Source: Taeniopygia guttata (Eukaryota; Chordata; Aves; Passeriformes; Estrildidae). From it: a stretch of 64,000 nt of DNA. The DNA lies in contig NC_133050.1 in NCBI RefSeq assembly GCF_048771995.1, positions 1,872,501 to 1,936,500 on the forward strand, written 5' to 3'. The translations under genes and the position numbers were made by a program. Each line of letters opens with the position of its first letter. The first letter of the stretch is position 1. Under the pieces are notes generated by a model. It made no database searches. It worked only from the letters and a program-made list of their open reading frames with translations, and was not told the DNA's origin. Positions 1 through 64,000 of this stretch are shown here, piece after piece.

Positions 1-3000
1 ATTAGGAAGTATCCAGCTGTATTTCCTCTTCTTCCTTCTCTGTACATGCTGCTGTTTTGAGCACTCTGGCTTTCTGAGCTGCCTTACATGTCTTGATCCT
101 TTTCTGGATAACTAGAGGGATATCAGGATTAAATCCCGTCTCAGCTCTGAGGTCTGGCTTTTGAAGAGCCCCAGTCATCCTCTCCTGCTCATCTCATCCC
201 GGCCTTGATGGAAATATTCTGTCTTCATGGGATTGTTGTTCAACTTTGTGCATCCTGGAACTGCTTTTCAGTGAAAGTTTATGAGTCTGTGAAAGGTTTC
301 CTGGTGTGGGAATGCCAATCCTCAATCCTAATACTTGATGGGGGTTGCAGTTGCCTGAGTTGTGAAACCTCCTGAAAAACATTGTTTGTTCTTTTTTCCT
401 TAACTTTTCCTTGACTGTTTTCATCACAGATCAGGGAGTTTGGGGATGTCTTTTCGAAGGGAATTTTAATTAATCTCCTGTCTGGCATTTCAAAGGGGAA
501 CAGTGGCTTGTTTTTGTTAACCAGCACCTGCTTACAATCAAATTAGCCAACTGCCTTTAATTAATCATAATATATTCCAGGAGAGCAGAATAACAAGGGA
601 AGAAAAATCAAGTGGTGACAACTCTGTGACTGAACCTGGACTTCCCCTTTCCCAGGTGCAGGATTCTGGGCAGCCGTGTAACCAATTGCTGTCCACCTTG
701 AGCTCTGCCATGCAGTGCCTTGGGTTTCCTGGGAGGGAAAAACATCCAATCCCTCAGCTCCAGGTTCACACTTGTACAGTCACCTGCAAATCCAGAGGCC
801 AATGGGTATTTCTGCCTGTGGTTCGTGTGCCTGGGATTTGCACACTGGAGCTTTGATTTTGAAAGTTTGGGCAGCCTGGCTGCTCAGGGAGGGATCCCTC
901 TGGCTGGAAGGTCTCTGAACTCTCTCCTCCGTGTGAGGGGCTTGAATCTTGTTCTTTCCTTACCTCCTTATCTGCAGGTTTCTTGGTGGAGGCTTTTGCA
1001 TGGAGACAGGAGAGTATGGCAGGAATGCTGGAATTAAACAGTTATGTCCAGGGTCTGGTTTTGGGTAGTTGATTGATCCCTTAGCTGCTGGACCTTAAAA
1101 TTCTTTAAACTCCATGGCATCTCCTCTTACCAGTATGGGACTGAGACAACACTGAGCTTCTGGGCTTTTCCTGGGTTAGCAGAACAAACTATTGCACTTC
1201 TAACCTGTGCACATCAGCACTAACCCGAGGCTTCACCCCACTCATTACAAACATGAGGGGGTAGTTGCTTATACCTTTCAAAGAATTGGATGCCTCATAG
1301 GATTCTGGTTGTGAGCTTTTCTCAAAAGCATGGTGAGATGAGGTGTGCAGGACTCATTTCTTCAGAAGGGCAGGAGAAACCACTGAAGGCCTCCTTAGCC
1401 AGCAGTCTGACACAGATTTGCTTCTGAAGCTTTGTAATTTGTCCTTATTATGTTCTGTGTGTGATTTAATGAAAGCTTCTTTCTCTACTGTAATTGAGCT
1501 CTTAATCTCATCTGAAAAGCAGAGCACAATCCCTTCAGTGATGTTGTTTGAGGAACAGCCTGTTTGTGTTTCCTCTGCCATGGTGTTACTCATGGAGCTG
1601 CTCACTCCTTATTTAAGAGCAGAAAATAAACAGATTTCTCTGAGTCAAAAATACATTGGTTATGCCACACAGAGTAGGTTTGAACAGAAAACTCCTCCAC
1701 TGCTCGACTGAGCAAGCAAGATCTTCCCTGTCTCTGCAAAGAATATGAAGGAGTGAGTTTTCCTCAGTGAGCTCCTGAGGCCTCATGCAGGTGATGCTCA
1801 GCAAATGGCGCATGGGCATGGCAGCTGTCAGCAAAACAAGTGGCTCTGGGCAGGTAAAAGTTGGCAGGAGATAAGAGTGGAAAGTCAAAGTAACCGGTTG
1901 CTGAAAATCTTGTAAGAGGAATAATGACATTGGTGAAATTCCCTCCATCTGAAAGCTTCAAAAAGCATTTTTACAAAAATCCACAAAAATGTCCTGATTT
2001 TGATCAGTCTGATCTTCCTAAATAGTAATTTACAATCAGAATTAGGAGTTGACAGATACTATGAAGGCTCAGCAGAGGATTTTTCATTGTGACCTTAGTA
2101 CATATTTTTTACTGTGCTGTGGTTTGGAAGGAAGCCCCAAGCTCCAGCTGCAGCCTGGGGAGACCCTGTTGACCTAAACACTCCCCAGAGCTGCTGTGGG
2201 ACTGACCCAGAACCAGAATCTGTAGGGAACTGTGTAAAACACTTCCCACTAGAAAGCACTTGAAGCTTGATGGTGATGCACAGTTCCCAGCTCAGACCAC
2301 AGGCAGTGCCAGTAGTGACCAGTTTGTGCCAGCTCTGCACAGAACTGACGGCTGTGAGTGGGAGAGCTGTGGGATGAAGAGGCTGATGACTTTTGGGGCA
2401 CACAGAACCTTCCATCTCTACTGCTTTATCCACACTAGAGAGTGGAATTTCCTAGAGAAATTCCTGGAGAGTGGGAAGGATGAAGAGCAAAACATTCTCT
2501 GCCAGTGGATGCTGTGCTTGTTATAAACACATGAGTTACATCTTGTAGGAGTTCTTGCTGTCAATCCACAGGGATTCCAGGCTGAGATCTGCTCATCTCT
2601 GTCATTTGCCAGGGGAGTGAGGACCAGACTCTGCACCACACTTCCAGAGCTGGGGACGGTGGGTTGAATCACATCCAGAGACAGGATGAGGAATGGCTTG
2701 TGTTTTTTCTTGCCGTGCACAGCAGATATCCTAATTTAAAGCTGTGCTGTCTTCCCAGATTCTGCTTCTTCCTCTGAGAAGACCCATTCATTTTGACCCT
2801 GTTCCTTCCACCCATCCCACTATAGATTTCCAGTGCTGGAGTAATTGGCACTACTGGATGAACCTTCGATGTGATGAGCAGTGGATTTTTGTAGTCAACA
2901 TGCCAAATAAAAGTGCCACAAATAAAAGATCAATGACTTCTTTCCTGGAGAAGAAATTAAGGTAAAATCTTTTCATGCTATAGACTGAGTGTACAAAGCT

Positions 3001-4215
3001 AAAGAGGTAGAAGATGGAAATGAGACTGTCTCCTGAGAGGAGTAAATTTGTCAATTTAGCAAATTAGAGAGAATATGCTTTCACCTTGGAAGTAGTCAGG
3101 TACCAAAATGATGCCACTTTGAGTAGGCAGGGCTGGGATGGGAATTGCTCCTGTGGGCTTTGACAGATCTATTCACACAAGGGCCCATTTGCTGGTGCCA
3201 GCCCTGGAAGCAGGGCCTGGAGAGACAGCTGGTCAAGGACAATTTCTCTGACTGATTTTACAGCACGTTTGACAGAGCATTCCATTCTCTTTGCACCCTG
3301 TGGATGGTGTCCTGGATGAGCCTGCCCTGCCACACGCTGCCTGTGTGGTGGCACTGAGGTGGCTTTCATGAGGCACCCGGGCCTGCAAGGGCCCTGTGCC
3401 CTCAGCCAAAGCTGTGGCAGGTCAGAGGGAATTTAATGAGTTATTCAGCAGCATCAAAGGCCCTGTGAGAAGTAATTAGTGCTGTGAGATGAAATCAGAG
3501 CATTTAATGCTTTTTGGCAGAGGATCAGGTGCTGCTGCAGAAACTCCCACCCAGAGTGTGGCAGCCCAAGGCCTCAGGGAGAGGGATGAGGCCTGACCCA
3601 GCTTTTTGTCCAAAATCAGCCCAAAACACATTCCCTCCTTATGCAAGTAACTTCATTTTGGTGCCTTCTGCCAGAAACAGGGCAAAAATTGGGAGAGGGG
3701 GAACACCAGCCCTGAAATGCTGAGGAAAAAGAGTTCTGTTCCTCAGGGCTGCTGTGGAGGGGGTCAGAGGCAGCGTGTGCCAACGGGTGAGTCCCTTCTG
3801 CATCTGCTAACGTGCTCCAGATTTTATTTAATTAATTAGCAGCAGGGGGAGAATGTGTAATCAGAGAGTGCTGCTGGAGTAACAGGAAATAAGACGTTCT
3901 CGGGTGCTGGAGCTGCTCTCAGGTGCTCCTGGCTCTGCTCGGCAAGGTGACAGGGCAGTGACTCAGAGGAGGAGCAGGAGCAGCTGCTGGCACCCTGCCT
4001 GCTCAACACTCGGATTTGCTGCTCCCCAGCACGGACCTCAGGTCCCTGCAGCAGCTTTCCATCCAGGAGTGGTGTGCAAAGGGCTGGTGAGCCCCTGGGA
4101 TGTGATGAGCTGAATTTTCCACATCAGCCCTACCTTGCTGTGTTATTTCCTCCCCTAGCGAGAGAATGTGCTGGGATCACTTTCAGGGGGGCTATTAATA
4201 AGTAAAACACTGCAG
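1..4215. other. No gene recognised; left edge of window
   Basis: Only short open frames with no start context, splice pattern or family resemblance are seen on either strand. No CR1 tail, LTR or tandem repeat was recognised here. Probably intergenic or intronic unique sequence. Confidence 0.5.
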
Positions 4216-4497
4216 TGCAGACAATGCACTGCACCTTCCCCTGCTGGTGTCCAGCCTGGATCAGGGCAGGTTGGATGCCACATGGGATCCATCCTTTGCC
4301 ATGCCATGCGATCCTCCATGCAGTAGGGATAACAAGCCCAGCACTGGGGAACCCCAGGTGCTGCAGCAGTGATATTTTTGGGAGAAACACGGAGCTGTGC
4401 ATGGCCAGCTTGAAGTCTGCAGTGGTGTGAGCACCAGGCCTGCCATGCTGAGCCCAGGGCCACAAACAGTGCTCACCATGGCTGGGACACTGAGTCA
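4216..4497. repeat. Duplicated block A, copy 1
   Basis: This stretch reappears nearly base for base at 11335-11616 (constant offset of 7119). Only a few substitutions and a small indel separate the two, such as the tandem GTG in GTGGTGTGAGCACC here against GTGGTGCTCACACC there. In copy 1 it is followed by a CR1 tail. In copy 2 it runs directly into block B. No coding function is seen. Confidence 0.85.
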
Positions 4498-4499
4498 AG

Positions 4500-4786
4500 G
4501 AGCTTTGCAAGAATTGTTTAGCTTGGAAAAGCTCTCAAAGCTCATGGAGTCCAACCATTCCCGCAGCAGTGCCAAGCTCACCACTGAACCATGTCCCCAG
4601 GTGCCACATCCACACTTCCTTTAAATGCCTCCAGAGATGGTTACTCCAGTGCCCTGGGCAGCCTGTGCCACTGCTGGACAGCTCTTTGGTGAGGAAATTT
4701 TCCTAATATCCAATCTGAGCCTCCACTGGTGCAACTTGAGGCTGTTTCCTCTTGTCCTGTTGGTTGTTACCTGGGAGAAGACTCTG
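4500..4786 (-). mobile_element. CR1 LINE 3' tail (antisense)
   Basis: The strand as given reads like the reverse complement of a bird CR1 tail: a GGAGTCCAACC-type segment, then CACCACTGAACCATGTCC, CCTCCAGAGATGG, CCTGGGCAGCCTGTGCC, CCTAATATCCAATCTGAGCC and CAACTTGAGGCTGTTTCCTC. It is 5'-truncated, as usual for CR1, and clearly diverged, so old. It ends against a CA microsatellite. It has no counterpart between blocks A and B in copy 2. Confidence 0.85.
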
Positions 4787-4787
4787 T

Positions 4788-4833
<46 letters not shown>
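4787..4833. repeat. (CA)n microsatellite
   Basis: About 22 uninterrupted CA units directly adjoin the CR1 tail. Open frames crossing it (poly His-Thr or poly Cys-Val) are artefacts. Confidence 0.97.
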
Positions 4834-4836
<3 letters not shown>

Positions 4837-6277
4837 GACAGAGGGACAGATGGGCACAAGGCATGGGAATTCCCTTTGACTCCTCAAGCACAAACCTAGG
4901 GGGATGGTCCTATTTTTTTTGCATAGCAGGTAAAAACTGAAGCAGTGAGCTGTATCCTAACCAGGTAGATGCGGGTAGAAAGATGCTTTGAAAGGGGATA
5001 AAACTTGCTGCCAGGCTTTCCTCCATGAGCAAGTCCAATTTATTTCTCTCTTCCTAATTTTTTTTTTCTTTTGGTTCTGTGTTATTCCTCCGTGGTCAGG
5101 AGGCTGCAGGCATTTAATTTTTTTTTCAAGTTACCTTCTGTACTTCCTGTGGGAGAGAAACCAGTGGCAAGTTCTTTAATTTCTTAGAGTTTCAGGCATG
5201 TGTCATGTAGCTGTGCTGCACCCCGGGGGCCAGGCTCTGCCTCTCCTTGCTCCTGTTGGTGCTGACAAACTGTCCTCTGAGATTTTTTTTTGTAAACTAC
5301 CTCTGACCAGCTTCCACTTTGCTTTAAAAATTCAGCACCACGTTTGTGGCTGAAAAGGTCCCAGGAGCTGGGGAGAAGGATTTGAGATGCAATTTGCATC
5401 ACAGAGTTGTTACAGTGGGGAAAATGTTGCATCCCTCCTGTGTCTGGAGCTGCTAATCTTGTTCTGAACATTGAAAACCTCTCAGCTTCCCTCATTGTAC
5501 CTAAATTTGATTACTGCTTTGATTTCACACCTCTTTCATGCAGGCTTTTCCTCTCTCCTTGGCTGGAATTGTCAGGCCTGAGAAGAGAAATTTTGTTGAG
5601 CCTTGGGACAGTTCCCATCCTCTCTCCCAATGCTGCTTGTAATGATCTTGGGAACCTGAGCATGAGGGAAACTGGGAGGAGTTTAGTGAGAGGCAAAGTA
5701 AGGCACAGAGGTGAAAGTAAAAGTGCAGAGTCTGGGTTACCAGAGTCTGCTGTGTTGTGGGGATCTGGGCCATGCAAAGTCATGTTTTCCTCTGTGAATG
5801 GCCAATTCCTTCTGTATCTCCTGAAATTCCTGTGCACCTGGGCTGGTGCTGGAAGTGCAGCCACACAAAGTCCCCACAGAGCTGTGTGGGACCCCGTGGG
5901 AATCATTTATTTGCTGCTTTTGATGAAAAGCTGTGACAGCTCTCTGCAGGTTGGTGCTAATTAGAGATGTTCTGTCAGGTTCAGATGTTTTGGTGCCCGA
6001 GCAGGGAGTGCAGAACAGGGATGACAAGCGCTGACATTTGCTGTGCAAGAAAGTCCAAGGGACAAACTTGTGCCAATGAACGTCACACCTTTAACTAGGA
6101 GGATCAATTTGTGTTGTGCATGTCCCAGAGTCTGGTGACAGAGGGGGCTTCCAAAGGAAATCTCGGTCCATGTAGGACCGAGGCCCCTGTGCTGAGGCTG
6201 CCTCCAGGCTGGTCCAGCCCCTCAGGGTGCCCAGGAACAGGGGCTGCCCACAGCCCAGTGCACCTCGCTGGCCCTGC
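4834..6277. other. Unannotated spacer inside copy 1
   Basis: No exon or mobile element is recognised with confidence. An open frame at 5407-5964 (185 codons, plus strand) shows no family resemblance, splice framing or start context. The stretch is absent from duplication copy 2. Confidence 0.4.
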
Positions 6278-6690
6278 TGTTAGCGTTCCGGAACACACAT
6301 AATCACAGCATTTGATTATATGCAGGTGCTTTTACTAAGAGCTCTGGGAGTCAGGGGTACAGACCCAAATCTGACTCTGACATGGCTTTCGAGCTGAACG
6401 CATTTTATATTCTATCGTTGTATAATTTACACATTAATTATTCAACATATATTGTTCTATTATATACATTGACATGAGTTTCTCGTGATCTTTCTTAGGG
6501 CCCTGACCACAGTTTCTCATGTTTATTCTTATGATTAAACAGTAATTATATTTAATTACTAAACAATCATCATATCTAAAAATTATATAATTTATCATCT
6601 ACTAGCTACACAGGTGCAGTTCTAGCAAGTACAAGTTCTTCATGTACTTAGGGTACTTATTTTTCCAGGGCCTAATAAGCTTATTTTTCC
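6278..6690 (-). mobile_element. ERV-type LTR, probably solo (antisense)
   Basis: An AT-rich block starts TGTTAGCGTTCC and contains features expected of a reversed passerine ERV LTR. In the minus direction it has an AAGAATAAACATGAG polyadenylation-like site, a long AT-rich U3-like zone, and an end in AACGCTAACA. No adjoining retroviral coding sequence was recognised, so a solo LTR is the simplest reading. Outer boundary and age are uncertain. It lies in the interval missing from duplication copy 2. Confidence 0.55.
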
Positions 6691-7039
6691 TGTTAACCCT
6701 AAATCCCTATGATTTTAAAACCCTTTTACTATCACTGGGGCTATCCAGGCAAGAGCCATGGATGAGGCTGTGCAGGACCACGCAGGCTCAGTCCTGCTCC
6801 AAGATGGTATCCCATGGGACAGGGCACGCTGGGATTTGCCCCTGCAGCTCCCCAGTGTGTCCAGAGAGACTGCAAGGAGACAGTGACCTCTGTCAGTGGG
6901 ACCCCTCTGTGCAGGTACCCCCACTCCTGGGGTGGCTGTGCCAGCTCCCCCATGAACTTCCCGCCCTGGGAACCTGGAGCAAGCGGAAAACACAACTTTG
7001 CCAATGCTGCCTGTGCCTGAAGCAAATGGAAAGAGAGCT

Positions 7040-7917
7040 GGGGTGTGAAAAATCAGGGTTGTTTATTTACAGAAGAACAGCAATGAAAACACAGAGCACA
7101 TTGACTTTTGTAAGAATATTTGTAATAACAACAATTTATTGAACGTATATACCTAAGAACATTTCTAACAACAATATTTGAAACGTATTTACAGAAGACA
7201 AAACGAAGCCCTAAAACCTATATCCTAAAGAGAACAACAAACTCTAAAACTATGTACAAAAGGGTGCCATCTCTGTGCGGGATCTCCATCAGTCCTGGAA
7301 GAAAAGCAGGTGCCATGGTCACTCCAGTCAGGCACAGAGGGCTCTTCCGTGTGTCCCCAGGCTGGCACAGTGGGACCCTGCTGCCAGAGCTGAGGCTGGC
7401 TGGGTCTGGGGGCTGGGCCCCAGGCACTGGGATGGGGCTTGTGTGGCCGGAGCAGGGACCACCCAGCCCAGCCCCAGCCTGGCTGCAGGGAACCCACTCG
7501 TCCTGTGGGGACCACGTACCTGTCCTGCTGCTGGCATCGGTCTTCATCCCAGGACCATGGCCTCCTCTTCATCTTTCTCATCAATTTCCATGTCCTCGGT
7601 GCACTCTTCCATTTCCACGTCCATCTCCTCTTCCACATCCACCTCCATCTCTTCCGCTTCAGTGTGTTCTCCATCCACTTCCATCTTCTCCTCTGTATCA
7701 ATTGGTGTGTCCACCTCCATCTCTTCCTCTCTGTCTGCGACAGCCTGTAGAGGTAGCAAAACCTCAGAGTGGGGTCCCTGTCCCACCCCATCCCCCCAGA
7801 ACTCCAGCCCACCCGGGCAGCTGGGGGGATCCACCTCCATGGAATGGCACCGTACCTTTCTCAGGACAAAGGTGAGCATCCTGCAGGGATGGATGACACA
7901 ATCCAGGCCTTCAGCAG
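7040..7917 (-). CDS. 3' end of an acidic MEVD-rich gene, copy 1
   Basis: Three minus-strand exons are supported. The first, 7917-7856 (62 nt), has acceptor TTTCCATAG and donor AAG/GTACGG. The second, 7744-7520, has acceptor CTCTACAG and donor CAG/GTACGT. The last, 7294 to about 7040, has acceptor TTTTCTTCCAG and an AATAAA signal near 7060. The frame entering in phase 1 reads AEGLDCVIHPCRMLTFVLRK, then AVADREEEMEVDTPIDTEEK and further Glu/Asp/Met-rich motifs (EEMEVDVEEEMDVEMEE), ending MVLG at a TGA at 7546-7544. The last exon is then 3' UTR. Upstream exons were not found, so this could be a gene end, a partial duplicate or a pseudogene fragment. The family is not recognised. The acidic tail suggests a nuclear or chromatin-associated protein only by analogy. 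Confidence 0.5.
7059..7070 (-). terminator. Polyadenylation signal, acidic-tail gene copy 1
   Basis: On the minus strand TGTAAATAAACAACC holds an AATAAA hexamer. It lies in an AT-rich 3' UTR-like stretch about 225 bases past the last acceptor. The same site is conserved in copy 2 near 11876-11887. Confidence 0.6.
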
Positions 7918-8338
7918 CTATGGAAACTGATGATGGGGGTATCCGGGGGCAGGAACAAGAAGGGTGGCAGGAGCGGGCAGGAGCAGCGTGCAGGGTGTGC
8001 TGACCCCAGGGCCAACAGTTGTGTTGTGCTGCTTGCTGGGTGCTGGCAGTTCCAGGTGGGACATGGATTGTGACGTGACAGTTGAGCTAGAGAGCCTTTG
8101 GTTCCATGCTTAGCAACGTTCCCCCAGACCATGGTGCTCAGAGCCCTGTTCCCAAGGATGGGGCATCCACAGCCTGGGCCAGTGCCTCAGCAGCCTCAGT
8201 GGGAAAGAGCAGCTTCCTGAGATCCAACCTCAATCAGCCTCCTGCAGCTGAAAGCCATCGCCCCTTGTGCTGTTGCCACAGGCCCTGTTGAACACTCTGA
8301 ACACTCTGTCCCAGCCTTTCTTGTGGGACCCTTGCAGT

Positions 8339-9854
8339 CCTGCATCAGGAACTGAGCGATGGAAGCTTTAGGCCCAGGTTTGCCTCTAAATGTACAAAAT
8401 TAATAACAGTGGAGGGGAAGATGGTGGGACACTGGTTCTGCTCTAACTGGTGAATATTTTCTTTTTTTTTTTTTTCTTCTTTTCTCTCATGCTGATGCAG
8501 GTTGAAATGAAGCTTGGCACAATATCCATTTTCTTCTCCATTTCTGATACACGGAACAAAGTCTGGGCAAGCTGATGTTGCAGAGGAAAATCTGCAAATG
8601 TACTGGTTATCCTGAGCCTGGAGGATGAAGTTAAAGCCAGCCAAAAGCAATTTCTGGAAAGTCAAGCCTGGTGTACATTTTCTTGAGTTTGGCTATGCCA
8701 AGTTCACCTCTCACTTATAAAAAAGCAAACAAAAAACTCAAAGCAAAACAGACAAAAACCCAAACAAACAAACCCACACAAACCAATCAAACCAATGGAT
8801 TAAAGAAACCCAAATAAAACCAAAGGGAATGAGGAGTTAGTATTAGTTGTGAGGATATCACAGCAGGCAAATGGCTGCTTCCCACCATAAAAAACCACAG
8901 AAAACAGCTGCTCCAAAATATACCCAACAGGAGAACCATAAAAGTGATACAGAGCAACTTTGGGGGCAGCTCCCCATTAAGGTGAAGGATGAGCACACAG
9001 TGGTACAGCTCCAGCATTCCCCACCCTCCAGGCTGCTCTTTGCTCCTGATGAAAGACCCTTGCAGGTCTGTGGCCCCTCTCAGTGCATTATAAATCATTC
9101 CCGCAGCTCTCAGTTGAGCCACTGGCATTTCCAGAGCAAGATCCAGGCACAATCCTACTGCCTGCTGAGCCTCTCTGGGAGATCCTGAGCATCTTCCTGC
9201 CTAGAGCCACAAAAGAGCTCAGGCTCTCCCTGACTGGGTTTTCAGGGGAGGTTTCCATATCCCTGTGAGATGTGTTCACCCCTCAACACATCTGATTTTA
9301 TGTACAATGATGTGTTTGGGTTCCTTCCCTACTCCTGTGTGCCAGTGCGAAGTCACCCATGTGAATGGAGGGTATTGTGAGCAGGAAAATGCATTCCTGG
9401 GTTGCTTTTTTGCTTCACTGTCACTCAGCTGAACAGGGTCCTTTTCTTAGAGGGACTTACAAGAATGGGTAGGAATTTTGGCTCTGAGAGGAGCAGAAAG
9501 CACATTTTCTGCACCACATTCCCAACAGATGCTGTTTCCCTGGCAAAACAGTGACTGTCATTCATGTTCCTGGGAAGACTGTAAAGAGCCATTCAGAGAT
9601 GACAGGTCCACCTGGCCTTTGGCTTTGTGTACCTCATTTCACATGCCCAGTTTCAAGGGCCATGAAAAGAGGCCACCTTTTGCCCTGGCAGTGCTGATCC
9701 CTCCTGCTGATGCCCTCCCTCAGCATGGGAGGAATGCAGAGCTGGTCTCAGAGAACCACAGGGCTTGAGGGTTCCTGTGTCATTTCCGTGTGTTGGTAAC
9801 CATTCTTGAACCACCTAATTCTTGTCTCTTCTTTATTGAACTCTGGTTGGTTTC
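8339..9854. other. Unique spacer with A/C-rich low complexity
   Basis: No gene is recognised. Around 8717-8825 there is an A-rich, AAAC/AAACC-type low-complexity stretch. The rest is unremarkable single-copy-looking DNA. Confidence 0.5.
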
Positions 9855-10222
9855 TGGAATTGGTGAAGGATGTGGAGCTGCTGGAGCCACTCCAGGGAGA
9901 CCTTTGAGCTCCTTCCAATGCCTGAAGGTGCTTGAGGAGACCTGGAGAGGGACTTTGGAAAAGGCTCTAGAGGGAGAGAACAAGGGGGAATGGGTTCAGC
10001 CTGACAAAGGACAGGTTTAGAAGGAGAGTGGGAAGAAATTATATTCTGTGAGGTTGGAAAGAGCCTGGAACAGACTGACCAGAGAAGCTGTGGCAGCTCC
10101 ATCCCAGACCAATTGGACAGGGCTTGAAGCAACCTGGCATAGTGGAAGGCAGGGGGCATGGAATGAGATGGTCATTAGTTCCTTCCTAAGCCAAACCATG
10201 CTAGGATTCTATGAGTGGGCTG
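9855..10222 (+). mobile_element. Diverged CR1 LINE 3' tail
   Basis: Sense-strand CR1 signatures are present but eroded: TCCTTCCAATGCCTGAAGG, GACAAAGGACAGG, GAAGAAATTATATTCTGTGAGG, CAGAGAAGCTGTGGCAGC, GGGCTTGAAGCAACCTGG, and a terminal CTAGGATTCTATGA. An old insertion. Confidence 0.75.
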
Positions 10223-11334
10223 CTGAACTTGGCCAAAAGAAGAGCTACATTGCTGAGGTGAAGTGAGAAGGGGGATTAGAGCCACCTGTGTTTGCCCTTT
10301 AAATCCCTTCCAACATCAATTCTGGGCTCTGTCTCTGGGTATGGCCACAAAGGAGCCTTTGTTGTTCTTCAGTTGGGCTGAAATCTAAATCTCAGCGAGT
10401 GCAGCTCAGAGGGTGACACGTGCTGCCGCTGGGGCCACTGTGTGGACTTGTTTTCAGAAAAATGGGAGATGCAGAGGAGAGAGAGGTTCCTGGATACAGT
10501 AACTCTACCTACACCTGGAACTGAGGCATCTGCCCAGGGATTTCGTATTCACCGACTGGAAGGAAATCAAATCAGGGCTTGCTAATTTTCATGAAGTCAA
10601 ACACCTGGGATTCACTTCAGACTTGCATTTTCCTGGAAGAATTCAACACAAGCGCTGTATATTTATACACAGGCACTGGACTTTTCTGTTGTTTGATGAG
10701 ACTACAATTTGTCTTCCTCTTGTGGTTCCTGCAATCCTTCCTCTCCTGAGGTTTGCAGTTGAATTACCAACCTCTACCCCAGGAATATTCATCTGTCATA
10801 TTTTGGATATTGTTGTTCCTCAAAGGAAAGCAAACAATGCGATTTGAAGCCAGGCCTCTTCCCAGGAAGATTTGATTGGAACCAAGTCCTGCCTCAAATC
10901 CAATCTCATCTCCATTGTTGTGTATGTCTATTAATTTTCCCATCATTGCTTTTCCATTTCTTATTACTATGCAGCTCAGTCTTGAACACCATCATTCAGA
11001 ACGACACAGAAGTCACATACTGCTGCTTCCCTATTCCTATCTGCTTGTTACCTAATCCCAGCCAGCTCTCTATTGAACATCTGCTTTTACCTGGGCTGAC
11101 AGGTGTGTGTTTTAGCAGAAAATACTGCAAATCAGGGATGCAGAATTTCTCCTTGCTCTGTGAATCTGATCAGGGTCCTTCCAATGTGTCACTGAACATG
11201 TGAATTCTCCCTTTCTCCCAACAACCCCCAGTGCTGGTTTTGGCTAAGATAAATCAGACAGCGCTGTTTGGAGTCACTCCCCACCTGCTTTTCCATCTCA
11301 TGCAGTGGCTGGGGTAGGATGGCTGGTTGGGTTG
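10223..11334. other. Spacer, nothing recognised
   Basis: No exon, RNA gene or repeat could be identified on either strand. The open frame at 10844-11203 lacks any supporting signal. Confidence 0.45.
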
Positions 11335-11616
11335 TGCAGACATTGCACTGCACCTTCCCCTGCTGGTGCCCAGCCTGGATCAGGGCAGGTTGGATGCCAC
11401 ATGGGATCCATCCTTTGCCATGCCATGCGATCCTCCATGCAGTAGGGATAACAAGCCCAGCACTGGGGAACTCCAGGTGCTGCAGCAGTGATATTTTTGG
11501 GAGAAACACGGAGCTGTGCATGGCCAGCTTGAAGTCTGCAGTGGTGCTCACACCAGGCCTGCCATGCTGAGCCCAGGGCCACAAGCAGTGCTCACCCTGG
11601 CTGGGACATTGAGTCC
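11335..11616. repeat. Duplicated block A, copy 2
   Basis: Near-identical to 4216-4497. Unlike copy 1 it continues without interruption into block B. Confidence 0.85.
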
Positions 11617-11628
11617 CAACATGGGATC

Positions 11629-13155
11629 AAACGGGACCGGGCACGCTGGGATTTGCCCCTGCAGCTACCAAGTGTGTCCAGAGAGACTGCAAGGAGACAG
11701 TGACCTCTGTCAGTGGGACCCCTCTGTGCAGGTACCCCCACTCCTGGGGTGGCTGTGCCAGCTCCCCCATGAACTTCCCGCCCTGGGAACCTGGAGCAAG
11801 CGGAAACCGCAACTCTGCCAATGCTGCCTGTGCCTGAAGCAAATGGAAAGAGAACTGGGGTGTGAAAAATCAGGGTTGTTTATTTACAGAAGAACAGCAA
11901 TGAAAACACAGAACACATTGACTTTTGTAAGAATATTTGTAATAACAACAATTTATTGAACGTATATACCTAAGAACATATCTAACAACAATATTTGAAA
12001 CGTATTTACAGAAGACAAAACGAAGCCCTAAAACCTATATCCTAAAGGGAACAACAAACTCTAAAACTATGTACAAAAGGGTGCCATCTCTGTGCGGGAT
12101 CTCCATCAGTCCTGGAAGAAAAGCAGGTGCCATGGTCACGCCAGTCAGGCACAGAGGGCTCTTCCGTGTGTCCCCAGGCTGGCACAGTGGGACCCTGCTG
12201 CCAGAGCTGAGGCTGGCTGGGTCTGGGGGCTGGGCCCCAGGCACTGGGATGGGGCTTGTGTGGCCGGAGCAGGGACCACCCAGCCCAGCCCCAGCCTGGC
12301 TGCAGGGAACCCACTCGTCCTGTGGGGACCACGTACCTGTCCTGCTGCTGGCACCGCTCTTCATCCCAGGACCATGGCCTCCTCTTCATCTTTTTCATCA
12401 ATTTCCATGTCCTCGGTGCACTCTTCCATTTCCACGTCCATCTCCTCTTCCACATCCACCTCCATCTCTTCCTCTCCAGTCTGTTCTCCATCCACTTCCA
12501 TCTTCTCCTCTGTATCAATTGGTGTGTCCACTTCCATCTCTTCCTCTCTGTCTGCGACAGCCTGCAGAGGTAGCAAAACCTCAGAGTGGGGTCCCTGTCC
12601 CACCCCATCCCCCCAGAACTCCAGCCCACCCGGGCAGCTGGGGGGATCCCCCTCCATGGAATGGCACCGTACCTTTCTCAGGACAAAGGTGAGCATCCTG
12701 CAGGGATGGATGACGCAATCCAGGCCTTCGGCAGCTATGGAAACTGATGATGGGGGTATCCGGGGGCAGGAACAAGAAGGGTGGCAGGAGTGGGCAGGAG
12801 CAGCGTGCAGGGTGTGCTGACCCCAGGGCCAACAGTTGTGTTGTGCTGCTTGCTGGCTGCTGGCAGTTCCAGGTGGGACATGGATTGTGACGTGACAGTT
12901 GAGCTAGAGAGCCTTTGGTTCCATGCTTAGCAACGTTCCCCCAGACCATGGTGCTCAGAGCCCTGTTCCCAAGGATGGGGCATCCACAGCCTGGGCCAGT
13001 GCCTCAGCAGCCTCAGTGGGAAAGAGCAGCTTCCTGAGATCCAACCTCAATCAGCCTCCTGCAGCTGAAAGCCATCGCCCCTTGTGCTGTTGCCACAGGC
13101 CCTGTTGAACACTCTGAACACTCTGTCCCAGCCTTTCTTGTGGGACCCTTGCAGT
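11629..13155. repeat. Duplicated block B, copy 2
   Basis: Near-identical to 6812-8338. Its right edge, after GGGACCCTTGCAG, passes into sequence unrelated to the copy 1 flank. Block A lies directly to its left. Confidence 0.92.
11857..12734 (-). CDS. 3' end of an acidic MEVD-rich gene, copy 2
   Basis: The same exon structure as copy 1: 12734-12673, 12561-12337 and 12111 to about 11857, with the same splice sites. The acceptor before the acidic exon reads CTCTGCAG here rather than CTCTACAG. The frame is open in this copy too and differs at a few residues: EQTGEEEMEV here replaces EHTEAEEMEV. The TGA follows MVLG at 12363-12361. Both copies keeping the frame through a strongly biased low-complexity tail is mild evidence for selection or for very recent duplication. 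Upstream exons were not identified and the family is unknown. Confidence 0.48.
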
Positions 13156-16100
13156 TCATTGAGGACTCTAGCACGGTGGTATGGCATGGCAGCTAAACAA
13201 GGCAAAAGAAAGGCTAGAATTGGCACCATTCCCACCACTTTACATTTTGCCCTGTGTAAAGGAGATAGGAACTACAAGTTTCCTGTTCATGCACAATTTG
13301 CTGTCTGAGAGCACTCAGTTCTCCAGTCACAGGGGCTTGCAGGTCTGTGTCTGAGATGACTTTAAAAAAACAACATTTATGTGCAACACCTGTGTATCAA
13401 AACTTCACCATACAAATCACAAGGGTATTTCTGCTGTTAAGTGGATGAAAAAAACAAAAAGCAAAAAGCAAAAGCAAAACTGTAACCAAATAAAACAGGC
13501 AAACAAAACAAGCACCAAGAAAAAAACCAAACCAACACAAACACCCTCACAAATGCAGAAAAAGATAAAAATAGGTGAAGGAGGCAGAGATACAAGAGCA
13601 ACCAATGGGCAGAGGAACTACCGGGAGGACAGCTTGTAAGAAAGGAGATAATAAGTGGCTACGGCATCAAACTAGCCGGGGACCTGAGATACTGTTCTCA
13701 CCCTTCTGAAAACAATCTGACATAAAAATGAACAGCAACATAAATTATGATGATTGTGATAATGGGAGTCTGCATGCTTACTTCAATATATGCATTATGT
13801 GTGAGTTGTGTTTTCCTTGATAAGTCACATCATCTTGCAAGGGTTTGTTGCAAGGGTTTGCAAAGAAAAATACTGCAGTGGAAAAGGAGGCTGGCTTGGA
13901 AAACATTGAAAGCAAGAGCTAAAATGGAAGTACCAGTTTTTAATATGTTTTTTGGTTCGTTTGCTGTTTGTTCATGGGGTTTTTGTCTGTCTTGGAAAGC
14001 AGCCCCTCGAATGTTAATGCACACAACATGTTGTTTGTAAAGGGCTGTCTTTGCAAAAAACCTTGCAGTTTTATGATGCAAGACAGAAACAGCTTCCCTT
14101 GGGCTCCAGCTGGAAGGCTTGGAAATGTGTTCCAGAAACTCCTGATAGGACAGAGTCTGATTAACACAATTTGATGTGATGAAATGCAAGATGTAAGGTA
14201 TCCAGTCAAATAATCAGAATATTTAAATGCCAAGCAGCGGGAAAGGGCCATGCATTGGAATGACAGGAAACAGAGGCATAATGGACAAATTTCTCAGGCA
14301 AACCAGACCAGAAGCACTGGGAGCACAAAGGGAGACACCCAGGATGGTATAAATAAATTCACTTTCATAGGTGGAGTTATTGATGGTTAATTATATGTTG
14401 TTATGGATTGTTAATTAATATAATGAGTTGATATATAATTAATATGGTAAGTTATTGACTTGAATGTACAGTTGTTTAAGTGTATGTCTATGGCTACTAA
14501 ACAGAGACAGGGGGGTTGCAAGAGTAAGAATCTTCTAGAAAAGTCACATCCTAGGGTGATGACAGCAACTGGAACTAGGACTGGGAAACGAGCCACCCGG
14601 TAAAATTGCTGTGTTCCAAAATGATTGGTCAGGACTGCATCCTCTTACAGAGCTGTCAGCGACCCAGAAAAGGACCAGTGGGCCAGAGGATCCAAAGCGC
14701 AACAATCAAGCACCCCCAGGAGACTTTAAAAAATCCCTGAGTGCAGAGAACCCGGGCTCTTTCAAGGGTACCTCGTGTCCACAGGAACACCTTGTTACAC
14801 AGCACTGTTAGAGCTCCTCTGGCTTGTCGTGCAGGCCTTAGGCTTACCCTGAGGCCTTGTCCTCTGCTAATCTAAGCTTTTAAAAACAGGCATATGTTTT
14901 TTTTAAAAGCCATCAACCTCCTTTTAATTTCAGTTTGCCTTTTTACCACAAGGAGGCCCAGCAGATCCTTGCTGAGGACCCATTTCATGCAAGAACTGGC
15001 ACCCCAGACATTAAATCAATTCAAAATAAAAGGGTGGGGGGAGGCGGCAGTGAGATGGCTTCACAGGTTCAACTCTGCACTCTGCTTCTGTCACTGACAT
15101 TAGCTAAGTTCCTGTGCTTGTTTTCCTGGACAATTTGTAGTCAACAGAGCTTCAGTGCCTTTGGTCAAATCAGTCTTAAGAGCAGCTCGGGGCTGAGTCA
15201 GTCATTTAGACCTGAGCACGGACTGGGGTCCAGCAAACAAAAGAACATCAGCTGCAGGCCACCCCTAGAGCTTTTCCTATTAATGAGCACAAAACCTTGA
15301 TTTTTGCAAACAGAGGGATGCTGGGAGGATTTTTGCACCTGAGAATGGATTTAGGAGCTGTTAGAGACATGGCCCTCTCCTATGACAGATCCCAGGTGAG
15401 CAGGAATGACCCCAGCTTATTGTGAGCTTCAAAGGAAAACAGGAACAAATGTTTTCCCACTTTTTTGGGTCTTTTCTAGGATATTTCTTTTTGTATTCCA
15501 TCACCTTATTTAGCTTTTGAGTGCTGCTGGGCATTGAGAAGAGTCTATAATTGTGCTGGGTGTTCTTTTTCCCTTAGCAGTTAGTGTGAAGTTAGAACAG
15601 GGCCCTGGGCACAGGCAGTTCAGATTTGCCAATCTCCCATGCTCTCCCCTGCATTTGTCAATGTCTGAGTTTCACCAACTATTATGTTGCCAACTTGCCT
15701 AGTTCTGTTCCCATGAAGTTTATCACAGCCTTCTCTTAGGAAGATAAATAATATTGTTATCTGAAAATCCTGCTGACATCATTTTTCTGTTCTACACTTC
15801 GTTTCTGCCTTTCTGGATAATGAATGAGTGTATTAAATGCTAACTACAGTCCAGATCCTTGGGACATACTAATATTAGCCTCCTACTGAATTGAAAACTG
15901 ACAGCCTAATGAATTAAAACTCTTTGCATGGGAACAACAGTATTGACACAGGGAAAATCAGGATGACTTGTGATTTACTTGTAAGCTGAAGAAAAAATCA
16001 AACCAAAACACATCCCAAAACTTTGCAAGTGCAAGTACCTGCGATTTTCACTGAATTTAATTATGGGTCTTGAAAAAAAATAACAGGCTACATGAGGAAA

Positions 16101-19100
16101 AACCAAATCTAATTTTAAAAGAGGGGGGAAACTACCTCTGTATTCCTGTTCCTTTTGCTGTGTATGGCATCACTGAACTATAAAACAGTACCTTAAGCAT
16201 TTTCCCCCAGTGAAACTGCTAAAAGTGCCTTGGCTAGAATATCCTTGGAAAATCAAAGCTTGTTTAGGTATTTGATCCAGAGAGGACAAGGTAAGCATTT
16301 ATAGCTAATCAAGCCTGAAGTCAAAGATGAACAAGATGAACCAAACTGATGACTATTGTAGCTTTAATCATGCTGGCAGGACATGCTGCCTTCTCAAAGT
16401 AATTTCGATTTTTCTGGATATCAGAAAAAGTCCCGCATTTCTCTGATACTTTGGTATAGTATCTGTAGTGGATATTTCTGAAAGCAAAAAATACATTTGG
16501 AATAAACATCACCAAACCACATAAAAAAGGGCAGTTTCTTAGTGTTCTGCCACTGTTATAAAAACTAATATATTAAAACTTAGATGTGTTATAAATTTCA
16601 GCAGAAAGTCTAGAGTTATTCCTGGAACTACGATACTTCAACATCTAAAAAGTGTGTAATTTATACAGCTTTAAAAACTCTAATTAGTGTCTTCCAAGTA
16701 CAAATCATCTTGTTTGAACTTTGTCCCAAAGGAGAGGTAGAAGAATACAAAAAATGTTAATGAATATTCATATGCTATTGAAGTGAACCTCCTTCATGCA
16801 TGAACACTATGAGGGACCAAATTTTCTTAGCACAAAAAGTGTGCTACTTCACAGAAAGTGTGCAGGTGTAATAATGCATTTAATTGAAAATTTATTGAAC
16901 TAAACCTGTGTTACTAAACTAATAGGCCTTTCCATGGGAAACCATGAAGTTCTTCGGGAAATCTGACATGCTTTACTAAAGTTTTCAGTAAGTTCTATCA
17001 AAGCAGATTCCTTTACTCGGGTTAGAAGAACTTACAAAATGCCTGACATTTAAAATTACTGTCCTGTGCCTCACTATCTGCAATGAATTTGTCTCAGAGA
17101 CATTGTATTTAACCTTTTTATTTGCTACAAATCTGCAGTTGCAGATTCACATCAAAGACAACTTTTTTGCTCCATAAATTAATCCAATTTTTCAATGTTG
17201 AATATTCCATTCCCCACAGTAACTTGATTGGTAGATAGCTTACCTGGAAAAGTGACCCTGAAAGGATTTTAGGAGACAAAACAGAAATCAGGGCACCTGA
17301 GTGCAGTATATGATCTGTTATAGTCTGTGGTATATTGCAGCACCTCCTGTTTTTCCACTGACATTCTTGTGAAGGAAGTGATGACTCCTTTGAAGGACTC
17401 ACTGTGCATGTAAAAGAATTTAGGTTTCTTCAAGGTGGGCAGGAGGAGTTGAATTTTTAGTACTTATGTATATATTAGAATGAAAAGAAATATTTTAAAT
17501 TAAGAAATGCAATTTTAGAGTTGAAATGCACACTTTCTAGTGTCTCTGTAGATGGGGAAGTCTGAGATCCTTGTTTTTTAGGTACAGAACCCTATAGATC
17601 ACTGTCAGTGCTGAGATAAATCAGATCAGAAGACTTCTACATGAAGAGAATGGGAAAAATAGAAAAGATGATGGGATTTTATACATTGTCCCATGTTGGT
17701 GTTTAATGCATAAAAAATAGCAAACGAATTCAGAAGAGTGTTCATGTTTAAAACAGACTCAGAATTATTGTACTGGAATGCCTACTTAAGATTTGTGAGT
17801 TGTACATAGTATAATTTGCAATCAAGTAACCTTGAAAAGACCAAATGCACTTTTGTTAGTACTATTAACTGTATTAAACATATTCACATGCCTGCTCATA
17901 AATAGTATTCATTATTTTCAAGATGTAAGATTTCTGTGTTCTGCTAAATTTCCTAGGTGTATTTAAAGCAGAAACAAAGGTTGGGATTTTTGTTTGTTAC
18001 TTGTCTTATCTTGTGAATTCTCCTCACTCCTGCATTCATTGAGTTGTTGGGTGAATAGCTCATTAATGTGATTTCTATCTGTGTACAAAGGCACAAGGCA
18101 GAAGCACTGTCATGTAACAGCTTGAAAAGACACCTACAAATAACCTCCTTTAAGAAGCATAAATTTACATTAGAAAGATAGATAAACTCTGAAGTGAAAA
18201 TCCGTTATTTTTATCTGGTGCAACTATTTCATAATCTCAATGTTATCAGACTCATCCTGCATAAATTAGTGAGGTCTTGGGATTTTACAGGATCTGGGAA
18301 AGTCTTGCATCTCGAATGGATTTATCCCATAGGAACAGGGATCTAAAGAGCTGCATTTCTCTGTGGGGACTGAGTTGTACCTGGTACACATTGGAAAACT
18401 CCCAGCAGCATCCCTGGCAGATGAAGCTGTGCAAAGAAAGGCAGGCTTGACTCTTATTTTACCCATTTTCTAAACACAAGAACTTGTCTCAATAACCTGA
18501 ATGAACTGAACCTCCATCAATTTTAAACATTCCTTCCTCGACACCAGTAACTGCCTGCCTTAATTTTTGACATTTTCTGAATTTATGCCTTCCTTTGGCC
18601 TAATGCCTTGGAAGGAAGGAAAATCCTGCCAGGATAACCAAAATAGTCAGTTTTATATTGCTGTCAGTCCATCATTACCCCTGTAGAAAGCAGTAGTAAG
18701 GCTGAAAGGATGTTCTCATAAAACCTTCCATAGGTGTATGAAGATACAAAAGTCTAATACAGTAAATTGAATGTGATTACTGGTGGAGAAAGTGATCCAG
18801 AAATAACTGGAAAAGGACTCTTTCTGTACTCTGTAAGTCTCAAATACCCGTGTGAGGTAATGCAGTGTAACGCCTCATCCATCCTGGGATTCTCTGAGTC
18901 TTTTGCTGGCGCTAAGGGACACCAGCTGAAGTGCTGTTCCTCTGTTGTTGGTTTTTAGGTACCTTTTAATATATTGGATGCTTTACATACTTCTTTGACT
19001 GAAGTTCCTTTGCTGGAGATACTTTTCAAGGCTCTGCAGCTATGAGGGTGGAACCAGCAAGCAAATTAAGCAGAAAAAAGCCCAGCAATGAAAGCCATTG

Positions 19101-21894
19101 AGCTGGTCAGTCAGGAAATATATGTGCTATGATCTCAGTGAGGGGTGAGACAGACAAGGGGAGCAGCAGCCTGCCAGGCAGGAAGGAAGCTGACCATCTT
19201 TCCCAGTGATTTTTGCAGGATACTGTTCTGCTCTGCAGCGTAAACACAGACAGCATCAGTCAAAAAAAGAGACCCATCACTGTTACTCTGCTCTAAAGTT
19301 ACTATTCCCAGACCACCTTCTTTGTCAACTCTAGTGACTTGCCCTTTTCATCTCCTCCTCAGCATGGTGTAGGCAACTCCCCATTCTCTTCCCAACCAGA
19401 GCTGCATCCCTACAGGAAAAGGCGTTTCATTAAATGTATTACTAGTGCTTGTCAGGCATTCTTCAGCCTTTCAATCAAATATTATTTTATTTGAGAGGTT
19501 CAAGAGTGCGATAATGGAGAATGTTTTTCATCATTCTGCTGGGTGAGCCCTGATTATTTCAGCTTAATGAAACTGCTCTTACAAGTAAATTGTACCTAAT
19601 GCATTCAGCTGCTGAAACTTCACAGAGCTGGTCCTACACTGTTAACTCACAAGTACAGACATACCTGCAGGGGTTAAGATTGGAGCTGGTTTGAGTCATC
19701 CTCACCCAGCACACTTTAAAATAACCCTCCACACCTCATTGCCTTACCATTTTGCTGAAGTTTCACCTTCTAAGTTGCATTTATTTAGAGTTGGTTTTGT
19801 TGTTTGGGTTTGGGCGCTCTTGGGGGGGTGTGTTCTTTCGCTCCAAAGATAAGTTTAAAATATTTTAAATTACTCAGACATTTAAAAATATGAAATGCCT
19901 GAAAATTAAGCCAGGTGTTTCTTGTCCAGATGGTCCTTTATCAGCGTGCCATTCAAATACTTCCTTTTCTTGAACAAGGATTTAAAAGTATTTCACTGTC
20001 AACAGATCACCTAATCATATATTGACACACATTTTTCTAGCTTTATGAAAAACATATTTCCCTCAGAAATTGATAGATTTAAAAGATTTGATCAGAGTAC
20101 ATGTCTGTCTGGTTCCTTGGCAGTGTTTTCAGATCTTCTGACCAACCAAGTGAGTTTGTAAAATCTTTCAGTAATTCTCTCCCTTTTAGTTTCATATTCC
20201 AATAGAAACATGATCAGCACCTGGTGTTTTGTTATTTATTGCATGTATTTTGATTGCCTCTAAAATCTCCTGAAATTCTTCCACAAAAGGCTCAGCTTCT
20301 TAGGGAACAACCATTTATTGTTTGCCTATCTCCCTCCTTAAGCAGCTTATTAAAGCACTCCCTCTTATCGCTCTGTAATCACATTCTTTGTGACCAAGGC
20401 ATTTCCATTTGTGTTCTTTATCAGACTTACTCAGGTGTACATTGATATGTCTGTAAAATTACCTCCAATTCCTGGCAGGTGTATCCTGCTCCCATTCTCC
20501 GGCACACCGGGAAACCCTGAGAGGAGGTGTTTGCACTGTCTGTCCTGGCAGGAGGGCTGTGCTGACTCCAATGGATCTCACAGCAGCGCAGAAAGGAAAA
20601 GTGGAGCAGTGCAGCAACGCTGCTAAGTCAGCCCCTGATGTTTTAGTGAGTCCTTCCTACCCCTGAGGTGGAGACTCCTCAGAGCACACCCTGACTGCAC
20701 TGGCTGCCCCCCAGCTCAGCCTCCTCTGGCCAAAAGAAATGCTAACACAGTGCTGCAGTGCATGACTTACAATTCAAGGGAGCACACAATTCACTTGGTA
20801 ATTTTACCATATAATGGAAACTGTAGATTTGCTCATCAATGTCCCCTGCCTTACTCTGTTCTTAAAACCGCTAGGTATGCACTGAAAGGTGTGTTGGATG
20901 TTTACTTGCAATACTTCACTGTCATGTTTCATCAATAGGCTTTAAGGTCCCAGCTGCACCTTGCTGATCCTTATGAAAAGAACTCAAGTCTAAGAAGTAT
21001 TTGCTACTGGAAAATTATTCTTCTCACATTGAATACTCATCACCACTGCTGCTGATGAGAGAAAGGAAATAAATTCTGAGATTGCACACTCTGCTTTTAA
21101 AGCTAGGAAGTATTAGGATACAGACATTTCCTCACCTCATTCACAACACAGGCTGCAAAATACTCATTATCTACCTCTTATTTACTCAGTTGTAATTGTA
21201 CTAACTGTAAACACATTGTACTCTTTAGCCATGGGCAATTTTATACATTCCTCCCTAATATCCCAGTCTTTACTGAACTTATCTTCCTAACATGTCTACA
21301 AAGAAAGCTTCCAACTTCACTGAGAGAAATAGTAAAGAAGATAAACAACCCTCAGTATTTTGGGGGGTGATTTAAAGTGCAAGAGCTTGATTTGCCAACA
21401 CCTTTAATATCACACATCTTTCTAGGCCCAGCTCCTATTAACTTAAATTGCATAGTTCAGCTCTTCTCTAAATCAGACCATACAATTTCATGATCGTTAA
21501 TCAGAAAATGAGTAATACACGCACAGAAGCTGCAGGGAGAACTGAACTGTCCAGCAGCACACATTCCTCTGGGATAGAAAGTGGAACAGCATTGCTGAGG
21601 TACTGATAAGTAAAACACGAGCTGAATAAATAGTGCAAATAGTGCTCCTATGTAAAGAGAACGTCCTGTAGAAGTTTACTTGCTTAGAATAAATGAGAAC
21701 TGACTAACTTTGGTAATACCACCTAAATTAAAGCTGGGTAAACTTTTAGCTCATGTGCCTGGACAGCAAGCTGATCTTCTGAGTAGGATTTAAGGATCTT
21801 TTAAGGATCTCCAACATGCATGTGACCTTTCTGAAATCCATTCTCCTGATGCCTATGTGTACCATGCTTCTTTCATAGGTAAGGACAATCAGAT
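13156..21894. other. AT-rich gene-poor stretch
   Basis: Nearly 9 kb with no supportable exon. Around 13440-13560 there is A-rich low complexity (repeated AAAACAAAAAGC-like units). Around 14330-14460 it is strongly AT-rich. A stretch near 14890-15300 has open frames, but no splice framing or known family was recognised. No CR1 tail was seen, which contrasts with the flanks. Confidence 0.5.
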
Positions 21895-22315
21895 CCTTCA
21901 CACATGGAGCATCACTCATACAAGGAAAGGCTGGGACAATTGGGTTTGTTCAGGCTGGAGAAGCTTTGGGGTGACTTAATTGTGGCCTTCCAGTACCGTA
22001 AGGAATTGACAAAAAAAAATAGGGAGAGGCTATTTGTAAGGGCCTGGGGTTACAAGAAGAGGGAGGGTGGCTTCAAACTGAAAGAGAGGGGTTTGAGATT
22101 AGATGTTAAGAATAAATTCCTCCCTGTGAGGGTGGAGAGGCCCTGGCACAGGTGCCCAGAGCAGCTGTGGCTGCCCCTGGATCCCTGGCAGTGCCCAAGG
22201 CGAGGTTGGACAGGGCTTGGAGCAGCCTGGGACTGTGGAAGGTGCCCAGGGCGGGGGTGGGAGTCGGTGATTTAAGGCCCCTTCTGACCGAAACCATTCT
22301 GAGATGCTGTGGTAA
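21895..22315 (+). mobile_element. CR1 LINE 3' tail
   Basis: A well-preserved sense CR1 tail: AGGCTGGAGAAGCTTTGGGG, a CTTCAAACTGAAAGAGAGG motif, TCCCTGTGAGGGTGGAGAGG, CCCAGAGCAGCTGTGGCTGC, AGGTTGGACAGGGCTTGG and a terminal GACCGAAACCATTCTGAGAT. It is among the best-preserved CR1 tails in the window and sits about 0.7 kb upstream of NUP210 exon 1. Confidence 0.9.
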
Positions 22316-22647
22316 TGAATGAACAGTTTCTCAGCATAGCTGTTAGCACCAGTGTGTCCGGGGAACATGAAGGGGGCCAGGAAGGCCAATGGCACCCGGC
22401 TTGTTCCAGCACTGCTGTGGCAGCAGGACCAGGGCAGTGACCGTCCCGCTGTGCTGGGCTCAGCTGAAGCCACGCTTCGAACCCTGTGTTCAGCTTTGCT
22501 ACCCACGACATAACAGACATTGCGGTGCTGGAGCCTGGCCGGGGAAGGGGAAGGGTCTAGAGCACGACTCCACGAGACACTGGGGGTTAGGCCCGGAGAA
22601 AAGGACGTTTTTCAAACAGCCGGCACCTGGCCATTGGCACCGCGTGA

Positions 22648-23181
<534 letters not shown>

Positions 23182-23713
23182 TGAGTGCAGGTGCCGCCGC
23201 CCTTTGTCCGTTCTCCCCCCCGGCTCCTGCGGCGGCTCCCCGGCCCGCGGCGGGGCCTGACGGCTCCCAGGCAGCCGGGCCCTCTCCCACCGCTCTCACC
23301 TCGCTGCTGGCGGGTTTGGGCGGCCCAGCAGTGCGGGAGCAGGCACGGAGAGCATCCCGAAGGGGAAAGGTTGTTTGTTGTCTGTAGTGGGGGTTCAACC
23401 CGCTGGAGGGGGGCAGTGTCTGCAGGCCGGGCCCTGGGCAGGAGGTCCCTGCTTGTAAAGGAAGCTTCCCGCCATGGCTCCGTGCCCGACATGTGCCTCT
23501 CACCGCTGTGCACCCACCCACACACCCCACACGTATTCACCTGCTTCTCTCTGTACCCCACACACACACTCCACCTGCTGCTCCAGGTACCGTGCCCACT
23601 GTGCCTCCACACCCGCACTGCTCACCCTGCCGCCCCGCACTCCCGCAGTGCCACCACACACATGGCCACAGTCCCAAGTGTGCGGGGACAGCGCCCAAAG
23701 TGCTGCTGCTGTG

Positions 23714-23809
23714 GAAATACCCCTTCTCTTGCTGTGCTCAGTAATGAAATACCCCTTCTCTTGCTGTGCTCAGTAATGAAATACCCCTTCTCTTGCTGTG
23801 CTCAGTAAT
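23714..23809. repeat. 32-bp tandem repeat, 3 copies
   Basis: Three perfect copies of a 32-base unit beginning GAAATACCCCTTCTCTTGCT lie in NUP210 intron 1. Perfect identity implies recent expansion. Confidence 0.97.
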
Positions 23810-24125
23810 GAAGGTCCTGACAGCTCTGAGCTCAGGCTGTGGACATAAAGGAGTCATAGCTAAGTCGGGAGCTTCTCACTGCTGCTGCAAGTGTAGGTAA
23901 CAGCGCCCTTAAGACTCCACCTGGGAACAGTGAAGTGGAGTTTCAAAAGTGAAAGCTTTCCCAGTTTTCTCAGTGTTGAGCACGTGGGATGTACTCCAGG
24001 AACTTCTGGCTGGGAGCCCCCTTCCTGCCTGGCACAGGGGGGAGGACTGGGTAGTGTTGAGCACAGAGGCTGAAGGCAAATCCCACAGCATGGGCAAATT
24101 TAGAAAGCTCATGGTAGTCTTCATG

Positions 24126-24185
24126 GTAAACAAATGTTGCCAACTCCTTGTCCTTGTAAACAAATGTTGCCAACTCCTTGTCCTT
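24126..24185. repeat. 30-bp tandem repeat, 2 copies
   Basis: Two perfect copies of a 30-base unit beginning GTAAACAAATGTTGCCAACT in intron 1, only about 0.3 kb after the 32-bp triplet. Confidence 0.97.
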
Positions 24186-27100
24186 TCTGTCGAGCTCTAG
24201 AGTGGTAACTTAATCAGTAATGAGCAGGAGGTACCCACCTGAAAAAGAAGCAGCAGTTGAGGTATGTTTAGGATGATACTTCCCAATGTGCCAGGTGGAT
24301 GTGTGTAGCAGTTTTCAGGTTTTTTGTGTGTGGCAGTTACTGAAACACATCTTAAAGGGCTATGTTTTCATTCTCTTTGTTTCTTTGCTTGGTTGTTGTA
24401 CATTTCTCAATCTCTGGGCTGGGAACAACGCTTTGGTCTGTTACAATTTTTATATTTGAGGATGCTTGTGAAGAAGAGCAGTAATTTTACCCAGAAGTCA
24501 ACTAAATGAAAGTTACTAGATGAGATGCTTGTGGTCATGTAATTTAATTTTTAATGGACTGCTTTAGTGAAAATCTCATAAGTGTGGGTTTTTTCTCTTT
24601 CCTTACTCAAATTTTTGAAGGCTGCTGAGTCTTTAAAAGGGTTTGGTTTATGAGGTAAAGTACATTGCATAAAGCTAAACCCCAAAACTCATCAAAGCAC
24701 TAGTAAAATCGGGGAGTATAGACTCCCTTTCCTGTTTGCCAGTGAGCTGTGAGATGATGCTGGGCTGGCTGCAGCCATTCCTGCACATGCCAGGTGCTAT
24801 CCTGCTGTCAGAAGCATGGAGATCTCTGCTAATCTCACTAAAGTCTTCAAATGAAAATATGTAAGATTGTTCTCCAGAGACATGCCATATTTTATCTACA
24901 TATCTCTAATGGAAGTGATTTTTGTATACTTCAGAGCATGTTCCATTGGTGCTGTTTGCCAGTATACAATGGCTCATATCCCTCATGCAAAGGGGCCTCA
25001 ACATCCTTTTCCATCCTCTCCCTCTGCCCTTCAGAGATGACTTTTGGCTGAGAATTCAGGAAATTACACCTAATTCACCTTCTGTGTGCTGTCATCTTCT
25101 GTGGCTTGTAGAATGAGCATTTATTGACTTCTGCTTTGCAAGGCCTGGCAGGATGTGGGTTGTGAAACTCGACGTGTGCTCGGCAAACCCTCCGGAGGAA
25201 GGAGCCGTGTGTGTGCCTGAGCAGATGCAGCAGTTGCACCCGGGGCTCTCTCCCTCTGCATCCTTGTCCCTGCAGGCCTGGAGCTGTGGGGGCACAGAAG
25301 GAATTGTGTCTGGAGGAGCAGCACACAGCCACTTGCTGACACCTGTGCTTCCTGTCTGAAGGAGCTGTTACTGGAGAGGGGCTGTCGAACTGACCAAGTT
25401 AGGGAGTACCAAATGCACTGGCTTGGGATGGAGTGACTCTTCCTCACATTTGGGAAATGATAGGTGTGTTTGCATGCATGAAAGCAGGGGTTTGAATGGA
25501 AATGGTCAGATTCAGGCCCTCTGTGTCTGGAGAGGGGACTGGGGGTTTGGGATATGGGAGATTGTGGCCTATGGGAGCTGTTCTGGTTGTACAGCAGCAT
25601 CTGATAGCTGCTTGACACCTTTTGAAGGTCTGCATTACTCATCTCAAGCATTCAGAATTCAAAGGCAAGTGTCCAATTTCCTGAAAGATCAGTCTATAGC
25701 ATGTTGTGACTTTACTTTTTCCCAGTTTCCCTTTCAGCCTTCAAGTTTACGTCTGAAAGTAGGATATTTTCAAAGTGATTGTAGTGGTGTTGAGAATTGC
25801 ACTGATTGAGAGGAAAAAGGTCAAGTTCTGTCATCATCCCAACAGACTGGGAGTAATGGTAAAGTTACAAGCATGGCTCTAAAGTATTTTCTGGATTTCA
25901 AAATGCTCATGCCTTCTGGAGTTTGGGTTGCCTTTATATTAAAATTATTTTTTGGAAAAAGCTTTGTTTTCAAAGCAGACGGTGTTTCCATCTGTTAATA
26001 TTGTACGTGGCACTATTTTCAGGCATAAAATACAGTCTGTGCAGATATATTTAGCATTTCTATTGCATCTGTATTTGTCTTTTAACCACCTTAATCCATA
26101 AATTGCACCTGAAAGAATGAAAGCATTCAAAAGCAGAATTTTCTCCTTGAAACCTGCCATACCATAATAACATTTTTTGGGGAAGGATGGGAACACACAC
26201 ACACACAAAAAAAAATATTCCCCCCAAGGTAGGCTCCATGGCTGGGTATTTGTAGCAGAAATTATCTGCAGTGTACAAATATGTTTACATATTTCATTGT
26301 TTCATGGAGCGTAGAACTGAGATACATGGTGAGGGCTGGTGGAAATGAAGAGGAGTTTATTGCCACCTTAATGAAAGGTTTGTGTGTGCTACTGAAGCCC
26401 TCACTGAAGGAGTTGTAATGAGGTAATTGCCATGGGAGAGGAGCTGGTGGCACAACAGTAAAGGGGGAGATGCAGTGGCTGAGTGGTGTTGGAGCTGTGG
26501 GATGCACAGGTACTTCCAGAGAGCCCAAGCCCACTGCACAGTGCTGCTGTCACAGTAGTTGGCTGGCCAAGCTCATTTTCCAGCTCCTTACCTTGTCGTG
26601 TTGTTGTTATAGATTGATCTTACTTCTCCGTCTGCTGGCTTGTGTGCTTTTAAAAATCTGTATCATTAGTGTTGTTCATTGAGATCTGTTGCTTTGCTCT
26701 AAGACCAATAGTCTCATCCCTGGTAATGTGGGAGTTGTGTTGCTTCCTGGATCACCTCTTTTACCACAGGTCTAAAAAACCTGTCTGACTGTCACAAAAA
26801 ATGTTTTGTGTGAGCTATTGTTAACTTCCGTATTGTGAAGTGACATCTTAAATAATGTTTGTTCTCCCTCTCCCTGACTCACCTGGCTGTGCTTTCCCAG
26901 CAGGGCTTCAAGCTCTTGGAAGTGCCAGCAGGAGCTCAGGACTGGTTTGAGGTGTGCTGGGTGGTAAAGTGAGAGGGGCTGTGCTGCTGTGACTCAGGTG
27001 TGTGTGTTACCTGAGAGTGTTGGCTCAGAACCAGAGCAGGGGGTGCGAGTCAGTGGCAGAAGTGTTCTGACAGAGCCCAGGAGGCAGAAGAAATAATGTT

Positions 27101-30100
27101 GTTTCTCTTAGCTGATGTTTGAATATCAGTGCAAGTTTACTGTTGAAAAAAGCTTTTTCTCAGTCTGAGCATCACTTGCCTGCTAAGGCAGACAGAAGGA
27201 CTAGGGACTTGTTGATTTTGGGCAATATTTCATTGCTGAACACCCATGAAATAAATGTTCTAGACTTTTGCTCTCTTTTTAGTCCCAAGAGTGGCTATAT
27301 AATGTCCCCAGTGTATTGGTCAGTCCAATCTTCCCAAACTCTTGGAGTCTTCTACTGCTCAGTTCCCGCTGACTGCATACCAGCCCAAATGCCCAATAAA
27401 ATTCTAAAAGATCAGATCAACTGACAGTCCTAGTGCAGCTCCACAGAGGTGGATTTTTGCTGGCTCAGTCAGCTGAGTTTAGTCTGAAGAGCTGACAGAA
27501 CAGTATAAAACACTGGAGCAATAAGAATCAACAGAGAATTGCCAGGGAGAGAAACAGGAATAAGTGCCTGATCTTTGAACCAACTGATGAATAAATGACG
27601 TATAATCTAGTGGGGTATTGATTGACATGTGGTGCTACAGAACAGTCAATGAAGAACACAGGCCTGGGTTTGGCTAGATGTGTGGCTACAGTCTTGGCAC
27701 ATGGCTCTGTGTCTGAGGCCCTGGAGGGGATGGAAATGGTGAATGAAGCACAGACTGACAAGAGGACTGGCAGCCTCTTTGTTGGTGCCATTCATTCCTC
27801 AGCAAGTAGGATTTTTCTCTGAGGGAAATACAAACTGGGGACTTTGGTGAGCTTTTTTCCCCTTCCCTCCTCAGTCTTCCTTCGGGTCCTTCCTCCCTGC
27901 CTTGCTGTTTCTTACAGGCGCTGGCTTTGGGATCCAGAGCAAGTGCCAGAAATGCTTCCCATTGCTGGCTTCTCAGGATCTAATTTTGCCTTCTGACAAG
28001 CCCAGCTCTCAATGTCACACACACTGACACGCTGCCGAAGAGCTGCTGTAGTTGGCAGAGGATCCAAATTGTGGGTTTTGTCACTTAAAGCTGAAGATTC
28101 TTTTTCTTGCCCATCTAGGACCCAGTAGTGATCCCAGTGTAGTGCTGCTGTAATCCCCAGCCTGGCTGATTAATGCCTTTGCCTCTCTGTGCTTGGCCCT
28201 GCATCCAGGTAGCTGTAAGCAGAATGTGCTTCTGATATTGCTGAATGATAGAGGGGCCATCAGATACTTCCTGTGTTCTGCTGGAAAAAATACTTATCGA
28301 GCAGATTGTTTTTAAATATAAATCCATATGAAACCAAGCCTCAGAAAGGCCCACTGGAGTAAAATTTCTATTGAAAAAAAAGACATTCAGGTGATATTCT
28401 ACCTCTTAAACTATTGCTAGAAGCCAAATAGTGTTTAATCTCAGTTTCTCTACTGCAGTGACTGGCTTTTAGCTGTAAAAGCATGAAAGTTCCTTTAAAA
28501 TTGGAGAGTGTATGTTTGCAGTTAAAATTTAATTTTTGTTGATGCTTTCCTAGTCTGAAAAGTATCCTGTAATTAGATTCCATTTTACAGCACTGCTATT
28601 AGTGCAAATCACAGTGGTTTTGTATTACAATTCATAGCCAGATATTAAAAGAACAAATACAAACCACAGTGAAACCTCTGTTGTGTTGTAACCACAATCA
28701 ATACCAGACTGTAAGAATGCAAAATCCTCAAATTAATAACACAACATCTAATGGCAGAGAGTATTAAGCAGTGTAAAGAGCTAAATAAAAGTCAATTTCT
28801 TACATATAATTCTTATTTAAAAAAACCTGCATGCAGACCTAGTCACATGCACATGCTCAGCTTTAAAAGCCAACCAGGCAAGTACAGGAAAAGCCTTACT
28901 TGTTGTGAAAGCTTATATTTTTAAAGAAACTTGCTAAATGTTGGAAAAGTGTTTCATGGTTGCCTGGGAACAGCAGAACAGAAGTAAAATAACTAATTGC
29001 TCACTTTTAATCTCTCAAATAGATTTTAATTTTTTAGAGTAAAACTGTGTGCTATTAATACAGAAAATAATATTATTTTAGAAACAGTGTAATCCCTATT
29101 AAAGATATGCACATATTTGTGTACATTGTTTAGGTATATAGACTAGATATAAACAAACAATTTTCAGGTTTAAGCTTTCAATTAGTGTTTCAATTGCCCA
29201 TTGCCTACTGCTGTGGGCTGTTTTTTCCTTGATTAGATAAAGTACTTTGAAATTCTGGGTCAGCAGTTGATATTGTAGTTTCAAAATCCTCTAAAACTAC
29301 TCCTTATGGAAGCAAAATACTGTTGGGAGCTTAAGGTTCGAAATGGGATTTGCAGTTTTCTTGCAGTGGCTACGAGCAGAGGCCCGTGCTCACCCGGGCT
29401 GCAGCTGTTAACTCTCAGATAATTCAGTGCGCTGTGATGTGTTGTTTTTCAATAGATACGATTTTAGTTAAGGAGAAATTCAGTTTTTTGCTGGTGTGGA
29501 TTTGTTGGTTGTGCCATTAAGAGAAGGAGGTGAAACCTGTGTCTGGGAACTCAGTCATACGTGACATTGCTGTTTGTTTGGAACTCCCATCCTGCTCCTT
29601 GCTGGGTTAGAGAATTTTCCCCACACATCCCAGGTAGGCATTTTTGTACATCTTCCAGAGAAAAAGTCCAAGCCATCCAGCTTCCCCAAATTACAGGGGG
29701 GAATCCAGTGCCCGGTTTAGGTTGCATTTACCAGAGAGCGCAGCTGTCTGCTCTAGAAGTTTTCATCAGAGCTGTGCTATCCGGAGGAGCGATTCCTGAG
29801 CAGCTTTGTCACCCATCAGTGCTTGCTTTCATTGTTTTAATCCTTCAAAGGGCCCTTGTGAGCGGATCCCGGGCACACAGCGGGGGCTGTTCCGGGCTGG
29901 GTTCCCGAGCAGCTCCCGGCGCTGCCTCTCTCCCTCCCTGGCTCTGGGCTGGGACGGCCCCGGCTCAGCCCGGGCACGGGGCTGAAGGGCCGGAGTGACT
30001 AGCAAGGGCTTTGGCTGCTGCAGCACTTCACTGGCTCTGCACTTACCCCTCAGATGTGCAGTGCTGCTAGCTCAGATTTACTTTGAAGAGGCTTGGTTTT

Positions 30101-30402
30101 TAATAACTCTTCAACTTTTGTTGTTGTTTTATCTTGACGGTTTTGGTACACTGGAAGGGAACTCTGGGCTCCACTAAGTAATACCCTGGGCCTGCTCCAT
30201 GGGTTTCGGGGAAAGTTGATTGATTCCATGGTGGAGAGAATGGTGAGCTTGCCTGCCCTGCCTCTGGCCTGGGCTTTCCCCATCCTCGGCCCACGCTTGC
30301 CTTGGCTGGGGTCCTTGAGGAGCTGCTGCCATCCGCTCTTCCCAAAGGCAGCGGCTGGGCACGCAGCAGGTGCCGGGTGAATTGCTGGGATCCGTGTGCT
30401 GA

Positions 30403-30615
<213 letters not shown>

Positions 30616-31286
30616 TGAGATCTGGAGCTGCACAGGCGCATTTCACTTCCTATGCACAGTCTTTTAGGCTTTCCATCGCCGTGGAAAAGTAAAAAGTTTT
30701 AACTTCTGTTTGCCTCAGATAAGTGTTAATTACTTTAATGATACACCCAGGAAAAAATGTAATTCTTAAAACCCCCACCCCCAAAAATCCACCAATAGAG
30801 GGGGTGATTGAAATATAAAAAAGTGTTTAATAAAAATGACTAGCGCAAATTCAGATACTTAGTATTTGAAAAGCTGGAAGTTGCTTTTGTGTCTGTCATA
30901 CAATATACCTGGTTAGTTTTTATAGTGAGAGAGAGGCAAAGCCGGATGGCCAATTAAATGCCGTGCAGTCACTAACTGAAGGAGTTTATGGGCCTTTATT
31001 GTCTGTGGGTGAAAGTCATCTCTGGGACATGAGAGCACTGTAGCAACTCTGCATAAGCACTCCCAGACAGCACCTGTACCTGTCAGTGTAAATGGAGATC
31101 AGAGTTTCTGCAGATTTATTCTGCAGTTCAGTGAGGAAGGGAACTGTTTTTCTTGCTTTCTGAGTCACTGTTTGACCATGAGTTTCTTCATGAAGGTCAT
31201 GACCAAGTTTCGGTTCCTTCAGTGTCAGTGCCTTGTGTCACTGGCTAAATTTGAGGTGCATCTTAACTTATCATTGTTCTTGATGA

Positions 31287-31502
<216 letters not shown>

Positions 31503-32281
31503 TGAAAGTTCTAACTGTCTGATACATGCACTAGCTTTATTTGTCACACTGTTGATTGTTTGAAGCCAAGTGGAGAATTTTAAGGAGTTTCTCTGGATCA
31601 TACCTGGTGAAGTTGTCTGTTCCTTTTTTTCTTTTGAGCTGAAGTAGTCTAAAGAATTTTGCAAAAGGATGTTTTTGTGAACAGTCAGGTATCTGACAGG
31701 AGGTTCCGAGGTGATGTTTGAGACCAGCCACCTATTGCTCAATCTGTTTAACTACTACACAAACACTTCTGGGACACACCATTTAGGCTTACAAGAGTCA
31801 GTGCATTTGTGAATGCATTTGTTATTTAATAGGAGCAGAAAACTTCTGCTTTTTGTAGCATCAGAAAAAGAGCCATGATCTGATATGAATTCCATGCTTA
31901 CAACAATCAAGTTTTGTGCACACACAACACTCCAAGCAAGGGAGTTTTAGAACAGCTACTGAAGGGAAATAATGTGTCAAGCGGCTATAAAAGGTGGAAT
32001 TAACTGTTTTGGTTACTGTGCCCATCCCACCTGTGTTTGTAAACTGTGAATGTCAGGTGAAGTATGGTAATATGGTGATATGTTAATAATGAAAAGTAAA
32101 TTTGTTTTTGTCCTATGTGCAGTGCTGGATTTGTGGCTTGGTGTTGTGCAGATTCAAGGGTACTTCATGGTTCTTCTTGTAGGGATAAAATAGAGAAATT
32201 TCCCAGGGAAATAGGTCATGGTTTATGTTCCAGGAAGACTCTATGCTCGTTCTCTGTTTATATTTTAATCTGGTTGTTTGA

Positions 32282-32386
<105 letters not shown>

Positions 32387-33788
32387 TAAAGTAATTTCCT
32401 TTGGTCTCAAAAGTTGGTTCAGTCTGATGCGTAAAAAATACTTCCCCACATCTAGCCAGTTTACTGAACTGGTGCCTAAAATGATAATGTTAAGGGTCAG
32501 TTGTTTCAGTTTGGGTTTTTTTAACCTACTCAGCAGCCTGGGCACTTTGTTCTCTGTTTAATTTAACTGATAGTGTTAGTGAGCAGCTCTGGTAGCTCCG
32601 ATGCCATAATTAGAAATAAACAGATGCAGTTGTTATCTTTCTGAAACATCTCATGCAGAAGGAAGATTTACCAGTAAGATTGTTATCTCAGGATTTCAGC
32701 AGAGTTTTATTTTTCGCTTTTGAAGGGAAAAAAGTCACTTTCCATTTCAGAAAGGAGCTCTCTGAGCCTTAAGAGTTTCAGGTGTCAGTGGACACTTAGT
32801 TCTGGTGTTGAAATAGGAGGATTCCTTGTGGGGAAACCAGTTCTCCTACAGAGCAGAATGGTTAACAGCCGACTTCCATCCTCCACCTGACACTCCAAAT
32901 ACGCTGCAGGTGGGATGGGGGGAGCCAGCAAGACTTTGCTCCTGGGCAAACACAAACTAATTTTGCAGCCTTAGAGAAGCAGCATTGGCTGGGGAAAGCC
33001 TGCTAAGCCCATAATACACCTGAAGCTGCAGGTACAAGTGAGAGCCAGAATGAATGGCTTAGTGGGACTGGATATCCCAAGTCCTGGTACATATGGAGCT
33101 TTTTTTGTCAGTATAACTATTTGCTGATGTGATTTTAACCAAACTAATATTGATATATTCTCTACTGTTAGCATAACTATGATACCATAGAAATGTTCTA
33201 CAAGTGGTACAGCTTTGCAAAATAAATCATAAATTGTCAGGAATATGTTAATATCCATAACTGTTCTCCATATGGCTCCACTGGTTTTTCTCTGAACGTG
33301 AACATGAAGCCAGGCAGATCATGTGCATACAGAAGGTGACACCATGTGAAATATGCTCCTCTTTCCAAAATTTCCTGTCATTTGCCCGTTCATGGCAAAT
33401 TCCTTCCCTCTCTTTTGCCACTTTTCACTGAAATTTCTAACAGTTACTACAGGTTTTCTGCTTGCAGACTATTTTCATAGTCATTTGTTAAATACGTCCT
33501 GGCTTCTTGAGGGAGGTCAGAGTTGCATTCTGGGTTTGTTGAGCTATTGCTTTTATAAACATAAGCTTTGGGTCTTGCACATCAGTTCTTTTACAATATA
33601 GAGGGGTTTTGCAGTCTCATCTACTGAACAAACTGGAGAGGTAATTGTAGACAACATGTGCAGTCTTGTGATAGCTCACAAGCAAGCTTCAGACAAACTT
33701 ACCTTTCACAGAAGTTAGCTGCAGATACCTCAAAGAATGAGTAAAATTGGGATATCTGGTCCCAGGCAAGTATCTTAAATCGGCTTAA

Positions 33789-34082
<294 letters not shown>

Positions 34083-34317
34083 TGAATGAGCATCTGTTTT
34101 TCTATAGTCTCCAAAATGATCTTCATATCGACATGAATTTTTTCTTCATTCTTGCACTGTGTGCACAGAGCAGATCTCTGTACCATTCACTGTCCCTTGC
34201 ATTTTGTTGTGACAAAAGTCAAGATGAAACTAAAGAGCCAAATAATAAAAATAAAATTACAGCAAATAATGGTTTACACTTCTAGATTCTAAATTCCTGC
34301 TTCATGGTCTGTTTTAA

Positions 34318-34599
<282 letters not shown>

Positions 34600-35229
34600 T
34601 AATGTTTAATACTGTTTTCCTAAGGCACACAGTGATAGAGCTGTTTAGTTCTTTCTGTCAAAAAAATTGTGACTCTTAAGAATATACTCTTGCAGATTTG
34701 TCAAGGATGTGGAGACAAGGGTAACTTAAAATGAGAGCTAACACTGTGATTTTAGTTGTTGACAGTCACTAAGGAATTGACTGACTTTCTTGCTTAAATC
34801 AAATTTAGATTAGTAACTTTTCTAACAGAAAATGTTTTATTGGCAAATGGATTTGCTCCACAAAGTGAAGCCTTTATAAATGTGGGTTATCTGGCTTTAT
34901 GCCCATTTCAAAATGCAGTGCCTTGAGTTTTCTCTCCTTTTTTCCCTTCTGTCTTTTTATTTCGTTTGAAGCTGGAAATCACTTGAATGTTAGGTCGAAA
35001 TACTGAGATGACATTAGTTGGGAATTGCAGTTTCACAGACATACAATTTGCCAAGAAACTCGTTTTGTGTGTGTGATGTCAGGACAGAAGTGCTATTTTT
35101 ACAAGCCACTAGAAGTATTGATTTCATATGTGCACTAGGCATCAGTAAAAAGTAATCAGCAATAATTAGCAGCAGATAGCCACTGCCACACCTGCTTTTA
35201 TTGTTTCCTATGTTTTGTTTCACGTCCAG

Positions 35230-35576
<347 letters not shown>

Positions 35577-36164
35577 TAATTAAGTTGGCAAAAGATCACT
35601 TAAATCATGTCTGTTCCCCTCAGTCACTGTAGAAATGTATGGGGCTTTATTTAATGTTTACATTTCAGTCCTTATATTCTCTAGTGAGATCTCTCCAAAG
35701 TGCTCGCTGTCCTGCAGTGAAGTGGGGAGAATGTTTATTTGCAGTGCACACTTAGCTTTAGAATAGCCAAAGAGGCTTGAGGAGTGCCAGGAGAATGCTG
35801 CTCTTGGCTTGTGCTGAACCATGTGTTCCTTGACTGAGCCGCAGGTATCTGCATGCAGGGTGTGTCCTGGCTGCCCAGCAGCACTGTCTGTGTGGTAGCT
35901 CCTGCATATTTGGGTTGGTACTGCTGCAGTCTTCTGATTGAATAATGCAATTTCTGGCCTTGTTTCTGTGATTTTCATGCTGTATCTCCACGCTTCCGTT
36001 CAATGTTAGCTTTCACAGAAAAGGAATTTTATTCATAAAAGTAGCTCAATGTGAAATAGGTTTTATGTACTTTCTTTTATCTGTGTAGTCAGCAGTTTAA
36101 AATAATGAATGTTCATCTGCAGAGTGTGGGCACCAGAAGCAAAATGCTTTTCTCCATTAGATAA

Positions 36165-36320
<156 letters not shown>

Positions 36321-36534
36321 TGAAATGTTTAGATACTTTTCTGTGACTGTCTCCTAAATCCTGACTTGCTTTGGAATTGAGTGATTTCTTATTTACATTG
36401 AGACAGGACAGTGCAAAGCTTGTTGTTTCTTGCCTCTTCATTTTTTCATTTGTTTTGTTGTTGTTACTTTTTAAAAACAAAGCACTCTGGGTGATTCATG
36501 TGAAGTTATTGGAGTCTGAAGTGCTGTAGAAAAA

Positions 36535-36775
36535 AAAATGGAACTTGGGCAATGTCTTTCAGGTTGGATGGGGCTTGGAGCAACCTGAAATCACCCAGTG
36601 CCACCCCTGCCATGGGCAGGGACACCTTCCACTGTGCCAGGCTGCTCCCAGCCCCAGTGCCCAGCCTGGTCTTGGGCACTGCCGGGGATCCAGGGGCAGC
36701 CACAGCTGCTCTGGGCACCTGTGCCAGGGCCTGCCCACCCTCACAGGGAAGAGCTTCTTCCTTAATTCTATATAC
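36535..36775 (-). mobile_element. CR1 LINE 3' tail (antisense)
   Basis: Within intron 8: AAATCACCCAGTGCCACCCC, CCATGGGCAGGGACACCTTC, GGGGCAGCCACAGCTGCTCT and CCCTCACAGGGAAGAGC, the reverse of a CR1 tail. Confidence 0.85.
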
Positions 36776-37312
36776 TAGGTACCAAATACACATAGTTCTT
36801 AAACTGCAGAGGAAACGAAATTTAGATAATTCAGTTGCAACAAGAAAAATTTTATTGAATTACTGCTTTTGAGACTATTTGATCTAGGGGAATATTATTT
36901 TATTTCCCCATAATTGCTTTTTGGGATACAGATCTGAGTTTGAGCTAGAGCTTAGTAGTCTGCCTTTGAGACAGTATATTCATGTGTTCTTTTGTGTTGA
37001 AGAAGGAAAAAATTAGAAAAATACTGCAAAATATGAACTACTTAGTGGTATAAATATAGGTACTTTCATGTTAAATTACATTTAACATGAAATTTAAAAA
37101 GAAACTTTCTGTGTAGTTAATGTCTCTAAAGGTAAAATCTTACTGAAAGACTGAAACTTCCACAGGGAGAGTTCTAATCAGTTTCAGAAGTGTGTCTTTG
37201 AACTGTGTTATTAAACAGTTTGCTTACTGACTTCTTGTTGTATGTTTAGGGCTTTCTGTCCTCCACTGACGTCAGTACCTGTGGCAATTTCTGTTTCATG
37301 TTTTGGTTTTAG

Positions 37313-37558
<246 letters not shown>

Positions 37559-38574
37559 TGAGCTGTCTTTGAACAGATTAAGAACCAAATTCTAAAATCC
37601 TTTCTTCATGAAAACTGTCAGTTGAGTCAAAAGAGGATTTGCTTAAATTAAAGACTGTGGGATTTTGCTCCCGAGCATGTGGCAAACTCCTGTTAGGGCA
37701 GTGGTACACAGCACTGATTTCTTTTCTTGGGGCAGATCCTTGTGCTGGGCAAGGGGCCTCTCACAAGGCTGAGGGAATTTTACACTTTATTGTGGTAGGA
37801 TCATCACTCATACCCTGACCTTGTTCTGCAGTCAGTTACATCGGGGAAGTTTGCTATCAATTGGTAAGTGACCTTAAACTCTGGAATGACAATTTGCCAA
37901 ATGTATCAGCCTGCACATTTCTCCAAATTAATATTCATTAACTTTCTGCTGGTTGGGCAGGCTGCTGAATGTATGGCTAACTAGGGCACGTGGTGTGGAA
38001 GTGAATTGCTTTTGCTTGAAAATTAAACACTTGAACCCATTTGCTGTAAAATCAATTTAGTGATTCCTTGAGCAGGATTTAGTAGCTCCTTCAATGTGAT
38101 ACACCTCAGTCATTTTCTGTGTCAGAGATGTTTTCTTCAGTGGAAGAACATCCCTTGAGAGTTGTTCTTCCCTCAGAACTGCAGCAACACTGTGTTGTGC
38201 CAGAGGGTCGTAGCACTGCAGTGACAGCAGAGCTGTGAAGGCCAATGTTTGGGAGGGAGGGCTGAGCAAGGGCGCTTTCAGGCTGAATTTTGTACACAGT
38301 GGGATGAGCAAAGAGTAAATATAGGTGTTGAGCCTCCAGATTGGTTCTCCAAGGGAGGTCTCAAAATAGGAGCAATGAAAGACTATCTTTTTTCTTGCCT
38401 TTTAAATTAATGTGGGCACCTGGATCTTCATAACATCAGCGCTCATTTAGTACAGTGGCACACCTTGCTGCCAGGAGCTATTTGCTCACTAGGAGCTCTG
38501 TTCATAAGTGGTCCTAAATAGTTTTCCTTCCTCTCTGAGGTGTTTTCAAGGACATGTCTGTACCTAAGGACTAA

Positions 38575-38805
<231 letters not shown>

Positions 38806-39567
38806 TAACTCGGGCAGGCACACTGAGGCCTGACACCACTGAGCTAGGGCTGACTGTGGATACTTCAGGCACAGTGGCATCCAAAATGTAACTTGGAGGA
38901 GCTTCATGGGACGTTAGTTACAGGAGTTAATATACAGTTTTAAAAAAGCACCAAGAAACCAACAAACATAAAATCCCACTGACTTCTACCTCTTGTCTTC
39001 CCTTCCTCTCTCCCTCATGCATGCACCACACACCTATGCCTGGAATGGTTGGGAATTCCAGGAGCATCCCATATGCAAAGATCCACAGCAATCATTAGAG
39101 GCTGCCCTTTGCTGGCAAGGATGGGAAATACGAATGGGAGTGTGAAGTGACTACAAAGAAGGGCATGACAAGTTTAATTAGCATCACTCTGCCAGCCTTG
39201 GACATCAGTATTCCTCACTGGCCACACGCCTTGTGCTCCTAATACAAAGTTCCAGGGAGGCAAAGGCCACAGCTTATTTACAGAAGGGATGATTTCCATG
39301 TTTACTAGGTGTGTCTTTGCTCCCAAGTTGTCGGTTATTCCTTTTGCTTCATGAAGCAAATGGTTTGTAAGCCAGTATCCAGTATCTCCAGTCCAAGTAG
39401 GGAAAAGAAAGTTGTGCTTTCTCAGCCCAGACTCTTATCCCAGGCCAGTGATACCCAGACCCTGCACTCAGGTGTTGGATGCACAACTCCTACCTCTCCC
39501 TTTTGGCATAAAGTAGTGCTCAGTGTCGGATCTGTGTTAAGTAAACTATATGCAAATAGGCAGCAGG

Positions 39568-39825
39568 ACACTTGGTGCCAGGCTCTTCTCCCAGGTAACA
39601 AGGGATAGGATGAGAGGAAACATCCTCATGTTTAGATTGGATATTAGACAAAGTTTTTTCACAGGAAGAGTTGTCAAGCCATGGCACAGGCTGCCCAGGG
39701 CAGTGGTGGAGTCACCATCCCTGAAGGGCTCAAAAATTATGGGGTATGGGACCTGAAGACAGTGGTGGACTTGATAATCTCAGAGGTCTTTTACAGCCTT
39801 TCTGATTCAGTGACTCCATGGAGAG
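39568..39825 (+). mobile_element. CR1 LINE 3' tail
   Basis: Sense fragment in intron 10: GTAACAAGGGATAGGATGAG, TTTAGATTGGATATTAGAC, GGCACAGGCTGCCCAGGGCA and GGTGGAGTCACCATCCCTG. Diverged. Confidence 0.82.
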
Positions 39826-41432
39826 AATCAATCTCACAGGATTAAATTGCATTCTCCAGTGTAAGTCTAAGGGCAGCTACACTGAGTTAAGCCCTGCATA
39901 ACTCTACTTGTCTGTTCTGTGGGATTAGTTTGGTTTACTTCATGCTATTCCTGACCACACCAGCAGAGTGTGGTAAAAATTCTTAGTACTAAATCTGCAT
40001 TTGCAGTACGTCATAATTCTGCTGGAGTTTTCCCAGTAAAGGAAAGGAAATGTGGTTTTGTTTCCTACCTCTTTCACGGTTCGGTTCTCACCTTATCTTG
40101 CATATATAATGAAGTATTTCACTAGAGAACATTCCTTCATGGTACTGCAATAATTTTCTCGCTGTTCTTACTTTACTCTGATGTTTTTCTATAAAAACAT
40201 AGAAACCTTTTTCTCCCAAGATTTAAATTTTGCTGAAACTGAGACCTTTCTTCTGGTCTCTAGATTCCACAATACAACTGGTCAACAGCATACACACAGC
40301 TCAACTGTTCCTGCCTCTCCATCAGAGTTTGCCTCCCACTGCATAGCTTCAGTCAGGCTATTTCAAATGGGTGAATAAAGTTTTTCTGAAAATAAATTGA
40401 AAGGGATTTTTGGATCTAGCCAAATTCTGTTTATAGCTGAAGTAACTCGCTCCAGAAGGTACCAGAATGCCTGGCAGGTTTTCCTTTGGCAGCTATCTGG
40501 TTTGTTGGGGGTTGCTGTGTTCATATTTGTGCCAATGAGATGGTTTCTGTTGCCCTCCTTCGGCGCACGCATGAGAGGTGCAGTGCAGCTGTGCGAGGTG
40601 GGCACCTGGAGGTTCCTGGGGAGGGCACTGCTCCCAGGTAGCAGTGTGGAGCTCCCTGCCAGGCTCTGGCTAATGGTGAAGCTGCATGGGAAGCTGCTTT
40701 ACCCTTCCTCTCCTCAGTGCATACTGACTGTCAGAGACAGAAAGTGTAGTGAGGCGTCTGGGGTTTATGGCAGGGACCTGAGTCTTCATAGTTATTAAGA
40801 ATTGGGTATTTCTGTTTTATGTTTTCTGCTCATCTCCCTGTTTCAGCTGAAACACCTTTACAAATATGCTGAGCCCTTGGATTCTTTCAGCCTTTCTCAC
40901 CACATCCCATGCATCTCCTGTAACACACCTCTGCCTGTTTATTTGTCTGTGTCCTTCTGTAATCAGATTGTGCATGTGCTCCGAGAAAGGAAGAAGGGAA
41001 ATGACCCTCCTCTTCATTTTCTTTTTTTTCTCTTTCCCTGGTAAAAATTACTAGTTAAGCTCCTGCATAATTTAGATTTGTTTGTTTTCCGCACTGTCCC
41101 TCTAGAGAAGATTTATCACCTTGTTCATTTTTAATTATGAAAAAGGTTAAAGGAAATGCTGAGGAAGTTAAAGAAATTAAAACAATACACATTTTAAAAT
41201 GGCTCCAGTGTTCACCTGTGTTTTACTGTGATGGAATATTTGACATTTGTTTTGGTGTGTGAAAGAAGCTGAAATTAAAATGAAAGGTAGAAATCTTCTC
41301 ATCTCTCTATTGCCTATTAAGTTCTGAGGTGTTATTTTATTTGTATGTCCTATTCTCAGTGCATTCCTGGTTTTCACACAAGATATCCAAAGCTGTGGAA
41401 TGTGAAAACCATGTACTTGATTAAATATTTGA

Positions 41433-41642
<210 letters not shown>

Positions 41643-42968
41643 TGAATGTGGCTTTTGGAAACAGCAAAGGCACTGAGAATGCCATAGGCAATCCCCTTCC
41701 ATTTCCTGCCCTGTGGCAGGTTAAGTGATTTGTTTCACTTTGTGCTTTAGGGAATCCAACCCTGTTCAGTGCATTAACTTGACTCCCATTTTTGCCCCTT
41801 CCTGATTTCCTTGGCAAGCCTTTTTTCCTGCTGGAAGTTTTAAGTGCAAGAAGGAAATGGTAATTAACTCCTGGCCTGGCCATCTAGGCAGACAAGCCAA
41901 ACTAAAAATTCATTCTGTAGGGTGATAGGTGGGTGTTCTCCCTTGATACCAAAGGGTGACAGTTGTTATCGGGATGTACAAGGAAATTTCTGTCTGGAGA
42001 AGTACCTGAACTGAGCACCATGCTGCAGACAGACTGCAAATACCCGAGTTGGCCAAGAAAAAACAGTACTTTGGGAAAATTAGGAGAAAATGGCAATAAA
42101 AAACATAGCTCCCAAGAGGGATTTTGTGGTGTCTCTGTAGACCATCCCCTGTTCTTAGGTCATTGTGGTCAGTGTGTGTGGTTTGGAGTGAGGAGAATGC
42201 AGGAACAGTACATCGGGTGGCCCCAAAGGGAGGGGTGTGACATTAATTAAAATCTGTTCAGAATTTAGCTTACACACTCGCTCTGAAATCATTCTCTGAA
42301 CAGCCTAAGATGCTGCTTTTTAGCAGCGCAACAGTTACCAGCTGGAGACACAGGGAGGAAGATTTTTTCAGCTTAAACTTCTTATCCTCAAACATAAGTC
42401 AAAGCCTGAAGACAGCAAGAAACCTTCTGACCATGCGAGCTTTCAGAGCAGTGTATTGCACAATCTGAATAGGTTATTTTTGAATGCTTTTTTTCCTGTG
42501 TTAGGAGCTGCTTTCTGTGTGGAACAGCTCTTCAGAGTTCTGTTTACTGACCTCAGTTTTTAGTAGTAGTAGTTTTAGGAGTAGTTAATACACACAGATT
42601 ACAGCTTTAATTCTGTCCCATACAGTTTGGTATCCTGAAGCCATTTGCAGAAGATTAAGTAGTTAAGATCCTAACACAAGACCTTAACTTAAGATCCTTA
42701 ACTTAAGTAGTTAAGATCCTGCAAATAAAAGCTGTGATTGCTATGAAATCTCTGGTCTGAGGTAGATTCTTTAATGGACGCTAAACCTCTCCCAGGTGGT
42801 GATGATACCCCCTGGCGATAGCACACAACAGTCCACACTTCAAAGTCAGTAAAGCAGAAGAGAGAATGACAGGAGCAGCAGTAAAAGGGAAGCTCACCAA
42901 GCTGCTGTGGGCTTGGGCTGGCGTGGAGCAAAGCAGTGACCCAGCCTGTCCCTGTTCCTTCCCTGCAG

Positions 42969-43167
42969 GTGTACGTGAGCGAGCCCAGCGCCATGGAGTT
43001 CACTTCCTGCCAGGTGGAGGCACACGTGGGGCAGGTGCTGGAGCTGCCCCTGAGGATCAGTGGCCGGACCAGCGTGGACAGGGGCGAGCTGGTCCCCCTG
43101 AGCGACTGCTCACAGCTGGAGCTGGGGGTGGAGCTGGAGAACCCTGGCGTGTTCAGCCCACTTGAAG
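42969..43167 (+). pseudogene. NUP210: NUP210 exon 12
   Basis: VYVSEPSAMEFTSCQVEAHV, GQVLELPLRISGRTS, LVPLSDCSQLELGVELENPG. Acceptor CCCTGCAG, donor AAG/GTGCTT, phase 1 out. Noticeably GC-richer than neighbouring exons. Confidence 0.95.
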
Positions 43168-43348
43168 GTGCTTTAACTCCCTCCCTGGTTTGGAAGTTAA
43201 ATTGGTGACAGGTCACACCTCTCCCAAGTCACCCTTTTCCCTTAAATCACTGATTCATAGTTCTGTACAGTATCCCCACAGAACTGCCAACCTCAGAGGG
43301 GAGGGGAACCGAGTAGTTTTATTTTGAGGATAGATTTGCTTTTTTATG

Positions 43349-43889
<541 letters not shown>

Positions 43890-44794
43890 GTGAGTCTGCT
43901 TCCTCTGCTCCTGGAGAGATCCAGGATCCAGCACTGAAGAACCTTTACATGAGAGGGAGCAGGTTATGCAAGGAATAGGTGTGAAAAACTGAGGTGGGTG
44001 GGTTTACATTCCACCACTGGCTGGTTCAGTGAAGAAAATAAGAAAGAAGCTGAGTCCAGGGTCAGTAGATGGAAATACAGAAGAGGCTGCTTTCTTATTT
44101 TCTTGCCTCATCTGCAGAAGCCTAGCACTGACTGCAGGCTGAAGTCTTGAGTATTTCACCATAGCTTTCCCTCAATATGGAAAAAATGTTAGTGCAAATA
44201 CTACAGATTTGTGTTTATAATGAATGTAATGTGATGTTGTGAAACAGAAACTGGAAAGGTTTTTGTGCACTAAATGTCAGGTTAACTGCTGTGGTGGTGA
44301 ACAGCACAGGCTGTCCCAGGGATGCACATCAGTGCAGAATTTGTTAGACAGGTTTGAAGTAAAACTTGTGTAGGAGAATAACTACACACACAGAATTGTT
44401 CTGGAGAGAGCACTGGCAAGTGAAAGTACAATTTGACGTAATTTCATCCATTTTAAATACTTCTTTAAAAGTATAGCAGAATACTATCTCTCAGTGCTCA
44501 TAAAAATATATTAAGGATCTCCCTTTTGCTGTAATTCTTCATGAGAGAGATGTGATTAAAATGCAGCTAAAACTTGTCTTTGGATCCGTTGCTTCCTTTG
44601 AATCTAATCCAGCTGGACAGAATCCTTGTGGATTTTGGTGCAGCTCTGTTTTTCACTAAGTGTGCTGACAAACCACTGCATGGGAGAAATCACAGTCTTA
44701 TCCAAGTAGAGCTGTTCCATTCAGAAGGAGGTTTATTTTGCAGAGCACAACCAAACAGTGTACATAGATGATTAATTTTCAATTAATTAATTGA

Positions 44795-45022
<228 letters not shown>

Positions 45023-46183
45023 GTGAGTGCCAGAAGGGCTTGCTGTTGCCCTCCATCAGGTGCTGAGAACTGGCTCCAGACAGATTTATGGTGCCATATG
45101 CCTGTTATGTAGCTAGATGCTTTTATAATGAGCCAGTAAAGAATTTGGCTAAGTACCTTGTTTATGCATTTTGATGCAGATTTTAGAGTGAGCATTTCAC
45201 AACATTACATTAAAAGTGGTTTATGATGGGTTTTTTTCAGTATAAACCCAAGTTGTGGAAGCCTTATGTTGTGGGATGCATTGAACATCCTAATGAGTGC
45301 AGGTTCATTTTACATGAACAGGATCAGAGCAGAAGGTTACTGAGCAGGCTGACTCCTCTGTCTGACCTGCTCCTCTTAACTGTGTTACCTTCCAGTGTAA
45401 TTCTGTTTATTCTAACAAATGGCAGCCCCAGGAATTGACTGCTCTACTCTCTGTGCAGCCTTGGTGAGCATGACTGTGCTCATTTTCCACTTGGTTTTGT
45501 TCTCTCCAACATACAGAAGTGATTTCTCCTGCTTTATTCACCCTCCCCAGCCCATGAAGCTTTTAGCTTCAGTATAGTATTCTTCTGCAATTCTGCAAGG
45601 CTTAAGCATTTTGGTTGGGCTGCCAAGTTCCACTGATTTCCTCAGTGGACACTTTGCAAAGTGGAGCTGTTCCTGTCAGTGCAGATTCCAAAGGAACGGG
45701 CCTTGGTGTTGATGTGCAGGTCTGTGCAAGGCTGGCTGTCCCCAGCACATCACACCTGCGTGGCTCTGCCCAGCACCAGTGCGTGCGGGGATGGGGCAGG
45801 TGACCAGAGCTGCCTCAGCCTTCTCTGGTTTTATATCCACTTCACTTTGCTGAAGGCTAAAAAAGGAATGTAAAATAAAAGATAAGATGTTTTTAAATAC
45901 ACTGAAGTGACTATAAATGTTGCCTTTGGGCTGGTCTGTTCTCACTCTGCAAGAACACCTGCTGTTTCCTTTCTCAGTTACATGAGATTTGTTGTTTGAA
46001 TCAAATTTGATAGTCATGAACATGAACACCGAGGAAAGAGTTCCCAGGAACAGTACTTTCATAGCGATAAAGAATTGTTCTTGAGGTGTGCTCCCTCTTT
46101 TGCATCTTCCTGTGTCTTAATAGTGCTGTAAATCCACAAGCACTGTATTTTTGCTTTTCATTCTGATATCACAGTGTAACTGA

Positions 46184-46456
<273 letters not shown>

Positions 46457-47088
46457 TGAAAAATCAGTGTTTGGAGCTCCATGTGTGAAACATGGCAGCT
46501 GCTGCAAGAGGAGCAGTAACTGGTGCTGTGGCCACACTGTGCCCTTGGGGGCTCCTGCACAGAGCAGGCTGTGGGAGTCCTGCAGTAAATGGACAATAGA
46601 TATGTGTAGATTATCAGGCATAAGGAACTTTGCTATTCTGTTTTTCTTGCTAACGGGTGTTGCCACACGTTGGCTGCTGAGTAAGCCATATTTTGTTGTG
46701 TTAATATTCCCCGGCAAATGTAAAAGTCATCCTCCTTCCCTAAAATGAATCATTTTAAAGAGCTTCTATGTAATAACAAGAGGAGATGGAGACTTCTGTG
46801 TATTGTTAGCCACCCCAGAGCTCACCTGCTTTTCTGTCTCCATTATGTGTCAGCTTACCTTGGTGCACTGCTGTTGCTAATGCATTTCACCAAAGCAACA
46901 CCAGAATTTTGAGCTTTAACAAACAGCACTGTTTGTCATCATTTATTTGAATTTAAAAAACAATTTCATTGAGCTGTGGTTCAATTCTGTTGTTGTTGGT
47001 TTGGGGATTTGTTTTTTTTTTTTAAGGTAATTCACTGGCTAAAAAAACCCCAAACCCATGCTCCAGTAAAACCCCCTTAGAGTTCAGA

Positions 47089-47217
47089 GATTCACAGAAT
47101 GCTCTGAGTTGGAAGGGATCATAAGGATCATGGAGTCCAACTCTAAATGGCCCATACAGGACTTGAACCTACCTGGTGTAAGCAGCAGTATGCTCTGACC
47201 AGCTGAGATAATCTCAG
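47089..47217 (-). mobile_element. TguSINE1-like SINE (antisense)
   Basis: Read on the minus strand, a tRNA-Ile-like head runs from about 47213 down to 47148, with an A-box-like ATCTCAGCTGGTCAGAGCAT and a B-box-like GGTTCAAGTCC. It is followed by a CR1-like tail (GATCCTTATGATCCCTTCCA, ACTCAGAGCATTCTGTGAAT). This head-tail composition is that of the SINE described in zebra finch. It is too diverged for a functional tRNA. Confidence 0.75.
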
Positions 47218-47379
47218 GGCTGTTGGAGCACAGCTGAATGCCTTGCACTTGGCTCCTTTTAACAAACGTTCCTTATGCATTGATGTTGTACAAACCTCAT
47301 GGAACTCAGCATATGTTTTCTTTAATGATTAAAAAATCCGGTTGTATCGGTTCAGTTCAAAATATTCCTTCTTTTTCAG

Positions 47380-47572
47380 GTTCCTGTTTCCAATTACCAC
47401 AATCCAGTGCTGGATTTGGCTGCCTATGACCAGCAAGGCAGGAAATGTGATAACTTCAGCTCCCTTAGTATTGTGTGGGAATCCACAAATAAGGCCATTG
47501 CTCGTATTGAGACGGAGCTGCCAATGGAGCTGACTCTGAAGGAGGAGGGCAATGGTCAGAAGAAAATGGAGG
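47380..47572 (+). pseudogene. NUP210: NUP210 exon 16
   Basis: VPVSNYHNPVLDLAAYDQQG, RKCDNFSSLSIVWESTNKAI, ETELPMELTLKEEGNGQKKM. Acceptor CTTTTTCAG, donor GAGG/GTATGA. Confidence 0.95.
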
Positions 47573-47843
47573 GTATGAGTGGGCTGAAATGAGCATTTCT
47601 TTGTTTGACGGTCCAGATTAAATCTGTTTGGCAGTGTCTCATCTTGATTAAAGAAATTACTGTAATCTGCAGTCATACTTCAGTTTAACGTCAATGTGCA
47701 CTTTTTAGTGTGTGCTATTAAAGAGAGGAGAAAAAAGGAACCAAGTCCAATGTCTAGAACCTGTCTTGAGAGAGAAAGTTCTTGTCCGATGCGAATGAGC
47801 CTAGAGGAGCTGAATATATTTCTCATCTTTGTTGCATTCTAAG

Positions 47844-47949
47844 CTTACAAACTGTGGTAGTTGACCATGCGTTTGGAACTGCTGCCATCTCTGCCACTGC
47901 CACTGGATTCCAGCAGCCCCACCTGAAGGCAGCCAGAGCCCAAATACCG
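47844..47949 (+). pseudogene. NUP210: NUP210 exon 17, one base short
   Basis: After acceptor TTCTAAG the family frame reads LQTVVVDHAFGTAAISATAT, GFQQPHLKAARAQIP. Exon 16 leaves phase 1 and exon 18 enters phase 0, but this exon has 106 nt instead of a number giving phase 0. One base is missing at or next to the acceptor, so the exon is frameshifted relative to exon 16. Confidence 0.88.
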
Positions 47950-48394
47950 GTAACAGTACCTGGGGGGATTTGCCATTTCCCTGTGGTCAATGCCCAGTGG
48001 TCTGGTGGCTTTATTTCCTCCACACACAGTACTGTACAAATCAGGCAGCTCCCTGGTGCAGTCCGGTTCATTCTGCAGAGGTTTGATACTGGTTCATGGT
48101 TTTCCTGCTTTCCTCTGCACTAGGTGCTGCTATCCAAATCAAATTTGTCCAAGTCCTTGGGAGTTTTTTAACCATCTGAACAAGGGCATTGCAGAGAAGT
48201 GTTTCAGTTGGTTTTGTTTCAGTTTAGGGTTTTTTAATGAATTGGTGACTCTCTGCTGCTTGTCCTTCATTAAAGCAGCCATGTGCTTCATGCAGCTGTC
48301 ACTGGGAAAGCAAATGGATTATTGCCCCTGCAGAGCTGGGTGGGAAAGTTCTGCATGAGCAAAGCAAAAGCTGACTGATTCCTCATATGGACCA

Positions 48395-49033
48395 TGTGTT
48401 AGTCTGGGCTCTTGTGGGAATCCAGGGCTTCCCTCTGGCTGCCCTGGCAGGTCTGGGACTCTGGCAGGGGTCAGGAACCCCCCTATACAGAGCCCCGAGA
48501 GACACTGTCTGTGATCTCTGTCCATGGAGAGGAGTTTTCAATCTTACAGGATGAATTACAAGCTCTGAGTGTTTGATATGAGTAATAATTAAGTGTGACA
48601 CAGGTGCAAAAGTAAAATTTTAGGTTTCTAAATTAGGGGTTCAGAGGGGACAAGATAGAGAAAATTAGGTGTGTCTTGTCCTTTTCCTCCTTCTTCATGC
48701 CCTCCATGTTTCACTGTAGTGTTGGCATTTTTCTATTGGTTTAGGCTAGGGACACGCTGTTCAACGTAGATAATAGATATTGGCACATTATTATAAATAT
48801 AGTACACGTAGTTTCTGGTATATAATGTTTGTAACATCCCACTGAGGGGCAGAGCCCCACACGCTGCCCTGCAGGACAGACCTGCGGCAGGGCAGCAGAA
48901 CATGTTAGAGATAAGCAAGAATAAACAACCTTGAAAACAGCACAGACAAATTATAGCTTCTTCTTTGGCAACGGGGCAGAAAGACAGAGACTTTCTACAA
49001 TCTCGGAATCACCAATACCCACAGATTCCGACA
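48395..49033 (+). mobile_element. ERV-type LTR, probably solo
   Basis: Inside NUP210 intron 17. The sequence from about TGTGTTAGTCTGGG to about ATTCCGACA has the layout of a passerine ERV LTR: TTGGCATTTTTCTATTGG, a TATAAATATAG-like TATA region, a GC-rich R-like stretch, AAGAATAAACAACC as polyadenylation site, and a TTGGCAACGGGGCAG zone. No retroviral coding region adjoins. Boundaries are approximate and no clear target-site duplication was found. Confidence 0.65.
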
Positions 49034-50709
49034 GGCTCTGACTGATGCTCTCTTTTTTTTTTCCTGATGCCAGCCATAAGCACAGGCTCTCATTTTACAA
49101 GTCATTAGCCACTCCCTGAAATACTTAGCTAGGGAAGAAAAACAGTAAAAGGTAATGATGATGAACAAAGAGGGCAGGTGTAAACAGCTGGCAGTTTTCT
49201 GTTTATGTCACTTTTGTAAACTGAATATAAGGGCAGGTTTCAGCCTGTGGAATAACCTGGCATGTGCAATAACTGACTCTTAAAATATTCTGCTTCCTAA
49301 CTGGAATGTCTGTTTAATCTTGTTAGCAAGATTTAAGTGGATTTGAACAATATGCAGTACCTTGAAAACATACTTGAGGCAAAAAGTTAAATATGCAATG
49401 AGCGGTTACAGGATTTAACTCAAAGCAGGTAGCAGATGGGCACCAGTAATGTGAAATACTCTGTGGGCCAGGTTCTTCTCAGCTTGGCCCAGGTGTGGCA
49501 TCTGCTTAGTAAATTCTTTGAGAGGTGATCTTTTTTGCCACTTGGTTCTTGACTTTTCTGTGAGGTTTCCACTCTTCTCATGTTGGGAAAGCATGGTGCA
49601 GATGTATGTCCCCTGAAAAATTTGACTATGGCTTAATGAGAATTACCGCAGAGACACAGTTACTTTGCTGCTGAAGTTATTTGCGATATTTGGTTGTGTT
49701 TCTTTTTTTTTTTTTCTCTCTTAGAAATCGAGCTGTAATATGGATACTTGATGTTCTACAATAATTTTGTAGTTCACTGTGCTCTGCTTTGTTAAACCAG
49801 TATTATATATTCTTTCTTATTTTCCGAAATAATTAGTAAAGAGGCTGCTCTAAACTTTGCCTTGAGTTCAGAGAACACTGGCATATTCTTAAGTTCTATT
49901 CTCTGTGTTTAAATTTCGGAGGACTCTGTAGATGTTAGTCCTGCTGCACTTTGTGGGCTCATGAATGTGTTGTTTTTTTCAAATGAGGTGACCTGGGTGC
50001 ATTTTTCAAGTACATCAGCAATGGGCTGCTCTGTTCTGCTTTCAAACCTGCCCATTCTCCTTTCTTGCAGCCAAAAACACAAACAAAAACCTAGTAGATG
50101 GGATATTAAGATGTCTTGACTGTTGTTCCATGTTTAAGTGGAACACCCTATTATGTCATTAGGGAAAGATCACATCCTTTCCACATCAAGGAAATAATTC
50201 TACTAATGAGGTGAAATGGGTACAGAGTACTGACTTCCTCTAGAAATCTTTTTCCTTTTCTGAGCTAATGTTGCTATGAGTGAGTGATTAAAGCTGCATT
50301 TAGTCCCGTATTCATGTACTTACACTTAAGGAAGAATTTCTTTTGGTGGCCTGCTAAGAAGCATGAAAAGATGAGTTAGAACTAGAACACTTTGTGCATT
50401 TTCCTTATCATTCTGTATGACTTGGGCCCGTGGCTCAGAGTTAATATCCTGTCTGTGCTTGTCAGACATCATTCACTGATCCTGCAGTGCTGGGCCCTTG
50501 TCCTCTGCCTTGGCCAGGGGTGCAGAACAGAGCAGCCCTGAGGATGCCCTTCCCTGTGCTGACTGACTGAGGCCTCTGGATCTTGGGGGCATCTCATCCC
50601 TCAGCCTGTGCTCTGAGCTTTGGTTGCCTGCTTTAAACATCCTCCCTGCACACACAGGACTCTGGCAGTGTTGTGCCTCTTTCTGTAACTGCTAACATTG
50701 TTCTTGCAG

Positions 50710-50814
50710 CACGAGGCTGTGCTCCCAGGGCCTGCCACCATTGAAGTGATGCTTGTGGAAGATGTGAAAGTGAGCCCCACTGGGCTCTCCATCTACAACC
50801 ACCCTGACATCCAG
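50710..50814 (+). pseudogene. NUP210: NUP210 exon 18
   Basis: HEAVLPGPATIEVMLVEDVK, VSPTGLSIYNHPDIQ. Acceptor CTTGCAG, donor CAG/GTGAGG, phase 0. Confidence 0.95.
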
Positions 50815-50941
50815 GTGAGGAGTTACTCTGCTGCTTTCCAGCTGCAGGGAGGAAAACATCACACATTACAGGGGGTGTGTGAGGAGACAGCTTTACTGGA
50901 AAGATACAATCTTAATGCAGGATGCTTTTCTGGTTTTGCAG

Positions 50942-51043
50942 GCAGAACTTCTCCTCCAACAAGGTTCTGGATATTTTTTCATTAATACCAGTGTGCCAAA
51001 TATTGTAAGAGTGACACATGAAGAGACTCAAGGCATTGCTTTG
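50942..51043 (+). pseudogene. NUP210: NUP210 exon 19
   Basis: AELLLQQGSGYFFINTSVPN, IVRVTHEETQGIAL, phase 0. Donor TTG/GTGAGT. Confidence 0.95.
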
Positions 51044-53890
<2,847 letters not shown>

Positions 53891-54495
53891 TAGGAGCTGA
53901 TCCAGCCTGCCCTGACTCCTGTGCTGCTGGTCCTGAGCACAGAGATCACACATGGACAAGATGCTACAACAGAGAACACTTCCCTGTGTCTCTGTTTCTC
54001 CCTCCCAAATTTATCCCTTCAGGTTATAAGGGTCTCAGGGTATCAGGTATCTGTTCGTGTTCTGTGTGGCAGAAATCTCAGCTTTTGCATTTACATAGTA
54101 ATATTAATCCCTAATTTATATGGACATGCTCATTTACATTTCCTCCTGTTTAAAGTGCATGTGAGCAATTCTTTTAGGAGTAGGTTTTGCCCCAGGGTCA
54201 TTTTCCATATGTCAGGCTTTAAAACTGAACAGAAGAAAGTCCAGCTCATTGCTCTTGCCAGCTTGGGTGCACCTTAAACAAAAGAAGTGTTGATATTTCT
54301 GGATGTTTTAATTATGCCCTTGCCAGCTGAAGGACCTGAGTTCATTCATTTCATCTGACACTAACTCCAGCTGGCAGGGATTAGTGTTTAAAATCAGTGC
54401 TAGTCTAACCTTGGGGCTCTAACTCCACTAGCCTACTACAAGTATAATACAAAATCAAGTGAAAATTTTTATGCGAATAAATAAGAGTGGTGTGA

Positions 54496-54654
<159 letters not shown>

Positions 54655-55119
54655 TAAGTTAATGGACTTTTGAAATTAATCTGTGAATAAGAATTGGCAA
54701 AAAATGAATAAAGATATTAGGTTAAAGGCATGGTAATACACAACGGCTGAGAGTCTTTTTATTTTCTTTTTGTGAAGCCTCAATTAGCTGTTAAAAGGTA
54801 AAATATTATTTGTGAGGGAAGTTTCCTGAGCTAACAGCCTGAATGTTGCTGGCTGATGAAGGAGACTGCATTCCTCCAGTGTGATGACTGATGAAGCTTT
54901 GTGCATCTTGGAAGCAGTGACTTGGCAGAGAGTGTCAGGTGAAGAGTGCTGTGTGAAGGCACATCTGATGTTATCAAACTCACTGTGTCTGTTGCTTGTT
55001 TCATTTTCACTTCAAGTATTTAATGTTTCAATAAAGCACAGTTTGCAAAGAGCAATCATGTGTAAAAATGTGATAATTTCCTCAACTTTGCTTCAGACTG
55101 TCACTTAGCCTTGTGGTAA

Positions 55120-55356
<237 letters not shown>

Positions 55357-55617
55357 TAAGATACAGGCATAAAGAAAGTCTGTGCTACAATGGAACAGGA
55401 ATACATACATTATGGTTACAGTATAGTAATCAATTTGCCATAAAATTCATTCTGTCTGGAAGCTGACCTAATGCCAGTCAGATTTCAGTGTTGTTTAACT
55501 CAGATGAGTTAAATTTCGTCATGCTCAATTTACTGTGATTAAGCAACTAAAGAATCAGTTGTACACTTGTACTGTTTTGTGGTGTCATTTATCTGACTGA
55601 AGGATTTCTGTTTTTAG

Positions 55618-55680
55618 GTCTTTACCCCATTTAGACTACTGCCAAGGAAAGTGACCCTAATTATTTGGGCCATAATTCAG
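55618..55680 (+). pseudogene. NUP210: NUP210 exon 23, donor lost
   Basis: VFTPFRLLPRKVTLII then WAIIQ, where relatives have GATMQ. After CAG the expected donor GTGAGG reads ATGAGG, so splicing to a next exon would fail. No later NUP210 exon is present in the remaining 8.3 kb. This is the last recognisable piece, about 120 bases before a CR1 fragment. Confidence 0.9.
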
Positions 55681-55796
55681 ATGAGGCATCGTCTTACATA
55701 TTTTCTTTACTTTGTAATTTCTGTTGTAAAATGAATCTTCATAACTGGATTTTCAGCAGGAAATACTCAACTTGACATTTATCTGCATTCACACTG

Positions 55797-55990
55797 AATG
55801 GACTGACAGGCTTGTTGGAGAGGGGCTTTGGGCAAGGGCCTGGAGTGACAGGACACCAGGAGTGGTTTCAACCCAACGCAGGGCAGGGCCACATGGGATA
55901 TTGGGCACGAATTGTTCCCTGTGAGCGGGGGGAGGCCCTGGCACAGGATGCCCAGAGCAGCTGTGGACGGGTCTGAGATCCTCTGCAATT
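55797..55990 (+). mobile_element. CR1 LINE 3' tail at the NUP210 breakpoint
   Basis: Sense fragment: GGGCCTGGAGTGACAGGACA, GGTTTCAACCCAACGCAGGG, TTGTTCCCTGTGAGCGGGG, CCCAGAGCAGCTGTGGAC. It lies exactly between the end of recognisable NUP210 sequence and the first repeat unit of the cassette gene. Confidence 0.82.
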
Positions 55991-56177
55991 TCCCAGTCTC
56001 TGAGCAGATCAGGAGGCGCAGCTGTTTTCACAAGGGAGTGCTCTGGCCCAGCCCCAATAGCCTGGGCATTCTCCTCATCTTTACCTGTGAGTTTCACAAG
56101 CATTGCCTCCTGAAGATCACACCTGTCCAATGGGGAATGTTTCCATCTGATGCAGCTGTTCCTCTTCCTTTTTCAAG

Positions 56178-56297
56178 TAATTGACCAAACGCCTGTGCAG
56201 AAACAGGCACTTCCTGGAGGAGGCAGCGGGTCAGTGCCAGCCTCTGCTGCAGGAAGGAAGGCGATGCCAAGCACGGACACAGGCATGGGCACAGGAG
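56178..56297 (+). CDS. Cassette gene exon 1 (Q/K-GS type, copy 1)
   Basis: IDQTPVQKQALPGGGSGSVP, ASAAGRKAMPSTDTGMGTGG, 120 nt. Acceptor TTTTTCAAG, donor GGAG/GTGATT, phase 1-1. Near-identical to exon 8 and related to exon 5. Confidence 0.65.
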
Positions 56298-59200
56298 GTG
56301 ATTGCTGTGCCGGGCTCAGCCCTCGGCGGGGCTGTGTGGCAGCAGCTCTTCCCCCAGGCCCTGCCCTTGCACGGCCCAGCAGCAGCCAAAGCTGGAGGTG
56401 CCTCGGCTTCCAGGCCTCTGGAGCTCGTTCACAGCCCCGGGGAATCGGGACTCGTGCACCAACAATGTCCCTCCCTCTGCAGCTGCTCCCGCAGCCGGCC
56501 CTGAGTGCCCAGAGGCTCCAGGCACAGGAGCAGCCCCGAGCGGGAGCCCTGCTGTGAGCCCAGGGCCAGAGCCAGCCCTGGCACACAATGGAAACCTTCT
56601 CATCTGGGTTTGCTTCTAGATGGGGATGCCCCAAAGGCTTCTCCATTAGCCTGGCGGTATGACGCTTTGAAGCCCTCTGGGCATCCTGCAGGTATGTTCT
56701 CAGTGTCTCATAATCATTGACCATCTGGAAGGAACCAGGTGACAGAAGCTCCTGTGCCTGTTCAGTTACAGGCGTTTCTGCAGAGAGGATCTCTCCAGCT
56801 CCTGGGCTGGATGATGCACACCAACCCAGCTCCCATCACAGGGGTGAGTAGTGTGTCCCTGCTGAACCCACAGGCTGAGCAATGGTTTTGTGGGGTCCAT
56901 TCCTGGGAAATGGAACAGCTTTCTGTTAAGATCCTCCAATAGGAAACACCAACCAGATGGTAGACAAGAAATCCCAGAAACCATTTGAAGTCATGTGGAA
57001 AATGCTGAAGGAAATGGAACAGGCAGGACAAGGTGGGTGCATTTCCCTCAGCCTTCCCCTGGGACTCAGCAGCCGGGGCCTTTCCCTGCACATCTGGACA
57101 GGCCCTGCCCGGCACAGCGGGAAGGGATCCATGGCAGCCTCACTGCCCTGCTGCTGCTCTCCTGGCCTGCAGGGCTGTTTCCCAGCCTGGGCTGGCTGCA
57201 GCTTCTCCCCAGCTTCTGCAGGAAGGCATTTGGCACCAGCTGACACGGACCCCAAGCTGCACCATGGGCCATGCACACCCTGAAATCCCCTGAAGTTTCC
57301 CTGTCTCTGAGCACATCAGGAGGCACAGCTGTTTGCAAGGGAGCGCTACTCACTCGGGCATGCTCTGGCCCAGTCCCAACAGCTTGTGCCTTTTCCTGAT
57401 CCATATCAATGACTTTGACAAGCATTGCCTCCTGAAGATGCGCCCTCCCCTAAGGGATACAGCCTCACCTGCTCCAGCTGTGCCTTTCCCTTTCTTCCAA
57501 AGTAGATGGAGAAGCTGTGCTGAAGGCAGTGTTTCCCAGAGGAAGCAGAGATTCTGTGCCAGCCTCTGCTGCAGGAAGGGAGGCGATGCCAGGCACAGTC
57601 ACAGGAGGTAATTGCTGTGCCTCTGGGCCTGAGCCCTGCTGAGCCTTGAGCTGCCCTCTCTGCTGCTTGGCAGCGTGGGCACAGCCCGGACAAGGCCGGC
57701 ACAGCCCAGAGGAATTATTATGCCCGGGGCACTCCGGTACTGAGCAGTCCTGCTGGGGTCCCTCTGTGGGAGACACGTCCCGAGCTCTGGAAGTGACTGC
57801 ACGGGGTGCCCATGGTGGGGAAAGGGCAGAGGGGGAGAGCAAGGCTCCAGAGTGTCCTGAGAGGGCCTGGCTATGTGCCATTGGGCTGAGGGATTTGTCC
57901 CAGCAGTAAGAGGGCAGGAGGGACAGGGGGAGGCAGGGATACCTGTGGAACTGCCTGCTGCAGTTTTCCCCTGGGCTTTAGGGAGGGTTTCCTCTGTGGG
58001 AAGAAGAGAACCCCCAGGGCCCCAGGCTGCTCCAGCTGCCCATCCATGGATGTTGCCAGGGCCTGCAAAGAGCATGGACAGTGACCAGGAGCAAGCCCTG
58101 AGCTCCCCAGGCCCTGTGCTCCTTTGGCCTTTTCCATTCACATCTGGATCCCAAGGCCTTACCCAACCCCCTTGCAAGTACTCAGATCCTAAAGGCAGAA
58201 GGGGACCACAGCACACCAAGGAAATGGTTCTGATCTGTGCTCACTTCTAGATTTGGATGGCGACTTGGATTATTATGAAGCCGTGGTGGAAAATGGCTTG
58301 AAGTTCTTGGAGGATGTTGGAGGCAAGTTTTCAATATGCCTTTCCTGAGACAAAAATCAGAGTCAGTGTGACAAGAGCTCACCCATCTTCCACTTCCCTT
58401 AACATCATCCCAGGGTTGAAGGAATCTGGAAGCCTCGCCCTGCTCCCTTTCTGGAGCCCTGAGTGATCCCACAGGATCACTGTCAGTGGGAGGAAGGAGC
58501 ATTTAGCTGTCAGTTTTATTCCTGTGTGCAATGCCAGAGTGTCCTTCCGTGTGCTCTGTGCAGCCCCAGAGAAGAGCAGAGAGGGAAGGGGCCGGGCCCA
58601 GAGCTGTGTCCTGGGGCTGAGCCTTGGGTGCAGCCTGAGGATCTCCTACATTGTCACAGGAGCTGTTCTGTCCTGCCTTTCTTTGCAGATAACCCTGCTG
58701 GTGAAAGTGATCTGGCTTCCCAACCCACGTTCAGGATGGAGGCTCTGGGAGATGCTGAGGGTAGGTCAAGGCCTTTCCCCCTGCGAGAGCTGCCAGCTCA
58801 GAGCCCAAAGCTCGGCCAGGGGGGCATCGCTGCAGGTGCCAGGACAGAACCATGCACAGGTGTGCCCTCGCCCTGGGTCATCCCCTTATGACTTCTGCCC
58901 AGGCTTGGCAGGTGCTTGAAGGAGGGAGGGCCATGGCCCAGTCCCAAAACCCAGATGTTTTTCTGGTCCTTAACCATGATTTGAATAGCATTGCCTCCTG
59001 AAGATGCCACCTCCCTCAATGGCGGATGGTTCCATCTGATCCAGCTGTCTCTTTTCCTTTCTCAAGAAATGGACCAAACATCTCTGCAGAAGGAGGCACA
59101 TCCCGGAGGAAGCAGTGGCTCAGTGCCAACCTCTGCTGCAGGAAGGAAGGCGATGCCAGGCACGGGCACAGGCACAGGAGGTGATTGCTGTGCCGGGCTC

Positions 59201-61015
59201 AGCCCTCGGCGGGGCTGTGTGGCAGCAGCTCTTCCCCCAGGCCCTGCCCTTGCACGGCCCAGCAGCAGCCAAAGCTGGAGGTGCCTGGGCTTCCAGGCCT
59301 CTGGAGCTCGTTCACAGCCCCGGGGGAATCGGGACTCGTGCACCAACAATGTCCCTCCCTCTGCAGCTGCTCCCGCAGCCGGCCCTGAGTGCCCAGAGGC
59401 CCCAGGCACAGGAGCAGCCCCGAGCGGGAGCCCTGCTGTGAGCCCAGGGCCAGAGCCAGCCCTGGCTCCCGACTGGGCAGGGGCTGCACTGGGTCCTGAC
59501 AGGGCCTGGCTCTGTCCCCTGGGGCTGGGGGAGCTGTCGCGGGGCAGGGAGGGCCAGGGCTGGCAGGGGCTGCTCAGGGATGGGTTTGGTCCCTGTCCCT
59601 CCAAGCAGAGACGGCCCAAGCAGCTGTGCTGGCCCCGGGCTCTCCTGCCGGCCTGCTGGGCTTTGTTGGGTGGCACAGCCTGTGCCAAGGGGTGGCAAGG
59701 TGCCTGCAGGCCCCAGCTCTGGGGCAAACAGAGCACGTCCTGGCCGCATCCACCGTGCTGCCAGCTCAGCAGTGCAGCACAGCGCGGGCTCACGCTCCCC
59801 ATTGCTCCCACAGATGCTGCCGGCCCCACAACACCTGTTCCCGATGCCCAGAACAGCCTCAGAAGTGGTTGCTATTGGGAAACACACTGTTTGATACAGT
59901 TAATTGCAGGTCTGCTTTTTTTGGAGCTTTCCTTCATGTTCACCTGTGTTGGAATCTGGTGTTACTGCAAGAGAAAACGGTGAGTGTTTTCATCATCTTT
60001 CCCTCAAACAGTTTATTTTAAAAGTCTAATGTAGATGGGAAACATTTCCAGTCAGGCTGCAGTGGAGCTGTGGCCAGTCCATGGCTGTCCAAAGAACTCG
60101 GCTGAAGGTTCTGCTGTGCCCAGTGCTTTCCTTGGCCCCTTCATTGCTGGGCCTTGTCCTGGGGCCCGCTGGGGCTGCAGCCAGTGCTGGTCCCACTGAG
60201 GCTGCCTGGCCACGAGCAGCCCCAGGGGCACAGGGCAGAGGCACAGCAAGGTGGGGAGGAGAAAGAGCGGGGACGAGATCGCCCCTGAAAGGCAGAGGCG
60301 CTCTGGGGCCCGCTCCTGGCCAGGGAGCCTGCCCAGAGCCGTCCCCTGCTCGCCGGGGCCTTGAGGGGCAGCTGTCCAGCTGGGCCAAGGTGTGCCAGCC
60401 GCTCCAGCCGTGCTGGGGAGCCCTGCCAGCTCTGGGCCTGCTGTGCAGGAGGCTCCCTGTGTGCCACTGGCAGCTGGGGCCTCAGCCACTCCTCTCTCCA
60501 CAGCAGCGCCTCTGCAGCTTCACAAGACCAGATGACTTCAGCATGCAGATCTGTTCCTGTCATCAGCCTTCCCCAAGCCAGTTTCCAACATGCCTTCCAC
60601 AGCTGCATTACCCACTTACTGCTGGGGACATGCTGCCACCACCCATAACAGAACCCTCTGTCACCAAAGGTGCTGGCCCTGGTGTCCAGCCAGGACAGGA
60701 GGTACAGCCCTCCTGCCAGGGTAGGGCCTGACTCCAGCAGCATCTTTGGGCTTCAGCTCTGGTCCCTGGGTGCTCCCACCAGCACTGGCGGAGCTGCTTG
60801 TCTGGGCACAGCCAGTGCTGGGCAGGCAGCAGCTGGGCTTCGGGCACCTGAGACCAGCAGCTACTGTGTTTAGTTTTCATTTTGCAGGATTTAGGAATAT
60901 TTTTCATAGAAAATTCTCCAAATATTTAGTCCCTTTTCCCACAACAGTTCTATATTTTTCAAAGTAGTTTTAGTATTCAGAAAAACTTAGAATATTTTCA
61001 CACTTTTAGAATAAA
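56178..61015 (+). CDS. Cassette-exon membrane protein gene (novel, 5' end unknown)
   Basis: Ten plus-strand exons join without a stop: 56178-56297, 56620-56691, 56766-56843, 56943-57032, 57503-57607, 58251-58322, 58689-58760, 59067-59180, 59814-59979 and 60504-60648. The first eight are exact multiples of three between phase-1 introns. The ninth encodes a transmembrane segment and the tenth ends in TAA, giving about 344 residues. The predicted outer part is Ser/Gly/Ala/Pro-rich with short charged stretches. LIQLIAGLLFLELSFMFTCV spans the membrane, followed by a basic Cys-rich YCKRKR stop and a 47-residue tail. No start codon or signal peptide was found upstream, so earlier exons or promoter lie in unrecognised sequence or were lost. 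I do not recognise the family; function unknown. Confidence 0.62.
56620..56691 (+). CDS. Cassette gene exon 2
   Basis: DGDAPKASPLAWRYDALKPS then GHPA, 72 nt, phase 1-1. Acceptor TTGCTTCTAG, donor GCAG/GTATGT. Confidence 0.6.
56766..56843 (+). CDS. Cassette gene exon 3
   Basis: TGVSAERISPAPGLDDAHQP then SSHHR, 78 nt, phase 1-1. Acceptor CTGTTCAG, donor AGGG/GTGAGT. Confidence 0.58.
56943..57032 (+). CDS. Cassette gene exon 4 (charged helix-like)
   Basis: GNTNQMVDKKSQKPFEVMWK then MLKEMEQAGQ, 90 nt, phase 1-1. Acceptor CTCCAATAG, donor CAAG/GTGGGT. The Met/Lys/Glu-rich stretch looks helical, unlike the Gly/Ser-rich copies. Confidence 0.6.
57503..57607 (+). CDS. Cassette gene exon 5 (Q/K-GS type, copy 2)
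   Basis: VDGEAVLKAVFPRGSRDSVP, ASAAGREAMPGTVTG, 105 nt, phase 1-1. Acceptor TCTTCCAAAG, donor GGAG/GTAATT. It is the most diverged of the three related cassettes and its first residues differ in chemistry. Confidence 0.62.
58251..58322 (+). CDS. Cassette gene exon 6 (acidic), GC donor
   Basis: DLDGDLDYYEAVVENGLKFL then EDVG, 72 nt, phase 1-1. Acceptor CACTTCTAG. The donor is GGAG/GCAAGT, a strong GC-type site. Acidic and probably helical. Confidence 0.6.
58689..58760 (+). CDS. Cassette gene exon 7
   Basis: DNPAGESDLASQPTFRMEAL then GDAE, 72 nt, phase 1-1. Acceptor CTTTGCAG, donor GAGG/GTAGGT. Confidence 0.6.
59067..59180 (+). CDS. Cassette gene exon 8 (Q/K-GS type, copy 3)
   Basis: EMDQTSLQKEAHPGGSSGSV, PTSAAGRKAMPGTGTGTG, 114 nt, phase 1-1. 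Acceptor TTTCTCAAG, donor GGAG/GTGATT. It differs from exon 1 mainly in the number of short GGCACA units and in the first ten residues. Confidence 0.65.
59814..59979 (+). CDS. Cassette gene exon 9, transmembrane
   Basis: DAAGPTTPVPDAQNSLRSGC, then HCLIQLIAGLLFLELSFMFT and CVGIWCYCKRKR: about 22 hydrophobic residues followed by a basic cytoplasmic anchor. The Cys residues at the membrane edge suggest palmitoylation (inference). Acceptor TGCTCCCACAG, donor CG/GTGAGT, phase 1 in and 2 out. Confidence 0.7.
60504..60648 (+). CDS. Cassette gene exon 10, C-terminal tail
   Basis: Enters in phase 2 and reads SASAASQDQMTSACRSVPVI, SLPQASFQHAFHSCITHLLL, GTCCHHP, then TAA. Acceptor CTCTCCACAG. The phase closes exactly with exon 9 (total coding length a multiple of three). 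Another frame is also open here, so the tail sequence is less certain than the exon. Confidence 0.5.
61010..61015 (+). terminator. Polyadenylation signal, cassette gene
   Basis: AATAAA in TTAGAATAAAAATATAAAAT, 362 bases after the stop codon, where the GC-rich gene passes into an AT-rich stretch from about 60880. Confidence 0.5.
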
Positions 61016-62030
61016 AATATAAAATGCATTGAATTGCTAGTCTATGCTCTACTAAAAACTAAGTCACTCTATGACTCACAGCCTGCTTCAGAGGCTCTTT
61101 TCCCACAGGAGACTTGTGCCTAATCACAACAACTAACCTAAAACCTTTTCCCTGATGTTTTCTGGGATTCCTGACAAGCTCACCTCTCAGTCTTCAGAGG
61201 CAAACCTTGAGCACAGCAGGAATCTTTTCAAGTCACCATCTTTGTTTGCTTCTGCACAAAGTGCCTCAGTCATAGAGCAGGGGCTTTGCTCAGCTTCCTG
61301 CCGCCCTGCTCCCCCCAAGGCTGTCCTGAGCCCTCTGCTGCAGCTGCTGCGCTGCCATGGAGCTGCTGTAAAACACAACAGCTCTGCCACACGTGCTCAG
61401 CAGGACTGGAGAAGCTTTCTGGCCTTGCTTACATTAGGCTGGTGGCTTCTCTAAACACAAGCTGAGCTTTTGAACGCTATGTCTCACCTGGCACAGGAAC
61501 TGATGCTGCCTTTCTCATGGAGGCTAAACTCCCATGGGCTTTAAAAGTTTTCTGGCCAGCATAAGGCCTGGAAAACCATTTAATGCAGCCATTTAGTATT
61601 GAAAATGGCCCAGTCTATGTATCAAAGTAGCTTGTTTAAATGCTGGAGCCCACCAGAGCATCCCTCCAGGGCATATCTTTCTCTCCCCCACCTCTGCCTC
61701 CATGACTGCCAAACTGCACCTTTGAGAGTTCTCTTCTCCAGAAGCTGAATGGTACCTTTTTATTTGGGGGAGGAAAAAAAAAAAGGAAATGTTCTATGCT
61801 ACTATCATCATCATCACAATAATGAGCTGCAAATTAGTTAAATGACATCAACAACTCAGACTGTGGACTTAGTTCTCAGAGTGCAGCACTGGCTTTACTA
61901 TCCCTTGAAACTGCAGATGTGCTACAGTCTTTAAAATCCGTTTTCATGCTTACCTAATTTGGAGTCAAGCACAGCTCTGTGAGAGCTTTAGGGGTTGGGC
62001 CTACCCTGGCACTCTCGAGGTGTCTGGAGT
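61016..62030. other. Spacer, nothing recognised
   Basis: Intergenic-looking sequence with no exon or repeat recognised except an A-run near 61775. The short open frames are unsupported. Confidence 0.45.
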
Positions 62031-62460
62031 GACCTGCCCAAGCCATCTGCCACCCGAAGAGCAAAGCAGGGTATGGACAAGCACAGGCTGCAGAACAGCT
62101 CGAACTGCAGGGAGCCCATTCCTGTCAGGAGTAACACGACCATCCCACCTTAGGACTGGGTTTTGTGAGAAACAACTGCACACTTTAAAAGTTTTAAAAC
62201 GTTTATTAGACATTTACAAAGACATAAGAGAAGGACTCATAAGGAAGAACAGGCCTGGGAAGACCCCCTGCCCCATGGCTGCTACCTGCCAGGTGGCTGC
62301 CTCATCTTCAAGATTGATGCTTCACCTTTTACATTCCTGGAGGGTGCATCAGCCACCCCTGGGCCCTCCCAAAGTCTGTCAGTCAACCCTTCTTTGCCGT
62401 TTATTGGTGGAATTTATTTCTTGTAGCTGCATTTGAAGGTCAGGTGTTGTCACGCCGCGT
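62031..62460 (-). mobile_element. LTR-like stretch (antisense)
   Basis: On the minus strand there is a U3-like region, then GTCTAATAAACG as a polyadenylation-like site, and TTTCTCACAAAACCCAGTCC beyond it, the order expected in an LTR. No clean TG...CA ends or target duplication were found, so the family and the limits are uncertain. Confidence 0.35.
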
Positions 62461-62523
62461 CCCCCCAGCAACAAGCTTTTCCATTCCTACTCTCCCATGC
62501 AAGGGGTATATGTCGATACCTAT

Positions 62524-62914
62524 TGTGGTGGACCCCCACTGCAGGGAATGACGTGCATTGACTCCATGTTTGCAGAAGGATGAATAAAAGCTTTATTAAG
62601 CTGTCCTATATTACACTATACTAAAAACTATATTACTGCTATACTGAAGAGAAACCCGTGACCCTTAGAGACAGTCCAACACAGAGTGGCTCCAGTTGGT
62701 CAAATGAAATCAAAACACCATCACCAGAGTCCAATGAAGAAATCCCTCTTTGGTAAACAATCTCCATAACACATTCCACATGTGCCAAACATCAGATGCA
62801 GCAAATGGAGATAATTGTTTTTCTTCTTTCTCTGAGCTTTCTCACAGCCTTCCCCAGGATGTTCCTGGGAAGGCCTGTGTCTCTCACTGTTCAAAGGATA
62901 TGTGAATACCACAC
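62524..62914 (-). mobile_element. ERVK-like passerine LTR (antisense)
   Basis: Read on the minus strand it starts TGTGGTATTCACATATCC and runs through CAGAGAAAGAAGAAAAAC and TTGTTTACCAAAGAGGG. It then has GCTTAATAAAGCTTTTATTC (polyadenylation site) and ends GGTCCACCACA. This is the layout of a single LTR. No matching second LTR or retroviral gene is seen in the window, so a solo LTR is likeliest; limits are approximate. Confidence 0.6.
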
Positions 62915-64000
62915 ACGCCTTCTTTCTACCTGTCTAGACAGCCCAGGCTGTCTGGTGGGAACAATAGGGAGTGGGGGGTCAGATGTATGATTATCATTTA
63001 CTCCAATGAAATATTGTTGTATTGAATCAAGGCAAATATGATTTGGCATGTATAATATTTAGTTTTTACACAATACACATACCAGCACTGTAAGCTGCCC
63101 CCCCACACACACACATATTTGTTTACACCAGAGCCAGGTTTTTTTGGACAATGCCTCATTTACAATTAATACATGTGGCTAGTCTGGAGATGGGCTGTCC
63201 CAAAAGGAGATACTGGAACACCTGGGAGCTGATCATCCCGGTAGCGACTCAAGATTGGGATCGCTGGAGTCCTCCGGGCTGATGCATCTGAATGCCACGG
63301 TTCCCATAACCTCATCAGGAAAAATTGTCCACACCTGGACCTGGATTGTTCAACCCCGGCTCAGAGAAAAGAACTTTATGAATATGTGGGACTCTGAATG
63401 GAAAGAAAAGGCAGGTGACTGAAATCCTGGCCTCGGGCAGAAAATTTCCTATAAGAACTGCAGGGTCTGGGAGGGTGGTGTGTGTGTCCAGGGGAACCTC
63501 TGCCGAGAGGCTCCTTCCTGTCACGCACCCAGTGCCGAACCTGGGCTCAGCGCTGTCCTTTTCCTTTTGGCCTGCTCAGAGAGAATTCAATCCTGAATAA
63601 CTTTTTATTGTTTCATTTTAAATTTGGCTGGACTAATTTTCATTTATAAAAGGGGGAAGGGGACTGTGGGGAGAACGGAGAACATCTAAACAACAAATCA
63701 CAATAACATAACTCTACATCAAAGAAGCTTCTCTTAAGATACACACAATATTCATCCCTTAATTGCAAGAGCCAATCATCTCATATTCTATCTATTACAG
63801 TTTGGATGGAGACCAGAAGTAATACCTTGCAAAAGGAAAAGAGGGTACAAAGGTCCCTGCAGTCCCCTGGCCTGGTACCTCAGCCAGTGGGGAAAGGAAG
63901 AGGGCAGCATGTGGCCAGGAGTTTAAATAGAGGCTGTGTCCTCCAAAACTTTGAGAGAGAAAAGCCCAGCAGCAGATGTCCCCATGGACTCTCTCCCTTT
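62915..64000. other. Repeat-derived right edge
   Basis: Contains a CA-rich patch near 63102 and a stretch at about 63400-63680. The latter resembles LTR/R-region DNA: a TATAAGAACTGCAGGG promoter-like site, TCCTGAATAACTTTTTATTG, and a purine-rich AAAAGGGGGAAGGGGA tract. This suggests a further LTR-retroelement fossil running off the window. No gene is recognised. Confidence 0.35.

Follow-up and report, generated by a model that had tools for sequence, protein, structure and literature searches.

Symmetric mini-exons of a putative orphan membrane-protein gene, copied repeatedly beside a truncated NUP210 pseudogene in Taeniopygia guttata

A 64,000-nt stretch of the Taeniopygia guttata genome (C27:1872501-1936500, in an assembly of 1.14 Gb and 41 contigs; hereafter the window) was found to carry ten small exons, E1-E10, adjoining the cut end of a duplicated NUP210 on the same strand. 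We lean towards the reading that these exons are the 3' part of an as yet unnamed gene whose product would be a single-pass membrane protein, probably of type I judging from its layout. This part would have been spread by segmental duplication and would now be largely decaying. The parent gene would have had phase-1 mini-exons for a stalk, a single transmembrane exon and a cytoplasmic tail that is short and starts with basic residues. A rearrangement would have fused its 3' part, at 55693/55694, to the NUP210 piece, and the composite block would then have been copied many times along the 8.2-Mb contig C27 and, more rarely, onto at least eight others. Repeats comprising E1, E5, E8 and intron sequence would have eased unequal crossing-over and gene conversion, with in-frame exon blocks being lost, gained and swapped and the copies on one contig largely homogenized. 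We infer this order of events, and the part played by gene conversion, from comparison of the copies. Most of them, including the one in the window, are likely to be passengers without a start of their own, and a full-length parent may lie elsewhere in the genome.

The first-pass annotation had described eight consecutive exons bounded by phase-1 introns with good splice sites, followed by a transmembrane exon and a terminal exon. Most of this structure was recovered. The eight phase 1-1 mini-exons lie on the forward strand at 56178-56297 (E1, 120 nt), 56620-56691 (E2, 72 nt), 56772-56843 (E3, 72 nt), 56943-57032 (E4, 90 nt), 57506-57607 (E5, 102 nt), 58251-58322 (E6, 72 nt, acidic), 58689-58760 (E7, 72 nt) and 59067-59180 (E8, 114 nt), and the transmembrane exon E9 follows at 59814-59979 (166 nt). 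E6 needs a correction: the GT reading of this exon fails and a GC-AG intron is required, with the GC donor kept in all 25 fetched copies that hold the exon. E9 encodes a 19-residue segment with a Kyte-Doolittle mean of 2.16, followed by basic residues (CYCKRKR). This single hydrophobic segment with basic residues next to it is the layout of a predicted type I protein.

To gauge the chain against its surroundings, open, non-overlapping, symmetric phase-1 exons of 72-120 nt with GT donors only were counted at fixed splice-score cut-offs. The mini-exon region gave six such exons in a row. Elsewhere in the window, 53 stretches of 3.9 kb, taken from both strands, were scored in the same way: 25 gave none, 23 gave one and five gave two. 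The antisense strand of the mini-exon region itself gave none, and a check for an unrelated known gene on that strand, suggested at the outset, turned up nothing. One of 300 first-order Markov shuffles reached a chain of six. E1, E5 and E8 (E5 belonging to the D3 repeat family) are mutual duplicates and so do not count as independent exons; it is with this qualification that the original claim of more than chance agreement stands. The absence of a recognizable family was also borne out: the exon set, searched from E1 onwards, matched nothing in Pfam up to E=10 and no PDB chain up to E=1, and positions 50000-64000 of the window matched nothing in Rfam.

The case for a coding origin comes from comparing 30 copies, the window included. 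Across E1-E9, 225 of the 233 readable exon cells have an open, unshifted frame, and all but two of 460 splice dinucleotides (458) remain intact, although neither count is one of independent observations because the copies are related. All nine exons are present and open in 17 of the 30 copies. The eight broken cells are E1 of L022, E4 of L033 and L037 and E7 of L013 and L033, all frameshifts, together with E8 of L021 and E9 of L028 and L036. Thus, with the window counted, E1 is open in 25 of the 26 copies that hold it, E2 and E3 each in 26 of 26, and E4 in 24 of 26. Strongly diverged variants, including one of E6 found on other contigs, keep this integrity. Between E9 of L032 and its counterpart in the window, 55 of 165 aligned nucleotides (33%) differ; the variant has no indel or stop and is still hydrophobic (2.26). 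E6 of L028 differs at 23 of 72 nucleotides with length and frame kept and again no indel or stop. Distinct indels in the introns number 71 per 608 variable sites, two being multiples of three. For E1-E9 over all copies the figures are 12 per 192, including three indels of 6 nt, against about 22 expected at the intron rate. In the E9 and E6 variants taken together about nine indels would be expected and none was seen (Poisson P ~1e-4 by our own arithmetic). The preservation of length and frame in exon variants with as much as 33% difference argues that the ancestor of the mini-exon set was translated. On these sequence grounds we regard the exons as real and as coming from an orphan membrane-protein gene that matches no curated domain.

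The terminal exon had been read as closing the frame exactly on a TAA, and comparison of copies overturned this reading. E10 as read in the window (60504-60648) is 145 nt long, a single base shorter than in 18 of the 22 fetched copies holding it; these 18 have 146 nt, three others have 149 nt and L030 has 148 nt. A longer tail frame, ending near 60731, is common to 21 of the 22 and amounts to 75 aa in the five copies read to the stop (L015, L021, L026, L032 and L036). The shifted frame produced by the 1-base deletion ends the window copy, and a shifted frame separately ends L030. Closure on a stop is in any case weak evidence for an exon, since open frames soon hit stops.

Immediately upstream lies a 3'-truncated NUP210 pseudogene (23057-55683, forward strand). 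A PDB search identified the joined translation of 54526-55690 as human NUP210 residues 989-1093, and tblastn with a human NUP210 sequence gave 24 colinear stretches covering residues 23-1098 at 23080-55683 of the window. The neighbor is thus a duplicated 5' part of the gene: residues after about 1098, including NUP210's own membrane anchor, were found neither in the window nor in the fetched sequences L001-L039, and the NUP210 probe did not match anywhere in the mini-exon region. No intact NUP210 reading frame was found upstream of the mini-exons in the window. Two NUP210 exons contain in-frame stops, near 35253 and 44981, and the first ATG of the pseudogene does not lie in the NUP210 frame. 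Scored by eye against NUP210, exon c (53741-53868) is frameshifted in the window and in 14 of 15 fetched C27 copies; the window also has a stop there, as do 13 of the 15, and L021 is without either lesion. The last NUP210 exon, f, has lost its donor, which reads AT in place of GT both in the window and in each of these 15 copies; elsewhere it is GT in L031, L035 and L037 and GC in L034. The NUP210 part at 50.7-55.7 kb is common to 15 of the 19 fetched C27 copies, and in these 15 the variable sites number 22 of 671 in NUP210 exons and 91 of 4322 in the rest, so that no constraint is seen. On contig C1 the copy consists of NUP210 exon 1, a gap in which window positions 24485-51561 are absent, and exons c-f, of which exon c, matching in two frames, is also broken, but without the C27 lesion. 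A gag-like CCHC zinc knuckle, likely an endogenous-retrovirus remnant, was noticed by eye just 5' of a NUP210 exon 1 copy in L040 (C1:40578380-40584379, minus strand). In the window, a GC-rich simple repeat with proline-alanine-serine-rich frames (22650-23050) lies directly upstream of NUP210 exon 1. A literature search on NUP210, NUP210L and nuclear pore membrane glycoprotein in birds returned only PMC7955980, which is unrelated.

The composite arrangement recurs across the genome. A 223-nt probe consisting of E1 and part of its next intron was used to search for copies; 40 places were scored among 161 candidates, with matches about 2.9 kb apart merged into one locus. At least 33 loci with the E1 block were found, at least 32 of them outside the window. 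C27 has at least 20, between 1.02 and 4.95 Mb, of which at least 19 are additional to the window; C8 has at least three, C30, C32 and C10 at least two each, and C35, C26, C36 and C1 at least one each. We fetched 29 of the 32 other loci, the remaining three being C8:381936, C32:3392946 and C10:27392364. All share a left edge at 55693/55694, where two arrangements part at the same base: a NUP210 exon lies to the left in the window and 19 fetched copies, with an identical junction on C1, C8, C10, C26 and C27, and an unrelated flank lies there in the other 10 (L011, L015, L025, L026, L028, L029, L030, L032, L033 and L036). For L029-L037 this assignment rests on about 0.1 kb left of the breakpoint.

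A signal-peptide exon had been anticipated upstream of 56178. None was convincing by eye in 55694-56178, where a weak phase-1 candidate (55997-56086) lies within an intron repeat, nor did a convincing start exon appear in 5 kb of the unrelated flank in L011 and L028 or in about 15 kb more on C30, which included L038 and L039. A 10-codon start in L011 and L028, MLIQLFLLVA, has a phase-2 donor. A 111-nt phase-1 exon in L038 was considered as the missing 5' exon and dropped, as it recurs 5' of exons in L039 (C30:6072801-6080800, minus strand) that we take to be PHF7-like. The start-like exons of L039 belong to this same set, which lies upstream of the unrelated flank type and gave only sub-threshold PHD and RING matches in Pfam. 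The set lies inside a 4.07-kb inverted repeat that L039 forms with L038, the two arms being 99.3% alike. Also considered as a missing 5' exon was a symmetric phase-1 stretch of 87 nt at 467-553 of L038 (C30:6064900-6072900, minus strand), 12 kb upstream of a C30 copy, which looks like an exon and scores well at its splice sites.

That symmetric exons can be gained and lost in frame, as the first-pass annotation proposed, is seen directly among the copies. E1 with its next intron (block 1, 56099-56582) and E8 with its next intron (block 2, 58987-59466) form an internal direct repeat, block 1 being 89-93% identical to block 2 of other copies. L015, L021 and L026 are without 56582-58987, and L013 and L024 carry an additional block (L013 also jumps to 61214). 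These losses and gains fit what crossing-over between the two blocks would produce, and because all the mini-exons are phase 1-1 they keep the frame. Copies on C27 also resemble one another irrespective of flank. Mean divergence between the two arrangements on C27 is 1.99% at 55700-57300 and 0.97% at 59200-60290, compared with 3.47% and 2.30% for NUP210-flanked copies on C27 versus C8. C27 copies are thus closer across flanks than to same-flank copies elsewhere, which points to homogenization. In trees of the unit, C27 copies with different flanks intermix, with mostly low support, and in a second tree L025 groups with C30 and C36 copies. Exon variants are common to several contigs.

Tests for selection gave little sign of it. 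With a transition weight of 4 (our choice), the expected fractions of changes are 0.684 non-synonymous, 0.284 synonymous and 0.032 stop. The window and 12 NUP210-flanked C27 copies (n = 13) show 22 non-synonymous and 9 synonymous changes and one in a split codon; over all copies there are 140 non-synonymous, 55 synonymous and 6 split-codon changes, and 4 that count as stops if each is set alone into the window codon. Both ratios are close to the neutral expectation, and the excess of non-synonymous change that was looked for in the two sets was not found. Variable sites in a set made up of the window and 14 C27 copies number 36 of 880 in exons and 149 of 3910 in introns, and both exon indels are frameshifting. 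Among the mini-exons, E7 has the fewest variable sites, 4 of 72. The divergence of E5 from the window significantly exceeds that of its flanking introns in L030 (p = 0.0002), L031, L033 and L035, and the same holds for E6 in L030 (p = 0.0026), L031 and L035, the test having been applied to 4 of 29 copies and nine exons in each, with p uncorrected. The E5 excess was dropped as a sign of positive selection: E5 borders an intron stretch (57319-57508) that cannot be aligned in the E5-diverged copies, N:S is near neutral, and block exchange or a recombination tract explains the divergence as well. For E6 there is no comparable structural reason, and diversifying selection could have acted at E5 and E6. 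The divergence between E1 and E8, near-duplicates whose 3' introns are 98-99% alike, was likewise discarded as evidence of selection, since the near-identical introns look like a conversion tract.

These data bear on whether the copies still work. The first-pass annotation saw in the window the hallmarks of a fast-evolving reproductive or immune surface protein, and a corresponding alternative to decay is a living multicopy family of surface proteins with cassette exons under diversifying selection, whose start lies further upstream and whose broken copies are normal turnover. The 225 open cells of 233, the loss and gain of exon blocks, the variants common across contigs, and the divergence of E5 and E6 beyond their introns in L030, L031 and L035 (E5 only in L033) are what such a family would show, but N:S is near neutral within C27 and over all copies, the fast-changing E5 adjoins the non-aligning stretch, two unrelated upstream flanks are without a convincing start exon in the scanned parts, and the window tail is frameshifted. 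We consider a living family possible but unlikely. The window copy, with no start found, a shifted tail, a truncated pseudogene upstream and an N:S of 22:9, is more plausibly a relic left by copying than a functional surface protein. Against the relic reading, 17 of 30 copies with E1-E9 open and only 8 of 233 broken cells leave room for function, exon indels are fewer than the intron rate predicts, splice sites are somewhat better kept than introns, and a start exon could lie far upstream, the scans having reached only the near flanks of most copies. It is very improbable, at the other extreme, that the exons are a chance pattern in GC-rich duplicated non-coding DNA; E1, E5 and E8 do count as fewer than three independent exons and one shuffle in 300 did equal the chain, but chance would hardly preserve frame and length in strongly diverged variants, nearly every splice dinucleotide, and transmembrane character through a 33% nucleotide difference.

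A further alternative is that NUP210 and the mini-exons form one chimeric gene, broken-NUP210 exons being spliced to the mini-exons and membrane anchor through a cryptic donor in exon c. The two parts are adjacent on the same strand with the same junction on five contigs (C1, C8, C10, C26 and C27), and the changes that make the exon c stop also create a GTAAGT donor (phase 1, score 3.2) at 53852. Exon c to this donor (53741-53852, forward strand), joined to E1 and E2, is an open frame. The donor is kept in 12 of the 15 fetched C27 copies with exon c; it is changed in L010, L020 and L021 and absent from the other copies. A second phase-1 donor, at 31467, is natural and strong. On the other side, the natural donors read for NUP210 exons 1, a, b and d-f are in phase 2 or 0, and in phase 0 E1 begins with TAA; a transcript would need to skip exons d-f, both stops (near 35253 and 44981) are in frame, the first ATG lies outside the frame, and inspection by eye showed no hydrophobic leader. 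Such a chimera is improbable. A bolder reading, which we hold to be distinctly doubtful, combines these elements: an orphan membrane-protein family with dozens of copies, mostly on one small contig, would have its stalk re-assorted in frame by block recombination, each copy displaying a different set of symmetric cassettes, and the window copy may have borrowed its 5' part from decayed NUP210 via the new splice site.

Avian BG and butyrophilin genes are multicopy surface families with small symmetric exons, and the present unit resembles them in its short symmetric exons, many copies and unequal crossing-over. It differs from them in that its mini-exons are phase 1 and 72-120 nt long, no start was found, and the exons from E1 onwards show no Ig or B30.2 domain at the Pfam and PDB thresholds given above. 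Segmental duplication blocks carrying fused pseudogenes are also a known kind. Like them, the composite block is large, about 99% alike on one contig, present on other contigs too, and subject to internal deletions between repeats; unlike them, a single composite junction recurs here along one 8.2-Mb contig. Under the favored reading of a decaying gene piece, the window would represent an orphan gene, with exons of coding origin and no curated domain, spread in a composite block with a decayed NUP210. If an active full-length parent exists, its symmetric cassette exons and recombination-prone repeats would allow a direct test of whether unequal crossing-over diversifies the stalk. If there is no such parent, the lesson is one of caution, as perfect-looking exon chains in amplified regions can be start-less gene pieces. 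Direct repeats also occur far from the mini-exons: two pairs at 4215-7098 and 11334-11915 of the window are each 96% identical, one with units of 300 nt at a distance of 4.8 kb and the other with units of 282 nt at a distance of 7.1 kb.
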